From Pseudomonas graminis (lineage in GTDB: Bacteria; Pseudomonadota; Gammaproteobacteria; Pseudomonadales; Pseudomonadaceae), in contig NZ_CP053746.1 in assembly GCF_013201545.1 (NCBI RefSeq), positions 954,501-1,018,500 of the forward strand: a stretch of DNA of 64,000 nucleotides, read 5' to 3'. The translations under genes were made by a program, and so were the position numbers. The notes beneath the pieces are model-generated. The model worked only from the letters and a program-made list of their open reading frames with translations. It had not been told where the DNA came from and did no database searches. Positions 1 through 64,000 of the stretch are shown here, in pieces (position 1 is the first letter of the stretch; each line of letters starts with the position of its first letter).

Positions 1-692
1 TTCTCACTGCGCTCGGTGCTTTCCTGAAACAGCGCCTTGAGCTTCTCGACCATCTGGTTCATCGCCTGCACCACCCGGCGCAGCTCCGGCGTGCGCGGCA
101 GTTCAGGCAGAACGAGAAACTCGCGACGACCAATCGCCTGGGACTGCGCCACCATGTAATCCAGCGGCTTGAGCTGCCGGCGCAGCAACATCGCGCCCAG
201 AATCGCACTGACCACGCCGCACACCAGCAACCAACCCAAGCTGCCCAGCGCGCTCTGCCACAACTTGGCCAGCGCGAACATCGGGTGGCTGACCACCTCG
301 ACCCGCGCCGTCTGCTGCCAGCCACGGCTGACAATCGCCTCGCCGCCTGCGGGCTCAAGCCCGATGGCGTTGATGAACCACTGCGGCACGCCCTGATTGT
401 CCGGCGTTGCACTACGCTCGACGATCGCGTCGCCACTGGCCAGGTCCACCACCCGGATGCTCGCGTAGTAACCGCTGTCGAAGATCGACGCCACCATCAG
501 CTCGACCATCGCCGGGTCGTCGATGTTGGACGTCAGCGACAGCGCCAGCGAGGTTGCGGCGTCCTGGGCGTGGGAACGCAACTGATTGACGTACTGCGCC
601 CGCGAGCTTTCCAGGCTGACGACAAAACTCCCCGCAAAGGCAACCACCATGAACAGACAGATCGCGATCAACAGCTGTTTGAACAGAGACAT
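1..692 (-). CDS. lapD: LapD, c-di-GMP receptor, 5' part (runs off the window)
   Basis: The visible 230 residues are the N-terminal input/output half of LapD. An inner-membrane helix (residues about 5-26) is followed by a periplasmic domain to about residue 150, a second helix (about 150-173) and a HAMP segment. The degenerate GGDEF and EAL domains would lie beyond base 1. The Gly-Trp pair falls at residues 124-125, where LapD proteins carry the Trp (W125) that docks LapG. Known role: c-di-GMP-bound LapD holds the protease LapG in the periplasm so that it cannot cleave large adhesins. The gene starts 8 bp after the lapG stop, so the two are probably co-transcribed. The start MSLFKQ is typical of the family. 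Confidence 0.93.
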   Translation of the reverse strand, partial: MSLFKQLLIAICLFMVVAFAGSFVVSLESSRAQYVNQLRSHAQDAATSLALSLTSNIDDPAMVELMVASIFDSGYYASIRVVDLASGDAIVERSATPDNQGVPQWFINAIGLEPAGGEAIVSRGWQQTARVEVVSHPMFALAKLWQSALGSLGWLLVCGVVSAILGAMLLRRQLKPLDYMVAQSQAIGRREFLVLPELPRTPELRRVVQAMNQMVEKLKALFQESTERSE

Positions 693-700
693 CAGTACTC

Positions 701-1396
701 CTAATTCTCGGGCTCGGTGGGGAAGCCTTCTGCAGTCATTTTTTTCAGCACGTCCTGCCACCGGGACAGACGTTTGGTGTCGCTCACTTTCTTGTTGCCC
801 TGCGCGCCAGGCAGCCACAGTCCTTCAGCGTTGAAGGCATACACCGGCAACAGGTCCGTTCGTTGGCTGGCAGGTTTGATGTCGTCGATCAGGCTGTCGA
901 GCACCAGCGGCATCGCGTTCGGGCTCGAATAATAGGTCAGCACCATGTGTGCGCGGTTCAGGCGCAGCGCCTTGACGTAGGTGATCAGCAGCTTCTCGCT
1001 GGGCACACCCAAGCGGCGCAGGCTGAAATACTTGGCGATCGCATAATCCTCACAATCCCCCGCGCCCTTGATCAGCGACTCGACCGGGGTCGCCCAGTAA
1101 TCGACCTCGTGCCACAGGTCGATGTCCTCGGCGTAGCGCATCTGCTTGTTGAAGAACAGGTTCACGACCTTCAACTTGTCGAGCTCGCTGACCTGCTTCT
1201 CGGTCGCCAGCAGGTTCTGCCAGGCATCGATGCGCTGCTTGCCGGCGCCCAAGGGCCCATACAACGCTTCGGCACGACGGCTGATCAGCGAAAAATCCCA
1301 GTCCGCGCGCAGATAGCCGACACACGCCGTGCACGTCAGTGCAAGCGCCAGAAGCAACCATAATCCAGGGCGCTTTTGAGCCGAGCGTGCTGCCAA
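701..1396 (-). CDS. lapG: LapG, periplasmic cysteine protease of the BTLCP family
   Basis: Bacterial transglutaminase-like cysteine proteinase. It cleaves the N-terminal retention region of LapA-type adhesins when LapD releases it. The catalytic Cys in GAGDCEDYAIAK, the His in NRAHMVL and the Asp in PLVLDSLID are all present, with the His-Asp spacing of 17 seen in the family. A hydrophobic signal segment (RPGLWLLLALALT) precedes the mature domain. The frame is open back to a TTG at 1501 (266 aa). I prefer the TTG at 1396 (231 aa) because it puts the signal peptide at the N terminus and matches usual LapG lengths; the start is not certain. Its neighbours are lapD downstream and a type I secretion operon upstream. 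Confidence 0.9.
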   Translation of the reverse strand: MAARSAQKRPGLWLLLALALTCTACVGYLRADWDFSLISRRAEALYGPLGAGKQRIDAWQNLLATEKQVSELDKLKVVNLFFNKQMRYAEDIDLWHEVDYWATPVESLIKGAGDCEDYAIAKYFSLRRLGVPSEKLLITYVKALRLNRAHMVLTYYSSPNAMPLVLDSLIDDIKPASQRTDLLPVYAFNAEGLWLPGAQGNKKVSDTKRLSRWQDVLKKMTAEGFPTEPEN

Positions 1397-1618
1397 TTTG
1401 TCTAGTCCATCAGGCCATGGATAACGGAAAGCGATGGTGAGGGGTTGGGGACGGAAACGCAATGGCGCGGTGAGATCATGCGCAGAAGCAAATGCCCGCA
1501 AACGCGACTCATGACAGACTCGCGCCCCTTGATTTCATGGCTGCCAGGTTGCCAGCCAAACGCTGGCGGTAGGCTGAAAAGTGCCTGTGCCACACCAATA
1601 GGGGCGTGTTTTCCCCGT

Positions 1619-3010
1619 TTACTTGGGGCCTGAGTTATTCAAGTCTTTCAGTGCTTCTGAATCATCCCCGCCCAGCCAGACGTTCACACTGGCAACGCTT
1701 TCTTGCGAGAGCTTGCCGGCCCAGCGATTCAGAATGAACAGGTTGGTGATGAAGTCGTACTGGGATTTCAGCAAGTCGCCCCTGGCCTTGAACTCATTCT
1801 GCACAGCGGTCAGCACGTCGACGGCGTTGACCACGCCATAGGTGAACGCCTTCTGCGCCGCGATGCTCGACTGCTTGGCCGAGGACAACGCATTCTGCCC
1901 CGCGCGAATCTTGTCCACAGCGGATTGAGCCGTGAGATACGCGTTGGTTGTTTCCTTCACCACTTGCCGGCGAACGCCTTCAAGGTCCTGCTCGGCCGCG
2001 TACTGCTCGTCATACAGCCCGCTCACCCGCGCGGACGTCGAGCCGCCGCTGTAGATCGGCACTTTCAGGCCAATGGTGGCGACGTAGCTGTCACTTCGCG
2101 GGGTCAGGGTGTTGTCGTAACCGACATCACTTTGCGAAGCACCGAGGTTGAAACTCAGCGAGGGGTAATGCCCGCCCTTCCCTTCACGCACTGCCGCATC
2201 GGCCGCGGCGAGATTGCTTTCATAGGCTTTGAGTCGAGGGTTGCTGTCGAGCGCCTGGGCAATCCAGGCGTCCAGCGGCAGCGTCGGCGCTTCCAGCGCG
2301 ATGTCGTTACGGATTCGGCTCAAGCGATCATTGATCGGCCGGCCGACGATTTCCGACAACCCTTCCCGAGACAGACGCACCTGATTGCGCGCTTCAATTT
2401 CCTGGGCAATCAGCAAATCGACCCGGGCTTTGAGGTCCAGCATATCGGTGATTTTGGCCATCTGCCTGGCGTACAAGGCGTTGACGCGATCAAGGCTGCC
2501 CTGAGTGGCGCGACGCTCGGCCGAGACCAGCTCAAGCGCATCGTCGGCGGCCAGCGCAGCAAAATAGCGCTTGGCCAGATCCACCGTCGCTTCCGCCTGA
2601 GAGTCTTCGGACTGCGAGCTCTTCTGCAGCGTGACGCTCTTGGCCTTCTGATAACGCTCCCACGCTTCCTTGTTGTAGATGAACTGGCTCAGGTTCAGCG
2701 AATAGCTTTTGTTGTCATAGATGTCCCGGGATTGCTCATCCTTGCGCAGAATCCGGTTGATGTTGCTGCTCGCCGAAACCTGCGGCAGCAAACCACCAAA
2801 CGCTTCACGCTCCTGCTGCTTGGCAGACCTTGCATGGGCGTAGGCCGAAAGAATGCGTGGATCTTCAAGCCGCGACTCTTTGTACAGCGTCATCAGGTCC
2901 AGCGAATAGGTCGAAGCGCTCACCTGCTGCGGCGCTGCGGGCTGCGCGGCACTGGCGTTTAGCGCGAACAAACCGAAAAGCAGACCGGGAAGCATACGGA
3001 CCACGGTCAT
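1619..3010 (-). CDS. TolC-family outer-membrane channel of a type I secretion system (AprF/LapE-like)
   Basis: A 463-residue outer-membrane factor. It has a signal peptide (MTVVRMLPGLLFGLFALNAS), then two TolC-type repeats rich in long helices (about residues 35-250 and 250-440). The length fits AprF/PrtF proteins (about 450-480). It would form the trimeric channel through which the ABC exporter and adaptor encoded just upstream pass an unfolded substrate. The start overlaps the adaptor stop by 4 bp, which suggests translational coupling. A gap of more than 100 bp with no clear terminator separates it from lapG, so lapG-lapD may belong to the same transcript. The family is secure; which substrate it exports is not. 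Confidence 0.88.
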   Translation of the reverse strand: MTVVRMLPGLLFGLFALNASAAQPAAPQQVSASTYSLDLMTLYKESRLEDPRILSAYAHARSAKQQEREAFGGLLPQVSASSNINRILRKDEQSRDIYDNKSYSLNLSQFIYNKEAWERYQKAKSVTLQKSSQSEDSQAEATVDLAKRYFAALAADDALELVSAERRATQGSLDRVNALYARQMAKITDMLDLKARVDLLIAQEIEARNQVRLSREGLSEIVGRPINDRLSRIRNDIALEAPTLPLDAWIAQALDSNPRLKAYESNLAAADAAVREGKGGHYPSLSFNLGASQSDVGYDNTLTPRSDSYVATIGLKVPIYSGGSTSARVSGLYDEQYAAEQDLEGVRRQVVKETTNAYLTAQSAVDKIRAGQNALSSAKQSSIAAQKAFTYGVVNAVDVLTAVQNEFKARGDLLKSQYDFITNLFILNRWAGKLSQESVASVNVWLGGDDSEALKDLNNSGPK

Positions 3011-4332
3011 TCCTCGATCATCGATTTGGCGAACATGTTGCGCGCAGGCTTGAGCAGGTACTGCAGCATGGTGCGTTCGCCGGCATTGATCAGCACCTCG
3101 GCGGGCATGCCCGCCTGCAACTTGCGATCACCCAACCGCTTCAAGCCTTCGTCAGTCACCTTCACACGCACCAGGTAATAGCCCTCGTTGGTTTTCTCGT
3201 CCGTCAGTCGGTCAGCCGAGATGCGCGTGACCTGCCCCTGAATCACCGGCGTGGTCGCAGCGTTGAAGGCGCTGAAGCGGATGTCGGTGAGCTTGCCGAG
3301 GGTGATGCGGTCGATGTCGTTGGTCGACACATGGGCCTCGACCACCAGGTCCGAAGACTCCGGCACGATGTCCAGCAACGGTGTCCCGGCGCTGACGACC
3401 CCACCGATCGTGTGTACTTTCATGTCCAGCACCATGCCGTCCTCCGGCGCGCGGATGACGATGCGCGACAGCCTGTCCTTGAGCGCGCTGGCCTTCTCTT
3501 GCAGGTCGAAGACCTGGGCTTGTACATCACTCAGATCCTTGGCCACGTCGGAGCTGAATTTCTGATTGGTCTGGACGATCTGCATCTCGGTTTCGTTGAT
3601 CTGCAGACGCGTCTTGGTGATGGTCGACTGGTGGTCAGCGACCTCAGACTTGAGCATGTCCAGCTTTCGTTCCTGCTCAAGCAGGCGCTGCTTGTCAACG
3701 AAGCCCTGACGCAGCAGGTCCTTCAGCTCGGTGATTTCACCGGTGTAGGACTTTTCGAGACTGACCTTGGTGGCGATCATGTCGTTGAGGCCAATGATCT
3801 GCTGCTTCAACTGGCCGATGCGCTCTTTCTGCACGGAGATTTCACCCAGACGCGCGTCGTGCCGCGACCGGAAAACCTGAGCCTCACCATCGATGGCCTC
3901 ACGGGCGCGATCGCTTTCAACGCCATCGATTTTCAACGCCGGAATCGCCGGCTGATCGTCACGCTCGGCGCGAAGACGCGCTTCTTTGGCGCGGGCGGTG
4001 ATGAGCTGGTTGCGGGTGGATTCGTACTCCGAGCTGAGCTGACCATCGTCAAGGATGATCAACGGATCGCCCTTGTGCACCGTGTCGCCCTCACGGGCGA
4101 GCAGTTCTTTGACGATGCCGCCCTCGAGGTGCTGGACGGTTTTGCGGTAGCTCTGCACGGTGACAACCCCGGAACCGTAGACGGCGTTGGCCAGCGGGGC
4201 GAACGCTGCCCAGGTGCCAAACAACCCGAAGGTCACCAGGACAATCGCCATCCCGACCCGGCGGATGCCACGGTCGGAAGTGGGCATGTCTTCAGAATGC
4301 TCGTCGAGCACGGTTATCGCGTTACTGGTCAT
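3007..4332 (-). CDS. HlyD-family periplasmic adaptor of a type I secretion system (AprE-like)
   Basis: A 441-residue membrane-fusion protein. It has a short cytoplasmic N terminus, one membrane helix (about residues 27-47), a lipoyl/barrel-sandwich motif (TVQHLEGGIVKELLAREGD), a long coiled-coil hairpin (about residues 100-290) and a C-terminal beta-barrel. The QHLEGGIV motif is characteristic of the PrtE/AprE/HlyD type I group. It bridges the inner-membrane ABC protein and the TolC-like channel. It starts 13 bp after the ABC gene and overlaps the TolC gene by 4 bp, so the three are one operon. Confidence 0.9.
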   Translation of the reverse strand: MTSNAITVLDEHSEDMPTSDRGIRRVGMAIVLVTFGLFGTWAAFAPLANAVYGSGVVTVQSYRKTVQHLEGGIVKELLAREGDTVHKGDPLIILDDGQLSSEYESTRNQLITARAKEARLRAERDDQPAIPALKIDGVESDRAREAIDGEAQVFRSRHDARLGEISVQKERIGQLKQQIIGLNDMIATKVSLEKSYTGEITELKDLLRQGFVDKQRLLEQERKLDMLKSEVADHQSTITKTRLQINETEMQIVQTNQKFSSDVAKDLSDVQAQVFDLQEKASALKDRLSRIVIRAPEDGMVLDMKVHTIGGVVSAGTPLLDIVPESSDLVVEAHVSTNDIDRITLGKLTDIRFSAFNAATTPVIQGQVTRISADRLTDEKTNEGYYLVRVKVTDEGLKRLGDRKLQAGMPAEVLINAGERTMLQYLLKPARNMFAKSMIEE

Positions 4333-4345
4333 TCACGAATTCCTG

Positions 4346-6130
4346 TCAGGCGCTGGGCTGAATGGCGCCGGTCGATGCCGGAGCAACCCGGGGCGGGTTC
4401 TGACCCTGCGCCTGGGCCTGTGCCTGGGCTTGAGCTTTGGCCTGTTGCTGAGCCAGTTCGGCGATCACTTGATCACGCGGGCCGTACATCGTCAGGGTGC
4501 CGCTGTTCAGGACCATGATCCGGTCAAGCCGTGACAGCACGTTAGGGCGGTGGGAAATGATGAACACCGTCGCGCCCGTCTCTTTCATCTTCTGCAGCGC
4601 AACACCCAGCGCACGCTCACCGACCTCATCGAGGTTGGAGTTGGGCTCATCCAGCACGATCAACCGAGGGCTGCCGTACACCGCACGCGCCAGACCGATA
4701 CGCTGGCGCTGCCCGCCCGAGAGGTTGAGGCCCTCGCTGCCGATCACCGTGTCGTAGCCGTCGGGCAACTGCAGGATCATTTCGTGGACGCCAGCCGTGC
4801 GCGCCGCCAGCACGACTTTATCGGGCTCGATCTTGCCGAAGCGGGCGATGTTATCGCTGATGCTGCCTTCGAACAGCTCGATGTCCTGAGGCAGATAGCC
4901 CAGGTGCGGACCGAGCTTTTGCTTGTCCCACGCACTGATGTCAGCGCCGTCGAGCCTGACCACACCATGCTGAGGCGGCCAGATCCCAAGCAACGCCCGC
5001 GCCAGCGTCGACTTGCCTGCCGCACTGGGCCCGACGATGCCTACGATGCTGCCAGCGGGCGTCACGAAACTGATGTTTTTGATCACCGCCGCTTTCGCAC
5101 CCGGCGGCGCGACGAACAGGCCTTCGACCTGCAAGTGCCCTTCCGGATCCGGCAACGACATGCGCTCGGGCTCGGCGTTGAGCTTGTCCAGGGTTTCATT
5201 CAAACGCTGGTACTGCACGCGCGCTGAGACGAAGCCTTTCCAGCTGCCGATCATCTGATCGATCGGCGCGAGTGCACGGCCCAGCAGGATAGAACCCGCC
5301 ATCATCAAGCCAGGATTGATCTCATGGGTAATCACCAGGTACGCGCCCGCCGCCAGCATCATCGACTGGGCCCAGGCCCGGAATGTCTTGGAAATCGAAG
5401 TGATCACGCCGCTCTTGTCGCTGGCCCCGGACTGCAGCACCAGCACGCGCCGCTGCCGAACCGCCCACCGACCCATCAGGGTGTCGAGCATGCCCATCGA
5501 CTCGATGACTTCAGCGTTGCGCAGGCTTTTGGTGGTGTGCAGGTTGGCGGTAAGGCTTTGCTTGTTGGCCTCTGCCAGTGCGCCGCCGGTGTAGCGATGA
5601 TTGACGTACGCCAGCGTCACCAGCACCACCGCCGAGATCACCGTCATCCAGCCAAACCAGGGGTGAAACAGAAACATCACCGCGGTGTACACCGGAAGCC
5701 AGGGCGCATCGAAGAACGCAAACAGCCCGTTGCCGGTGAGAAATTGCCGCAGCGAGGTCAGGTCATTGAGGGACTGCGCCGACGCGTCCATGCCGCCGCT
5801 GTTCAGCGCTTTCCGGAAACTGGCGCGGTACACGTCGCGACTGAGCAGCACATCCAGCCGGTTGCTGATGCGCACCATGATGCGCGACCGCACCCACTCC
5901 AGCGACCCGAGCGTCAGCATCAGGATGGTGAGAATAAGGGTGAGCATGATCAGCGTGGACGTGCTGCTGCTCGGCACCACCCGTCCCGAGACCTGGATCA
6001 TGTAAAAGGTCGGAACCAGCATCAAGGTGTTGACGAACAGACTGAAGAACCCGACCGAGAGGAAACTCCCTCGACAAGCCTTGAGCGCCGCTTGCAGGTT
6101 ATTTTCGTGTGAGCGATTCATAGAATCCAT
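4346..6130 (-). CDS. Type I secretion ABC transporter, AprD/PrtD type
   Basis: Fused permease-ATPase of about 594 residues. Six membrane helices lie in the first 300 residues, then a nucleotide-binding domain with Walker A GPSAAGKST, signature LSGGQRQR, Walker B LIVLDEPNSNLD and H-loop HRP. It lacks the N-terminal C39-like domain of LapB-type exporters and aligns in layout with PrtD/AprD, which export metalloproteases and lipases. The frame is open to 6202, but the region before MDSMNRS looks non-coding. ATGs at 6130 and 6121 are both possible, and neither has a strong Shine-Dalgarno sequence. The last 40 residues are an unusual Ala-Gln-rich tail. No substrate gene is adjacent in the window. 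Confidence 0.88.
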   Translation of the reverse strand: MDSMNRSHENNLQAALKACRGSFLSVGFFSLFVNTLMLVPTFYMIQVSGRVVPSSSTSTLIMLTLILTILMLTLGSLEWVRSRIMVRISNRLDVLLSRDVYRASFRKALNSGGMDASAQSLNDLTSLRQFLTGNGLFAFFDAPWLPVYTAVMFLFHPWFGWMTVISAVVLVTLAYVNHRYTGGALAEANKQSLTANLHTTKSLRNAEVIESMGMLDTLMGRWAVRQRRVLVLQSGASDKSGVITSISKTFRAWAQSMMLAAGAYLVITHEINPGLMMAGSILLGRALAPIDQMIGSWKGFVSARVQYQRLNETLDKLNAEPERMSLPDPEGHLQVEGLFVAPPGAKAAVIKNISFVTPAGSIVGIVGPSAAGKSTLARALLGIWPPQHGVVRLDGADISAWDKQKLGPHLGYLPQDIELFEGSISDNIARFGKIEPDKVVLAARTAGVHEMILQLPDGYDTVIGSEGLNLSGGQRQRIGLARAVYGSPRLIVLDEPNSNLDEVGERALGVALQKMKETGATVFIISHRPNVLSRLDRIMVLNSGTLTMYGPRDQVIAELAQQQAKAQAQAQAQAQGQNPPRVAPASTGAIQPSA

Positions 6131-6357
6131 GGCTGAAGATAGGGGGCGGCGAAGCCGTGGACGTGCGGCAACGGTTAAGGCCGGCAGCATAAGAGCCGTC
6201 AACCGACGTTGCGTTCCGCGTTCAGATTCTTTTCCTGGTATCTCGACACTGGACTACCGGTGTTATTCGTTGCCGGGCTGTCGATCCGACGAGCTGTCGA
6301 CCGTGATTCGAGGCTGACGCAGAGGGCCTCAGACGTTAATATGCCGAGCTTTTAGCG
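6131..6357. other. Divergent intergenic region
   Basis: This 227-bp gap separates the secretion operon (leftwards) from the first glycosyltransferase of the polysaccharide locus (rightwards). It must hold both promoters. I see no convincing -35/-10 pair and no adhesin or protease fragment. Confidence 0.5.
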
Positions 6358-7347
6358 GTGAAGAAATTCTTGATTAGTCAGCTTACGGATAAGGACGAGG
6401 GTCAGTGCGCAGGGCTAGGCTCTGACCGTGCCGATGTCGCGATTCTGATGTGTACCTACAATGGTGCAGAGTACCTACGTGGGCAACTCGAATCCATTGC
6501 AAGCCAGTCCTTGCAAAGCTGGACGCTTTACGTATCCGACGATTCCTCCACTGACACGACGCTCGGCATCCTTGCTGAATACCAGCGTCAATGGGGCGAG
6601 CACAAGCTGGTGATCTTCAATGGGCCTTGCCAGGGGTTCGGCAAAAATTTCATATCCTTGCTGAAACGGCCGGAGGTCCAGTCACGCTACTACGCCTTTA
6701 GCGATCAAGACGATGTCTGGCTCAGCGACAAGCTGGAAAGAAGTGTGGAGCGCCTCGATGTATTTGCCGAGCAGACCCCAGCCCTGTATTGCTCAAGAAC
6801 TCGACTCATCGACGCGACTGGCAAGATCATCGGTTTTTCTCCTCTGTTCTCGCGACCGCCTTCGTTCAGGAATGCACTGGTTCAGAGCCTCGCGGGCGCC
6901 AACACCATGCTAGTCAACAACGCTGCGCGTGACCTGTTGCTTCGCGTGCCAGACGACGCGACGATCATCGCTCATGACTGGTTGACTTACATCATCGTCA
7001 CCGCGTGTGGTGGGCAGGCGATCTACGACGCTGAACCTACGCTCGACTACCGCCAGCATGGCGGCAATCTGATTGGGGCGAATGCGAGCCTCACGGACCG
7101 TGTTACCCGCATTAGCAAGATGCTGTCGGGCCGCTTCGTCGAGTGGAATGACATCAACCTTCAGATTCTGAAAGCCATGTCTGCTCAGATGACCGATGAC
7201 GCTCGTAACGTGCTTCAGCATTTCGATGCGGGCCGCTGCACGAATCTGGCGAAGAGGCTTTGCGAACTGCATCGTTCAGGGGTTTATCGGCAGACGTTTG
7301 CAGGTCGCGTGAGCCTGCTCCTCGCTGCGTCCCTCGGAAGAATATGA
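6358..7347 (+). CDS. Family 2 glycosyltransferase (rhamnosyltransferase-like)
   Basis: Cytoplasmic GT-A enzyme of 329 residues that should transfer a nucleotide-activated sugar, probably rhamnose, to the growing polymer. The nucleotide-binding start is VAILMCTYNGAEYLRGQLES, the Asp-rich motif is YVSDDSSTD, and the metal-binding segment is FSDQDDVWLSDKLERSV; the later DYRQHGGN motif is common in RfbF/WbbL-like rhamnosyltransferases. The start is a GTG at 6358 with a weak ribosome site; a TTG at 6370 is an alternative. The gene at 23175-24083 is a paralogue with the same motifs, so two related enzymes bracket the locus. Acceptor and linkage cannot be read from sequence. Confidence 0.8.
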   Translation: MKKFLISQLTDKDEGQCAGLGSDRADVAILMCTYNGAEYLRGQLESIASQSLQSWTLYVSDDSSTDTTLGILAEYQRQWGEHKLVIFNGPCQGFGKNFISLLKRPEVQSRYYAFSDQDDVWLSDKLERSVERLDVFAEQTPALYCSRTRLIDATGKIIGFSPLFSRPPSFRNALVQSLAGANTMLVNNAARDLLLRVPDDATIIAHDWLTYIIVTACGGQAIYDAEPTLDYRQHGGNLIGANASLTDRVTRISKMLSGRFVEWNDINLQILKAMSAQMTDDARNVLQHFDAGRCTNLAKRLCELHRSGVYRQTFAGRVSLLLAASLGRI

Positions 7348-7645
7348 ATCAGCGTTGAGGCATTAAACAGTGCCCTTTCGCCAGTAGGCGGACGAATAAA
7401 CAGCAGGCAAGCCCCTCACTCGCAAATGTTTGCCCGCACGGCCGGGCAGAATGTTCTGTAGGTCGGCTTATGTTAATGTGTCGGCCTTTGCCTTCACTGC
7501 CCGCAGTCGAAGCTAAACCAGCCCTACCTCGCCAGTCTGGTGTTTCGCGAAGCCAAATCAACAGCGTTTTTTAAACTTTACGGAGCAAGTCCTTCACCTG
7601 ATGAAGTACTTTGCCAACCGGTACAGTGATCGGAGACAAACACGC

Positions 7646-8191
7646 ATGAACGCTACACGCCTTGCCATTCCCGACGTCATCGTTTTCGAGCCTAAAGTTT
7701 TTGGTGATGATCGCGGCTTTTTCTTCGAAAGTTTCAATCAAAAGGTGTTCGAAGAGGTGGTAGGGCGCTCCGTGTCCTTCGTGCAAGACAACCACTCCCG
7801 CTCTGTAAAAGGCGTCCTCCGCGGCTTGCACTACCAGATCCAGCAATCGCAGGGAAAACTGGTACGCGTGAGCCACGGCGAAGTCTTTGACGTCGCTGTC
7901 GACCTGCGCAAGAGTTCCGCGACATTCGGCAAATGGGTGGGCGCCCATCTGAGCGCCGAGAACAAGAAACAAATGTGGATACCGGAGGGGTTTGCCCACG
8001 GGTTCGTCGTGTTATCGGAGAGCGCCGAATTCCTTTATAAGACAACCGACTACTGGGCCCCCGAGCACGAACGCAGCCTGGCCTGGAACGATCCCACCGT
8101 TGCCATTGAATGGCCGATCAGTGAGCAACCTGCTCTCTCCGCCAAGGATCAGACGGCAGCAAGCTTGCAAGAGGCTGAGGTGTTCGCCTAA
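7646..8191 (+). CDS. rmlC: dTDP-4-dehydrorhamnose 3,5-epimerase RmlC
   Basis: Third enzyme of dTDP-L-rhamnose synthesis. It epimerises C3 and C5 of dTDP-4-keto-6-deoxyglucose. The 181 residues form the RmlC cupin, with the catalytic His in the motif GVLRGLHYQ and the later segment WIPEGFAHGFVVLS. The frame opens at 7601, but the ATG at 7646, preceded by GGAGA, gives the standard N terminus (MNATRLAIPDV). The gene stands alone here, about 17 kb from rmlA, rmlD and rmlB, which are on the other strand at the far end of the locus. Confidence 0.96.
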   Translation: MNATRLAIPDVIVFEPKVFGDDRGFFFESFNQKVFEEVVGRSVSFVQDNHSRSVKGVLRGLHYQIQQSQGKLVRVSHGEVFDVAVDLRKSSATFGKWVGAHLSAENKKQMWIPEGFAHGFVVLSESAEFLYKTTDYWAPEHERSLAWNDPTVAIEWPISEQPALSAKDQTAASLQEAEVFA

Positions 8192-8370
8192 AGCCAATCT
8201 GGCGAGGACCGCTAACTGCCTTCCAACAGAGCGCGCGCAGGTAAGATATTCGGGCTTAAGCCGGGCTATGCACGTATCTCGTAACTGATCGGGTCACGCC
8301 TCTGAGACTCCTCGAGCTGTTTCCCGATCTCGACATTGAAGGAACACACGTGCAAGGGACTCTGAAATAA
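8192..8370. other. Gap between rmlC and wzm
   Basis: 179 bp without a gene. No terminator hairpin or clear promoter was found, so rmlC, wzm and wzt may be co-transcribed. Confidence 0.4.
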
Positions 8371-9189
8371 ATGCAGACTTTTTCACCAACGCCCAAAGAG
8401 CTGATTGCCAGCGTCTGGCGGCACCGGGCCCTGATTACGGCGATGGTCAAGCGCGAAGTCATCGGGCGCTACAAAGGCTCAATGCTCGGAATGCTCTGGT
8501 CGCTCTTCAATCCGATCGTGATGCTCGCCATCTATACCTTTGTGTTTAGCGTGGTTTTCAAAGCACGCTGGAGCGTCGATAGCACCTCCAAAACTGAATT
8601 CGCCCTCATGCTCTTCGCAGGCCTGATGATCTTCGGGCTTTTCTCAGAATGCTTAACACGTGCGCCCAGTCTGATCCTGAACAACTCAAATTATGTCAAA
8701 AAAGTGGTGTTTCCTCTGGAGATCCTGCCATGGGTGACACTGGGTTCGGCGCTGTTTCATTTTGTTGTGAGTCTCACAGTTTGGCTCGTTGCTTACATGT
8801 TTTTGTTCGGCACACCGCATTTGACTGGGTTATACCTGCCTGTGGTGGTGTTGCCATTGATGATGCTGTCAATGGGGCTCGGTTGGTTCCTTGCCTCGCT
8901 TGGCGTATTCCTGCGTGATGTCGGGCAGATTGTGGGCGTTCTGACCTCCGTGCTGATGTTTATGAGCCCAATCTTCTATCCCGCCAGCGCGCTGCCTGAA
9001 TCTTACCGCGGCTATCTGATGTTGAACCCGCTGACGCCGATCATCGAAGACGTGCGAAGAGTTTTGTTTATGGGCACACCTCCGGAAGTAGATCAACTGC
9101 TGATCTCCTATGGCATTTCTATAATCGTGTTCTGGCTAGGCTTTGCCTGGTTCCAAAAAAGTCGTAAAGGGTTCGCCGATGTCCTCTGA
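8371..9189 (+). CDS. wzm: Polysaccharide ABC exporter, membrane subunit Wzm
   Basis: A 272-residue ABC-2 permease with six hydrophobic segments. The N-terminal signature REVIGRYKGSMLGMLWSLFN is typical of Wzm/KpsM-type O-antigen exporters. It forms the channel that flips completed, undecaprenyl-diphosphate-linked polysaccharide across the inner membrane. Its last 11 bases overlap the start of wzt, so the two are coupled. Presence of Wzm/Wzt, and no Wzx or Wzy in the locus, assigns the polymer to the ABC-transporter-dependent pathway. Confidence 0.93.
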   Translation: MQTFSPTPKELIASVWRHRALITAMVKREVIGRYKGSMLGMLWSLFNPIVMLAIYTFVFSVVFKARWSVDSTSKTEFALMLFAGLMIFGLFSECLTRAPSLILNNSNYVKKVVFPLEILPWVTLGSALFHFVVSLTVWLVAYMFLFGTPHLTGLYLPVVVLPLMMLSMGLGWFLASLGVFLRDVGQIVGVLTSVLMFMSPIFYPASALPESYRGYLMLNPLTPIIEDVRRVLFMGTPPEVDQLLISYGISIIVFWLGFAWFQKSRKGFADVL

Positions 9190-10522
9190 ACATGCAATTG
9201 AAATTGAGTCGCTGTCTAAATGCTTTCATATTTATGACACACCACGCGATCGACTTTTGCAGATGTTCTCCATGGGAGAAAAAAAGTACTTCCGCGAGTT
9301 CTGGGCGCTCAAAGCCGCTTCATTTTCGGTCAAACGAGGAGAAACCGTTGGGATAGTCGGGCGCAACGGGAGTGGCAAGTCGACTCTCCTGCAGCTGATC
9401 TGCGGAACGTTGAATCCGACTTCCGGGGCAATCACTACCAACGGGCGAATTGCTGCGCTGCTGGAATTAGGCTCGGGCTTCAATCCTGAGTTCAGTGGCC
9501 GAGAAAACGTCTTCATGAACGCCGCCGTCCTGGGGCTAAGCCAGGAAGAAACCAAACGCCGTTTTCATGACATTGAGTCCTTTGCCGAGATTGGCGACTT
9601 CATTGACCAGCCCGTTAAAACTTACTCGAGCGGGATGATGGTGCGACTGGCGTTCGCAGTAGCCATTAACGTTGACGCGCAAATACTTATAATTGACGAA
9701 GCATTGGCTGTTGGTGACGAACTATTTCAGCGCAAATGCTATGCAAAGATTGAAGCCCTCAAACAGCTCGGCGCCACGATACTGTTCGTTTCCCATTCCG
9801 GCGGAACGGTGATCGAGTTCTGCGACAGAGCAGTACTGTTGGACAGTGGCGAGGTATTGGCAATAGGTCAGCCCAAGGCGATCGTGAGCCGGTACCAGAG
9901 GTTGATCTATGCATCGGCAGAAAAGCGCGAGAAAATCAAAAACGAAATTCGGTTACAACTCGCTGATCTATCTGATGAACAGCAGTCGGCCGACGCTCAG
10001 GCAGAACCGGAAACTGTCGAAGCTGCATCGAGCAATGACTTCTTTGATCCCAACTTGAAACCTCAGAGCACCGTATCCTATGAGAGCAATGGAGCCCTCA
10101 TCCTGGAGCCGGCAATCTACACCCGAGCCAACAAACCGGCCAACACCCTGACCCGCGGTGAACATTACTTTTATCGATACAAAGTCAGGTTTAGCAAAAG
10201 CGTAAGCAACGTCCGATTCGGGATGATGATAAAGACGACGTCTGGATTCGAGCTGGGAGGAGCTGCATCCAGCCCCGTGGGCGGCGGAATAGTACATGCC
10301 GCTGCAGGCCAGGAAATAGACGTGGAATTTCAGTTCAATTGCAAGCTGAACATTGGCACTTATTTTTTGAACGCAGGCGTTACAGGCTTGATCGGAGAGG
10401 AAGACACTTATCTGCACCGTATTATCGACGCCTACCTTTTCAAGGTTAGCCCTACAGAAAATGATACTGCGACGGGAGTAGTCGATTTTGACTGTGTCTC
10501 CACCGTAAAGGATATTTTCTAA
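9179..10522 (+). CDS. wzt: Polysaccharide ABC exporter ATPase Wzt with C-terminal glycan-binding domain
   Basis: A 447-residue ATPase. Residues 1-250 are the nucleotide-binding domain with Walker A GRNGSGKST, signature YSSGMMVRLAF and Walker B ILIIDEALAVGD. A charged linker follows, then a beta-sandwich from about residue 290 to 440 of the Wzt C-terminal type. In E. coli O8/O9a that domain binds the modified non-reducing end of the O antigen and licenses export of finished chains only. The start is the ATG at 9179 (MSSEHAIEIES); the upstream extension to 9143 lies inside wzm. The extra domain predicts a terminally capped polymer, which bears on the sulfotransferase gene downstream. Confidence 0.94.
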   Translation: MSSEHAIEIESLSKCFHIYDTPRDRLLQMFSMGEKKYFREFWALKAASFSVKRGETVGIVGRNGSGKSTLLQLICGTLNPTSGAITTNGRIAALLELGSGFNPEFSGRENVFMNAAVLGLSQEETKRRFHDIESFAEIGDFIDQPVKTYSSGMMVRLAFAVAINVDAQILIIDEALAVGDELFQRKCYAKIEALKQLGATILFVSHSGGTVIEFCDRAVLLDSGEVLAIGQPKAIVSRYQRLIYASAEKREKIKNEIRLQLADLSDEQQSADAQAEPETVEAASSNDFFDPNLKPQSTVSYESNGALILEPAIYTRANKPANTLTRGEHYFYRYKVRFSKSVSNVRFGMMIKTTSGFELGGAASSPVGGGIVHAAAGQEIDVEFQFNCKLNIGTYFLNAGVTGLIGEEDTYLHRIIDAYLFKVSPTENDTATGVVDFDCVSTVKDIF

Positions 10523-10688
10523 TAATTCCTATGTACGTTGAGGTAGCCGAAGCATCGAGTCCCGGCTTGGTGATATCTATCATCGCAAGATTGCCGATAT
10601 GAATGAGGCTACCCTACCGAAGAGAGGCCTGAACGCCCTCGCTCGGCTGTGTTTATCAGGCCCGAGGCGTCAGGCCGAAGATATCTAG

Positions 10689-11079
10689 ACGCCCGCACCC
10701 AGAAACCTTTCTTTGATGCTGGGCATCGATGACTTTGTCGCCCATGATCGGGTAACCTTTGCCACGGCCATAACGCATGATTCAACAAAGACTACCTTTC
10801 TAAGTAACGACCATAGTTGGGTTGCACCACAAGTACTCCATACCGATGCAAAGACGGGTAAAACGCTTTTACTACTCAGAGACTCGTTTGCATCGGAGTT
10901 ACTGCCAATGCTGAAAGAACAATTTGAGACAATCATAACAGCTCATGTACAAGACGGTTTTTTTTCGAAAAGACCTCGTTGAACAATTTAAGCCAGATGT
11001 GATCGTAGTCGAAGTTATCGAGTCAGGCACCCGTCATTCGATGAGGGAAATGCCCGAACTGGAACTGAAGGCAGATTAA
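10689..11079 (+). pseudogene. Remnant of an AlgX/AlgJ-like SGNH acetyltransferase, frameshifted
   Basis: Reading from 10689 gives an open frame with LLLLRDSFASELLP, the Asp-Ser-Phe block seen in the catalytic domain of AlgJ/AlgX-type O-acetylation proteins. The frame stops at 10981 just after a run of eight T (10968-10975). With one T fewer the frame continues as DLVEQFKPDVIVVEVIES to a TAA at 11077-11079, the usual end of this domain. No N-terminal part or start codon is visible upstream. I read it as a 3' fragment of a dead gene with one later frameshift. Polymerase slippage at the T run could in principle restore the frame, but the missing 5' end argues against function. Confidence 0.6.
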
Positions 11080-11250
11080 AGAAGTCACTATAGATTGGTC
11101 AGCCCGATCTACAAGACACTGTCCCGTTGGTAGCGCTTGGTACCCGTGTTTTTTCTGACTCGGCTACCTACCCCTCAACATGAGGTGCTTATAAGAGCCT
11201 TCGTAAGTACCTCCAATATTGCTCCTTACAACACGGACCAATAATACTTT

Positions 11251-11841
11251 TTAAGGGGCGAGGTAACGATCCAAGCCGAGCAAGATATCGTTGACCGCGT
11301 CCTGAACGCTATAATCAACTGTATTTATCCTTATATCTGGCGCGACCGGCGGTTCGTACACAGAGTCCAGCCCCGTGAAGTTCTTGATCAACCCTGAACG
11401 CGCTTTGACATACAGCCCCTTGGGATCCCGTCGCTCACATTCAGCGAGGGGCGTATCAATGAATACCTCGACAAACTTATCCGACCCGATGATCTCCCGC
11501 GCCAGTCTTCTGTCGTCGCGGAAAGGCGAAATGAACGCAACTATGACTATCAGTCCGGCATCCGTGAACAGATTAGCGACTTGAGCAATGCGACGGATAT
11601 TTTCCTTGCGGTCCTGGTCACTGAAGCCAAGATCACCACACAATCCGGTACGTACGTTATCTCCATCTAGAAGATAGGTATGTTTGCCAAGTGCAAGCAG
11701 CTCTGTTTCCAACGCATTCGCAATAGTGGATTTACCAGCCCCGCTAAGCCCAGTCAGCCATATTACAACTGGACGCTGCTTTTTCAACGCAGATCTGAGC
11801 TGCTGATTAACTGCAGTCTCATAAAAACTCGTATTACTCAA
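11251..11841 (-). CDS. cysC: Stand-alone adenylylsulfate kinase CysC
   Basis: APS kinase of 196 residues: APS + ATP gives PAPS, the universal sulfate donor. The P-loop is GLSGAGKST (31-39), the substrate loop is LLDGDNVR, and FISPFR (103-108) holds the conserved Ser. The length equals free-standing CysC, not the CysNC fusion usual for Pseudomonas sulfate assimilation. Pseudomonas cysteine synthesis can reduce APS directly, so an extra PAPS-maker inside a polysaccharide locus points to sulfation of a product. The likely consumer is the sulfotransferase at 12805-14061, on the opposite strand after a gene-free gap of about 960 bp. Confidence 0.95.
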
Positions 11842-12804
11842 AATCTCTCTCCGTCAACGTCCGCTCGATGTGGCCTACATGTGCGCTGAAAAAGCTGCGT
11901 CATTGTGGAAGGGGCTGAACTTCAGCCCGTCAAACTCCGATCCTAGCATACACAGGCATCTGCTCGTATCACCATGCGGATGGCCGAGCCTTCGCGTAGC
12001 GGGTGGAGGCAATCGAATCACCACAATCGCCCGGATGGCGAGGCATGGGCTTCATTCGGTAACACAACGAGATGTATGCGATTGCCCGGAAGGTGATGAA
12101 AAGCGTCAACTCTTTTTATTTACCAATCATTTGCAATGCAGCCTAGCAACATTTGTATACATAGAAGTCGGATGCACTGGCTACGCCGGATGCCAAGGCG
12201 TGGGCGCTGTGGCCGGATCAGCCCTGGGGCGAGCGCCACGGCACGCTGACCAAACCCGCCCCAAACGTTTAGCAGGGGTAAAGCTTGAAAAATACAACCC
12301 TCAATATTCAGGCTTCATGGGGTACCACCTGTAAGCGCTAAAGAAGGAAGCGCCGGGATGTGTGCCGAACTCAGTCCGGATTTTGGCTCCGGCAGCGACG
12401 GATTAGGGCATAGAGCGCTCTGACAAGTGGCAACAACAAGCTCTATCCAGTATCGTGCCGCACGAGGAAAGGCCAGAACTTCAAGTAGCTCATCGCTACA
12501 GAGAACAGGCACCGGCCACCGCGCGTGGTTGGAGGTTAGGTGCCGCGGGCGGAGTACGTTCTGTGTCGCGCCGCTACTCGGATAGCTAGGACGTCGCGGC
12601 AAAACGTGGCATAAACTCATCACTCAGGCGATTTTCTAGGAATGGCAAGATGTCGCAATGGTGACGTCTGCGCTTTGTTGAGCGCGGCAACATGGAGGGG
12701 CTTTCCGCGCGGAGCACCCTCAGCCGTCATCAATCAGTGGGCATCATGGCTCCAACGATAGATCTCGGCATCTCACAAAGACTTTTTAGAAAGCGATTTG
12801 GTAA
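11842..12804. other. Gene-free stretch of 963 bp between cysC and the sulfotransferase
   Basis: Open frames here (for example 11870-12334 plus and 12315-12623 minus) have no recognisable domain, ribosome site or sensible composition. A short stretch at 12192-12270 reads well in one frame (WALWPDQPWGERHGTLTKPA, then stop), which could be the tail of a lost gene that I cannot identify. No terminal inverted repeats or transposase motifs were seen. It must contain the promoters of both flanking genes. Confidence 0.5.
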
Positions 12805-14061
12805 ATGGAAGACGATTCGACAAAGAGCGATAATTCCGGAGCGGACAGCAAAGTCGTACTGGTGCTGGGCATGCATAGAAGCGGCACGAGTGCCATTGCT
12901 GCGGGCCTTCAGCAGCTTGGAGTGGTGATGGGGACCTCTCTCTATCGAGGGGACGAATGGAACCCGAAAGGTTATTTTGAAGAGAAGAAATTCGTCGAAT
13001 TCAACACTCGGTTGTTGGATATGGCCGGGCTCCGCTGGGATTCCGCTTACCCATTCCCCGATAGCGCTGCCTCGCGCTGGGCCCCCCAAAGGACTGCAGC
13101 CTACGACTTGGTTGACGAGGTTTTTGGCGATACTCGCGTCTGGGGTTTCAAAGACCCCAGAATGTGCCTGCTTTCGGCTTTCTGGTCTGAGACATTCAGG
13201 TCTCGCGGGCTGACGCCTTGCCTGTTGCTGATGCTACGCGATCCTGCAGAAGTCGCGCTCTCATTGAATAGACGTGATGGGATAGCGGTCGAGCGGGCCG
13301 GCTGGCTCTGGTTCAATCATCTGCTTGGCAGCTTGGATTATCTCCAGGAGCACTCGGATACGCATTTAATAGATTTTTCTGACCTTCTGCATGCTCCTGC
13401 CGAGGTCATGCGAGGCTTGGCAAAATGGATCGGGATTTCCGTCAGCGAAAACTTGGTTGAAAGTTTTGCCTCAGATTTCATCTCTCCGGGGTTAGCGAAC
13501 GGTAAGGGCACCGCGAAACCGCTAATGCACCCGTTGATCATTAGCGCGTACACGTTTTGGCGCTCTGTGGCGAGCAACGGCATGTCTCCTAATATCGCTT
13601 TGCAGAGTCCGGAATGGCTAAGCATAAAAAGATCGTTTGAAGTCGAGATCAAACCAACGCTGCAAGCTGTTCAGAACTTTTTTGCAACGGACCGCCAGCT
13701 CACTGTAATGGACTCCCGTTTAATCGAACTTAGCGATGCACTACAGGTTACTGAAGAGCTAGCGCTGAAACGCTTGGCAGAGCTAACCTCGCAGGAGTCG
13801 CAATTAAAGCGGACACTTGATGCTCTCGCCTATGCTGAAAAGCTTGCGTTCGAAAGATTAGAGCGGATAGGAGAATTGGAACCGCAATTGAAGCTCACCA
13901 GCGATGGGCTAGCGTTTGCAGAAAACCTTGCGTTAACTCGACAAGCGACCATAGAACGGCTGGAGAAAGAGTTCACCCATGCTGCGGTCATCAAAGGCTA
14001 CGTCGTACCCGCTACTGACGAGGCGGACAGCGACACAAATAAGGACGAGACATCTAAGTGA
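12805..14061 (+). CDS. Sulfotransferase-family protein with C-terminal 28-residue-repeat coiled coil
   Basis: A 418-residue protein. Residues 15-260 look like a PAPS-dependent sulfotransferase: the 5'-phosphosulfate loop is LVLGMHRSGTS (19-29), the FKDPR block is at 115-119, and the 3'-phosphate motif is LRDPAEVALSL (144-154). From about residue 312 there are two full and one partial copies of a 28-residue unit (four heptads), with leucines in coiled-coil positions. No signal peptide, so it should act in the cytoplasm, where PAPS and the growing glycan are. The next gene overlaps it by 4 bp. The nearby cysC can supply PAPS. Sulfation of the glycan is inferred; a different nucleophile or acceptor is possible. 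Confidence 0.8.
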   Translation: MEDDSTKSDNSGADSKVVLVLGMHRSGTSAIAAGLQQLGVVMGTSLYRGDEWNPKGYFEEKKFVEFNTRLLDMAGLRWDSAYPFPDSAASRWAPQRTAAYDLVDEVFGDTRVWGFKDPRMCLLSAFWSETFRSRGLTPCLLLMLRDPAEVALSLNRRDGIAVERAGWLWFNHLLGSLDYLQEHSDTHLIDFSDLLHAPAEVMRGLAKWIGISVSENLVESFASDFISPGLANGKGTAKPLMHPLIISAYTFWRSVASNGMSPNIALQSPEWLSIKRSFEVEIKPTLQAVQNFFATDRQLTVMDSRLIELSDALQVTEELALKRLAELTSQESQLKRTLDALAYAEKLAFERLERIGELEPQLKLTSDGLAFAENLALTRQATIERLEKEFTHAAVIKGYVVPATDEADSDTNKDETSK

Positions 14062-15701
14062 CTAGCGGAGTAGCAGCCCAAGATCAGCACCAGAGCGATC
14101 TGCATGATACGTTGATGTGCCAAATCGATCACATCGCACTTCATCCATACGGCTTGTTCGGCTATGGCTGGGCGCTTGATAAAGCGGGCACCATTTCACA
14201 TGCCACCTTGGAACTTAAATATGCCGACGGACGCATTGAATCCGTCGACGTTTCAACTGGCCGAGTCAGGGAAGAGGTTGCCATTGTCTTTCCTCATCAT
14301 GCCCAAGCTGGCCAGTCGGGTTTCATGTTGATGGCGGGCTGGAGCGGGGTACCTCCCGAAAATGCGGATTTGGTATTTCAGCTTACAGATGGCAGAGTGG
14401 TTCGCAATGACCTCCACACTGCCATCAGCCAAGCCGCTCCAAGGGCAGGGGTAGCGGAAAGCCGCTACCTATTGAGGCGCGCTTGGGGGTACGTAAGGCG
14501 AGGCAAGCTAACCCAGTTAGTGCAGAAAGCCATAAGATACGGCAAGAGCAACCCTCGCTTGGGCGAGCCTGATGATCCGAGTGTCTCACAGCGGGTAAGA
14601 GGTAAGCACTGCCGTCTTGTGATTGACCACTCGATGGGAGGGGGGGCTAACCTTTTTCGCGAGCGCTTGGTGAAGCAATGGGTAGAGGCAGGTGACACCG
14701 TTGTGCTTCTTAGCTTCAAGGTGGCATCAATGGAGCCATTCATAGAAGTCCGTGACGGGGCCGGCAGCTTCGCCTCGGCATTGCAGCCATTAGAGTCGCT
14801 CATAGCGCTACTCAAACCTGCCAAGTCGGTAAGACTGTTTTTTAATTGCGCAGTGTCATTCCCGAATCCCGCGCTCATCCAGCAGCTCGTTCTGAATGTG
14901 AAGGCAAGGTACAAGTCTGAACTGATCGTTGCGATGCACGACTATTTTCTGGTCTGTCCTTCAAATTTCTTGCTGGACAGCACAGGCGTTTATTGTGGCG
15001 TCCCGTCGATCAGCCAATGCGAGTCATGCCTGCCCTACCACGGTGACGGCTTTGTTTCCCTTACGGGTGAGAGATCAATTACCAACTGGCGAAGCGTTTG
15101 GGGAGACCTATTCAACGCTGCGGACGAGATACGGTGTTTTTCAGATTCGACCAGACGACTCTTAGGCCGTGCGTACCCGGAAGTGGCAGCGAGGGCTACA
15201 CTGATTCCCCATGAAGTTCCGCCGCTTCGAACGGTACGAAACAGCCGCGCGGAAGAACCCGTTCTTACAATCGGCGTCATCGGATCCATATCCCATCACA
15301 AGGGAGCAGGGGTGGTTGCAGACCTCGCCAAGGCGATCGCCGCTTCGGGCGCCGGTGTACGCATTGTCGTTGTTGGCAGTGTGGACGCATGGTGTCCGCC
15401 AGAGGTAGTAACGCAGACCGGCCCGTACAAGCAAGATGATCTGCCCAAGATCATCGAGAAGCACAAAATCAATATTGCCCTGCTGCCATCGATTTGCCCC
15501 GAAACTTTCTCGTTTGTTGCGCACGAGATCATCTCAATGAATCTACCAATGATCTGCCTGGACCTTGGTGCCCAGGCTGACATCGTCCGTAGCCAACCTT
15601 CAGGACACGTTTCGGCACGTCAAGATGGACCAGGGCTACTTGAAGAAATTATCGCTTTTGATCGCTCCATGCATCCGTTAACAATGAAGGTTATCTCTTG
15701 A
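14058..15701 (+). CDS. GT4-like glycosyltransferase with an N-terminal beta domain
   Basis: A 547-residue protein. Residues about 20-120 look like a small beta-rich accessory domain (FGYGWALDKAGTISHATLEL, with FPHHAQAGQSGF) of a kind found ahead of transferase domains in O-antigen loci. From about residue 185 a GT-B fold follows: RLVIDHSMGGGANLFRERL at the start, IGVIGSISHHKGAGVVADLA at the second Rossmann half, and the nucleotide-sugar segment ICPETFSFVAHEIISMNLP. It starts at a GTG overlapping the sulfotransferase stop and itself overlaps the next gene by 4 bp, so the four genes 12805-18417 form one coupled operon. Sugar and linkage are unknown. Confidence 0.75.
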   Translation: MTSGVAAQDQHQSDLHDTLMCQIDHIALHPYGLFGYGWALDKAGTISHATLELKYADGRIESVDVSTGRVREEVAIVFPHHAQAGQSGFMLMAGWSGVPPENADLVFQLTDGRVVRNDLHTAISQAAPRAGVAESRYLLRRAWGYVRRGKLTQLVQKAIRYGKSNPRLGEPDDPSVSQRVRGKHCRLVIDHSMGGGANLFRERLVKQWVEAGDTVVLLSFKVASMEPFIEVRDGAGSFASALQPLESLIALLKPAKSVRLFFNCAVSFPNPALIQQLVLNVKARYKSELIVAMHDYFLVCPSNFLLDSTGVYCGVPSISQCESCLPYHGDGFVSLTGERSITNWRSVWGDLFNAADEIRCFSDSTRRLLGRAYPEVAARATLIPHEVPPLRTVRNSRAEEPVLTIGVIGSISHHKGAGVVADLAKAIAASGAGVRIVVVGSVDAWCPPEVVTQTGPYKQDDLPKIIEKHKINIALLPSICPETFSFVAHEIISMNLPMICLDLGAQADIVRSQPSGHVSARQDGPGLLEEIIAFDRSMHPLTMKVIS

Positions 15702-16966
15702 AAAAAATACACGTTTACACGAGCGCCGCTTGTAACTACATCCCCAAAGTTCGCGCGCTGATTGAGTCGATCAAAAAATTCCACCCTGAGTGGGTCGTCC
15801 ACTTGGCTTTGTCCGATGAAATTCCGGCAGGTCTTGATCTGTCCGCGGAGCCTTTCGATGAGATTCACCCACTGAGCAGTCTGGATATTCCAAACGCAAC
15901 AGGATGGGCGTTTTGTCACACAATCGTTGAACTCTCCACCGCAATTAAGCCTTTTCTGCTAGCTCGGCTGCTGGACCGCGAGGACTGCGCGGGTGTTATT
16001 TACATGGACCCAGATACTGTTCTCTTTTCGCCTTTGACCGATGTGATTGAGGCACTGGGCCATTCAAATATCGCCCTCACCCCCCATCAAATTGAGCCAG
16101 AACCGTCCTTGGCAGCGATCATGGACAATGAGATCTCCAGCCTAAAACACGGCATTTATAATTTGGGTTTCCTGGCCGTAGCGCCAACAGAGGTAGGCAA
16201 GCAATTCGCCCGCTGGTGGTCTGATCGTCTGTATTACTTCTGCCGCGCCGAAATTCATAACGGCTTGTTCACCGATCAACGCTGGATCGACTTGGCACCT
16301 GCTTTCTTTGAAGGCGTTTGCATTATGCGCACGTCGCGCTTGAACGTTGCACCATGGAACGCCACCACGCGCAAAATTACGGGCGAGCTACCAGATAGTG
16401 TGATGGTGGATGGGCAACCTTTGGGTTTCTATCACTTCACAGGTTTCGATAGCGGTGATCATCGTACGATGGCTCGCAAGAACGCGGGCGGACAGGAGAC
16501 AGTACATGCGCTCATCGAGTGGTATACCCGCACCATCGCCGAGCTGGGCAAAGACCCGCTGAGCAAAGTCGTCTGGGCATTTTCGCGATTTGACGACGGC
16601 ACGGTAATTCCGAAGCCAGCCCGGTTGATCTACCGAGAGCGACTTGATCTACAGCAGGCTTTCCCGAACCCTTTCTTGACTCAGGAAGGTGGCTATAAAG
16701 GATGGTGGGAATCCCAAGGCCGTATCGAATTCCCTTTGTTGTTTGACAAAAATGCTGCTCCAGCAGAAATGGTGCGCTTAACCAGCGCATTAACCCCTGG
16801 CTATCAAGCGGGTGGAACCGCCGCAGTGTTCAGCTCAAGCAGAGTACGCGACCACTTTGCTAATGCCATTGATGACCCGCGCCACGGCGTCAAGCTGGCA
16901 AAGCGAGCATGGGAAGTACTTCGGACTGAAGGGGTCGCGGGAATCGTGAAGCGAGTTTCGAAATGA
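15698..16966 (+). CDS. Glycosyltransferase with GT-A (GT8-like) fold
   Basis: A 422-residue cytoplasmic protein. The start KKIHVYTSAACNYIPKVRAL and the Asp-x-Asp segment GVIYMDPDTVLFSPL are the nucleotide-sugar and metal-binding elements of GT8-like retaining transferases. HGIYNLGFLAV and FTDQRWIDLAPAF are further family blocks. The start is a TTG overlapping the preceding stop (TTGA), and the stop overlaps the next ATG. The C-terminal 130 residues do not match a domain I know. The donor could be any hexose; it is not readable. Confidence 0.75.
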   Translation: MKKIHVYTSAACNYIPKVRALIESIKKFHPEWVVHLALSDEIPAGLDLSAEPFDEIHPLSSLDIPNATGWAFCHTIVELSTAIKPFLLARLLDREDCAGVIYMDPDTVLFSPLTDVIEALGHSNIALTPHQIEPEPSLAAIMDNEISSLKHGIYNLGFLAVAPTEVGKQFARWWSDRLYYFCRAEIHNGLFTDQRWIDLAPAFFEGVCIMRTSRLNVAPWNATTRKITGELPDSVMVDGQPLGFYHFTGFDSGDHRTMARKNAGGQETVHALIEWYTRTIAELGKDPLSKVVWAFSRFDDGTVIPKPARLIYRERLDLQQAFPNPFLTQEGGYKGWWESQGRIEFPLLFDKNAAPAEMVRLTSALTPGYQAGGTAAVFSSSRVRDHFANAIDDPRHGVKLAKRAWEVLRTEGVAGIVKRVSK

Positions 16967-18417
16967 CGCCTGAGGTGCCTTCAGCAGCGGTACACCACCA
17001 AGCGTCGGAGGATCAACAGAGCTATCGATGGCCGGTCGTCTCGAAGTCGCAGGCAGGTGTATTGATTTCGGTTATCGCCGGAGTTGCAGCCTGCACGTGC
17101 ATCGCGCTTCAGGCTCCTGGACAGGTCTCTATGGACACCAGCGTTCAGCTCTATGAAGCGTCAATCGGGCAGTCTATCAGCTACAACCCGCCCTTCATGT
17201 CTGCGCTGATGAGGTGGCTCGGGGGCGGCTCAGTTGCAACTTCGCTTTTGGTGCTGATAAACGCTGTTCTCCTTTACGGCAGCTTTGCCTTGACTGCCGT
17301 TTCGGTGGGCAATATGGGCCAAGACCAAGGGCGGGACCACCTCCCTTACTGGCGAATAATCCTCGCAATAGTGATTGTGCTGAACCCGATCATATTCCTG
17401 TACGCAGGCATCGTCTGGAAGGATGTGCTGTTCGCGTCACTTCTCACTTCAGGATGTGCTCTAACGCTTGCAGCGAGTACAGGTGGCATTTACAAACGCT
17501 ATGCCTGCGCACTAGGGGCCATCGCAGTTCTGGCAGCGGGAATGATCACCCGCCAGCAGGGTATCTTTATGGTCCCCTGCATCTTGCTGGCGGTGATTGT
17601 AGCTTTGTGGCCAAGCAATTCTCGGAACCAGAAGTTTTACGTGATTGCCGGGGTCATCGCCGCATTCTTAGTAAGCGTTACGGTACTCCAAAAAAGAGTT
17701 GACGCAGCTATCAAACCACCCGTGAAGGTCGCGACCTCTGTCGGGTTTCGTAATTTAATGATTTTCGATCTCGCAGGCATGGTAAGTGACTCAGACCGAC
17801 AGGCAAGCGATTACGCATTCCCAATTAGTCCAGAGCAGCTGACAGCCATCCGTCAGATCTACACACCGGAACGGGTGGACACCTTGGACCGTACCCCGTT
17901 TACTCAAGCTTGGGTTGGCCGGCTGCCGAACAGCGAGTTGAGTGATGCGTGGTGGGCGATGCTTAAACAAAATCCAGGGGCTTACGCAGAGCACCGGTTG
18001 TCGGCTTTTGGAAAGCTGATAGGTCTATATGGATTGGAGGGCACGCTTCCTATCCACATCGGAGTGGAAGGAAACCCGAGCTATCTTAAACAAGTAGGTA
18101 TCGGTGAAGGACGCGATCAGCGGAGTCAACTTATCTACGATATTGCGGTGCAATATTTTACTTGGCCTATATACCGTCACTTTTTTTGGTTAGGCGCTCT
18201 GGTCCTAGCGGTGGTGATTGGTGTCTATGCCCGCCTGCCACGTCGGCTACTGCTTATCAGTGCACTCATCGCTGCGGCTACCGCTTTGATGTACGCATCT
18301 TACCTGCCAACAGCCATTGCCGCAGACTTCAGGTATCTATTTGGTGCAATACCACTGGTCATGATGCTTTTCATGGTATTGCTCATGGGGGGACGAATAA
18401 CTTATTGGAAACGATGA
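16963..18417 (+). CDS. Polytopic membrane protein, possible GT-C-type glycosyltransferase
   Basis: A 484-residue inner-membrane protein with about ten hydrophobic helices. A periplasm-facing loop after the first helix carries SMDTSVQLYEASIGQ, the region where lipid-sugar-dependent GT-C enzymes keep their catalytic acid. A large soluble loop spans about residues 245-360. With the GtrB-like and flippase-like genes that face it from the other strand (18560-19890), it could be the periplasmic transferase of a three-gene glycan-decoration system. That is inferred from context; the protein family itself is uncharacterised to my knowledge. It is the last gene of the coupled operon from 12805. Confidence 0.6.
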   Translation: MTPEVPSAAVHHQASEDQQSYRWPVVSKSQAGVLISVIAGVAACTCIALQAPGQVSMDTSVQLYEASIGQSISYNPPFMSALMRWLGGGSVATSLLVLINAVLLYGSFALTAVSVGNMGQDQGRDHLPYWRIILAIVIVLNPIIFLYAGIVWKDVLFASLLTSGCALTLAASTGGIYKRYACALGAIAVLAAGMITRQQGIFMVPCILLAVIVALWPSNSRNQKFYVIAGVIAAFLVSVTVLQKRVDAAIKPPVKVATSVGFRNLMIFDLAGMVSDSDRQASDYAFPISPEQLTAIRQIYTPERVDTLDRTPFTQAWVGRLPNSELSDAWWAMLKQNPGAYAEHRLSAFGKLIGLYGLEGTLPIHIGVEGNPSYLKQVGIGEGRDQRSQLIYDIAVQYFTWPIYRHFFWLGALVLAVVIGVYARLPRRLLLISALIAAATALMYASYLPTAIAADFRYLFGAIPLVMMLFMVLLMGGRITYWKR

Positions 18418-18469
18418 CGGGCCTGCTCCTGTGAGCGTCCCAATAAAGCGTTTTTAGTAGGGGCTATCA

Positions 18470-18510
18470 ATTCGCGCCGAGTGACATTCTTAATGTCAAA
18501 CGGCGCGAAT
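18470..18510. terminator. Two-part hairpin between convergent operons
   Basis: ATTCGCGCCG at 18470-18479 pairs with CGGCGCGAAT at 18501-18510. Inside it, TGACATT (18482-18488) pairs with AATGTCA. A 2-nt bulge separates the two stems. T-rich sequence follows on the plus strand. It lies between the convergent stops at 18417 and 18560 and probably ends transcription in one or both directions. Confidence 0.65.
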
Positions 18511-18559
18511 TTTAATAGAGCCTTTTGAGCATCTCGCCCCACCAAAGCCTTAGTGTTTA

Positions 18560-18898
18560 TCAGGCCTTAACTGTGATGATGATGCCTAAGATGATGACTG
18601 CGACACCAATGAAGTACTGAGGCTGAAATTTTTCACCGAAGAACAGATGACTCCCAATTGGCACAATGACAAACGCCAACGCCATTAGCGGATAAACCTT
18701 CCCAAGCTCGATCTTCTGCAGCACCCACACCCAGGCAATCGTTGTAATACCATACAGCGCAAAAGCCGAAAACAGTGTGGTAAGGGTAGCTATATCAAAG
18801 AAGCTTCCAGTGCGTTGCAGAGTAGAGGCGCTCAATTTGAAGAGAATCTGCCCAGCAGCAATACCAAGGACGCATATAAGCGCTACGAAATAAATCAT
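18560..18898 (-). CDS. Small four-helix membrane protein, EamA/SMR type (ArnE/GtrA-like flippase candidate)
   Basis: A 112-residue protein with four membrane helices, ending in FIGVAVIILGIIITVKA, the typical last helix of small multidrug-resistance/EamA half-proteins. Members next to a polyprenyl-phosphate glycosyltransferase (ArnE/ArnF, or GtrA in function) flip undecaprenyl-phosphate-linked sugars. It overlaps that transferase by 4 bp, which supports the flippase role over drug export. Substrate unknown. Confidence 0.7.
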   Translation of the reverse strand: MIYFVALICVLGIAAGQILFKLSASTLQRTGSFFDIATLTTLFSAFALYGITTIAWVWVLQKIELGKVYPLMALAFVIVPIGSHLFFGEKFQPQYFIGVAVIILGIIITVKA

Positions 18899-19890
18899 TT
18901 TACTTTCAGCTCGTTGACGGATTTGTTTTTGCGCAACAAATGGAATGCTCGCTTAGGTACCGCCTGAACATCGTGTCCGATAAATGCGAGGATGAACTGG
19001 GTACCCAAGATAATTGGCAGCGCTGAAAGCATCACTGTTCCGGCTGGCGTAGGTACACCTGAACTCAGGGACGACGCCCAATGAGAGAACCCGAACACAG
19101 AACCTACGATCACCAAAATCAACCCCAAAGGCAGCTCTAACGATGCGAGCGACATGTCACGCAGGTAATAACTATAGAAAATGCGCTTGGCCAGATTCCG
19201 CATGTGCTTGACGAAAAACTCGCCAACGATTTTAGATATCTTGAGGTTGCTGACCTCATCGGCGTATTTAGCATCCATCGGAATATCTACGGCAACTGCT
19301 CGCAATGTATTCAGACGGAAAAGCATGTCAGTTTCAAAAAAATAACGCCGGCTGATTTTGTTGAAAGGTAGATGGCGCGCAACATCTCGATGGATTGCGG
19401 TATAGCCATTGGTCGGGTCAAAAAGATCCCAATAGCCCGAAGAAAGCTTAGTTAAAAACGACAGCGCGGCGTTACCGAACAGACGAATCTTGGGCATCTG
19501 ACGGATTTCCTCGAGGTCGAAGAACCGGTTCCCCTTGGTGTAGTCTGCCTCACCGTGAATGATGGGGGCGACAAATTCAGGGAGCAAACGAGGGTCCATT
19601 TGCCCATCGCCGTCAATTTTCACAAATATGTCCATGCCGTCGGCGATGGCAGCCTGATAGCCAGCCATAACGGCACCGCCCACTCCCTGATTTTGTTCGT
19701 TGCGTACGACGACTACTCGAGGATCAGTGCAGTGTTCTTCGACAAAACTGCCAGATTGCTCTGGACAACAGTCGTCGACCGCGTAGATTTTAGTCACCTC
19801 GCTTCCAATCTCGGCGATAACACCGAGGATATGTGCCTTGACCTTGTAGCAAGGGATGATTACCGCAATTTTCAAGTCTGTCATTGTCAT
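18895..19890 (-). CDS. GtrB/DPM1-like polyprenyl-phosphate glycosyltransferase
   Basis: A family 2 enzyme (331 residues) that should charge undecaprenyl phosphate with one sugar at the cytoplasmic face. IAVIIPCYKVKAHI binds the nucleotide, FVKIDGDGQMDPRLLPEF holds the metal-binding Asp residues, and two hydrophobic segments at about residues 240-310 anchor it, as in GtrB and ArnC. The frame is open to 19923. I chose the ATG at 19890 (MTMTDLKIAV); 19884 and 19923 are alternatives without better ribosome sites. It overlaps the small flippase-like gene by 4 bp. Confidence 0.75.
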   Translation of the reverse strand: MTMTDLKIAVIIPCYKVKAHILGVIAEIGSEVTKIYAVDDCCPEQSGSFVEEHCTDPRVVVVRNEQNQGVGGAVMAGYQAAIADGMDIFVKIDGDGQMDPRLLPEFVAPIIHGEADYTKGNRFFDLEEIRQMPKIRLFGNAALSFLTKLSSGYWDLFDPTNGYTAIHRDVARHLPFNKISRRYFFETDMLFRLNTLRAVAVDIPMDAKYADEVSNLKISKIVGEFFVKHMRNLAKRIFYSYYLRDMSLASLELPLGLILVIVGSVFGFSHWASSLSSGVPTPAGTVMLSALPIILGTQFILAFIGHDVQAVPKRAFHLLRKNKSVNELKVK

Positions 19891-20380
19891 GGTTTTCGCC
19901 GTTTCATACCTTTGATCGATCAAGAACTCACAATCGACATGGAGATCAGAGCCAGGGATGGGTCCACCGAGTGGCAGCCCTTTCGTAAATGGATTCGATG
20001 ATGTTTTGTCGGCCAGCAGCGCCCGCTCGAAAAGCAGCCATGGTAACCCACTTTAAGGCAGTACTGGCAGTCCTGGTGCCAACCGCGCCAACGGCCTGGT
20101 AAAACCGTCGCGCCCATGCCTGGGGCCGATCAAGGGCCGCAGCGACTACCTTCAGATCAAAAGAGGCTTGGCTAACCCTCACTCGCCACCTGTCCGCGCA
20201 CGGTATTGGGGCACTGTGCCCATTAGCGATGGATGATGTGCTCGACTATAAGTCAGCTCGGCACGGCTTAACAAAAGTCTGGACTTGAGCAATCACACTC
20301 ATCACACTTCAAAACTTACCAGATACGGGGTCGTGGGAAAAAGCCTAAAAACTAGGTAGCTTCGGCTACTCTCCTTCAGC
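19891..20380. other. Gene-poor stretch of 490 bp
   Basis: The minus-strand frame 19946-20182 (78 codons) has an even codon pattern but no start context and no recognised domain, so it may be a gene fragment. Nothing else is visible. The stretch separates the divergent GtrB-like and acyltransferase genes. Confidence 0.4.
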
Positions 20381-21484
20381 ATGGCTAATAAAAACAACCC
20401 AGAACAGGCCACATATAGCATGAAAAAAAGCACTGTCTTGCTTGTCAGGCCGTTAGCATACCCCTGCTTAGAAGGAGTGAGATTTTACGCTGCGCTCATT
20501 GTATTCGTTGAGCATGTCCTCTCCGGAATTGTTCTCGAATATTTTAAAATAAGTCCACTTGAGTTTAGCTACTCCTCCGACTCAAGAACGCTTAAGGCGC
20601 TATATTATTTAGCGGACGGCAACCATGGCGTAGATATCTTTTTCATCATCAGCGGCTTTTTGATGACAAGACTGATCCAGAAACCAAACTTCTCTTATTC
20701 GAGCTTCGTACTCGCCAGAGTTAAGCGCATCTATCCTGCATTTCTCGTGTCGCTACTCATCACCACCCTAATTGTGGTGCAAGTATTTGGATGGCCGTGG
20801 AAAATCATGGACTTCCTGGGCAACCTGATTTTTTTAAATGCTTTTCCGGCGTTGGGGGTGATGCCCTACAACCACGTATCTTGGTCGCTCGGATACGAAT
20901 TCGCTTTCTACGTGATAATACCTGCATTGGCACTGGTACCAGGCAATACAGCTAAAGCCTCCATAAAGTTCGTAATTTTGCTAGCAATTCTGTTCTGCAT
21001 ACCGACTTCGCTCATCCGGTTCGAAGCTCTGTTTGTGGGGGGACTCATCGGGATTTTATCTGAATCATCCCTCAAAGCATTCGCATCCAAAATCCCCCTC
21101 TCGATTGCGGTCATTGCTTACCTAAGCTGCGGAGTCATAAAGGCTTTAGGAGTCATTAGCTACCAAAGTTATTATTCCCTATTCCTGGCGTGCGCCGCAG
21201 TGCTGTTTGTTAGACTGGTATGGCGAACCTCTGCCCTTGGCTCGTTCCTTATGCTTCCCGCTATGAGAACGCTGGGCACGCTGTCCTATTCGCTATATTT
21301 GTATCATTCGGTCATTGCGTCCCTTGTGCTATACAAGCTAACTCCATGGCCCGCGTCGCTTGGGGGTGCCGTATTTGCATTTTTGACGACTTTTGTGCTT
21401 ACCCTTTTTGCTTCCTATGTGTCGTACATGCTATTTGAAAAGTGGTATTTTAACGCCTCGCGGCATAGAGCTTCAGTCCCATAG
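20381..21484 (+). CDS. Acyltransferase family 3 membrane protein (OafA-like)
   Basis: A 367-residue protein with about ten membrane helices. The start LEGVRFYAALIVFVEHVLSG has the conserved His of the family, and GVDIFFIISGFLMTRLI is its hallmark second block. Such proteins O-acetylate surface polysaccharides from a cytoplasmic acyl donor. The gene is visibly more AT-rich than its neighbours, which suggests recent transfer into the locus. No Shine-Dalgarno sequence precedes the ATG at 20381; an internal ATG at 20420 is the alternative. It stands alone on the plus strand. Confidence 0.85.
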   Translation: MANKNNPEQATYSMKKSTVLLVRPLAYPCLEGVRFYAALIVFVEHVLSGIVLEYFKISPLEFSYSSDSRTLKALYYLADGNHGVDIFFIISGFLMTRLIQKPNFSYSSFVLARVKRIYPAFLVSLLITTLIVVQVFGWPWKIMDFLGNLIFLNAFPALGVMPYNHVSWSLGYEFAFYVIIPALALVPGNTAKASIKFVILLAILFCIPTSLIRFEALFVGGLIGILSESSLKAFASKIPLSIAVIAYLSCGVIKALGVISYQSYYSLFLACAAVLFVRLVWRTSALGSFLMLPAMRTLGTLSYSLYLYHSVIASLVLYKLTPWPASLGGAVFAFLTTFVLTLFASYVSYMLFEKWYFNASRHRASVP

Positions 21485-21630
21485 CCGCTTGTGGCAGTTC
21501 GCGCTCAGCGCTTGAGTTCCGAAGGCTTACAGTTGGCGCCTGTCGTTCAAGCAGGCATTAGGGCCCTGGCGCCTCCTTAAGAGACGGCAGTAGCCCTATA
21601 GCAGGTGCCGACTGAGAAGTCGCTTTGCTC

Positions 21631-23007
21631 TTAGGGCGCAGCGGATAACCTGCGCATGACTTCAATTACCAGCGCTTTAGCATGGACCCGCAACTCAGGT
21701 ACGGCTGTCGCTTCCCAGTATGTAGCTTTAAGCATCGGCCCAACATAACTAAGCCATGGCGTCGCAATGTCCTGACTGCTCAATACTTCATAGCGAGGTG
21801 ATACATTAATCCCCAGCCCAAGATTATCTGAGGAAATAATATCGGCGCTGACAAGATTTCGCATCAACTCATCTTCTATTCTAGAGAGGCTAGTGCAAGG
21901 TCCAGTGCAATTGATTATCTTGTTGACCGCCACCCGATAAACGCGCTCAGAGCCACGCCGCGCCACGTCGACCTCACAGACATCCCCTTTGATCTCCACT
22001 GCGGTAACTCTACCTGCGATGAGTTCAACACTAGAATCCTGTATACCAGCTTCGAAAATGCGAGACGTTTCGGGCGCAATTCTGTGCCGATGTGAGTCCC
22101 AATATACCTGGAGGTGTCGCAGGAAACGCCTACGCTCGATTAACGGCAAACGCGACCACAATTCTGGAGTGATATTTCTGAGAGCCGTAATTACCTCCCT
22201 CCAATGCTCTGACGAGATACTTATACAGTTCCGTACGATCCTTAAATACGTCCGAACAGTAGGCGCAGCATTAAGAATTAAACTCTGGACATCCGTCGTA
22301 AAGCCATCAGCTGGGAGCTGGTCCCTGTGGGCTTTTGGGTGCAGCCCGCGGCGTGAGACCATAAAAACTTGCGCGGACGGCAGGGAGCGTTTGATGGACA
22401 ATAATACATCGACAGCAGTCAGTCCCGTCCCAATGAGCAGGACCCTGGGAGCATCCTTATGGGCAAGCTCCAAGTGATTCAACCACGGGTCTGCGATATA
22501 AAATGGCGAAAATGATTGTGGATTTACAGCCAGTGGATTTGAGGGGGCAAAATTTCCCAGCGCCAGAATGACATGATCAGCCAGGATTTTTGCTCCGCAA
22601 GCCATTTCCAACAAGACGTCGCTCCCCTTCTTTTCAACCGAGAGCACGTTACCCGCTACGCGCCGACAGGTGACACGACCTGCGCTTTGCGACTCAGCAA
22701 CGGCCAGGAGCTCCTCCAAATACACACCGTATAGCGAACGAGAGACGAAACTGCCGGAGTGAGTTTCAGTGTCTAAGCGACGGCAGAAACGCACAAAAGA
22801 GTCTGGATCATCCTGCAGTGCGGACATATTGCCAGCAGGCACGTTTAATAGATGGTGTGGGCTACTCGTTCCGTATGCTAAACCCCGCGCCATTTTGCCA
22901 GAACGATTTACCAGTATTAATTCTGCTCCTTGGGGAGCATGTCTCATGAATTCAACCGCAGCTACAGTGCCACTGAATCCCGCGCCGATGATCACCACGC
23001 GCCTCAT
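21631..23007 (-). CDS. FAD/NAD(P)-binding protein of the NAD_binding_9 type
   Basis: A 458-residue cytoplasmic flavoprotein. VVIIGAGFSGTVAAVEF binds FAD at the N terminus; RVLLIGTGLTAVDVLLS at about residue 185 is a second dinucleotide fold. HHLLNVPAGNMSAL is characteristic of the uncharacterised YdhS/NAD_binding_9 family. The ATG at 23007 follows GAGGA at a good distance; the frame extending to 23115 has no such signal. Its reaction is unknown, and its place in a polysaccharide locus is unexplained. A sugar-modifying oxidoreductase is possible but unsupported. Confidence 0.75.
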   Translation of the reverse strand: MRRVVIIGAGFSGTVAAVEFMRHAPQGAELILVNRSGKMARGLAYGTSSPHHLLNVPAGNMSALQDDPDSFVRFCRRLDTETHSGSFVSRSLYGVYLEELLAVAESQSAGRVTCRRVAGNVLSVEKKGSDVLLEMACGAKILADHVILALGNFAPSNPLAVNPQSFSPFYIADPWLNHLELAHKDAPRVLLIGTGLTAVDVLLSIKRSLPSAQVFMVSRRGLHPKAHRDQLPADGFTTDVQSLILNAAPTVRTYLRIVRNCISISSEHWREVITALRNITPELWSRLPLIERRRFLRHLQVYWDSHRHRIAPETSRIFEAGIQDSSVELIAGRVTAVEIKGDVCEVDVARRGSERVYRVAVNKIINCTGPCTSLSRIEDELMRNLVSADIISSDNLGLGINVSPRYEVLSSQDIATPWLSYVGPMLKATYWEATAVPELRVHAKALVIEVMRRLSAAP

Positions 23008-23174
23008 ACATATTCCTCTACCTGATTCGCAGCTAAGTTCCACCAAAGGCAAAACAAGATTCGGTACCGATTGCCGCGGTTGGACCCCGCACGTCTCCTG
23101 GCCCCATATGAACAAATGACTCGTATTCCGGGCGCATCAATCATCATGCCTGGTTTTCTCTTCCGATGAGGACC

Positions 23175-24083
23175 TCAGGATTTAAATCTACTTCCAGCCA
23201 CAATTGATCCGACACACGCCAGCGTGAAGGCGATCTGGTCGCGGCGACGGCGGCGACACTTGCGGGCGGTCAACGCCAGCCATAATCGTGAACTGATATG
23301 TGGCGCACCGTCAGGGTGACTATCTAGAAGCGATCCAACTATTGACACCTGAGCGAACCACCAACCGTTCAGGGCTTTCTTCGCCCGTGCGATTGCTGTG
23401 CTGAATCCAGTATTCACCCCAACCTGATTATCCGCATGCTGCCGATAATCCATCCCAGGCACTGGATCGATAAACCACGTAAACCCATGGCTGCGCGCGT
23501 ACGCATAACAAAACCAGTCATGCAACGCGACGTCCTGCACCCTCTCCCACTCATCCACGATCAGCCTCTTGAACCCCGCTGCTAGCGCTGGCTTGAGCAC
23601 ATACGTGCATCCCGGCCCCGCGGCTTCGAAGAGGTGATCCCATTGCACCTGAGGCTGGGCTTTGTCGACAAGCATTCTTCGGCCATCGGGCCAGAAGGCG
23701 ACGACGTTACTGGAGTAACCGTCAACATCGTCCGAACGCAGTTTTGCAACCGCACGCTCAAGCTTGTCGGGATACCAGATATCGTCTTGGTCGGAGAAGG
23801 ATACAAAATCGTATTCGCCGATATCGACATCGCGTATCAGGCGGAAGAAGTTGCGTGCGGCGCCCTTGAATGGGCCTGCAGAAGGGAGCAACGTTACGTT
23901 AGGGTGAGTCGCCGCGTACTCGGCGCACCAGCCTTCGGTACCATCGGTCGACGGGTCGACGCTGATGTAGATGCTGACGTGCACATTGGTCTGCGCGAGG
24001 ATAGAGGCAATCTGCTCCTCTATCCACGACATGCCGTTATAGGCAGCCAACAGCACAGCGACTTCGGGTAACTCAAAAGACAT
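23175..24083 (-). CDS. Family 2 glycosyltransferase (rhamnosyltransferase-like)
   Basis: A 302-residue GT-A enzyme. VAVLLAAYNGMSWIEEQIAS is the nucleotide-binding start; VSFSDQDDIWYPDKLERAV holds the metal site; MDYRQHADNQVGVN is the late motif. These match the 6358-7347 enzyme block by block, so the two are paralogues. It follows rmlA on the same strand with a gap of 31 bp, consistent with using the dTDP-rhamnose that operon makes. Linkage unknown. Confidence 0.82.
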   Translation of the reverse strand: MSFELPEVAVLLAAYNGMSWIEEQIASILAQTNVHVSIYISVDPSTDGTEGWCAEYAATHPNVTLLPSAGPFKGAARNFFRLIRDVDIGEYDFVSFSDQDDIWYPDKLERAVAKLRSDDVDGYSSNVVAFWPDGRRMLVDKAQPQVQWDHLFEAAGPGCTYVLKPALAAGFKRLIVDEWERVQDVALHDWFCYAYARSHGFTWFIDPVPGMDYRQHADNQVGVNTGFSTAIARAKKALNGWWFAQVSIVGSLLDSHPDGAPHISSRLWLALTARKCRRRRRDQIAFTLACVGSIVAGSRFKS

Positions 24084-24114
24084 GCTGTTGGCAGCCTATT
24101 CGTTCAAAGGTCTA

Positions 24115-25005
24115 TCACGCGTTGCCGTGGTCAAGCATCTTTTGCAAGTACTGTCCGTACCCGGTTTTCTTCAGCTTTTCAGCTTGGGAAGCGACCTGCT
24201 CTTCGGTGATCCAGCCGTTGGTGTAACCGATCTCTTCGAGGCATGCCACTTTCCAGCCTTGGCGCTGTTCGATGGTGTGGACAAAGTGGCTGGCTTCCAG
24301 CAGCGATTCGTGGGTACCGGTGTCCAGCCAGGCGAAGCCGCGACCCAGCATTTGTACAGTCAGGCTCTTCTGCTCAAGGTAGACACGATTGACGTCGGTA
24401 ATTTCAAGCTCGCCCCGCTCGGACGGTTTGATGTTTTTCGCGATCTCGACAACCTGGTTGTCGTAGAAATACAGACCGGTCACCGCATAGCTTGATTTCG
24501 GCGCTGCTGGCTTTTCTTCGATGCTCAGTGCGCGGCCGTCCTTGTCGAACTCAACCACCCCAAAACGCTCCGGATCGTTGACGTGGTAGCCGAACACGGT
24601 CGCGCCTTCGGTCTGCTCGCCGGCGGCGCGCAGGTTGTCCGAGAAGTGTTGGCCGTAAAAGATGTTGTCGCCCAGGATCAGGCAGCAAGGGTCTTTGCCG
24701 ATGAACTCTTCGCCAATGATAAAGGCTTGGGCGAGGCCATCCGGGCTAGGCTGTTCGGCGTAGGTCAGTTCGATGCCGTATTGACTGCCATCGCCGAGCA
24801 ACTTGCGGAAGCTCGGCAAATCGTCGGGCGTCGAAATGATCAAAATTTCGCGCATGCCAGCCAGCATGAGCACCGACAACGGGTAGAAAATCATTGGCTT
24901 GTCGTAGATCGGAAGCATCTGCTTGGAAACGCCCAGTGTCAGCGGGTGCAGGCGAGTGCCCGAACCGCCGGCCAGAATGATTCCTTTACGATTGGTCGTG
25001 TTCAT
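24115..25005 (-). CDS. rmlA: Glucose-1-phosphate thymidylyltransferase RmlA
   Basis: First step of dTDP-L-rhamnose synthesis: glucose-1-phosphate + dTTP gives dTDP-glucose. The nucleotide loop [16 protein letters not shown] and the block [19 protein letters not shown] are diagnostic, and 296 residues is the normal length. The ATG at 25005 (MNTTNRKG) overlaps the rmlD stop by 4 bp and gives the standard N terminus; the frame continuing to 25050 lies within rmlD. Confidence 0.97.
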
Positions 25006-25907
25006 TTGTTCAGAGCTTCCATAAGCATGCGGGTTACGCCACTTTGCCAATCCGGCAAGTGTAGAGAAAAGGTCTCGCGTAGCTTGTCCGTCGCAAGGCG
25101 CGAATTCAGCGGACGACTAGCGGGTGTAGGGTATTCGGTGGTTGCGATCGGGCTTATCGTCTCGACCGCCAGCACTTCACCGTTAGCGCGAGCGAAATCG
25201 ATGACGTAGCTCGCGTAGGCGTGCCACGAGGTCTCGCCGGCAGGAGCGAGGTGGTAAATGCCGCACAGCTCAGGGTTGACCAGCGCTTTTTGAAGCGCGG
25301 CCACCGCCACGTCCGCCAGCAGATCAGCGCCAGTCGGCACCCCGATCTGATCGGCGATCACGTTTAACGAGGCGCGGTCTTTGGCCAGGCGCAGCATGGT
25401 TTTCGCGAAATTGTTGCCACGCGCCGCATACACCCAGCTGGTGCGGAATATCAGGTGCTTGCAGCCCGAAGCGACAATCAACTGTTCGCCTTCCAGCTTG
25501 GTGGCGCCGTAGTAATTGACCGGCGCGACGGCGTCGGTCTCTTTCCACGGCTTCATGCCACTGCCGTCGAACACGTAGTCGGTCGAGTAGTGCACCAGCA
25601 GCGCGTCGAGACGCTTGGCTTCTTCGGCCATCACCTGGCTCGCCAACGCGTTGATGGTGTGTGCCAGTTCGCGCTCGGTTTCGGCTTTGTCTACTGCGGT
25701 GTAAGCAGCCGCATTGACGATGACCTGCGGCGACACGCTACGGATGGCTTCGCGCAGACCGGCGAGGTCCGACAAGTCGCCCACCAGCGTGCCGTAGGGA
25801 GTGGCGGCCGGATGGCGATCAAGTGCAATCACTTCGCCCAATACACTCAAGGCGCGTTGCAGCTCCCAGCCGACCTGGCCGTTTTTACCGAGCAGGAGGA
25901 TTTTCAT
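25002..25907 (-). CDS. rmlD: dTDP-4-dehydrorhamnose reductase RmlD
   Basis: Last step of the pathway: NAD(P)H reduction to dTDP-L-rhamnose. [16 protein letters not shown] is the Rossmann start, [16 protein letters not shown] a conserved RmlD block and [10 protein letters not shown] holds the catalytic Tyr and Lys. The length is 301 residues. The ATG at 25907 overlaps the rmlB stop (ATGA), so rmlB, rmlD and rmlA are translationally coupled. Confidence 0.97.
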
Positions 25908-26980
25908 TCTTTGTCTTCGCGCTCTGCGTAGTTCTTGTCGATCCACTGTTGGTAGCTGCCGCTTTTAACGTGCGAAACCCACTCAGGATTATCGAGGTAC
26001 CACTGCACGGTCTTGCGGATCCCGGATTCGAAGGTTTCTTCGGGAACCCAGCCTAGCTCACGCTGAATTTTGCTGGCGTCGATCGCATAGCGCAGATCGT
26101 GGCCCGGACGGTCTTGAACATAAGTCAGCAGCTCAACGTGAGGACGGAACGCTGAATCAGGACGCAATTCGTCGAGCAATGCACAAACGGTGCGCACGAC
26201 TTCGATGTTCTGTTTCTCGTTGTGACCGCCGATGTTGTAGGTCTCGCCCACTTCGCCTTCAGTAACGACTTTGTAGAGCGCACGGGCGTGGTCTTCGACA
26301 AACAGCCAGTCGCGGATCTGGTCGCCTTTGCCGTAGATCGGCAGCGGCTTGCCTTCCAGCGCGTTGAGAATGACCAACGGGATCAGTTTCTCGGGGAAGT
26401 GGAACGGCCCGTAGTTGTTCGAGCAGTTCGTCACCAGCGTCGGCAGGCCATAGGTGCGCGCCCAAGCGCGGACGAGGTGGTCGGAGCTTGCCTTGCTCGC
26501 TGAATATGGCGAGCTTGGCTGATACGGGGTGGTTTCGGTGAAGAGATCTTCCGGCCCATGGAGATCGCCGTACACTTCGTCGGTTGAAATGTGGTGAAAG
26601 CGGAATGCAGACTTCCGGCTCTCGTCCAGCGCAGACCAATAACCGCGTGCGGCTTCAAGCAACACGTAAGTGCCGATGATGTTGGTCTGTATGAACTCGG
26701 ACGGCCCGCTGATGGAGCGGTCAACATGGGACTCGGCCGCCAGGTGCATCACGGCATCCGGCTGATGCTCGCGGAATACGCGATCAAGGTCTTCGCGGTT
26801 GCAGATGTCGACGTGTTCGAAGGCATAGCGCCCGTTCTGGTCAACTGTTTGCAGCGACTCAAGGTTACCCGCGTAAGTCAGCTTGTCGACGTTGACGACC
26901 GAATCGGTGGTGTTGGCAATGATGTGCCGTACGACTGCTGAGCCGATGAAGCCTGCGCCGCCAGTAACTAAGATCTTCAC
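25904..26980 (-). CDS. rmlB: dTDP-glucose 4,6-dehydratase RmlB
   Basis: Second step: dTDP-glucose to dTDP-4-keto-6-deoxyglucose with bound NAD+. [17 protein letters not shown] is the NAD loop, [13 protein letters not shown] holds the catalytic Thr-Asp-Glu, and [16 protein letters not shown] the Tyr-x-x-x-Lys. Length 358 residues. The start is a GTG at 26980. It leads the minus-strand operon rmlB-rmlD-rmlA and the following glycosyltransferase; the promoter should lie in 26981-27176. Confidence 0.97.
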
Positions 26981-27176
26981 GCGAAATTCATACCCTGAGT
27001 GTTGGCAACTTTGCGCGCTGCCGGGTCCATGGAAAGCGAGGGTGCCAGAAAATGGTCAGCCTCTTGTGCGAATCAACTGTCGGATACGTCCGAACACAGG
27101 TACCGACGATCAACGAAATGAACAGACCGCATTTTAACGGCAACGTCCATTATTACTACAGGGTGTTCAAGGCGCC

Positions 27177-28514
27177 TTAAGGCTTGCGCTTACGCGGCCC
27201 GGTGTTGAACACCGGTACTTTGCGCACTGGCTTGATGGCCGGTACTTCATGCGCCGCTTCGCCGCTATCCACCCATTTGCCCAGATTGCGTTTGCCGCCT
27301 CCGCCACTGGTTTTGAGTTTCTTTGGCTTCTTCGGCTTTTTCAGAATCTGCCCGGTCGCGTCGGTGGCCGGCACGCGGTGTTCCGGAATGAAGTCGGGTT
27401 CTTCACGGCGCTGCAGGGTCTGGCGGGTAAGCATTTCGATGGCACTGAGCAGGTCGACTTCGTCGGCGCACACCAGAGAGATCGCTTCCCCTGTCTGCCC
27501 CGCGCGACCGGTGCGGCCGATGCGGTGGATGTAGTCTTCGGCAACGATCGGCAGGTCGAGGTTGACCACGGTCGGCAGGTCGTCGATGTCCAGACCGCGA
27601 GCCGCCACATCGGTGGCGACCAGGATCTGCACGTCACCGCTCTTGAAGCGATCCAGCGCACGCTGGCGAGTGGCCTGAGGTTTGTCGCCGTGAATGCCGT
27701 CTGCGTTGAGGCTCAGGCCTTGCAGGCGCTCGACCAACTGGTCGACACCGACGCGGGTTTTCGCGAACACCAGCACCTGACCCCAGCGATGCTTCTTGAG
27801 CAGATGAATGAACAGCTCGCTCTTGCGCTTCTTGTCGACGGTGACGATCCACTGCTTGACCGACGACGCCGCCACGTTGCGCGGGCTAACCTCGATGGTC
27901 AGCGGGTTGTCGAGCATCTGCCCGGCCAACGCGCGAATCGCATCGGAGAAGGTCGCGGAGAACAGCAGCGTCTGACGGCGCTTCGGCAGCGCGGCGTAGA
28001 TGTCGCGCAGCTCTTCGGAAAAGCCGAGATCGAGCATGCGATCGGCTTCGTCGAGGATCAGGGTCTGCAGTTGGGAGAACTTCACCGCGTTCTGGCGATA
28101 CAGGTCGAGCAGCCGGCCGGGAGTGGCGACCAGCACATCAACGCCTCGGCGCAGTTTCATCATTTGCGGGTTGATGCTGACGCCGCCGTAGGCCGCGTAA
28201 GTGGTCAGCGGCAGGTGCTCGGCGTATTGCGCGATGGCTTCGTGAACCTGTTCGGCCAGTTCGCGGGTCGGCACCAGCACCAGCGCACGGACGGAATTGG
28301 CAGCGACCTTCGGGCCTTCCATGGTCAGGCGTTGCAGCAGTGGCAGCGCGAAACCTGCGGTCTTGCCGGTGCCGGTCTGGGCGGCGGCCATGAGGTCGCG
28401 GCCTTCGAGCACGGGCGGAATCGCCTGGGCCTGAACGGGGGTGGGAGTCTGATAGCCCAGTGTTTCGAGGGCACGCAGCAGGGGTTCGATCAGGCCGAGG
28501 GAGGCGAATGTCAT
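27177..28514 (-). CDS. rhlE: DEAD-box RNA helicase, RhlE type
   Basis: ATP-dependent RNA helicase of 445 residues. The core has the Q motif (GYQTPTPVQAQAIPPVL), Walker A AAQTGTGKTAG, DEAD in LILDEADRMLDLG, SAT in FSATFSD, and HRIGRTGRAG in the second RecA lobe. A basic, Lys/Pro-rich tail (from about residue 385) should bind RNA. RhlE proteins act in ribosome assembly and mRNA decay. The gene lies outside the polysaccharide locus and marks its right border. Confidence 0.93.
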   Translation of the reverse strand: MTFASLGLIEPLLRALETLGYQTPTPVQAQAIPPVLEGRDLMAAAQTGTGKTAGFALPLLQRLTMEGPKVAANSVRALVLVPTRELAEQVHEAIAQYAEHLPLTTYAAYGGVSINPQMMKLRRGVDVLVATPGRLLDLYRQNAVKFSQLQTLILDEADRMLDLGFSEELRDIYAALPKRRQTLLFSATFSDAIRALAGQMLDNPLTIEVSPRNVAASSVKQWIVTVDKKRKSELFIHLLKKHRWGQVLVFAKTRVGVDQLVERLQGLSLNADGIHGDKPQATRQRALDRFKSGDVQILVATDVAARGLDIDDLPTVVNLDLPIVAEDYIHRIGRTGRAGQTGEAISLVCADEVDLLSAIEMLTRQTLQRREEPDFIPEHRVPATDATGQILKKPKKPKKLKTSGGGGKRNLGKWVDSGEAAHEVPAIKPVRKVPVFNTGPRKRKP

Positions 28515-28583
28515 TTCAGTACCGTTGGAAAAAGGTCAGCGCACAAGAGTCTGTAGAAGACAATGGCGCGCAGTTTACCCTTT

Positions 28584-29474
28584 CTACACCGGTTTCTGCT
28601 TGCGCCACTGCGGCAGGCCGATGAGCACGACGGCGCTGATGATCACCGCCATCGCCGCACCTTCCGCCCAGCCGATGTGTTCGCCGGCGAACAACACGCC
28701 CAGCAACACCGCCACCGCCGGGTTGACGTAGCAATAGCTGGTCGCGGCGGCAGGCCGCACGTTCTTCAGCAGGTACATGTAGGAGCTGAACGCGACGATG
28801 GAGCCGAACACCACCAGATAGGCCATGACCAGCCAGCCGGACAGGCCGGGAGACTGGGTCATGCGTTCGCCGCTGATGAAGCTGCCGAGCAACAGCACCG
28901 CGCCGGCCACCAGCATTTCGCAGGCGCTGGCCATCGGCCCGGCGGGCAATGGCAAGTAGCGGCTCCACACCGAACCGAACGCCCAGGTCGCGGCGGCGAA
29001 GATCACCAGCGCGGCGCCCATGGGGCTGGCCTGCAGGTTCGAGCCGAGGTTGAGCAAGGAGATGCCGACGAGACCGAGCAGGATGCCCGCCCATTCAAGC
29101 CCGGTATTGCGATGGCCCCAGAACAGGCCGAACAACAAGGTGAACAACGGCACTGAGGCCACCGCCAGTGCAGCGACGCCAGAGGCAACGCCAGCATGTT
29201 CCGCCAAAGTAACGCCGCCGTTGCCGCAGGCGAGCAACAGAAAGCCGATCATCCCGGCGGATTTCCACTGCTTCCAGGTCGGCATCGGCGCGCCACGAAA
29301 GCGCATGAAGGCGAAAAGGATGGAGCCGGCGATGGTGAAACGCACCCCGGCCATCATCAGTGGAGGCCAGGTTTCAATACCGATGCGGATGGCGAGATAG
29401 GTTGAGCCCCAGATCACATAAAGCGCGAAAAAGGCCCCGATGAGCAGCAGGGGAAAACGGCGGGCGGCAGGCAT
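28584..29474 (-). CDS. yedA: EamA-family exporter (YedA-like)
   Basis: A 296-residue inner-membrane protein with ten helices arranged as two EamA repeats. The start ALYVIWGSTYLAIRIGIETW and the block TWAFGSVWSRYLPLP fit the YedA/RhaT-like drug-metabolite transporters, which export amino acids or small metabolites. Substrate not readable. Single gene, 69 bp upstream of rhlE on the same strand. Confidence 0.85.
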   Translation of the reverse strand: MPAARRFPLLLIGAFFALYVIWGSTYLAIRIGIETWPPLMMAGVRFTIAGSILFAFMRFRGAPMPTWKQWKSAGMIGFLLLACGNGGVTLAEHAGVASGVAALAVASVPLFTLLFGLFWGHRNTGLEWAGILLGLVGISLLNLGSNLQASPMGAALVIFAAATWAFGSVWSRYLPLPAGPMASACEMLVAGAVLLLGSFISGERMTQSPGLSGWLVMAYLVVFGSIVAFSSYMYLLKNVRPAAATSYCYVNPAVAVLLGVLFAGEHIGWAEGAAMAVIISAVVLIGLPQWRKQKPV

Positions 29475-29599
29475 GAAAGGCTCTAGTACAGTCGTTTATT
29501 GTGGGACTGATTCTAGAAATGTCCGAGCGGGTGACGTCAGTTACAAATGAGGTTTATTCGACCCGTACACTTTCTCGGGGGCTGAAGCGGGGGTTTAGT

Positions 29600-30085
29600 G
29601 CGGCTGGCTGAAGCCAGTCCCGCTGAGCGCGTTCATCCAGTGGGACTGGCTTTAGCCGGGATGGCTTCGGTTGTCACATTGCAAACTTGATATTGAACAT
29701 ACTGGCCTCTTCCCGGCTAAAGCCGGTCCCACTAACAGATTGCGTACACCCGTGGGACTGCTTTAGCCGGGAAGACGTCGGTTGTCGCGCTGCAAAAGTG
29801 ATGTCGAACGCGCTGGCCTCTTCCCGGCTGAAGCCGGTCCCACTAACAGCACGCGTTCATCCAGTGGGACTGGCTTTAGCCGGGAAGACGTCGGTTGTCA
29901 CGCTGCAAATTTGATGTCTAATACGCTGGCCGCTTCCCGGCTGAAGTTGGTCCCACTAAGGGCACGCGTTCATCCAGTGGGACTGGCTTTAGCCGGGATG
30001 GCTTCGGTTGTCACGCTGCAAATTTGATGTCGAACATGCTGGCCTCTTCCCGGCTAAAGCCGGTCCCACTAACAGCACGCGCTCA
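29600..30085. repeat. REP array 1, about four 112-bp tandem units
   Basis: The palindromic core GGGACTGGCTTTAGCCGGGA recurs at 29642, 29754, 29866 and 29979, spaced 112, 112 and 113 bp; inverted partners (TCCCGGCTAAAGCCGGTCCC type) lie between. Each unit is an inverted REP pair with a conserved linker, so the array grew by unit duplication. It reaches the stop of the exonuclease gene at 30093 and could affect its mRNA end. Confidence 0.9.
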
Positions 30086-30092
30086 TCCACCC

Positions 30093-30719
30093 CTATTGAC
30101 CCGCGGCGAGCCCCCGGTGCTTGCTGATCGCATCCGCAATTTTCTTCGCCGGGACTTTTTGCAGGCTGCACAGCAACTGGTGGGAAACGCCGGCGAGACC
30201 GTGGGTGTCGCGCAGTTGATGGCCCAGGTGCAGCGTAAGGTTGGCGGCCATTTCGGCATCGGCCATGGCCCGGTGAGCCTTGCCGGTGTGGGGCAAGCCG
30301 GCCCAACTGGTGAGGGTGCCGAGTTTGTGGTTTGGCGCGTGTGGCAGCAGACGTCGCGCCAGCAGCATCGAGCAGGCGAAGCTTTGCACGCGATTGCGCT
30401 TGATGCGCGACAGCTCGAAGTCCCAGAACTTCTGGTCGAACGAGGCGTTATGCGCCACCAGGGGTGTCAGGCCGACGAACTCGGCGACTTCGTTCATGAC
30501 CCGTTCAGCCGGCGGCGCGGTGCGCAGCATGCTGTTGCTGATGCCGGTCAGGGACTCAATGAAAGACGGGATGCGCACGCCAGCGTTCATCAGGCTTTGA
30601 TAGCGCTCGACGATAACGCCCTGCTCCACGATCACCACAGCGATTTCCGTGGCGCGGCAGTAGCTGCTGGGGGAAATGCCAGTGGTTTCGAAGTCGATGA
30701 CGGCGATACGTTCTTGCAT
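30093..30719 (-). CDS. DnaQ-like 3'-5' exonuclease
   Basis: A 208-residue exonuclease of the DEDD superfamily. The metal-binding residues appear in IAVIDFETTGISP (Asp-Glu), LVAHNASFDQKF (Asp) and KAHRAMADAEMAA (His and last Asp), so this is the DEDDh type. Such proteins act as proofreading-like or RNA/DNA trimming enzymes; the specific substrate is unknown. The ATG at 30719 gives the canonical start; the frame extending to 30830 overlaps the neighbouring gene. Confidence 0.87.
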   Translation of the reverse strand: MQERIAVIDFETTGISPSSYCRATEIAVVIVEQGVIVERYQSLMNAGVRIPSFIESLTGISNSMLRTAPPAERVMNEVAEFVGLTPLVAHNASFDQKFWDFELSRIKRNRVQSFACSMLLARRLLPHAPNHKLGTLTSWAGLPHTGKAHRAMADAEMAANLTLHLGHQLRDTHGLAGVSHQLLCSLQKVPAKKIADAISKHRGLAAGQ

Positions 30720-30792
30720 AGAGTGGCCTTCAGAAATAGCGGGTGGTGCGTTTTGTTTGGTGTGTTGCGGCGCTTGATAAGCGCGTGTTGCA

Positions 30793-31272
30793 TCAGGTCT
30801 TGAGCAGCAACCCGCCCTCGATCGGCACATAACGGCTGGCCGCGCGGATTAGCGAATTGGCGGTCAACCCGGGCACGCCGTAGGCAATCGCTTCGACGCC
30901 GTGCTTGCTGATGATGCGCTCCAGCAGCAGGTCAAAATCCCCATCGCCGGATGCCAGCACGACTTCGTCGACATTCGGCGCGACGTCCATGATGTCGATG
31001 GTGATACCCACGTCCCAGTCGCCTTTAGCCGAGCCGTCGCTGCGCTGGATGTAGGGTTTGAGTTTGACGGTGAAACCGAGGTTGCGCAGGATCTGCTGGA
31101 ATTGCTGCTGCTTGCTGTCGCCGCGGTCAATGGCATACGCATAGGCCTCGACGATCTGCCCGCGCTGGCTGATGTCAGCCCACAGGGCGGCGTAATTGAA
31201 GTGGCAACCGTGAGCCTGACGCACTGTGTAATACAGATTCTGTACGTCGGCGAAGACCGCGATTCTTCTCAC
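30793..31272 (-). CDS. NYN-domain protein (LabA/DUF88 family)
   Basis: A 159-residue PIN-like NYN domain, a family of probable metal-dependent RNases. IAVFADVQNLYYTVRQA carries the first acidic residue and Asn; KGDWDVGITIDIMD and LASGDGDFDLLLERI supply the other acidic residues of the active site. The start is the GTG at 31272, which has GAGGA seven bases upstream; the ORF continuing to 31296 has no such signal. RNA target unknown. Confidence 0.85.
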   Translation of the reverse strand: MRRIAVFADVQNLYYTVRQAHGCHFNYAALWADISQRGQIVEAYAYAIDRGDSKQQQFQQILRNLGFTVKLKPYIQRSDGSAKGDWDVGITIDIMDVAPNVDEVVLASGDGDFDLLLERIISKHGVEAIAYGVPGLTANSLIRAASRYVPIEGGLLLKT

Positions 31273-31430
31273 CCAAATTCCTCGATGCGCTGACAAGCGA
31301 CAAGGGCCCGAAGACCGGACCGGCGCTCAGTATGCCAGTTTGGGGACGGGATTGAAGGATTGGGTGCGGAGGCCCGCTAGCCAGCAACGCTTTAGCAACG
31401 CTGCAGATGCACGGGCCACGATGGAATTAA

Positions 31431-31546
31431 CTGTGAGCGAGCTTGCTCGCGAAGGGGCCGGGACACACGCTGGATATTTAGCGTCTGATACGCCGTCTTC
31501 GTGAGCAAGGTGGAGCGCCACTCTGGTCACTCCCACAGGGAGGCGT
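31431..31546. repeat. Inverted pair of a second REP family
   Basis: GTGAGCGAGCTTGCTCGCGAA starts at 31432 and a diverged inverted copy (TTCGTGAGCAAGGTGGAGCG, then ACTCCCAC) ends near 31543. The core differs from that of array 1, and the same family recurs at 60888-60985. Confidence 0.75.
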
Positions 31547-31558
31547 TAGCTGCGGGTC

Positions 31559-32368
31559 TCAGATGAACGAATCGTCTTCATCAAACAAGCCACCACCGGT
31601 GTCGCTGCCGTAATCGGTATCGGCGAAGCCATTGGAATCACTGCCCCAGGCGTCGTTGCCGGTACTGTCATTACCCGTCACGCGCTGCTGGTCATCCCAC
31701 CAACCGCCGCTGCCGCCCTGATCATGCTCGGCAGCAGGCTGGGCCGGCTGCTCCTGGATGATCTCGACGATTTCCTGCGGTTGGCTGTTGTGGTGGAACA
31801 GGCTGCTGATGCCCTCCGCCAGCATCACACCACCGGCCACGCCCGCTGCGGTTTTCAGCGCGCCGCCGAGGAAACCACTGCCGACCGGTGCAGCCGGTGC
31901 CTGTTGCGGCTGGGCATAATTTTGCTGTGGTTGAGCATAGTTTTGCTGCGGTGCGCTCGCCGGACCACTTTCACGCCAGCCGCCCGAGGAAGGCTGCGGA
32001 CTGGAAGGACGGGAAAACGACGAAGCCGGCTGCTGAGCCTGTGGCTCGCGGGAACCGCCGCCAAAGATGCTCGACAGAAAGCCACCGCCATTGCCGGACT
32101 GCGCGGGTGCGCCGGATTTGGCCCGCTCCAGTTCAGCCCGCAGTTGTTGAATCTGCTCGTCGCGCTGACGGCTCTGGGCCTCCAGCTGCTTGATCGCGAC
32201 TTCCTGCACCAGAATCGACTGCGCCATGTAATAAGGCGCGGCAGGCTGGCGAGTCAGGTGCTCCTTGATCAGCGCTTCGGCCTGCGCATCACGGGGGGCC
32301 GACTCGGTTTCTGCTTGTTTGAGCTTGCCAAACAAGCCATCGATCAGGGTTTGTTCTTCGCTGTTCAT
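31559..32368 (-). CDS. DUF2076 family protein
   Basis: A 269-residue protein with a helical N terminus (MNSEEQTLIDGLFGKLKQAE; the DUF2076 signature continues to YYMAQSILVQEVAIKQLEAQ), a low-complexity Ser/Pro/Gln middle, a Gly-rich hydrophobic segment (about 165-190, FLGGALKTAAGVAGGVML) and an acidic Asp/Gly tail. The segment may insert in a membrane. Function unknown. The ATG at 32368 follows GAGGT; the frame beyond to 32422 is not needed. Confidence 0.85.
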   Translation of the reverse strand: MNSEEQTLIDGLFGKLKQAETESAPRDAQAEALIKEHLTRQPAAPYYMAQSILVQEVAIKQLEAQSRQRDEQIQQLRAELERAKSGAPAQSGNGGGFLSSIFGGGSREPQAQQPASSFSRPSSPQPSSGGWRESGPASAPQQNYAQPQQNYAQPQQAPAAPVGSGFLGGALKTAAGVAGGVMLAEGISSLFHHNSQPQEIVEIIQEQPAQPAAEHDQGGSGGWWDDQQRVTGNDSTGNDAWGSDSNGFADTDYGSDTGGGLFDEDDSFI

Positions 32369-32558
32369 GGCGACCTCGTTAGATTGCCGTAGGAATTCTG
32401 TTCTGGGCCATTGCCCGGACACATCCAGGTAATGGGGCTGTTCAAGGGCGTTTCAATAGGATGTACAAAAAGTTAAGAAGGACGGTCTGCCGCCGCCGGT
32501 TGGCCCGTTTTACAGCTCTACGTTACAGTGTCGGCCTGCTTATCCTTGTGATCCGTTC

Positions 32559-33212
32559 ATGAATCCGCTGACCATTCTGCAAGACTCGTTTTACTTCTTC
32601 CGACGTAACTTCGGCAGCATTCTTACGCTGTGTCTGCCGCTGGTGGTGCTGGAGGCCCTGGCTAAACAGCTCATCGGTTTCGGCCAAAGCACCGGGGCCG
32701 CGCCACTGTTGATCGGGTTGCTTTTCTACCCGCTGTACACCGGCGCGCTCATTCTTTTTATGGACGCCAAAACCCGTGGCGAAGAGCCGGTCAAATCCAA
32801 CCTGTGGGCCGTTGCGTTGCGCCTGTGGCCCACCTTCGCGGTGCTGACGGCGCTGAGCACGCTGCTGATCATGGCCGGCATGTCGTTGTTCATCCTGCCC
32901 GGCGTGTGGGTGATGATCAAACTGGTGCTGTCCGAATACCTGCTGGTGTTGCGCGGGATGGGGCCGCTGGAAGCGATGCGCGAAAGCTTCAGAATGACTC
33001 AGGGCCACGTCATGCGGATTTTCGCCTGCGTGCTGTGCGTTTACATCCCGCTGTCGCTGCTTGAAGCGCTGAGTTATTACGTGCTGCCGGACCAGCAGAG
33101 CCCGATGCTGTCGATTGCGGTGAACAGTGTTTCCAGCTTCCTGCAGTTGTTTATCAGCGTGGTGATGTTCCGGTTGTTCATGCTCATCGACCCACCCGCC
33201 CGGTCGGTCTGA
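32559..33212 (+). CDS. yciC: YciC-family (UPF0259) membrane protein
   Basis: A 217-residue protein with about five or six membrane helices. The start NPLTILQDSFYFFRRNFGSI is typical of the YciC family, whose role is unknown. It ends 4 bp before the next gene, so the two are co-transcribed. Confidence 0.85.
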   Translation: MNPLTILQDSFYFFRRNFGSILTLCLPLVVLEALAKQLIGFGQSTGAAPLLIGLLFYPLYTGALILFMDAKTRGEEPVKSNLWAVALRLWPTFAVLTALSTLLIMAGMSLFILPGVWVMIKLVLSEYLLVLRGMGPLEAMRESFRMTQGHVMRIFACVLCVYIPLSLLEALSYYVLPDQQSPMLSIAVNSVSSFLQLFISVVMFRLFMLIDPPARSV

Positions 33213-33216
33213 AAAA

Positions 33217-34311
33217 ATGGCACGCCCGACGCGGTATCTGCTTTACCTCGCGGTGGGTGCCGGGCTGTTCGCGGTATTGCTCCATGACATGACCTGGCGC
33301 CCTGCCCGACACGAGAAGGCGGCGGTGTCTTGCAACGCGAAGGACGGAAAGCCACCGGTATTGGCGCCCGGTCAGACGCTGAAAGTGATGACCTGGAACA
33401 TTCAACACCTGGCCGGCAAGCGCTATGTCTTCTGGTACGACCTGCCAGACGGCAGCGGCCCGGACGAGCGCCCGACGCCGGAAGACCTGGCCTTCAACCT
33501 TGACGAAGTGGCTCGGGTCATTCGCGACGAGCAACCGGACATCGTGTTGCTACAAGAAGTCGACGACGGTGCGAAGAACACCGACTACGGCAACCAACTC
33601 GCCCTGCTCCAGGCCCGTGTCGCCGACCTCTACCCCTGCAGCAGCGAAGCGTTTTACTGGAAGTCCGACTTCGTGCCGGATCGTCACATCTTCGGCAGTG
33701 TCGGCCGCAAGCTGGCGACACTGAGCCGCTATCAACTGGACAGCGCCGAACGCCTGCAACTGCCCTCGCCTTCCGGACTCTTCATTAGCCGCCTGTTTCA
33801 ACCTCGGCCTGCAATGCTCGTCAGCTACCTGCCGTTGAGCGATGGCCGACGGCTGGCGGTGACCAATACACAGCTAAGCGATGCCCAATCAGGCGGCGAC
33901 GTGCAACAGCGCCAAGTGGCGGCGGTTCGTGAGTTGCAGCAAGCCTTCGAACAGAACGGCACGCTGTGGATAAGTGGCGGGGATTTCAATCTGCTGCCGC
34001 AGGGGCAATATCAGCGGCTGCCCGCCGAACAGCGCGCGCCGTATTCGGCAGAGAGCGAGCTGCGTGGCTTGTGGGAAAGCTTCCCGATGATCCCGAGCAA
34101 TGAAGACGTGACCGGTGAGGATCGTCGCAAGTGGTACACCCGCTTCCCCAACGACCCCCGCATCAGCGGCCCGGACCGGACGCAGGATTTTCTGTTCTAC
34201 AGCCCGAAGCTGCAGCGGATCGAGGCGAGGGTGAGGCAGGCGGACACGTTATTGATTTCTGATCACATGCCGGTGATTGCGCGATTGCAGGTGACCATGC
34301 CGGGCGAGTAA
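33217..34311 (+). CDS. Endonuclease/exonuclease/phosphatase-family protein
   Basis: A 364-residue hydrolase with an N-terminal membrane anchor (residues 6-24) and an exported EEP fold. Catalytic blocks: LKVMTWNIQHL (Asn), VLLQEVDDG (Glu), ISGGDFNLLP (Asp/Asn) and the final LISDHMPVIARL (Asp-His). The fold includes DNases, sphingomyelinases and phosphoinositide phosphatases. Substrate cannot be told; the anchor puts it in the periplasm. Confidence 0.88.
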   Translation: MARPTRYLLYLAVGAGLFAVLLHDMTWRPARHEKAAVSCNAKDGKPPVLAPGQTLKVMTWNIQHLAGKRYVFWYDLPDGSGPDERPTPEDLAFNLDEVARVIRDEQPDIVLLQEVDDGAKNTDYGNQLALLQARVADLYPCSSEAFYWKSDFVPDRHIFGSVGRKLATLSRYQLDSAERLQLPSPSGLFISRLFQPRPAMLVSYLPLSDGRRLAVTNTQLSDAQSGGDVQQRQVAAVRELQQAFEQNGTLWISGGDFNLLPQGQYQRLPAEQRAPYSAESELRGLWESFPMIPSNEDVTGEDRRKWYTRFPNDPRISGPDRTQDFLFYSPKLQRIEARVRQADTLLISDHMPVIARLQVTMPGE

Positions 34312-34395
34312 ATGCTTAAGAAACCCTAGTGATCGCCGATAGCTTTTCAAGAATGCCAGGGACCGAAGGCGTTTGACTCCCACTGGCGAACTATC

Positions 34396-36006
34396 ATGCA
34401 GCTGCTCCCCTTTCAAAGCCTGCGGGCGAAGTTCGCAGTGGTTGTCGCGCTCGCCGTGCTGGTCATCACTTGCATCTTCGGCAGTGTGATTGGCGCGTCC
34501 GCCATATCCAGACACAAAGAGCAGACCGGACATCAGCTGGCGGAATATGCGGCCTCGATGATCGATCGACTTGATCGTGACATGCACAGCCGCGCCAAGG
34601 AGCTCAGCGTGCTGAGTGATCTGGAGGCACTGCGCAACCCCGCAAACGTCGCCGAAGCGCGAAGCCTGCTTAATCACCTCAACGCTCAGTTCCCGAGTTA
34701 TTCATGGATCGGCCTCACCGACACCGAGGGCACGGTGGTCGCGTCCACGGGCCGTTTGCTTGAGGGTCTCAGCATCGCGCACAGGCCCGTATTCATGGAG
34801 GGGCAAGATAAAACCTTTGTAGGTGACGTGCATGAAGCCGTCATGCTCGCCAAGCTATTGCCCAACCCATCGGGCGAGACGATGAAGTTTGTCGATATCA
34901 GCATGCCGGTAAAGGACAAGGCTGGAAACTTCATCGGCGTGTTGGCCAGCCACCTCTCATGGCAGTGGGCGGCAGAAATTGGGCGGACCATGTTCGAGCC
35001 GCTGAAGAAAAGCCTTCCGGGGCTGGAGTTTCTGGTCGTGAGCAAAGACGGCATCGTCTTGCTCGGTCCCAAGCAGCTCATCGGCAACCCCAGTGAAGCC
35101 GGCATCGACCATAAAAGCGAGGCCCGGTGGACGGTGCGCGAGTGGCAGGACGGCAGAACATATGTGGTGGGCGCTGCCGAAAGCGTCGGTATCGATGGTT
35201 ACCCCGGGCTGGGCTGGACCGTTGTGACGCGTCAGCCAGCAGAGGTTGCATTTGCCGAGGCAAACGGGCTGCGGGCGGAAATCTTGCTGTGGGGCAGCTT
35301 GTTGTCCATCGCCTTCGCGGTGCTGGGATGGTTCGTGGCCGGCGTTATCACTCGTCCCCTCAACCAGATCACCGATGCCGCAATGCGCCTGTCCGAAGGC
35401 GATGACGTCGCCATTCCGCTCATAAAAGGCAGCCTTGAGGTTGAAAAGCTGAGCATGGTCATTCGACATCTGGTCGAGAGCCTGACTCAAAAGAAGGGTC
35501 AGTTGGCGCTTATCAAGGGCGTCGCCTACCGCGATACGGTCACAGGTCTGCCCAACCGTGCTGCGTTGGAAAACTACGTCAAGAGTGTGCAAGACGAGCC
35601 CGGCCCGCCGCCTGCTTTCGGCGTGCTATGCCTGGACCTCGATGGGTTCAAACCGGTGAATGACCGTTTCGGTCATGCGGTGGGTGACGCCCTGCTCCAT
35701 TCAGTCGGCCTGCGCCTTTCCAGTACCGTGCGTGATGGCGACATTGCAGTGCGCCACGGCGGTGACGAGTTTGTGCTGCTGCTGCGATTGAAGACCGGCG
35801 AATCATTGGCCAACGTGCAAGGCGCAGCTCAGCGCATCATCAAAAAGATCGCCGAGCCGGTCATACTGGCCGGCAAGGAAATCAGGATTGGCTGCAGCAT
35901 TGGCGGCGCAGTGTGGACCGAGGGTGACTTTGCGGACGCGCTGGGCATGGCTGACAAAGCCCTCTATCGGGCCAAACGCGCCGGCAAATCCCAAGCGCAG
36001 TTTTGA
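34396..36006 (+). CDS. Membrane diguanylate cyclase (dCACHE-HAMP-GGDEF)
   Basis: A 536-residue enzyme that makes c-di-GMP from two GTP. Helix one spans about residues 13-35; a double-CACHE periplasmic sensor covers about 40-285; helix two about 295-320; HAMP to about 370; then the GGDEF domain. The active loop GGDEF is intact at 455-459. An RxxD inhibitory site (R446, D449) sits five residues before it, so product feedback is likely. GLPNRAALE, before the catalytic half, is canonical. The ligand of the sensor is unknown. A curlin gene follows on the other strand, and LapD elsewhere in the window reads c-di-GMP. Confidence 0.95.
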   Translation: MQLLPFQSLRAKFAVVVALAVLVITCIFGSVIGASAISRHKEQTGHQLAEYAASMIDRLDRDMHSRAKELSVLSDLEALRNPANVAEARSLLNHLNAQFPSYSWIGLTDTEGTVVASTGRLLEGLSIAHRPVFMEGQDKTFVGDVHEAVMLAKLLPNPSGETMKFVDISMPVKDKAGNFIGVLASHLSWQWAAEIGRTMFEPLKKSLPGLEFLVVSKDGIVLLGPKQLIGNPSEAGIDHKSEARWTVREWQDGRTYVVGAAESVGIDGYPGLGWTVVTRQPAEVAFAEANGLRAEILLWGSLLSIAFAVLGWFVAGVITRPLNQITDAAMRLSEGDDVAIPLIKGSLEVEKLSMVIRHLVESLTQKKGQLALIKGVAYRDTVTGLPNRAALENYVKSVQDEPGPPPAFGVLCLDLDGFKPVNDRFGHAVGDALLHSVGLRLSSTVRDGDIAVRHGGDEFVLLLRLKTGESLANVQGAAQRIIKKIAEPVILAGKEIRIGCSIGGAVWTEGDFADALGMADKALYRAKRAGKSQAQF

Positions 36007-36057
36007 CCTCGCCGCGAACCTGACCTTCCTGATTGCTCCCCCCTGTGCGGAAAATCC

Positions 36058-36079
36058 CCCCGCCGGTCCATCGGCGGGG
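36058..36079 (-). terminator. Probable terminator of the curlin gene
   Basis: CCCCGCCG (36058-36065) pairs with CGGCGGGG (36072-36079) across a 6-nt loop. Read on the minus strand the stem is followed by GGATTTT, a short T run, 10 bp beyond the curlin stop. It may also slow transcripts from the diguanylate cyclase. Confidence 0.6.
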
Positions 36080-36088
36080 TAAGGCATC

Positions 36089-37078
36089 TTAATGCTGGTA
36101 GATCGTGGCCGAGTTGCCGCTGCCGCCCGTCTGGCTGACGTTGGCGACCATGTTGTTGCCGGTCTGAGTGACAGCGACCAGGTTGGTGGTGCCAGACAAA
36201 GCGCCGCCCAGGCCGGTCTGGCTGACCACAGCGCGGTTGTTGTTGCCGCTCTGTAGCAGGGTTTCTTCGTTAAAGGTGCCGGTCTGAGTGCTGGACGAAT
36301 AGTTGTTGTTACCGCGCTGTTGGAAATCACCTTTCATACCGCTGCCGGTCTGATACAGGCTGGCGGTGTTGAAGTTACCGCTCTGCAACATACTGGCGGA
36401 GCTCAACTGATTGCTAGTCTGCTGAATGGAGCCGCTGTTGCTGTTGCCGTCCTGCTGCAGAATGGCCGACACCCGATTCGAGTTGTACTGCTGCGAAACC
36501 GTACCGGTGTTGCTGTTGCCCGACTGTGTAACAGAGCCGGTCACCGTGTTGTTGTTGTTTTGTTGGGTAAGGTTGCCAACGTTGTAGCTGCCCGACTGTG
36601 TAATGCCGCCCCCGACGATGGTGCTGTTATAGGCCTGATAAAGACTCGCAGTGTTATTACTCCCCCCGCCTTGAGTAATGTTGGCGCTTGTGCGGTTATT
36701 GCTATCCTGAGCGATAGTGGCGGTGCTGTAGCTGCCGGACTGGTCTATCGTCGCGACTTGAGGAAGCGAACTACCGCCGCCCTTTTGCGTCACGGTTGCC
36801 GTATTGTTGTTTCCGGCCTGCTTGGCCGAACCGACGTTTGAAAAACCGTCCTGCTTGATGTTCAGCGTGCTGTAAGTCGCGCTCTGGCGTGCGCCTGCGC
36901 CGTTTCGGGTTCCCGTCTGATCAATGTTGACCGTTGATTGGGTCGCGCCTTGCTGCTCGGCATTCAAACTGTTACTTGTGCCGTCCTGGGTGGTATTGAC
37001 GGTGCTGGAGTCCGCCATGGCGGACCCCGAAAGTGCAGCGAGGACTGCGAGGGACAGAAGTGCTTTACGTGCGTGCAT
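36089..37078 (-). CDS. Curlin-repeat (CsgA/CsgB-like) amyloid protein
   Basis: A 329-residue secreted protein. Residues 1-22 are a signal peptide ending SGSAMA. The rest is about a dozen imperfect curlin repeats (Ser-x5-Gln-x-Gly-x2-Asn-x5-Gln), for example ITQSGSYNVGNLTQQN and VTQKGG. This pattern marks amyloid-forming curli subunits in biofilm matrix. The protein is about twice as long as E. coli CsgA. No csgE, csgF, csgG or csgC is adjacent, so secretion depends on genes outside this window. A ribosome site AAAGGTG overlaps the stop codon of a small upstream ORF (37091-37306). Confidence 0.88.
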   Translation of the reverse strand: MHARKALLSLAVLAALSGSAMADSSTVNTTQDGTSNSLNAEQQGATQSTVNIDQTGTRNGAGARQSATYSTLNIKQDGFSNVGSAKQAGNNNTATVTQKGGGSSLPQVATIDQSGSYSTATIAQDSNNRTSANITQGGGSNNTASLYQAYNSTIVGGGITQSGSYNVGNLTQQNNNNTVTGSVTQSGNSNTGTVSQQYNSNRVSAILQQDGNSNSGSIQQTSNQLSSASMLQSGNFNTASLYQTGSGMKGDFQQRGNNNYSSSTQTGTFNEETLLQSGNNNRAVVSQTGLGGALSGTTNLVAVTQTGNNMVANVSQTGGSGNSATIYQH

Positions 37079-37090
37079 GGAAAATCACCT

Positions 37091-37306
37091 TTATTTCAGC
37101 TTTATGATGGTTTGCGCGTTGTGACCCATGGCTGGGTCGCCAAAGAACGGAGAGCGTTGATCATCGAGAATGGCCCGAAACATCTGTGCTGCGGCATCAG
37201 CTTCAATATCAGGGGAGAACGTGCAGTGCGTATGCCGTTGCAGCAAACGAATGATCGGAATGCCCTGAGGCCAGGGCCTCGGATGCTGGCTGTTATAAGC
37301 TCCCAA
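37091..37306 (-). CDS. Possible small leader ORF before the curlin gene
   Basis: A 71-codon frame with a TTG start (GGGAG ten bases upstream) ends in the TAA that overlaps the curlin Shine-Dalgarno sequence, a layout expected for translational coupling. The product (PIIRLLQRHTHCTF, PDIEADAAAQMFRAILDDQ) matches nothing I know and has no signal peptide. It could be a real small gene, the decayed partner of a csgB-type gene, or chance. Confidence 0.3.
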   Translation of the reverse strand: MGAYNSQHPRPWPQGIPIIRLLQRHTHCTFSPDIEADAAAQMFRAILDDQRSPFFGDPAMGHNAQTIIKLK

Positions 37307-37327
37307 CAGAATGGAGCTCCCGCTAGT

Positions 37328-37358
37328 TATATACGAGTAATCGCGCTTTGCCAGTCAA
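37328..37358 (-). promoter_or_regulatory. Candidate sigma-70 promoter of the curlin transcript
   Basis: On the minus strand TTGACT (37353-37358) is followed 19 bp later by TATATA (37328-37333). The spacing is slightly long. Transcription would begin near 37320, leaving a leader of about 240 nt that includes the small ORF at 37091-37306. Confidence 0.35.
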
Positions 37359-37378
37359 TACAGTAAATATAAGTTTTC

Positions 37379-37657
37379 TTTTTATTGGCGCCAATGATCA
37401 ACATCAACTGGCCCGACCGCCTGACATAGAAGTTATTTGATGAGTGATCGGAAACATGACGCCATTTTGTTGCCTGGCGCCATTACCCCACATTCAAAAA
37501 TTTAATAAAGAGTTGTCGAAAGGCTTTGCATCGATGCCAGGCATATAACAGTCCTTTATTGATCCAGTTGATCCGCTAAAGAACATGAGCCTTGTAACCC
37601 CGCTCGTGCTTAAAACCAAATGAACCAAAAAAGTGTGTGCCGCCTCGACCCCAGAAA
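37379..37657. other. AT-richer gap between the curlin promoter and hrpB
   Basis: About 280 bp with no supported gene. The frame 37494-37715 runs into the hrpB 3' end and is not convincing. Confidence 0.4.
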
Positions 37658-40189
37658 TCACTTCCTCGGCTTCACCCGCGAAGTCGGTTCGGCGATCAAA
37701 GGATCGTCCGGCCAATAGTGCTTCGGATAACGGCCCTTCAAATCCTTCTTCACCTCGGCATAGGTGCTGCGCCAGAAGTTGGCGAGGTCTTGGGTGACTT
37801 GCACCGGGCGGCGTGCGGGGGACAGCAGGTGCAATTTGACGATCTGCCGGCCGTTGGCGATGCGCGGGGTGTCGGCCAGGCCGAAAAGTTCCTGCAAACG
37901 CACCGCGAGAATGGGCGGGGCCTCGCTGTAATCCAGGCGCACTGATGAACCCGATGGCACGGTCAGGTGGTGCGGCGCCAGTTCTTCCAGCCGCTGGGGC
38001 AATGGCCAGGGCAGCAGGTTGTGCAGGATCGATGACAGGTCGAGATTGCCGAAGTGGCTCAGCCGCGTGACCTTACCCAGGTACGGCAGCAGCCAGTGGT
38101 CCAGCGTCTCCAGCAGCGTATCGTTGCTCACATCCGGCCACTCGCTTTCGCTCTGCGTTTGCAGATCCATCTGACGCAACAGACCGACACGCGCCTGCCA
38201 CTGGCGCAGCTCCGGCGTCCACGGCAGCAACTCCAGCCCTTTGCGCCGCACCAGCGCCAGCAGCGCCTGCCCCCGCGCCGAATCGTCCAGCCCGGTGAGC
38301 GGCTCGCGGCTGATGATGAGCTCCCCGGCCTTGCGCTGACGTTCGGCGCGGAACACGCCCTCACGCTCGTTCCAGTCCAGTTGATCGAACGCGGCCACCT
38401 GTTCGGCGAGCACCGAGTCGAACAGGTCGGGATCGAACTCGGCGGCCAGATAAATCCGCTCTTCGCGCTGGCCCTGACGGCTGCCCAGATCAGCCACCAC
38501 CAGCCACGGCTGCTTCATCAACGCATCTGGCTCGGCGAACAGGGCAGCGCGACCGTTGGCGAGTCGATACTCCGCGCCGCCAGCACGGCGTTGCTGCGCG
38601 ACGCGGTCGGGATAGGCCAGCGCCAGCAGCGCGCCAAGCCAGCGCGGGTGATCAGGATCGACGACCGGTTTCCGCGCCGCGCCCCTCAAATAACCACGAT
38701 ATTGCCGCGACAATTGCCGCGCTCGCTGCACGCCGCCCTGCGAACCTTTCGCTGCGCGTTCTGACCCAGCCAGCAACGTGAGTCGGCTATGGAGGTCGGC
38801 ACCGGCGCCGCGCAGGATGTCGCGCTCGCCGAGCAATGCAGCAACGTCGCAGGCCAGCGCGCCCAGACCCAATTCATGACCGCGCAGCAGCAAATGGGCG
38901 ATGCGTGGATGCGCAGGCACCTCCGCCATCGACTGGCCGTGGGGCGTGAGTTTCCAGTCTTCACCCGGCTTGCGCGTGAGAGCGCCCAGCCGCGCCAGCA
39001 GGTCCTGGGCCTGGGAATAAGCAGCAGCGGGTGGCAGGTCCAGCCAGGTCAGTTGCGTTGGTTCGACACCCCAACGCGCCAATTGCAGCGCCAGGCCGAC
39101 CAGGTCAGCCTGAAGGATTTCCGCAGCGCCGTACGCCGCCAACTGATCGTGCTGCGCCTCGGACCACAATCGATAACACACGCCCGGCTCAAGCCGCCCT
39201 GCCCGACCCGCCCGCTGAGTGGCGCTGGCCCGGGAGATACGTTGCGTGTCGAGGCGCGTCATGCCGCTGCCGGGATCGAAACGCGGCACCCGCGCCAGCC
39301 CGGCGTCGATGACCACCCGCACACCATCAATGGTCAGGCTGGTCTCGGCGATATTGGTGGCCAGCACGACTTTGCGTTTGCCCTTGGGCGCAGGTTCAAT
39401 CGCCGCGCGCTGGGCGTTCAGGTCGAGCTCGCCGTGCAGCGGGCACAGCAGCACGTCGCTGCGATCGCCAATGGCATCGGCTAACTGCTGATTGACCCGA
39501 CGGATTTCGGCCTGGCCCGGCAGAAAAACCAGCACGCTGCCGGACTCGGTGCCCAGCGCATCGAGCACGGTCTGCACCACCCGCGGCTCGATGAACTCCC
39601 CCGGCTGAAACGGCCGCCCCCACTGCATCGACACCGGGAACATGCGCCCTTCGCTGCTGATAACCGGCGCATCATTAAGCAAGCTCGACAGCCGCGTACC
39701 TTCAAGCGTCGCCGACATCAGCAGAATCTTCAGCGGCTGCTCGTCACGAAACAGCGCGCGGCCGTTGAGGCTCAAGGCCAACGCGAGATCAGCGTCGAGG
39801 CTTCTTTCATGAAATTCGTCGAAAATCAGCAGCCCGACACCTTCCAGCGAAGGGTCTTCCTGCAGGCGCCGGGTGAGGATGCCCTCGGTGACCACTTCAA
39901 TGCGGGTATTAGGGCCGACCTTGCTGTCCAGACGAATCCGGTAACCCACCGTTTCGCCAACGCCCTCCCCCAACTCGCTCGCCAATCTTTCCGCAGCAGC
40001 ACGAGCCGCCAGGCGCCGGGGCTCAAGCATCAGGATCGTCTGCCCCGCGAGCCACGACTCCCCCAACAGCGCCAGCGGCACGCGAGTGGTCTTACCCGCG
40101 CCCGGCGGCGCTTCGAGCACGGCCTCGTCCCGGTCGGCAAGGGCCTGGCGCAAGGCGGGGAGAACGGCATCGATGGGCAGAGAATTCAT
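37658..40189 (-). CDS. hrpB: ATP-dependent helicase HrpB
   Basis: A DEAH-box-type helicase of 843 residues. Walker A EAPPGAGKTTRVPLAL lies at about 23-38; the DEAH-type box is IFDEFHERSLDADLAL; QRAGRAGRLEPGVCYRLW is the motif VI region. Helicase-associated and HrpB C-terminal domains fill the second half (conserved end RYPKHYWPDDP). RNA helicase function is assumed from family; its bacterial role is poorly known. Single gene. Confidence 0.95.
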   Translation of the reverse strand: MNSLPIDAVLPALRQALADRDEAVLEAPPGAGKTTRVPLALLGESWLAGQTILMLEPRRLAARAAAERLASELGEGVGETVGYRIRLDSKVGPNTRIEVVTEGILTRRLQEDPSLEGVGLLIFDEFHERSLDADLALALSLNGRALFRDEQPLKILLMSATLEGTRLSSLLNDAPVISSEGRMFPVSMQWGRPFQPGEFIEPRVVQTVLDALGTESGSVLVFLPGQAEIRRVNQQLADAIGDRSDVLLCPLHGELDLNAQRAAIEPAPKGKRKVVLATNIAETSLTIDGVRVVIDAGLARVPRFDPGSGMTRLDTQRISRASATQRAGRAGRLEPGVCYRLWSEAQHDQLAAYGAAEILQADLVGLALQLARWGVEPTQLTWLDLPPAAAYSQAQDLLARLGALTRKPGEDWKLTPHGQSMAEVPAHPRIAHLLLRGHELGLGALACDVAALLGERDILRGAGADLHSRLTLLAGSERAAKGSQGGVQRARQLSRQYRGYLRGAARKPVVDPDHPRWLGALLALAYPDRVAQQRRAGGAEYRLANGRAALFAEPDALMKQPWLVVADLGSRQGQREERIYLAAEFDPDLFDSVLAEQVAAFDQLDWNEREGVFRAERQRKAGELIISREPLTGLDDSARGQALLALVRRKGLELLPWTPELRQWQARVGLLRQMDLQTQSESEWPDVSNDTLLETLDHWLLPYLGKVTRLSHFGNLDLSSILHNLLPWPLPQRLEELAPHHLTVPSGSSVRLDYSEAPPILAVRLQELFGLADTPRIANGRQIVKLHLLSPARRPVQVTQDLANFWRSTYAEVKKDLKGRYPKHYWPDDPLIAEPTSRVKPRK

Positions 40190-40333
40190 GAGAGCTCCAG
40201 AAACAGGTCGACGATTATACGGCGAGCTGCTGCGGCTTTGTTCACCCTGCCAACGAACTGTCTTCCCCCACGGATACTCTTATTGATTAGGCATTTGCCT
40301 TGTATAGTTGCGACTTCTTATGAGGAGATCCCC

Positions 40334-40759
40334 ATGCGCATTCCATCCCGTTTGATTGGCGGTGTTCTGGTTGCCACGCTGCTGACGCAACTGACCGCGT
40401 GCGGCAGTATTTTCTACCCGGATCGTCGCGGCCAGATTCAGGGCAGCGGTCGGATGGACCCGGCCATTGTGATACTCGACGCCATCGGCCTGTTGTTCTA
40501 CATCATCCCCGGCGTGATCGCGTTCGGCGTCGACTTCGCCACTGGCGCGATCTATCTGCCAAGCGGCAATCAGGCGCAGATCGATCCGCAGAAACTTGAA
40601 CCGGCAGTGCGCGCTGACGGCACAGTCGACAACCTCAAGCTGCAAGCCATCATTCAGACCGAGCTCGGCCGCACTTTGCCGCTGGATGATCCCCGCCTGA
40701 TCCAGCACAAAGGCAGCACGCAGCAACTTGCCTCCTTGGGCCTTATACCGTCCGCTTGA
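40334..40759 (+). CDS. Small predicted lipoprotein
   Basis: A 141-residue protein. Its signal peptide ends in the lipobox LTAC (Cys at about residue 22), and a hydrophobic segment follows (IVILDAIGLLFYIIPGVIAF). GAGGAG precedes the ATG. No family is recognised with certainty, though it resembles small YceK-like lipoproteins. Only 25 bp separate it from fieF, so they may be co-transcribed. Open reading frame continues upstream to 39809 only as antisense of hrpB. Confidence 0.8.
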   Translation: MRIPSRLIGGVLVATLLTQLTACGSIFYPDRRGQIQGSGRMDPAIVILDAIGLLFYIIPGVIAFGVDFATGAIYLPSGNQAQIDPQKLEPAVRADGTVDNLKLQAIIQTELGRTLPLDDPRLIQHKGSTQQLASLGLIPSA

Positions 40760-40784
40760 GATTTTGTGATTTAAAGGAAGCGCC

Positions 40785-41690
40785 ATGAGCACCAGCCCCG
40801 AACACGCCCGCTTATTGCGTCTGGCAACCCGCGCATCGCTTGCGGTGGCGAGCACTCTGATCGTTGCCAAAGCGGTTGCTTGGTGGCTCAGTGGGTCGGT
40901 GAGTCTGTTGGCTGGGCTGACGGACTCGTTGCTCGATGGCGCCGCCTCATTTCTCAATCTGCTGGCCGTGCATTACGCGCTGCGTCCTGCGGACGATGAT
41001 CATCGCTACGGCCACGGCAAGGCAGAAGCGCTGTCGGGCATGGCCCAGGCGTTGTTCATTGCCGTGAGCGCGTTCCTGATCGGTTTTCAGGCGGTCGACC
41101 GCATCCAGCACCCGCAACCCCTCGGCGATCCGGGTCTGGGTCTGTTGGTGATGGTGTTGTCGATTGGCCTGACGATCGCCTTGCTGATGTTGCAGCACCG
41201 CGTGGTGAAGGCAACCGGTTCGGCGGCGATTCGCGCGGACTCCCTGCATTACCGTTCTGACCTGCTGCTCAACTTCAGCATCATGCTGGCGCTGGGGCTG
41301 GCCTATTACGGTTACCCGCAGCTGGACGCCTATTTTGGTCTGGCGATCGCGTTCTACATTTTGTGGAGCGCGATTTCCATTGCCCGGGAGACGGTGTCGG
41401 TGCTGATGGATGCCGAATTGCCTGTGGATGTCAGCGCCAAAATGCTCGAACTGGCCGAGGGCGTGCCCGGCGTACTGGGCGCCCACGACCTGCGCACGCG
41501 AATCTCGGGGAATCACTGGTTTGTGCAGCTGCACCTGGAGCTGCCGGGCACCCTGACGCTGTCAGTGGCGCACGACTTGTGCGAGCGGGTGGAGGCGGCA
41601 ATTCAGGACGAATTCCCTAAGGCCGAAGTGCTGGTGCATGCGGATCCACAGGAAGTGGTGGGTCGTGAGGATGGACCGGTTTTTAATTGA
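40785..41690 (+). CDS. fieF: Cation diffusion facilitator FieF
   Basis: A 301-residue inner-membrane cation/proton antiporter that exports ferrous iron or zinc. The metal site residues are all there: LTDSLLDGA (Asp47, Asp51) and HYRSD (His155, Asp159). Six membrane helices precede a cytoplasmic dimerisation domain (from about residue 210). The family member cannot be separated from zinc exporters by sequence alone, but the HxxxD/DxxxD pattern fits FieF. A good Shine-Dalgarno sequence (AAAGGAAG) precedes the ATG. Confidence 0.92.
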   Translation: MSTSPEHARLLRLATRASLAVASTLIVAKAVAWWLSGSVSLLAGLTDSLLDGAASFLNLLAVHYALRPADDDHRYGHGKAEALSGMAQALFIAVSAFLIGFQAVDRIQHPQPLGDPGLGLLVMVLSIGLTIALLMLQHRVVKATGSAAIRADSLHYRSDLLLNFSIMLALGLAYYGYPQLDAYFGLAIAFYILWSAISIARETVSVLMDAELPVDVSAKMLELAEGVPGVLGAHDLRTRISGNHWFVQLHLELPGTLTLSVAHDLCERVEAAIQDEFPKAEVLVHADPQEVVGREDGPVFN

Positions 41691-41695
41691 GGGCG

Positions 41696-42396
41696 TCAGG
41701 CGTCACGCTGCAAATCTGATGGCGCTCACCCTGGCCTTTTCCCGGCTAAAGCCGGTCCTACTGACCGCGTGCATCTAGTGGGACTGGGTTTAGCCGGGAA
41801 AGCGTCAGGCGTCACACCGCAAATCTGATGGTGCTCAATCCAGCGTCTTCCCGGCTGAAGCCGGTCCTACTGACCGCGTGCATCTAGTGGGACCGGCTTC
41901 AGCCGGGAAGACGTCAGATGTCACGCCGCGAATCTGATGGTGCTCAATCCAGCGTCTTCCCGACTGAAGCCGGTCCTACTGACCGCATGCACCTAGTGAA
42001 ACAGGCTTTAGCCGGGAAAGCGTCAGGCGTCACGCTGCGAATCTGATGGTGCTCAATCTGGCCTTTTCCCGGCTGAAGCCGGTCCTACTGACCGCGTGCA
42101 TCTAGTGAGACTGGCTTTAGCCGGGAAAGCGTCAGGCGTCACGCTGCAAATCTGATGGTGGTCAATCCAGCGTCTTCCCGGCTGAAGCCGGTCCTACTGA
42201 CCGCGTGCACCTAGTGCGTCAGGCGTTACGCTGCAAATCTGATGGTGCTCAATCCGGCGTCCTCCCGGCTGAAGCCGGTCCTACTGACCGCGTGCATCTA
42301 GTGGGACCGGCTTTAGCCGGGAAAGCGTCAGGCGTCACGCTGCAAATCTGATGGCGCTCAATCCGGCATCTTCCCGGCTGAAGCCGGTCCCACTAA
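41696..42396. repeat. REP array 2, about seven 109-bp tandem units
   Basis: The inverted core CCCGGCTGAAGCCGGTCCTAC recurs with the CCGGT at 41752, 41861, 41970, 42079, 42188, 42275 and 42384. Steps are 109 bp, except 87 bp at 42188-42275 where one REP half has been lost. Same family as arrays 1 and 3. It fills the space between fieF and the next gene on the other strand. Confidence 0.9.
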
Positions 42397-42430
42397 AGCA
42401 ACATGCGTTTACCGCTACACACTCCCGTCC

Positions 42431-43591
42431 CTACTGCTGAACGCTATACCCGCGCCCCGCATAACAACTGGCCATTGCCTGACGGTACACGCCCAGCACT
42501 TCCGGTGCTGGTTGATACGCTGCGCCCGCCGGGTCGAAATTGCTTTGCTGCACGGCGTAGCGGTAGCAGTCGTAGCGGTCCTGTTCGACTTCCTGTTGCG
42601 GCTTGCCTTCAGGCGGATAGGCGACAACGTCGTAGGGGTTCGCGGCCTGCTGAACGGGCTGCGGTTGTTGAGGTGAATACACCGGCTCGACGTTCTGCGG
42701 AGGCTCGGCGACTACGTACTCCTGGGTGTTCTGCTCGTAGGTGTAATAAGTGCCGGCGGCGACGAAGAACAGCGCGCTGCCAAGCCAGACCTGTTGCGCG
42801 TAGTCAGGCAGGTAGCGGACGCGAACACCTCGTGGGGGCTGGACGACCACATAACGTGGGCCCTGTGGGCGATACCAGTAACCGCCTGAGTAGAAGTAAT
42901 CCCCGCCGCGATAAGGCACCCGCGAATACCCGCCCGGCATGCGACCAATCTCGTAACCCGGCCGATAACGCGGGCCCGAACCCCAGCCATCGCCATGACC
43001 ACCGGGACGACCCGGCTGCCAGTTACCGTGATCGGGGCGACGGTCGCCGTCGCGCCAGCGGTTGTCTCGGGGCTGGTCGCGGTAAAAGCCCTGACGTGGC
43101 TCTTGCGTCTGCACGACCGTGTCCGGCCGACCTTGAATGGGCAGGCCACCCTGACGATCCTGCAACTGACGCTGTTGTTGCTGCTGCTCTTGCTGGCGGC
43201 GTTGCTGGTCCTGCACTTGCTGGCGCTGTTGCTGCTGTTGCTGCTGCTGTTGGCGCTGATCGTCGCGCAGGTTGCGCTCGCGTTCCTGCTGCTGGCGCTG
43301 CTGATTGGCGCGCTCTTGCTGATTCTGCTGAATCTGTCGATTTTGCTGCAGCTGCTCCTGCTGGCGCTGCTGCTGTTGTTGCTGCGCCTGCTGCTGGCGT
43401 TGTTGCTGCTGCTGACGCTGCTGATCGTCGGCAAAACCGCGCTGGTTCTCTTGCTGCTGGCGCTGCATCTCGAAGCCGCGCTGCTGCTGTTGCTGCTGTT
43501 GCTGCTGATTATTGTCGTCGGCCAACACCTGAGCACTGATGCTCAAGGCCAAGAGACTGACACCTGCCAAACGCCAGATGCGCATGTTCAT
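42431..43591 (-). CDS. Gln-rich secreted DUF6515-type protein
   Basis: A 386-residue protein. A signal peptide (LAGVSLLALSISAQVLA) leads into about 110 residues of almost pure Gln/Arg, then a Gly/Arg/Tyr-rich linker and a conserved C-terminal half (about 230-386) with RYVVVQPPRGVRVRYLPDYA and a membrane-like VWLGSALFFVAAGTYYTYE; the end RYDCYRYAVQQSNFDPAGA fits DUF6515. Function unknown; likely periplasmic or envelope-attached. GAGGA seven bases before the ATG at 43591 fixes the start. The poly-Gln part will be slippage-prone. Confidence 0.8.
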   Translation of the reverse strand: MNMRIWRLAGVSLLALSISAQVLADDNNQQQQQQQQQRGFEMQRQQQENQRGFADDQQRQQQQQRQQQAQQQQQQRQQEQLQQNRQIQQNQQERANQQRQQQERERNLRDDQRQQQQQQQQQRQQVQDQQRRQQEQQQQQRQLQDRQGGLPIQGRPDTVVQTQEPRQGFYRDQPRDNRWRDGDRRPDHGNWQPGRPGGHGDGWGSGPRYRPGYEIGRMPGGYSRVPYRGGDYFYSGGYWYRPQGPRYVVVQPPRGVRVRYLPDYAQQVWLGSALFFVAAGTYYTYEQNTQEYVVAEPPQNVEPVYSPQQPQPVQQAANPYDVVAYPPEGKPQQEVEQDRYDCYRYAVQQSNFDPAGAAYQPAPEVLGVYRQAMASCYAGRGYSVQQ

Positions 43592-43721
43592 GCTTTCCTC
43601 ACTACGGCGCGGATACCTATGGGATAGGACTGCGGGTCGGATACGCCGTTCGCCGCACTCTATCAGCGTGGCGGATGAAACTGTAGAAGCGTGCACTCCG
43701 GCCCATGCGGAAATCCAGGCA

Positions 43722-43748
43722 CAAAAAAAGAGGGCTCAACGGCCCTCT
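43722..43748 (-). terminator. Strong Rho-independent terminator with no known gene before it
   Basis: AGAGGGC (43729-43735) pairs with GCCCTCT (43742-43748). Read on the minus strand the stem is followed by six T. It sits upstream of the 42431-43591 gene and downstream of 288 bp with no recognised minus-strand gene (44036-43749), so it ends an unannotated transcript or protects the next gene from antisense transcription of lrp. Confidence 0.75.
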
Positions 43749-43974
43749 CTGGAATGCTTCGTCCTGGCTCGACGCTTTTGACGTCGGCTCACCTCGCATC
43801 GTCTTCTGGACAGTGCGTAGCCCGGTGGCCTGGTCAACCCTGTCGGGCTGGAGGCCGCGGCTGGCCTGATTCGGCGGGCCGCGCTGGACGCTGTGTCCGG
43901 GCAGTGATTCTGGTTAAAAGAATAGGCTTTGCCAGACGGCACAGGATTGCGAATGTTGCTGACGAAAACATGAC

Positions 43975-44013
43975 TTGCGCAATAATTCACTTCAGATGAA
44001 TAATCCTGCGCAA
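43975..44013. promoter_or_regulatory. Imperfect palindrome before the Lrp-family gene
   Basis: TTGCGCAATAATTCA (43975-43989) and TGAATAATCCTGCGCAA (43997-44013) form an inverted repeat with a short AT centre. Lrp/AsnC proteins usually bind such palindromes to repress their own gene. The ATG of the regulator is 23 bp further on, so the site would overlap its promoter. It may also serve a divergent transcript. Confidence 0.5.
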
Positions 44014-44036
44014 TCGATTCCATTAAGGCGCTTCAC

Positions 44037-44516
44037 ATGAGCAAGCTCGACAGATATGACTTGAGTATTTTGGCCGAACTGCAAAAGGACGCTCGCATCT
44101 CCAATCAGGAGCTGGCCGAGCGGATTGGCCTGTCGCCTTCACCCTGCTCGCGCCGCGTGAAGCAGCTGGAAGACGACGGTTATATCGTAGGTCAGGTCGC
44201 GCTGCTGGACCGCAAGAAGCTGGGCCTTAGCCTGACGGCCTACGTGCTGATCGGGATGGACCGCCACACACCCGACCGCTTCGAGAATTTCGAGCAGCAC
44301 ATTCGCAACTTGCCGCAGGTGCTGGAGTGCAGCCTGGTGACCGGTATCGACGCCGATTACCAGTTGAAGGTTGTCGTCCCGGACATGGATCACTATCAGA
44401 AATTTCTGCTGGGCCATCTGACCCGCATCGACGGCGTGACCAGCGTGCGCTCCAGCTTCGTGCTCAATCAGGTACTGGCGAGCACCGAATTGCCGCTGGT
44501 GCATTTGCGCGGCTGA
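44037..44516 (+). CDS. Lrp/AsnC-family transcriptional regulator
   Basis: A 159-residue regulator. An N-terminal winged helix-turn-helix (DARISNQELAERIGLSPSPC) is followed by a RAM ligand-binding domain (LECSLVTGIDADYQLKVVVPD). Such proteins respond to amino acids. It has no adjacent target enzyme that would reveal the ligand; a DUF2788 gene follows 23 bp away. A palindrome upstream suggests autoregulation. Confidence 0.92.
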   Translation: MSKLDRYDLSILAELQKDARISNQELAERIGLSPSPCSRRVKQLEDDGYIVGQVALLDRKKLGLSLTAYVLIGMDRHTPDRFENFEQHIRNLPQVLECSLVTGIDADYQLKVVVPDMDHYQKFLLGHLTRIDGVTSVRSSFVLNQVLASTELPLVHLRG

Positions 44517-44539
44517 ACTGCATCCGACAGGAGTAGCCC

Positions 44540-44746
44540 ATGGATCCCGCACTGTTTGAAGAATGGATGATGACCCTGTTGATCACCGCTCTGGTCGGGT
44601 TAATGGGTTTCATCGTCTGGGATCTGGCAAAAAAATCCAAAGCCGGGCGCTTAGGCACCATTCTGCTGTTCAGCGTTCTGGGCCTGGGGATTTTGACGTT
44701 TGTGATCAAAAGCGTGGTGATCGCCTACCTGGAGCAGCCGCTCTAA
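44540..44746 (+). CDS. DUF2788 small membrane protein
   Basis: A 68-residue protein with two membrane helices (LLITALVGLMGFIVWDLAKK and FSVLGLGILTFVIKSVVIAY). It matches the DUF2788 pattern found across Pseudomonas. AGGAG precedes the ATG. Likely co-transcribed with the Lrp gene; convergent with rluE, whose stop lies 1 bp away. Function unknown. Confidence 0.85.
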   Translation: MDPALFEEWMMTLLITALVGLMGFIVWDLAKKSKAGRLGTILLFSVLGLGILTFVIKSVVIAYLEQPL

Positions 44747-44747
44747 A

Positions 44748-45380
44748 TCAAAGCTTCGCCGGCACTTCCCGCCATTGCCCTTGATCGAGCCCGTCAAGGG
44801 TCCAGTCGCCAATCCGCACGCGCACCAACCGCAACGTCGGCAGCCCCACCGCCGCAGTCATGCGGCGCACCTGGCGGTTGCGGCCTTCCTTGATGACCAG
44901 CTCCAGCCAGCTCGTCGGCACGCTTTTACGAAACCGGACCGGCGGGTTGCGCGGCCACAGTTCCGGCTCGTCCAGGTGCCGCGCGTGAGCGGGCAAGGTC
45001 GGACCGTCGTTAAGCTCGACACCATTGCGCAACTGCGTCAACTGCTCTTCAGTGGGCTCGCCCTCTACTTGCACCCAGTAGGTTTTTGCCAGCTTGTGCT
45101 TGGGGTCGGCGATGCGCGCTTGCAACTGGCCGTCGTTGGTCAGGAGCAGCAAACCTTCGCTGTCGCGGTCCAGGCGGCCGGCCGGGTAGATGCCGGGGAC
45201 GTCGATGAAGTCCTTGAGCGTCGCCCGGCCTTCGCCATCACTGAACTGGGTCAGCACATCAAAAGGCTTGTTGAACAGAATCAGCCGAGGCTCGGCGGGC
45301 GGGGCTTTGGCGACACGCCGGGGCGCGCCCGTACGATCAGGCGAAGGACGGCGGGAATCGGGACGTTGATTGCGGGGCAT
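44748..45380 (-). CDS. rluE: 23S rRNA pseudouridine synthase RluE
   Basis: A 210-residue RsuA/RluB-family enzyme that turns one uridine of 23S rRNA (U2457 in E. coli) into pseudouridine. The catalytic Asp lies in the motif [33 protein letters not shown] is the second signature. It lacks the S4 domain and has a basic N-terminal extension, as RluE does. Confidence 0.92.
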
Positions 45381-45410
45381 GGGAAACCGGTGAAAAAATG
45401 ACAGAAACAG

Positions 45411-45434
45411 AAAGAGCCACTTTAGTGGCCCTTT
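45411..45434 (-). terminator. Terminator downstream of amn
   Basis: The stem GCCACT/AGTGGC, extended by outer A-T and G-C pairs across a one-base bulge, is followed on the minus strand by a T-rich stretch (CTTTCTGTTTC). It lies 19 bp after the amn stop. Confidence 0.65.
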
Positions 45435-45452
45435 CGTTGAACGCCTAGCGCC

Positions 45453-46916
45453 TTAACGGAATGGCGGCTCGTCGAAGCTGCGCAGCTTGCGCGAATGCAG
45501 CGAGTTGAGCTGCGTGCGCATCAGGTCCAGCGCGGCGATGCCGATCTTCAAATGCTGGGTGACCGCCCGCTCATAAAACGCGTTGGCCGAGCCCGGCAGC
45601 TTGATCTCGCTGTGCAGCGGCTTGTCCGAGACGCAGAGCAAGGTCCCGTAGGGCACCCGCAGGCGATAACCCTGGGCGGCGATGGTGCCGCTTTCCATGT
45701 CCACCGCCACGGCGCGGGACAGGTTGATCAGCGGCCGTTCCTGAGCCCAGCGCAGTTCCCAGTTGCGGTCGTCGTAGGTCAGGACCGTGCCGGTGCGCAG
45801 ACGCTTCTTCAAATCGTCGCCGCGTTCGCCGGTGACTTGCGCGGCTGATTCCTGCAACGCCATTTGCACTTCGGCCAACGCCGGAATCGGGATGTTCGGC
45901 GGCAGCACGCGATCAAGGATACCGTCGCGACGCATGTAGGCGTGAGCGAGCACGTAGTCGCCGATGGTCTGCGACTGACGCAGGCCACCGCAGTGACCGA
46001 TCATCAGCCAGCAATGGGGACGCAAGACGGCGAGGTGGTCGGTGATGTTCTTGGCGTTGGACGGGCCGACACCAATGTTGACCAAGGTCACGCCATGGCC
46101 GTCTTCGGCGATCAGGTGATACGCCGGCATCTGGTAACGGTGCCAGACCACGCCAGAGACAATGGCCTGGGCTTCGCCGTAATCCATACTCTTGTCGACA
46201 ATGACGTTGCCCGGCAGGACCATTTTCACGAAGCGCGGGTCGTCGCGCAGTTTTTCCAGGCCATGCACGATGAACTGGTCGACGTAGCGGTGGTAGTTGG
46301 TCAGCAGGATCCACGGCTGAACATGGCGCCAGTCGCTACCGGTGTAATGCACCAGACGGCGCAGCGAGAAATCCACACGGGCGGCGTCGAACAGCGCGAG
46401 CGGCAGCGGATCGGTGTTGGCCCAGTCGTACAGGCCATCGGCGATGCCATCAGTGGCCGCCGACAAATCGGTGCTCGGGAAGACGCGGGCCAGGGTCGCG
46501 GCGGTCACGCCGGTCCCGGCCAGTTCATCGCCCTGCTCAACCACGTAGGGGTAAGGGATGTTCTGCTCGCTAACGCCCACTTCCACCGTCACGGTAAAGT
46601 CGTTCATCAACGGCACGAGCTGTTCAAGCAAATATTTGCGGAATGCCGCCGGGTGGGTAACGGTGACGCTGTAGGTGCCCGGCAGCTGAACCTTGGCGTA
46701 CGCACGCGTGGTCAGCGGCACTTCGCCCTGGCAGTGGTAGGTCAGGCGCAGTTCGGGGTAGCGGAATGTCAGACGCTCGGCGGCATCCGGTTCGACGCGG
46801 TCTTTCAGGTAGCGCTTGAGCGCCTGGCTCAAGGCGGTGGTTGCCCGTGCGTGCAGCTCAGCGAGCCGGTCAACGGCGTGTTCGGCAGTTTCTACGACAA
46901 TGAAAGCTTCGGTCAC
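45453..46916 (-). CDS. amn: AMP nucleosidase Amn
   Basis: A 487-residue enzyme that splits AMP into adenine and ribose 5-phosphate. The N-terminal domain (to about residue 170) is specific to Amn; the C-terminal half has a nucleoside-phosphorylase-like fold with IGVGPSNAKNITDHLA and VAVDMESGTIAAQGYR. The GTG at 46916 follows AAGGA by 8 nt and gives the N terminus (VTEAFIVVETAEHAVDRL); the extension to 46976 has no signal. Confidence 0.93.
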   Translation of the reverse strand: MTEAFIVVETAEHAVDRLAELHARATTALSQALKRYLKDRVEPDAAERLTFRYPELRLTYHCQGEVPLTTRAYAKVQLPGTYSVTVTHPAAFRKYLLEQLVPLMNDFTVTVEVGVSEQNIPYPYVVEQGDELAGTGVTAATLARVFPSTDLSAATDGIADGLYDWANTDPLPLALFDAARVDFSLRRLVHYTGSDWRHVQPWILLTNYHRYVDQFIVHGLEKLRDDPRFVKMVLPGNVIVDKSMDYGEAQAIVSGVVWHRYQMPAYHLIAEDGHGVTLVNIGVGPSNAKNITDHLAVLRPHCWLMIGHCGGLRQSQTIGDYVLAHAYMRRDGILDRVLPPNIPIPALAEVQMALQESAAQVTGERGDDLKKRLRTGTVLTYDDRNWELRWAQERPLINLSRAVAVDMESGTIAAQGYRLRVPYGTLLCVSDKPLHSEIKLPGSANAFYERAVTQHLKIGIAALDLMRTQLNSLHSRKLRSFDEPPFR

Positions 46917-47009
46917 GATGCATATCCTTCTGATCTTGCAAGCGCGTATCTTGCCTGCAACAGATGACGAAGGCACGAGTTGCCTGCGGCCGACGCGGCA
47001 ATGAACGCG

Positions 47010-48668
47010 TCAGACCTGCGGCGATGACCGCGCGACCAGCGCCTGAACGTCCACCCCGCGCGGCAAGGCGCCGTAGACGCGCCCCGGCCGTTCCAGGCGC
47101 CCGGCGATAAACCCGTCGCTGACCACGGCATTGCCCGCTTCCAGCAGCAACTTCGCCTGCAGCGCCACGGCGATGTCTTCAGTCAGTTGCCGGGCGCGGT
47201 ACTGAATGTCGCCAGTGTCCTGACACGCCTCTTTCAAACCGTGAATATGCGCGGCCAGACGCTTGTCGCCATGGCCGTCGCCAAGCTCGTCGAACAGCGC
47301 ATCCAGCACGCCGGGCTCTTTGGACAGCGCGCGCAAGACGTCCAGGCACTGCACGTTGCCGGAACCTTCCCAGGTTGAATTGACCGGTGCCTCACGGTAG
47401 AGGCGCGGCAGAATCGTGTCCTCCACATACCCTGTACCGCCCATGCATTCCGCCGCCTCGTTGATCATTGCCGGCGCACGCTTGCAGATCCAGTACTTGC
47501 CCACCGCCGTCACCAGCCGTGCGAAACGGGCTTCGTGGCCGTCATCCAGACGCTCCAGCGAGCGCCCCATGCGCAGGCTCAAGGCGAGGGCCGCTTCGCT
47601 TTCCAGCGCCAAATCGGCGAGCACGTTCTGCATGAGCGGCTGCTCGCTGAGCAAGCGACCGCTGACGCTGCGGTGGGCGCAATGGTGCGCGGCCTGGGTC
47701 AGGGCCTGACGCATCAGTGCGCTGGAACCGGTCATGCAATCGAAGCGAGTCATGGCCACCATTTCGATGATGGTCGGCACACCGCGCCCCTCCTCGCCCA
47801 CCATCCACGCCAGGGCGCCGCGGAATTCCACTTCGCTGGAGGCGTTGGACCAATTGCCCAGTTTGTTCTTCAGTCGCTGTATGTAGAACGCGTTGCGGGT
47901 GTCGTCCGGGCGATGACGCGGCAGCAGGAAACAGGTCAGGCCCTTGTCGGTCTGCGCCAGAGTGAGGAAGGCGTCGCACATGGGCGCCGAACAAAACCAT
48001 TTGTGCCCGACCAGTTCATAGGCCTGACCGGGCCCGGGCTGGCCCACCGGATAGGCCCGCGTGGTGTTGGCACGCACGTCGGTGCCGCCCTGTTTCTCGG
48101 TCATGGCCATGCCGATGGTGGCGCCGGCCTTGTGCGCGATCCCGACGTTGCGCGGGTCGTAGTGGGTGGCGAGGATCTTCGGCAGCCAGGTCTCGGCCAG
48201 GTCCGGTTGCAGGCGCAGGGCTGGCACGCTGGCGAAGGTCATGGTCAGCGGACAACCGCTGCCCGCTTCGGCCTGGGTGTGCAAATAGCTCATCGCCGCG
48301 CGGGCAACATGGGCGCCTTCGCGGGGGGCGGTCCACGGCAGCGACGGGATGCCGTGTTCGACCGCTGTCTGCATCAGCTGGTGATACGCCGGATGAAACT
48401 CCACCAGATCGATCCGATGGCCGTAGCGATCATGGCTGGCAAACACCGGCTTGTTCTGGTTGGCGAGGAAGCCCGCTTCCATCAGCGGGCCGCCGGCCAA
48501 CGCGCCATAGGCGTCGATTCGGTCCTGGGCCCAGCCAGCACCGAAGCGCCGCGACCACTCTTGCAGCGGCAGGTCGATGCGGTACAGGTTGGTGCCGTCC
48601 AGGGACGGCGGCTGATTGGTGACCTCGTGGGTCTCGGCAAACTGATGCAGATTGATGCGCTGGTCCAT
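47010..48668 (-). CDS. aidB: AidB-like acyl-CoA dehydrogenase
   Basis: A 552-residue flavoprotein of the AidB subgroup, longer than normal acyl-CoA dehydrogenases because of its C-terminal region. MAMTEKQGGTDVRANTT and AAECMGGTGYVEDTILPRLY are typical. In E. coli AidB belongs to the alkylation response and binds DNA, with low isovaleryl-CoA dehydrogenase activity. Single gene, its stop 93 bp from the amn start. Confidence 0.9.
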   Translation of the reverse strand: MDQRINLHQFAETHEVTNQPPSLDGTNLYRIDLPLQEWSRRFGAGWAQDRIDAYGALAGGPLMEAGFLANQNKPVFASHDRYGHRIDLVEFHPAYHQLMQTAVEHGIPSLPWTAPREGAHVARAAMSYLHTQAEAGSGCPLTMTFASVPALRLQPDLAETWLPKILATHYDPRNVGIAHKAGATIGMAMTEKQGGTDVRANTTRAYPVGQPGPGQAYELVGHKWFCSAPMCDAFLTLAQTDKGLTCFLLPRHRPDDTRNAFYIQRLKNKLGNWSNASSEVEFRGALAWMVGEEGRGVPTIIEMVAMTRFDCMTGSSALMRQALTQAAHHCAHRSVSGRLLSEQPLMQNVLADLALESEAALALSLRMGRSLERLDDGHEARFARLVTAVGKYWICKRAPAMINEAAECMGGTGYVEDTILPRLYREAPVNSTWEGSGNVQCLDVLRALSKEPGVLDALFDELGDGHGDKRLAAHIHGLKEACQDTGDIQYRARQLTEDIAVALQAKLLLEAGNAVVSDGFIAGRLERPGRVYGALPRGVDVQALVARSSPQV

Positions 48669-48801
48669 GAGGCGCCTCCGGTCCGGGCAGCACGCGGCGG
48701 TCGTGCAGTTGACCTAGTGAATCACGCACCCCGCCCCGGCGACAGCGCCATAGAAGACGAAATCACGGCGGTTTTGACTTGTCGACGCATGGCCTCGCAA
48801 A

Positions 48802-50769
48802 TCAACTGTAGGAGTGACCGGGGTGGCGCTCCACCTTCACATCCAGGCTCAAGCGGAACTGACTGCCGTTGCCCGGCTCGGATTGATGGCTCAGGCGCCC
48901 GCCCTGCAATTCAATCAACTGTCGGCAAATCGCCAGACCGATGCCTAGCCCGCCGTATTCCCGCGTCGTCGAGCCATCCACCTGGAAGAAATTGGCGTAC
49001 AGCGTTTCTTCATCAAGACGGCTGAAGCCGATGCCGGTGTCGATGACGTCGATCACCAGCCGTGCGTGTTCAGCGTCTGCGCGCTGGCCATTGACGCGGA
49101 CTCTAACGGACCCGGTCTTGGTGAACTTGATCGCGTTGTCCAGCAGACACTCCAGGCACTGGCGCAACTTCACGCCGTCACCTTCGAGGCTGTCCGGCAG
49201 CGTCTCGTCCAGCTCAACACTCAGCGCCAGCGCCTTGTTGCGGGCCAGCGGTTCGAAGCCGCTGCGAAGCTGAAACAGCACATGACGCAGGCTGAACGGC
49301 TCGTTGCGCACGGTGATCCGCCCGGCTTGCAGTTCGGTCAGGGTGAGGATGCCGTTGACGATGCCCATCATGTTTTGCGCGGAATCGGCGGCGGTCTGGC
49401 GATACAGCTCGATCTCGCTCTGCGCCGCGTCCATCTGCATCAATTCCAGCGAACCGATCACGCCGTTCATGGGCGTGCGCAGTTCATGGGTCAGCGTGGC
49501 GAGAAACTCGTCTTTCAATCGGTTACTCACAGCCAGTTGCTGGTTGAGGGTCTCAAGCCCCTGCTGCGATTCCGCCATGATCTGCGCCTCGCGCTCGCGC
49601 ATGGCGTTGATGCGGTCGGCCAATGCCAGCGAGAGCAACGCCACCTCAATCACCGAACCGATCTGGCTGGCGTACATGGTCCAGAAGTTGTTGGGCAGGT
49701 GCCCGAGCAGCATGGTCGCGTTGACCACTCCGCCGACCAGGAACGCCGACCAGCCAATAATGAAATACCGCGCGACCCGCCGCCCCTTGAACCACGCCGC
49801 CACCCCGATCAACAGCACGACCGGCGTGAACAGGAGCACCAGCCCGGTCACCAGGCGCAGCGCGACACCGTAATCCGTGCTCAATGCGAGCGCCATGATC
49901 ACCGCAGCGCAAACCATCATCACCAGCAACGGCACGTCCAGCCAGCGACCCAGGCTGGGCGTCTGCAGAAATCTTCGGGTGAACTGGCTGGCAAACAGGA
50001 TCGCGGCGGCAATCAGAAATGTCGTTGAGGTATTGGCCCACCACGGATTGTTCGGCCAGAAATACTCGATCGCCGCGCCGTTAACCGACACCTGATACAG
50101 GCCGAAGAAGCTGATGTAGAGGATGTAATGCAAATACGCGGTGTCACGCACGCTGAGGTAGATGAACAGGTTGTAGACCAGCATCACTGCCAGCACGCCG
50201 TAAATCATGCCGAGGATGTACAGGCGCGACGGCTGCTCTTCTATATAAGCGTGACTGGCCCACAGATTGAGCGGCGCCTGCACCGAGCCGTGACTGGCGA
50301 CGCGCAGGTAAACGGTCTTGGTTTCGTGGGCGTTCAGGTTCAGATCGAACACGTAGTTGTTCTGTTTAATCTGCCGACTGGCAAACGGCAGCATGTCGCC
50401 GGTCTGCCAGGCCAGACTGGGGCGCGCATCGCCGTCGCCGAGGTACAGATCGACGTGGTCCATGGGCGGATAGGCGAGTTCCAGTAACCAGTCGGCGGAT
50501 GCCATTGGGTTGGCGGGGCGATAGGTCAGTCGCACCTTGAGCCAGAAGGCGGAGCGCGAGTAACCGGCGTTGAGCGACGGACCGACGAGGGGGCGGAAAC
50601 GCGCGGCGCCCTCGGGGGACGAGACTTGCTGGATGGTGGCATCGCCGGTGGGGTCTTCGAACACTTGGGTGTCGCGCCCCAATGCCAGGCTGCGGGTGTT
50701 CTCATTGAAATCGACGGCGCTGGCGAACATCGGCAACAGGCAGAGGAGAGTGATCAGCACCAGACGCAT
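48802..50769 (-). CDS. 7TM-DISM sensor histidine kinase
   Basis: A 655-residue kinase. Signal peptide (1-18), a periplasmic 7TMR-DISMED2 carbohydrate-binding-like domain (about 30-160), seven membrane helices (about 185-395), a short coiled coil, then HisKA with the H-box ATLTHELRTPMNGVIG and HATPase with N-box CLLDNAIKFTKTG, DTGIGF and GGLGIGLAI. No receiver domain and no response-regulator gene is next to it. RetS and LadS share this input layout but carry receiver domains. ATG at 50769; upstream extension to 50913 is unlikely. Confidence 0.9.
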   Translation of the reverse strand: MRLVLITLLCLLPMFASAVDFNENTRSLALGRDTQVFEDPTGDATIQQVSSPEGAARFRPLVGPSLNAGYSRSAFWLKVRLTYRPANPMASADWLLELAYPPMDHVDLYLGDGDARPSLAWQTGDMLPFASRQIKQNNYVFDLNLNAHETKTVYLRVASHGSVQAPLNLWASHAYIEEQPSRLYILGMIYGVLAVMLVYNLFIYLSVRDTAYLHYILYISFFGLYQVSVNGAAIEYFWPNNPWWANTSTTFLIAAAILFASQFTRRFLQTPSLGRWLDVPLLVMMVCAAVIMALALSTDYGVALRLVTGLVLLFTPVVLLIGVAAWFKGRRVARYFIIGWSAFLVGGVVNATMLLGHLPNNFWTMYASQIGSVIEVALLSLALADRINAMREREAQIMAESQQGLETLNQQLAVSNRLKDEFLATLTHELRTPMNGVIGSLELMQMDAAQSEIELYRQTAADSAQNMMGIVNGILTLTELQAGRITVRNEPFSLRHVLFQLRSGFEPLARNKALALSVELDETLPDSLEGDGVKLRQCLECLLDNAIKFTKTGSVRVRVNGQRADAEHARLVIDVIDTGIGFSRLDEETLYANFFQVDGSTTREYGGLGIGLAICRQLIELQGGRLSHQSEPGNGSQFRLSLDVKVERHPGHSYS

Positions 50770-50965
50770 GGGACACCCCCTCGTCGCTGATGAAGGGCGT
50801 GAGCCGCCGTGGAATCGTGGGTCGGCTTCACAATTCTGCGAGCGACCGTTGTATCGGTCGAGGGGGTCAGCGGGCAACGCACTTGCATTTACTCTTTTGG
50901 CGGAACAGATCAAGCGCCACAGGATAGCGACTGATAGCTCGATGACACCATCTAAATCTGTGCAT

Positions 50966-51262
50966 TGGATGGGACTGGCTCTTTCACATGCAGGACTTGC
51001 TTTAGGCGGGAAGGCGTCAGATGTCTCGCTGCAAAATCAATGGTGTTTGCACCGGCCTCTTCCCGGCTGAAGCCGGTCCTACTAAAAATACCGCATACAC
51101 ATAGTAGAAACGGCGTTAGCCGGAAAACTGCTTGGTGGTACAGGCTGAACGCAATTCACTTAGTGGGACCGGCTTTAGCCGGGAAAGCGTCGGATGTCTC
51201 ACCGCAAAATTGATCGTGTTTGTACTGGCGTCTTCCCGGCTGAAGCTGGTCCCACTGGCAAA
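50966..51262. repeat. REP array 3, about two diverged units
   Basis: Inverted REP pairs of the same family as arrays 1 and 2 (TCCCGGCTGAAGCCGGTCCT at about 51060-51080, GGGACCGGCTTTAGCCGGGA at about 51164-51183, a last partner at 51233-51254). They lie right before thiD and may form part of its leader. Confidence 0.85.
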
Positions 51263-51287
51263 AACTTTAGTGGTAAGCTCGCGCACC

Positions 51288-52085
51288 ATGAATATCTATA
51301 GCTCCCGCCCTGTTGTCCTCTGTCTCTCCGGCCACGACCCCAGTGGCGGCGCCGGCTTGCAGGCAGATATCGAAGCCCTGCTCGCCCAGGGTTGCCACGC
51401 CGCTCCCGCCGTTACTGCCCTGACCGTTCAGGACACCGTGAATGTCACTGACTTTCGGGTGCTGGATCGCGAGTGGGTGCTGGCGCAAGCCAATGCCGTG
51501 CTCAACGATTCCACCGTCGCGGCGGTGAAGCTGGGGATGTTGGGTTCGCTGGAGATGGTCGAAACTATCGTCGAACTGCTGGCCGCTCATCCGCATCTGC
51601 CCATGGTCTGCGATCCGGTGTTGCGCGCCGGTGGCGGCGGTCGACTGGGCAAGGACGAGGTGGGTTATGCCATGCGCGAGCGTCTGCTGCCCCTCGCCAC
51701 CATCGCCACGCCGAACCTGCCGGAAGCGCGCATCCTCGCCGAGCTCCCCGAAGGCACTGCCGACGAATGTGCCGAGAAGCTGCTGCCGTTCTGTGAGCAC
51801 TTGTTAATCACCGGCGGTCATGGCGATGAGCACGAAGTTCACAACCGTCTGTACATCCGCGGCGGGCATTCACGCACCTTTACTTGCCAGCGCCTGCCGG
51901 GCAGTTATCACGGCTCCGGCTGCACACTGGCCAGCGCGCTGGCGGGAAGACTGGCGCTGGGTCAGGACCTGATCGGTGCTGTGCAAATGGCGCTGGACTA
52001 CACTTGGCGCACGCTGCGCGATGCCGAACAGCTGGGCCGGGGACAATTCGTTCCGCGCCGCCTGCCGCTGGATTTCTGCTCGTAA
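51288..52085 (+). CDS. thiD: Hydroxymethylpyrimidine (phosphate) kinase ThiD
   Basis: A 265-residue ribokinase-fold enzyme that phosphorylates HMP and HMP-P in thiamine synthesis. [20 protein letters not shown] is the substrate-binding start; the end [18 protein letters not shown] is the catalytic anion hole with the Asp replaced by Ser/Gly as in ThiD. The ATG at 51288 is preceded by a weak site; the frame opens at 51132 in REP DNA. thiE follows by 23 bp and hemL next, the usual Pseudomonas order. Confidence 0.94.
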
Positions 52086-52108
52086 CGCCACGAAAAAGAG
52101 GCACCTTG

Positions 52109-52735
52109 ATGAGATTACGTGGCTTGTATGCCGTGACCGACAGCCAGCTGTTGGCCGGCAAATTCCTGTCTTACGTCGAAGCCGCCCTCGATGGCGGCGT
52201 GACCCTGCTGCAATACCGCGACAAATCCGGTGACGAGACCCGCCGCCTGCGTGAGGCCTCGGCGCTGCTCAAGCTGTGCGAGCGCTATAAGACCCGCCTG
52301 ATCATCAACGACGACGCCGAAGTGGCCGCGCGCCTGGGCGTTGGCGTGCACCTTGGGCAAACCGACGGCTCACTGCCGGACGCCCGTGCCCTGCTCGGTC
52401 ACAAAGCCATTGTCGGGGCGACCTGCCACGCGCAACTGGAGCTGGCCGACAAGGCCAAGGCCGACGGCGCCACCTATGTTGCCTTCGGACGCTTCTTCAA
52501 TTCCCAGACCAAACCCGGCGCGCCCACCTGCAGCCTCGACCTGCTCAGCCAGGCGCGCAAGCGCATCAATCTGCCCATCGCGGTGATTGGTGGCATTACC
52601 CTGGATAACGCCGCGCCGCTGGTGGCCCACGGCGCCGATCTGTTGGCCGTCGTGCACGGGCTGTTCGGCGCTGAAACCACTCAGGAAGTCACCCGCCGCG
52701 CACGGGCTTTCAACGATTTGTTCAAGCCCGCCTGA
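52109..52735 (+). CDS. thiE: Thiamine-phosphate synthase ThiE
   Basis: A 208-residue TIM-barrel enzyme that joins HMP-PP and thiazole phosphate. [46 protein letters not shown] and [10 protein letters not shown] are its blocks. AAAGAGGC precedes the ATG at 52109; the frame upstream belongs to the antisense of thiD. A hairpin (CCTGAT-TTTTG-ATCAGG) spans the stop codon at 52730-52746. Confidence 0.95.
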
Positions 52736-52792
52736 TTTTTGATCAGGCCGGTTACGCACTCATTCATTCCCGATTCAAACAGAGACCTCATC

Positions 52793-54076
52793 ATGTCCCG
52801 TTCTGAAACCCTGTTCGCCAACGCCCAGAAACACATCCCCGGCGGCGTCAACTCGCCGGTCCGCGCTTTCAAAAGCGTCGGTGGCACGCCGTTGTTCTTC
52901 AAACACGCGGTGGGCGCTTACGTCACCGATGAAGACGACAAGCGTTATGTCGATTACGTCGGCTCGTGGGGTCCGATGATTCTGGGTCACAGCCACCCGG
53001 ACGTGCTGGATGCCGTGCGCAAGCAGTTGGAGCACGGGCTGTCGTACGGCGCGCCGACCGCAATGGAAACCGAGATGGCCGATCTGGTCTGCTCGATCGT
53101 GCCGTCGATGGAGATGGTGCGCATGGTCAGCTCCGGCACCGAAGCGACCATGAGCGCGATTCGCCTGGCCCGAGGTTTTACCGGCCGGGACAGCATTATC
53201 AAATTCGAAGGCTGCTACCACGGCCACTCCGACAGCCTGCTGGTGAAAGCCGGCTCGGGCGCGCTGACCCTTGGCGTGCCGAGTTCGCCCGGCGTACCGG
53301 CGGCGTTCGCCAAGCACACGCTGACCCTGCCGTTCAACGACATCGAAGCGGTCAAGACGATGCTGGCTGACGTCGGCCAGGAAGTGGCGTGCATCATCGT
53401 CGAGCCGGTTGCCGGCAACATGAACTGCGTGCCGCCTGCGCCGGGTTTCCTGCAAGGTCTGCGCGAGGCCTGCGACGAGCACGGTGTGGTGCTGATTTTT
53501 GATGAAGTGATGACCGGTTTCCGGGTCGCCCTCGGCGGAGCGCAGGCCTATTACGGCGTGACGCCGGACCTGAGCACTTTCGGCAAGATCATCGGTGGCG
53601 GCATGCCGGTCGGCTGTTTCGGCGGCAAGCGCGAAATCATGTCGCACATCGCGCCCCTGGGCCCGGTGTATCAGGCTGGCACGCTGTCGGGTAATCCGCT
53701 GGCGATGGCGGCGGGCCTGACAACGCTGCGCCTGATCAGCCGTCCGGGTTTCCACGACGAACTGAGCGCCTTCACCACGCGCCTGCTGGAAGGCCTGCAA
53801 CAGCGCGCTGATGCCGCCGGCATCCCGTTCGTGACCACACAGGCGGGCGGCATGTTCGGCCTGTACTTCAGCGACGCCAAAGAAATCGTCACCTTCCAGG
53901 ACGTAATGACCAGCGACGCCAATCGCTTCAAGCAGTTCTTCCACCTGATGCTGGAAGGCGGCGTGTACCTGGCGCCGAGCGCGTTCGAAGCGGGCTTCAC
54001 CTCAATCGCCCACGGCGACGCGGAGTTGCAGCAGACGCTGGATGCGGCCGAAAAGGCCTTCGCTCAACTGAAATGA
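52793..54076 (+). CDS. hemL: Glutamate-1-semialdehyde 2,1-aminomutase HemL
   Basis: A 427-residue PLP enzyme that makes 5-aminolevulinate for haem. [33 protein letters not shown] and [14 protein letters not shown] (with the PLP lysine) are diagnostic. The ATG at 52793 gives the standard start MSRSETLF; the frame from 52739 is leader. Confidence 0.97.
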
Positions 54077-54084
54077 CGGGCTTA

Positions 54085-54108
54085 GCGGGCGGAACGGAGT
54101 CCGCCCGC
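54085..54108. terminator. Hairpin after hemL
   Basis: GCGGGCGGA (54085-54093) pairs perfectly with TCCGCCCGC (54100-54108) 9 bp downstream of the hemL stop. No T run follows, so it may stabilise the 3' end or terminate only in part. Confidence 0.5.
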
Positions 54109-54274
54109 CTACCTGCAGCCTGCTCAACCTCCCTGAATTCAGGGTAATCAAGCCCGCGCAGCAGAAAATCAGTAAAGACTTTGTAAGGTTGCCCTCGCTT
54201 ATTTCATAATGCGCAGCCAGCACGTTTCGCTGGACGGGCATGCCCGCACCTTTTTCAGAGGTAAGTCGACTTCC

Positions 54275-54841
54275 ATGAATCGCACCGGCCGCACCCTTGC
54301 ATTGGGCTGCCTGTTGCTTCTTCATCCCCTGCTGGCAAATGCAGGTGGCAACTCGTTGTTGATCCCGGCGGTGGGTCGTTGCACCCTCAATACCCAGCCA
54401 GACAACCTGCCAGCAGCGTTGTCCGCTTGTCAGCAGGCGGCTCAGGATGGGGATGCGCAGGCGCAATACGAGTTAGGGGAGTTCTACTACGAGGGCAAAG
54501 GTGCGCCGCGCGATCTGCCCCAGGCGCTCAACTATTTCGAAAAAGCTTCGTTGCAAGGACATGCTCAGGCGCAGTACCAGCTGGGTTTGATGTTCTTTCG
54601 TGGCGAAGGGGTGCAGGCCAATAACATTCAGGCGTACATCGTGCTGAAGATGGCGGCGGTGAACGGTTCGGAAGATGCGCTGGATCAGGCGGATGAAGTG
54701 TCCGCGCAGATGAAGCGCGAAGATCTGGAAGTGGCCACCCAAGTGCTCGGGCAGATCTTCCGCAAATACCTGCTGGAGCTGCAGACCGCTGAAGGACGCA
54801 CACCGTTTGCGCCCTTCCCTGACGACAGCGCCAAGCCTTAA
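54275..54841 (+). CDS. SEL1-repeat protein, exported
   Basis: A 188-residue protein with a signal peptide (LALGCLLLLHPLLANA) and two or three SEL1 repeats (AQYELGEFYYEGKGAPRDLP, AQYQLGLMFFRGEGVQANN). SEL1 domains mediate protein contacts, often in the envelope; its partner is unknown. The ATG at 54275 has AGAGG somewhat upstream; the frame from 54209 adds no signal-like sequence. Confidence 0.85.
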   Translation: MNRTGRTLALGCLLLLHPLLANAGGNSLLIPAVGRCTLNTQPDNLPAALSACQQAAQDGDAQAQYELGEFYYEGKGAPRDLPQALNYFEKASLQGHAQAQYQLGLMFFRGEGVQANNIQAYIVLKMAAVNGSEDALDQADEVSAQMKREDLEVATQVLGQIFRKYLLELQTAEGRTPFAPFPDDSAKP

Positions 54842-54847
54842 CCGGGA

Positions 54848-55174
54848 TTACTTGTCCGGCATCGGCATCGGAAACGGCATGACGTTGCCGGTGTGACGCG
54901 CTTCGGAAATCTTCGCGGTGCCCATCCGCTCCACTTCATCGATCCTCACGATCGAGTGCATCGGCACAAAGCTGCGCACAACGCCATCGAACTGCGCTTT
55001 GAGTTTCTCTTCGCTAGGGTCGACCACAACGGTGGTGCGCTCGCCGAAGACGAATTCTTCCACTTCCAGAAAACCCCACAGATCGCTCTGATAGATCTGT
55101 TTGGCGTACATCTCGAACACCTGTCCCTGGTTGAGAAAAATCACCTTGTAGATTGGAGCTTCGCGTTTGGTCAT
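54848..55174 (-). CDS. DUF1820 family protein
   Basis: A 108-residue cytoplasmic protein with the DUF1820 pattern (YKVIFLNQGQVFEMYAKQIY, DLWGFLEVEEFVFGE). Widely kept in gamma-proteobacteria, function unknown. Convergent with the SEL1 gene, 6 bp apart, and divergent from miaB. Confidence 0.88.
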   Translation of the reverse strand: MTKREAPIYKVIFLNQGQVFEMYAKQIYQSDLWGFLEVEEFVFGERTTVVVDPSEEKLKAQFDGVVRSFVPMHSIVRIDEVERMGTAKISEARHTGNVMPFPMPMPDK

Positions 55175-55305
55175 AACAGGCAGGCAGTGATCAGCGTTTT
55201 GAAAAGGGCGCGAACTATAGCATGCCGCTGGTTAGACGACGCTAGGAAGCCGGGGCCCGCATCCCTATAATGCGCGGTTCTTTGAATCACCTGATGAACC
55301 CCCGC

Positions 55306-56634
55306 ATGGCCAAGAAGCTTTACATCGAAACCCACGGTTGCCAGATGAACGAGTACGACAGCTCGCGCATGGTCGATCTGCTGGGCGAACATCAAGCACT
55401 GGAAGTCACCGCACGGGCGGAAGACGCTGACGTCATCCTGCTCAACACCTGCTCGATTCGCGAGCGGGCGCAGGACCGGGTGTACTCCCAGCTTGGCCGC
55501 TGGCGCGAATTGAAGCTGGCAAATCCGGAAATGGTCATCGCCGTCGGTGGCTGCGTGGCGAGTCAGGAAGGCGCGGCCATCCGCGATCGCGCGCCGTACG
55601 TCGACGTGGTGTTCGGCCCGCAGACCCTGCACCGTCTGCCGGAAATGATCGACGCCGCGCGCATCACGCGCCTGCCTCAGGTCGACGTCTCGTTCCCGGA
55701 AATCGAAAAATTCGACCACTTGCCCGAGCCCCGTGTCGATGGCCCGAGCGCTTATGTGTCGGTGATGGAAGGCTGCAGCAAGTACTGCACGTTCTGCGTG
55801 GTGCCTTACACCCGTGGCGAAGAAGTCAGCCGGCCGTTCGACGACGTCATCAACGAGGTGCTTCACCTGGCCGAGAACGGCGTGCGTGAAGTGACCCTGC
55901 TGGGCCAGAACGTCAACGGCTACCGTGGCACGACCCACGACGGGCGCCTTGCTGATCTGGCCGAACTGATTCGGGTGGTTGCCGCCATCGACGGCATCGA
56001 CCGCATTCGCTACACCACCTCGCACCCGCTGGAATTCTCCGACAGCCTGATTCAGGCCCACGCGGAAGTACCGGAACTGGTGAAGCATCTGCACTTGCCC
56101 GTGCAATCAGGTTCCGACCGGATTCTCGCGGCCATGAAACGCAATCACACCGTACTCGAGTACAAGTCACGCCTGCGCAAGTTGCGCGCAGCGGTGCCGG
56201 ACATCTGCATCAGCTCCGACTTCATCGTCGGCTTCCCGGGCGAAACCGAGAAGGATCACCTGCAAACTATGAAGCTGGTGGAAGACGTCGGCATGGATTT
56301 CTCCTACTCCTTCGTTTACAGCGCGCGCCCCGGCACACCCGCGGCCGATCTGGCCGACGACACTTCCGAAGAGGTGAAGAAAGAACGCCTCAAGCAGCTG
56401 CAGGACCTGATCAACCGTCAGGGCCTGGACATCAGCCGCAAGATGGCCGGCACTGTGCAGCGCATTCTGGTCACCGATTACTCGAAGAAGGACCCCGGCG
56501 AACTGCAGGGCCGTACCGAGAACAACCGGATCGTGAATTTCCGCTGCGACAACCCCCGGCTGATCGGCCAGTTCACCGACGTTTACATCGACAGCGCCCA
56601 ACCTCACTCACTGCGCGGGTCGTTGTTGCAATAA
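55306..56634 (+). CDS. miaB: tRNA methylthiotransferase MiaB
   Basis: A radical-SAM enzyme (442 residues) that adds the 2-methylthio group to i6A37 of tRNA. Three Cys of the N-terminal cluster lie in [19 protein letters not shown] and AVGGCVASQ; the radical-SAM cluster is [12 protein letters not shown]; a TRAM domain ends the protein. The ATG at 55306 ([11 protein letters not shown]) is the standard start; 55294 is an alternative. Confidence 0.97.
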
Positions 56635-56897
56635 GCCAAAGCGCCCCAATGTAATCGCCACGCATGATTGTTTGTGCGCAGGCACGGGCACAGAATCAGG
56701 TGCCGGACAGCAGCCATACGTCGGCTGCACCGGCGCGCGATTCAGTTCGCAAGGCCGGCAGGCTGTCTGTTAGAGGGCACCCTGCCGGGCGTCTGCGCAC
56801 CTCATTTATCCATTAGTGAGTGAACCCTTCCGGACACTGCCTGCAGGGGTTATCCTTCACGTCACTTCACATTGCCGTCGGGCGGCCCAAAACCACT
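56635..56897. other. Gap between miaB and the phoH-like gene
   Basis: 263 bp with no gene. A GTG at 56820 would extend the phoH-like frame, but the segment 56820-56897 does not resemble the family. Contains the likely promoter of the phoH-ybeY-corC-lnt run. Confidence 0.4.
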
Positions 56898-57914
56898 TTG
56901 AACGCACCTATCGAACCACATCGCTTCAGCCTCGAACCTATCGAGGCTCACCGCTTCGCCAATCTGTGCGGGCAATTCGACGAGCACCTGCGCTTGATCG
57001 AACAGCGCCTGAACATCGAGATCCGCAATCGCGGAGCCCAGTTCGAGATGATCGGCGAGCGCAAACAAACCACCTCGGCAGAAAACCTGCTGCGCCGGCT
57101 GTATCGGGAAACGAAAGCGACCGAACTGTCCCCGGACATGGTTCATCTGTTCCTGCAGGAGTCCGGCGTCGAAGAGCTGGACAACCACCCTGCTGCCGAA
57201 GTCGGCGTCGCTCTGCGTACCAAGAAAGGCATGATTCGCCCGCGTGGCTTGAATCAGCAGCGGTACGTGAAGGAAATCCTCGCCAACGACATCAACTTTG
57301 GCATCGGCCCGGCCGGTACCGGCAAAACCTATCTGGCGGTGGCCGCTGCGGTGGATGCGCTTGAGCGCGAGACCATCCGCCGCATCCTGCTGGTGCGTCC
57401 TGCCGTAGAAGCGGGCGAAAAGCTCGGCTTCCTGCCCGGCGACCTGTCCCAGAAAATCGACCCGTACCTGCGCCCGCTGTATGACGCGCTGTACGAAATG
57501 CTCGGCTTCGAATACGTCGCCAAGCTGATCGAGAAGCAGGTGATCGAAGTCGCGCCGCTGGCTTACATGCGAGGTCGCACTCTTAATAACAGCTTCATCA
57601 TTCTCGACGAGAGTCAGAACACCACCGTCGAGCAGATGAAAATGTTCCTGACCCGTATCGGCTTCGGTTCCACGGCCGTGATCACCGGTGACGTCACCCA
57701 GATCGACTTGCCCAAGGGCACGAAATCTGGGCTGAACCACGTCATCGACGTGCTCAAGGACGTGCCGGGCATCAGCTTCACCCACTTCAAGCCCAAGGAC
57801 GTCGTGCGCCATCCGCTGGTGCAGCGCATCGTCGAAGCGTACGAGCGCTACGAAGAACGCAACGACAACCCGGCCGTTCCCCAGGGTTCACGGGACACTC
57901 GCCGCGATGCTTGA
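56898..57914 (+). CDS. ybeZ: PhoH-family ATPase YbeZ
   Basis: A 338-residue P-loop ATPase. Walker [14 protein letters not shown] lies at about residue 137 and Walker B in [11 protein letters not shown]. YbeZ works with YbeY in ribosome-related RNA handling, and ybeY overlaps its 3' end by 8 bp. The start is a TTG at 56898 (read as Met, then NAPIEPHRF), which gives the family N terminus; a GTG at 56820 is less likely. Confidence 0.93.
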
Positions 57915-58422
57915 GCTGGATCTGCAACTTGCGAGCGCGGCCAGCGCCCCAAGCGAAGCCCAGTTCCGCCTCTGGTGTGAAATGGGCCTGCGCCAGCGTT
58001 CGGCTGATTCGGAACTGACCATTCGCCTTGTCGACGAAACCGAAGGCCGGGAGCTGAACAACACGTGGCGGCACAAGGATTACGCCACCAACGTGCTGTC
58101 GTTTCCTGCCGACGTCCCCGACGAGATGCTGGACATCCCGCTGTTGGGCGATCTGGTCATTTGCGTGCCTGTCGTCACCCGTGAAGCCGCTGAACAAGGC
58201 AAGTCACCGGACGCCCATTGGGCGCATCTGGTGATTCATGGCTGTCTGCATCTGTTGGGCTACGATCACATCGATGATGACGAAGCCGAAGAGATGGAAG
58301 CGCTGGAACGGGAGTTGCTTGCAAAGCTTGGCTATCCGGATCCTTACGCCGACGACGAAACCGTCAACACCCCGCATTCCGACACACCCCATTTAGAAAC
58401 ATCAGCCAAGGACCACGAGTAA
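57907..58422 (+). CDS. ybeY: Endoribonuclease YbeY
   Basis: A 171-residue metal-dependent endoRNase that matures 16S rRNA and takes part in 70S quality control. The metal site H-x3-H-x5-H is complete in [15 protein letters not shown]. It overlaps ybeZ and is followed 5 bp later by corC. Confidence 0.96.
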
Positions 58423-58427
58423 GGGCT

Positions 58428-59270
58428 ATGAGCGAAGACCGATCGAGCAACGGGCAAAAGTCATGGTTGGGCAAACTGACCCAGGCATTTGCCCATGAGC
58501 CGAAAAACCGCCAGGAGCTGCTGGAGCTGCTGCGCGAAGCCCATCAGAACAAGCTGCTGGACAGTGAAGCGCTGGCCATCGTCGAAGGTGCCATCCAAGT
58601 CGCCGACCTGCAGGTCCGCGACATCATGGTGCCGCGTTCGCAGATGATCAGCATCAAAGCCAGCCAGACCCCACGCGAGTTTCTGCCAGCCGTGATCGAC
58701 TCGGCGCACTCGCGTTACCCGGTCATCGGCGAAAGCCACGATGACGTGCTGGGCGTATTGCTCGCCAAGGACCTGCTGCCGCTGATTCTCAAGGAAGACG
58801 GTGGCAGCGGCGACGTGAAAAGCCTGCTGCGCCCGGCGACATTCGTCCCTGAATCCAAGCGCCTGAACGTGCTGTTGCGGGAATTCCGCGCCAACCACAA
58901 TCACATGGCCATCGTCATCGACGAATACGGCGGCGTGGCGGGTCTGGTGACCATCGAAGACGTGCTTGAGCAAATCGTCGGCGACATCGAAGACGAGCAC
59001 GATGTCGAGGAAGACAGCTACATCAAGCCGCTGCCCAGTGGCGACTTCCTGGTCAAGGCGCTGACCCCGATCGAGAGCTTCAACGAGTTCTTCGACAGCG
59101 GGTTCTCCGATGACGAATTCGACACCGTGGGCGGTCTGGTGATGAACGCGTTCGGGCACCTGCCCAAGCGTAATGAAATCACCGAAATCGGCGCGTACCG
59201 TTTCCGCATTCTGAATGCCGACAGCCGTCGTATTCACTTGCTGCGCCTGAGCCCGATCAACCGCACGTAA
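58428..59270 (+). CDS. corC: CorC/HlyC-family CBS-domain protein
   Basis: A 280-residue protein with two CBS domains (about 65-195; VRDIMVPRSQMISI and HNHMAIVIDEYGGVAGLVTI) and a CorC-HlyC domain at the C terminus (about 205-280). It has no membrane region. The name comes from a link to magnesium and cobalt efflux; its exact role in Pseudomonas is unproven. Between ybeY and lnt in one operon. Confidence 0.93.
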   Translation: MSEDRSSNGQKSWLGKLTQAFAHEPKNRQELLELLREAHQNKLLDSEALAIVEGAIQVADLQVRDIMVPRSQMISIKASQTPREFLPAVIDSAHSRYPVIGESHDDVLGVLLAKDLLPLILKEDGGSGDVKSLLRPATFVPESKRLNVLLREFRANHNHMAIVIDEYGGVAGLVTIEDVLEQIVGDIEDEHDVEEDSYIKPLPSGDFLVKALTPIESFNEFFDSGFSDDEFDTVGGLVMNAFGHLPKRNEITEIGAYRFRILNADSRRIHLLRLSPINRT

Positions 59271-59296
59271 CGCCCTACCCGCTTTAAGGAATGTAA

Positions 59297-60817
59297 ATGC
59301 GCTGGATCACCCGCCCCGGCTGGCCCGGTAACCTGCTGGCCATGGTGGCCGGCGCGTTGATTACCCTGGCCCTGGCACCGTTCGATATCTGGCCGCTGGC
59401 GATTGTCGCGCTGCTGGTTTTCTATCTCGGCCTGCGAGACCTCACACCGCGTCAGGCCCTCTGGCGCGGCTGGTCCTACGGGTTTGGCCTGTTCGGCGGC
59501 GGCACCAGCTGGATTTACGTCAGCATCCACACCTACGGAGAGGCGCCGGTCTGGCTTGCCGTGTTCCTGATGGTGCTGTTCTGCGCCTCGGTGGCATTCT
59601 TCTTCGCCCTGCCAGCCTGGATCTGGGCTCGCTGGATCCGCCGCAACGAAGCCCCGCTGGCCGATTCACTGGCCTTCGCGGCGCTGTGGTTCGGCCAGGA
59701 AATGTTTCGCGGCTGGTTCCTCACCGGTTTCCCCTGGCTCTATTCCGGCTACAGCCAATTGGACGGCCCCCTCAAAGGCCTCGCGCCAGTGGGCGGCATG
59801 TGGCTGATCTCCTTCGTGCTCGCGCTGAGCGCCGCTTTGCTGTGCAACTTGCCCCGCTTGCGGACACGCGCGCCGAAGCTGGCGGCTGGCATCGTGTTGC
59901 TGCTGGCGCCGTGGGTTGCCGGGCTGGCGCTGAAAAATCACGCCTGGACCGAGCCTTCCGGTCAGCCACTGACCGTCGCGGCCATGCAGGGCAACGTCGA
60001 GCAGAGCATGAAGTGGGACCCGGCGGCACTGAACGCGCAACTCGCCCTGTACCGCGACATGACGTTCACCTCGAAAAAAGCCGACCTGATCATCTGGCCG
60101 GAAACAGCGGTGCCTGTTCTCAAGGAATCGGTCGAAGGTTACCTGTCGGTGATGGGCAAGTTTGCGGCCGACCGGGATTCGGCGCTGATCACCGGCGTGC
60201 CGCTGCGTGAGAAAGGCACCCATGGGGAATACCGTTACTACAACGCCATTACCGTCACCGGCGAAGGCGATGGCACTTACCTGAAACAGAAGCTGGTGCC
60301 GTTTGGTGAGTACGTGCCGCTGCAGGACCTGTTGCGCGGGCTGATCGGGTTTTTCAACCTGCCGATGTCCGACTTTGCCCGCGGGCCGTCCGGGCAAGCG
60401 CTGTTACAGGCGAAGGGTTATGAAATCGCGCCGTTCATTTGTTATGAGGTGGTGTATCCAGAGTTCGCCGCAGGACTGGCGGCGCAAAGCGATCTGCTGC
60501 TGACGGTCAGTAACGATACCTGGTTCGGCACCTCCATCGGCCCGCTGCAGCATTTGCAGATGGCGCAGATGCGCGCACTGGAAGCCGGCCGCTGGATGAT
60601 CCGCGCCACCAACAACGGCGTCAGCGCGCTGATCGACCCGTTTGGCAAAATCACCACCACCGTGCCGCAGTTCGAGCGCGCCGTGATGTACGGCGAAGTC
60701 ACCCCGATGCAAAACCTCACGCCGTACCTGCACTGGCGCTCATGGCCGCTGATCGTGTTGTCGCTGCTGCTGATCGGCTGGGCATTCTTTGCCGGCAGGA
60801 TGGCGAAGGCGGTCTGA
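59297..60817 (+). CDS. lnt: Apolipoprotein N-acyltransferase Lnt
   Basis: A 506-residue inner-membrane enzyme that adds the third acyl chain to lipoproteins. Several membrane helices precede a periplasmic nitrilase domain whose triad appears in IWPETAVP (Glu), KQKLVPFGEYVP (Lys) and FICYEVVYPE (Cys). A final helix ends the protein. AAGGA precedes the ATG. It is the last gene of the miaB-side run. Confidence 0.97.
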   Translation: MRWITRPGWPGNLLAMVAGALITLALAPFDIWPLAIVALLVFYLGLRDLTPRQALWRGWSYGFGLFGGGTSWIYVSIHTYGEAPVWLAVFLMVLFCASVAFFFALPAWIWARWIRRNEAPLADSLAFAALWFGQEMFRGWFLTGFPWLYSGYSQLDGPLKGLAPVGGMWLISFVLALSAALLCNLPRLRTRAPKLAAGIVLLLAPWVAGLALKNHAWTEPSGQPLTVAAMQGNVEQSMKWDPAALNAQLALYRDMTFTSKKADLIIWPETAVPVLKESVEGYLSVMGKFAADRDSALITGVPLREKGTHGEYRYYNAITVTGEGDGTYLKQKLVPFGEYVPLQDLLRGLIGFFNLPMSDFARGPSGQALLQAKGYEIAPFICYEVVYPEFAAGLAAQSDLLLTVSNDTWFGTSIGPLQHLQMAQMRALEAGRWMIRATNNGVSALIDPFGKITTTVPQFERAVMYGEVTPMQNLTPYLHWRSWPLIVLSLLLIGWAFFAGRMAKAV

Positions 60818-60887
60818 GCCAGTTGCTGGCTCTCTGCAATAGAGGTCACGGCGTCCTGACACAGCGCCGTCGTGCAGCGAACGCAAC

Positions 60888-60985
60888 CCTGTGGGAGTGA
60901 GCTTGCTCACGAAGACGGCACATCAGCCGCCGAAGATCTAGCGGCTGCCCCGGCCTCTTCGCGAGCAAGCTCGCTCCCACATGGA
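60888..60985. repeat. Inverted REP pair of the second family
   Basis: TGTGGGAGTGAGCTTGCTCA at the left and CGAGCAAGCTCGCTCCCACA at the right form a near-perfect inverted pair of about 25 bp each around a 50-bp middle. The same family occurs at 31431-31546. Confidence 0.88.
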
Positions 60986-61035
60986 CAGTGCCTACCGCAC
61001 CACCGTGGTTCCTCCACGACGCCAAGGCAATTCTG

Positions 61036-61797
61036 TCACCGGTAAAACAACCGATACCCCACCAACCCCGCCGCTTCGTTGAGCAATTGCCCGTTCTGCC
61101 ACACTGCCCTCGCCTCCGGGGTCCAGCCTCCGAACGGGCGGGCATTGTCCACGCTGAGGAATCCCACAGGCGCCGGGACCACGGTGAATCCGGCCTTCTC
61201 GAAACTCCAGACCGAACGCGGCATGTGCCACGCCTGGGTGACCACGACCACGCGCTTGATGCCCTGGGGCAACAAGATCGCGGCGGTCATGTTGGCGTTT
61301 TCCCATGTTGTGCGGCTTTCCCCTTCCTGCCAACGGACATTCACCCCAAAGTCGTCGCGCAGGGAATCGGCCATGATCGCCGCTTCGCTCGGCGGCTGAC
61401 CGTAATGCAGCCCGCCGGTGGTGAGGATCGGCAAACCGGACGCCTTCGACAGACGCGCGGCGTATCGCATGCGCTCCAGCGCAACGCCCGTCGGGATGTC
61501 AGTGCCCCAGCTCGGGTCGTTGCGCTCACGGCCTGACCCTAGAATCACGATCGCGTCCGCACGCTGCGCCAGCGTTGCCCACTCGCTCTGCGGCAGCGGC
61601 GGAATGCGCTCGATACCCTTCGCCGACCACTCCACCACAATGGGCAGACTCATTGCGGTCATGCCGCCAACGCCGATGACGAACAGCACCCGCGCCAACA
61701 CTGGCCGGCGATTTCTCAACCACCAGGCAAGCACCAACAACAGCAGGAAAAGGCCCGGAGGCAGTAGCAGGTTTTTGATGAAATAACGAAAGGGCAT
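61036..61797 (-). CDS. YdcF/ElyC-like membrane protein (DUF218)
   Basis: A 253-residue protein with two N-terminal helices and a DUF218 domain from about residue 75. IVILGSGRERND, LSKASGLPILTTGGLHYG and VVVVTQAWHMPRSVWSFEKA are the blocks. Some relatives (ElyC, SanA) affect envelope integrity. The ATG at 61797 directly follows a perfect hairpin that includes its GGAG sequence; a TTG at 61833 is the upstream alternative. Confidence 0.85.
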   Translation of the reverse strand: MPFRYFIKNLLLPPGLFLLLLVLAWWLRNRRPVLARVLFVIGVGGMTAMSLPIVVEWSAKGIERIPPLPQSEWATLAQRADAIVILGSGRERNDPSWGTDIPTGVALERMRYAARLSKASGLPILTTGGLHYGQPPSEAAIMADSLRDDFGVNVRWQEGESRTTWENANMTAAILLPQGIKRVVVVTQAWHMPRSVWSFEKAGFTVVPAPVGFLSVDNARPFGGWTPEARAVWQNGQLLNEAAGLVGYRLFYR

Positions 61798-61819
61798 CGG
61801 GCATCTCCAAAGATGCCCG
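61798..61819 (-). promoter_or_regulatory. Hairpin over the ribosome site of the ydcF-like gene
   Basis: CGGGCATCT and AGATGCCCG form a perfect 9-bp stem with a 4-nt loop, ending right before the start codon. The only Shine-Dalgarno-like bases (GGAG, on the minus strand) lie in its loop and stem. Confidence 0.5.
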
Positions 61820-61882
61820 AAGCCTAGAAGCAATGACGCTAAGCAGCAATGCTCGATTGGCCGGGGTCAGCCCCCGCAGAAG

Positions 61883-62254
61883 TTAACGCTTGAAATGTTT
61901 GGTGGAACTGTAGCGACTCAACTTTGCCGACACTTTGGCTCGGCGCTGATCCTTGAGCCAGATGACATTGGCGTGAGGATGGGGCGCTCGCATCGGCTCG
62001 GAAGGCTCCCGTGAGGTGCTGGAACGTGCCCTCGTGACGATCGGAAAATCTTCTTTGAGAGCGACTTCGGTTCTGCCCAGATAAGCCTCGATCAACTGAA
62101 ACTCGGCGTGACTCAAGCCACGCAACTCAAGCTCGGCGGGGGATTCGTTCCGAAGCCGCACCGCTGTTTTTGCCGTGTCCAGAGCCAGGCCCAGACGATC
62201 GATCAAACGGTCATACACATCAGGTTGCTCTACTTCATGCTGCAGCTCTGCCAT
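61883..62254 (-). CDS. Hypothetical protein
   Basis: A 123-residue basic protein with no signal peptide or membrane segment. The first 75 residues are helical (YDRLIDRLGLALDTAKTAVR); the end is Lys/Arg-rich. I do not recognise the family. GAGGT lies in front of the ATG at 62254. Confidence 0.6.
   Translation of the reverse strand: MAELQHEVEQPDVYDRLIDRLGLALDTAKTAVRLRNESPAELELRGLSHAEFQLIEAYLGRTEVALKEDFPIVTRARSSTSREPSEPMRAPHPHANVIWLKDQRRAKVSAKLSRYSSTKHFKR

Positions 62255-64000
<1,746 letters not shown>

Follow-up and report, generated by a model that had tools for sequence, protein, structure and literature searches.

The window (the whole 64,000-nucleotide stretch of Pseudomonas graminis DNA analyzed here) contained ORFs predicted to encode an O-antigen ABC exporter, together with a sulfotransferase, an APS kinase, and glycosyltransferases. 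The exporter membrane subunit, Wzm (positions 8371 to 9189, forward strand), matched PF01061 (ABC2_membrane, 99 bits), and the exporter ATPase, Wzt (positions 9179 to 10522, forward strand, with a possible alternative in-frame TTG start at 9143), matched ABC_tran (90 bits). The glycan-binding type of domain that an initial annotation had recognized at the C terminus of Wzt was recovered as a Wzt_C match of 100 bits, the sole one in the whole genome. This sugar-binding domain (positions 10076 to 10519, forward strand) belonged to a sulfotransferase-linked clade and carried Arg426 (TTG numbering; positions 10418 to 10420) as its lid residue.

A solo APS kinase, CysC (positions 11251 to 11841, reverse strand; PF01583, 229 bits), was one of four APS kinase matches over the cutoff in the genome, three of which were strong. 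The product of APS kinase is PAPS, the sulfate donor. The cysC gene was inverted relative to its neighbors and flanked by stretches without long ORFs, so the gene set of the window may not be one operon. The ORF at positions 12805 to 14061 (forward strand) was assigned from its fold, motif residues, and predicted helix as a sulfotransferase with a C-terminal coil and is proposed here as the chain terminator. Its stop (14061) was overlapped by the start (14058) of an ORF encoding a GT4-type glycosyltransferase, a candidate polymerase component (positions 14058 to 15701, forward strand; PF13692, 32 bits; 58% in P. simiae locus L007). Two conserved ORFs followed on the forward strand, one encoding a 422-amino-acid protein without a Pfam match (positions 15698 to 16966; 85% in P. 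simiae and 75% in genome G013) and one encoding a 484-amino-acid protein, hydrophobic by eye (positions 16963 to 18417; 49% in P. simiae and 61% in G013). Other ORFs were annotated as encoding a GT2 glycosyltransferase (positions 6358 to 7347, forward strand; PF00535), whose P. simiae counterpart (44%) also adjoins a sulfotransferase, a GT2 protein resembling polyprenyl-phosphate sugar synthases (positions 18895 to 19923, reverse strand; PF00535; 74% in P. simiae), and an FAD/NAD(P)-binding protein recurrent in APS-kinase-bearing O-antigen loci (positions 21631 to 23115, reverse strand; PF13454, 116 bits).

Both P. simiae L007 and G013 (locus L115) carried gene sets resembling that of the window, the latter with no APS kinase within the 19 kb examined. 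Matches between the window and another genome of the same species (G020) were limited to O-antigen genes, and no common chromosomal site was found in this comparison. Plasmid records yielded nine partial matches, all with <60% identity and none covering 80% of the query.

The sulfotransferase and its predicted C-terminal helix

Structure prediction for the product of positions 12805 to 14061 returned a head with a sulfotransferase fold followed by a single helix of 128 residues (residues 269 to 396; positions 13609 to 13992, forward strand). Residues 22 to 29, R145, and S153 were invariant across 25 aligned sequences; we take these to be the PAPS-binding motifs, with residues 22 to 29 as the 5'-phosphosulfate loop and R145/S153 as the 3'-phosphate Arg/Ser. 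The fold and the invariant motif residues bear out the earlier description of the protein as sulfotransferase-like. The product did not reach the Pfam cutoffs (Sulfotransfer_1, 18.0 bits of 22; Sulfotransfer_3, 17.1 bits of 27), and methyltransferase and kinase models did not match it. The reading that it is no sulfotransferase, because it falls below the Pfam cutoffs, was rejected given the presence of the fold. Judged from sequence, the O-antigen very probably undergoes PAPS-dependent sulfation. Acceptor specificity is unreadable from sequence, which would allow a target elsewhere (lipid A, a core sugar, or a lipid-linked primer) and no role in chain ending; this alternative is highly improbable, as it leaves unexplained both the fusion of related sulfotransferase heads in other loci to RgpF, WbsX, or GT2 glycosyltransferase parts and the association with a single class of Wzt domain.

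The coiled coil with 28-residue repeats noted from the sequence corresponds to the predicted 128-residue helix, and the repeats proved real, chance having been tested and rejected as their origin. The model thus joins a modifying enzyme to a long coil, as in polymerase-terminator systems. The last 21 residues (398 to 418) were modeled with low confidence and no predicted helix, and no counterpart of the C-terminal membrane helix of WbdD was apparent in them. The coil call for the window rests on structure prediction and not on a home-made coil detector, which flagged 27 of 82 sulfotransferase ORFs versus 7 of 526 other ORFs of at least 300 amino acids and was too blunt, missing the coil of the window itself. 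Tails of 29 proteins ranged from 88 to 404 residues, a spread that offers natural material for testing how a ruler works. From this architecture (a distal enzyme and a long coil of variable length), the modeled rod appears rather likely to act as a ruler.

Cap enzymes encoded after Wzt in related loci

The gene slot that follows Wzt contained other coil-borne cap enzymes in related loci, predominantly methyltransferases. Among 40 surveyed Pseudomonas Wzt_C loci (the author's pick among the matches listed, with open frames of at least 442 amino acids), Wzt was followed by a methyltransferase-headed protein in 25 and, in 1, by a pyruvyl transferase whose tail resembles a coil. A Wzt with the domain was encoded directly upstream in 23 of the 77 loci that had a forward-strand sulfotransferase ORF; at locus L062, a sulfotransferase was present, but Wzt was distant and its domain dissimilar. 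An APS kinase gene lay in the stretch examined for 10 of 27 sulfotransferase-linked Wzts versus 0 of 26 methyltransferase-linked Wzts. When the head of the G020 protein was compared with PDB sequences, it matched methyltransferases and not WbdD; where enzymes are termed methyltransferase/kinase type, "kinase" refers to a layout like that of K. pneumoniae O7 and to a kinase-like motif recognized by visual inspection. The suggestion that a sulfotransferase stands in the methyltransferase/kinase place of WbdD agreed with most comparative tests (the shared slot and the link between domain and cap enzyme), which support it without proving it.

Alternatively, the sulfotransferase could decorate internal repeats, with the coil as an anchor in the synthase complex and no ruler; the Wzt domain would then read a repeat that is sulfated or typical in some other way. 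Such an arrangement would suit five loci in which the sulfotransferase adjoined a Wzt without the domain, and thus without such a cap reader, but it sits poorly with the position of the window enzyme in the slot of methyltransferase-coil proteins, and it is considered unlikely.

Wzt domains and pocket residues

Domains of all 26 other sulfotransferase-linked Wzts were 38 to 55% identical to the window domain, whereas all 26 methyltransferase-linked domains were only 17 to 29% identical, in a sample that was uneven (methyltransferase rows all from Pseudomonas, sulfotransferase rows from many phyla) and left out Wzt ORFs of <380 or >540 amino acids. The methyltransferase-linked rows came from 25 loci, with the enzyme in the next ORF in 24 and in the second ORF in L170; L160 was counted twice for its two Wzts. 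Mere species kinship was rejected as the source of the likeness, since the methyltransferase loci of the window's own genus are the dissimilar ones. The domain tree contained one clade of 31 rows (SH-aLRT, 100), 30 of them from sulfotransferase loci when L013, L068, and L077, which were drawn by sulfotransferase similarity, are relabeled as such in the tree and lid-residue counts; at these three loci, a look at the three following ORFs yielded no sulfotransferase, and the sulfotransferase profile matched none of the called ORFs of L077. The core clade spanned eight phyla. The sulfotransferase label required two changes in the domain tree versus four in the ATPase tree.

In the reverse direction, the Wzt-domain profile matched 20 of 249 Pseudomonas genomes, 17 of which have a sulfotransferase in the locus (PF13469-like in 10, PF03567 in 6, and PF00685 in 1); the remaining 3 have DUF4915 instead and no recognized sulfotransferase. 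Control loci, chosen among the matches listed, had none (0 of 39; Fisher P = 4e-12, ignoring relatedness), the control being the 40 survey loci minus L186, whose domain falls within the sulfotransferase clade. In a sample across phyla, the domain profile matched 11 of 398 genomes, with a sulfotransferase within 20 kb in 9 of these (gene adjacency in G549, locus L208, was taken from match coordinates). No sulfotransferase was found near the domain in G672, and in G541 the two were on different contigs.

Arg occupied the lid position of the domain pocket in every sulfotransferase row (30 of 30), in every row with the main type of methyltransferase (18 of 18), and in E. coli O9a, whose chains carry a phospho-methyl cap; Trp occupied it in 8 of 8 small-methyltransferase (methyltransferase-only) rows and in Aquifex. 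A lid Arg, as read from these alignments, would fit an anionic cap, and its presence in both the window domain and E. coli O9a argues against decoration of internal repeats. If this holds, cap charge could be guessed from one pocket residue. The methyl-capped O-antigen system of Aquifex aeolicus has a Wzt domain of the same family as the window's; among the pocket residues given in the available part of its description (PMC9445017), Trp362, which lids the methyl cap, and Thr346 correspond to Arg and Asn in the window. The Wzt-domain profile (A2) gave only a weak match to the Aquifex structure 6o14 (E = 0.063) and a stronger one to E. coli 2r5o (E = 1.5e-7). Clade-specific residues faded outside the core clade: G761 keeps Tyr342/344/346 and Asn410 and not Arg358, and G454, G541, and G471 keep few.

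Co-inheritance alone, with the exporter and sulfotransferase genes forming one cassette, the domain clade marking ancestry, and the domain reading another feature of the polymer, would account for the adjacency of the genes in many loci and for the single change that also parts sulfotransferase from methyltransferase rows in the ATPase tree. It is quite improbable, however, in that the ATPase halves overlap in identity between the two groups while the domains do not, the profile also matches Wzts paired with PF00685 (G194 and G761) and PF03567 (six Pseudomonas genomes) sulfotransferases, at lower scores of 75 to 87 bits, and the lid residue is of a kind suited to an anionic cap. A domain that reads the resulting cap, as initially suggested, agreed with most comparative tests (domain identities, reverse profile tests, and lid residue), again as support and not proof. 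We infer that the sulfate is probably terminal and read by Wzt. Sulfate may, at about even odds, be a general end cap for ABC-exported surface polysaccharides, with several sulfotransferase families (PF13469-like, PF00685, and PF03567) each mounted on coils to act as terminators and the cap being read by related Wzt domains that have anion-type pockets. That DUF4915, which occupies the corresponding slot in some loci with an APS kinase, is a fourth, unrecognized sulfate-cap enzyme is a speculative and rather doubtful extension.

Proposed mechanism and comparison with known systems

In the proposed mechanism, CysC and the other sulfate-activating enzymes of the genome would produce PAPS, and glycosyltransferases would extend a lipid-linked chain. 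The coiled-coil rod would hold the sulfotransferase head away from the polymerase, and the nonreducing end would be sulfated once the chain was long enough to reach the head. Sulfation would stop growth and set the modal chain length, and binding of the sulfated end by the Wzt domain would license export through Wzm-Wzt. We put at roughly 60% the probability that the locus, as predicted, is an ABC-transporter-dependent polymerase-terminator O-antigen system with a sulfotransferase as its terminator. If confirmed, sulfate would be added to the few known caps (methyl, phospho-methyl, and Kdo) as a new chemistry for a known bacterial quality-control step.

Polymerase-terminator systems include those of E. 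coli O9a and K. pneumoniae O3, O4, O7, and O12 (PMC11231755). As described in the available text of that paper, they resemble the window in Wzm-Wzt export, a Wzt domain that reads the chain end, and a terminator on a long coil, the terminator enzyme being free-standing or fused to glycosyltransferases; the window itself has a Wzm-Wzt exporter and a cap-reading type of domain on Wzt. The known terminator heads are a methyltransferase, a methyltransferase-kinase, or a Kdo transferase (PMC11231755), whereas the window head is a sulfotransferase; WbdD proper has a methyltransferase and/or kinase head. The main text of PMC11231755 contained no word starting with "sulf," and that of a P. protegens O-antigen paper (PMC10715155) contained no sulf-, wzt, ABC transporter, coiled, or chain length. 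No sulfate-capped O-antigen was seen in the literature searched, among the titles and abstract starts listed, in keeping with the initial remark that no sulfate-capped, ruler-controlled system was known to have been described.

The capsules of Vibrio sp. KMM 8419 and Cobetia marina KMM 1449 (PMC11641403 and PMC11766843, in the portions available) share with the window sulfotransferase and PAPS genes in the cluster of an ABC-exported polysaccharide. Their sulfate lies in the repeat unit, which favors decoration of internal repeats, but both capsules export by a Kps-type system, and neither a cap nor a ruler was seen to be proposed in those portions. In the wbsalmo cluster of Aeromonas salmonicida (PMC4483657, as partly available), a 216-amino-acid sulfotransferase-domain protein is encoded directly 3' of wzt, a likeness to the window; the comparison is by description only, the authors gave the protein no functional assignment, and no coil is mentioned there for it. 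The following gene encodes a WbbB-like protein, and the terminator may be another enzyme in this organism, because the Klebsiella O12 relative of that protein ends chains with Kdo. The O-antigen of A. salmonicida apparently contains no sulfate (PMC4483657), which argues against internal decoration and is what a single sulfate on each chain would predict, an amount easily missed by repeat-unit chemistry. Capping by sulfate, if true, may explain why a sulfotransferase gene lies in this cluster although sulfate is not seen in the repeat unit.

Organization of the locus and its sulfotransferase

The genome carrying the window consists of one contig of 5.52 Mb, and the O-antigen locus spans 6 to 27 kb of the window. 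The locus contained, in order, genes for a GT2 enzyme, RmlC, Wzm, Wzt, an inverted APS kinase, the sulfotransferase with its coil, a GT4-type enzyme, two conserved proteins, a second GT2 enzyme, an acyltransferase, an FAD protein, a third GT2-like protein, RmlA, RmlD, and RmlB (ORFs called by a simple script; Rml names and the third GT2-like protein assigned by reading the sequence). The APS kinase gene (cysC; 11251 to 11841, reverse strand) was flanked by stretches without long ORFs (10523 to 11250 and 11842 to 12804), and two frames beside it (10689 to 10982 and 10939 to 11079) look like fragments of a single broken gene. In a second genome of the same species (G020), the sulfotransferase head had no match at E 1e-10 and the protein after Wzt was methyltransferase headed, so the locus is strain-variable.

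The protein encoded at 12805 to 14061, described in the initial annotation as sulfotransferase-like with a C-terminal coil of 28-residue repeats, matched no Pfam model above its cutoff. Both parts of that description were borne out. Structure prediction of the single protein gave a sulfotransferase fold and, from residue 269 onward, a single helix of 128 residues; the sulfotransferase motif residues were unchanged across 25 aligned sequences, and the 28-residue repeat was far above chance expectation. Among 8,000 candidates scored, 1,692 proteins matched at E ≤0.001. Across the window protein and 28 relatives, the head was kept while tail length ranged between 88 and 404 residues; in 123 of 127 cases, successive repeats were spaced by steps that coiled coils tolerate.

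Largely the same gene set was found in P. simiae (GT2, sulfotransferase-coil [567 amino acids], GT4, two conserved proteins, Wzm, Wzt, APS kinase, and second GT2). The locus of genome G013 (L115) encoded Wzm, Wzt, a small second sulfotransferase, the sulfotransferase-coil, GT4, and two conserved proteins, with APS kinase absent from the 19 kb fetched. This second sulfotransferase (L115, 12906 to 13622) differs from the coil-bearing one directly downstream. In Achromobacter protein P0013, visual inspection suggests that a similar sulfotransferase (residues 1 to 230) is fused ahead of the coil-bearing one; from sequence, the pairs appear as if made for two sulfates or two sites. An Achromobacter locus (L070) encoded a 1,543-amino-acid protein with a sulfotransferase head and RgpF, WbsX, and GT2 parts, upstream of which lay a protein with an APS kinase part.

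Association of the Wzt domain with the sulfotransferase

Of 77 loci retrieved through similarity to the sulfotransferase (forward match), 23 had Wzt (9179 to 10522 in the window) with its C-terminal domain (10076 to 10519) directly upstream of the sulfotransferase; these came from Pseudomonadota, Bacillota, Thermodesulfobacteriota, Nitrospirota, and Acidobacteriota. Five others (L017, L031, L053, L061, and L078) had a Wzt-like ATPase without the domain in this position, which makes the same cap check impossible there. Wzt_C matches occurred in 181 of 398 genomes, and 40 Pseudomonas loci picked among the matches listed for these were surveyed. A methyltransferase-headed protein followed Wzt in 25 (24 as the next ORF and 1 as the second). 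One locus had in its place a pyruvyl transferase whose tail resembles a coil, and one (L186) a protein with a DUF4915 head; the script assigned no cap enzyme in 13. The polysaccharide pyruvyl transferase (L166, 8447 to 9844), immediately 3' of Wzt, is a possible pyruvate cap enzyme.

The window Wzt domain was 38 to 55% identical to all 26 other sulfotransferase-linked domains and 17 to 29% identical to all 26 methyltransferase-linked domains; for the ATPase halves, the ranges were 52 to 76% and 51 to 63%, respectively. Sampling was uneven, with methyltransferase rows from Pseudomonas alone and sulfotransferase rows spread over many phyla. Of 19 further rows, L186, L013, L068, and L077 fell in the high group (40 to 48%) and 15 in the low group (18 to 28%). 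On the domain tree, 30 rows from sulfotransferase loci and L186 formed one clade (SH-aLRT, 100; quick search), which, beyond the five phyla above, includes rows from Planctomycetota, Spirochaetota, and Campylobacterota. The sulfotransferase label required two changes on the domain tree versus four on the ATPase tree, which makes the domain the sharper marker. Each tree divided sulfotransferase from methyltransferase rows by one change, however, so the exporter and enzyme genes may share descent.

A profile of 24 domains (23 from sulfotransferase loci and L186) was then searched without requiring a sulfotransferase. In the phylum sample, 11 of 398 genomes matched at E 1e-15, and a sulfotransferase lay within 20 kb in 9 (G000, G590, G503, G549, G449, G591, G454, G471, and G761), against a base rate for the window type of 20/398 at E 1e-25. 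In G541, the sulfotransferase and domain were on separate contigs, and in G672 none was found near the domain. The G672 Wzt (L202, 9797 to 11137; 154 bits to the sulfate-type domain) has four neighbors with Pfam matches, all metabolic-looking (DRL oxidoreductase, CoA transferase, aldo/keto reductase, and enoyl-CoA hydratase).

In Pseudomonas, 20 of 249 genomes matched, 12 at ≥160 bits and 8 at 75 to 87 bits. The sulfotransferases were of the window type (10), PF00685 (1; G194, which shares 96% identity with a G761 protein assigned by Pfam), and PF03567 (6; Pfam tested in 5, G213 by 82% identity); the other three loci had DUF4915. A sulfotransferase, mostly as the next gene, was present in 17/20 of these loci versus 0/39 control loci (the surveyed loci minus L186); Fisher values for such counts ignore relatedness and are a guide only. 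An APS kinase gene was present in 8/20 versus 0/39 fetched stretches, some of which stop short of the locus end. All six PF03567 sulfotransferases had a long proline-free tail. In five of them (L235 to L239), total length ranged from 453 to 618 amino acids, while each head shared 78 to 95% identity with one or the other of two reference members of the five; this natural variation would suit a test of the ruler.

DUF4915 proteins followed a Wzt of the sulfate-type class in L186 (8423 to 12526; Pfam), L228 (5410 to 9603; Pfam), L229 (10585 to 13218; assigned by identity), and L233 (9464 to 10453; Pfam), as the next ORF in three loci and at a distance of one or two ORFs in L233. Three of these four stretches carried an APS kinase gene, and none of the four yielded a known sulfotransferase; DUF4915 is a candidate new sulfate-cap enzyme. 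The FAD/NAD(P)-binding protein (window, 21631 to 23115) co-occurred with APS kinase in 9/9 sulfotransferase or control loci having it and in 2/4 of the profile-matched Pseudomonas loci, one of the other two being cut by the stretch end.

Pocket residues and known systems

Excerpts of an Aquifex Wzt study (PMC9445017) place Asn313, Ile299, Leu300, Thr346, Ala348, and His350 in the pocket, with Trp362 as lid, and report that Trp362 to Leu essentially abolished LPS binding. These positions were transferred by alignment. The Trp362 position was Arg in 30/30 sulfotransferase rows, 18/18 rows with the main type of methyltransferase (probably a methyltransferase-kinase), E. coli O9a, and the sole pyruvyl-transferase row (L166), and Trp in 8/8 small-methyltransferase rows and 12/14 rows without an assigned cap. 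The Thr346 position was Asn in 30/30 sulfotransferase rows and Ser in 18/18 main-type methyltransferase rows and O9a, and the Val296 position was Arg in 28/30 sulfotransferase rows and in 0/40 rows across the three remaining listed groups. The pattern is strong, but rows inside each group are related and so are not independent trials, and clade-specific residues faded in weaker domain matches. We read the lid Arg, on aligned residues, as a putative mark of anionic caps and the lid Trp as one of methyl.

No sulfate-capped O-antigen was seen among the titles and abstract openings listed by the literature searches. According to excerpts of PMC4483657, wzt of Aeromonas salmonicida is followed immediately by a gene encoding a sulfotransferase-domain protein, yet sulfate was not found in the O-antigen structure; we infer that one sulfate per chain would explain this, and the terminator there may instead be a WbbB-like protein. 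As judged from sequence and predicted structure, the window system is likened to WbdD systems in its way of working, but the head of its protein is not that of WbdD.
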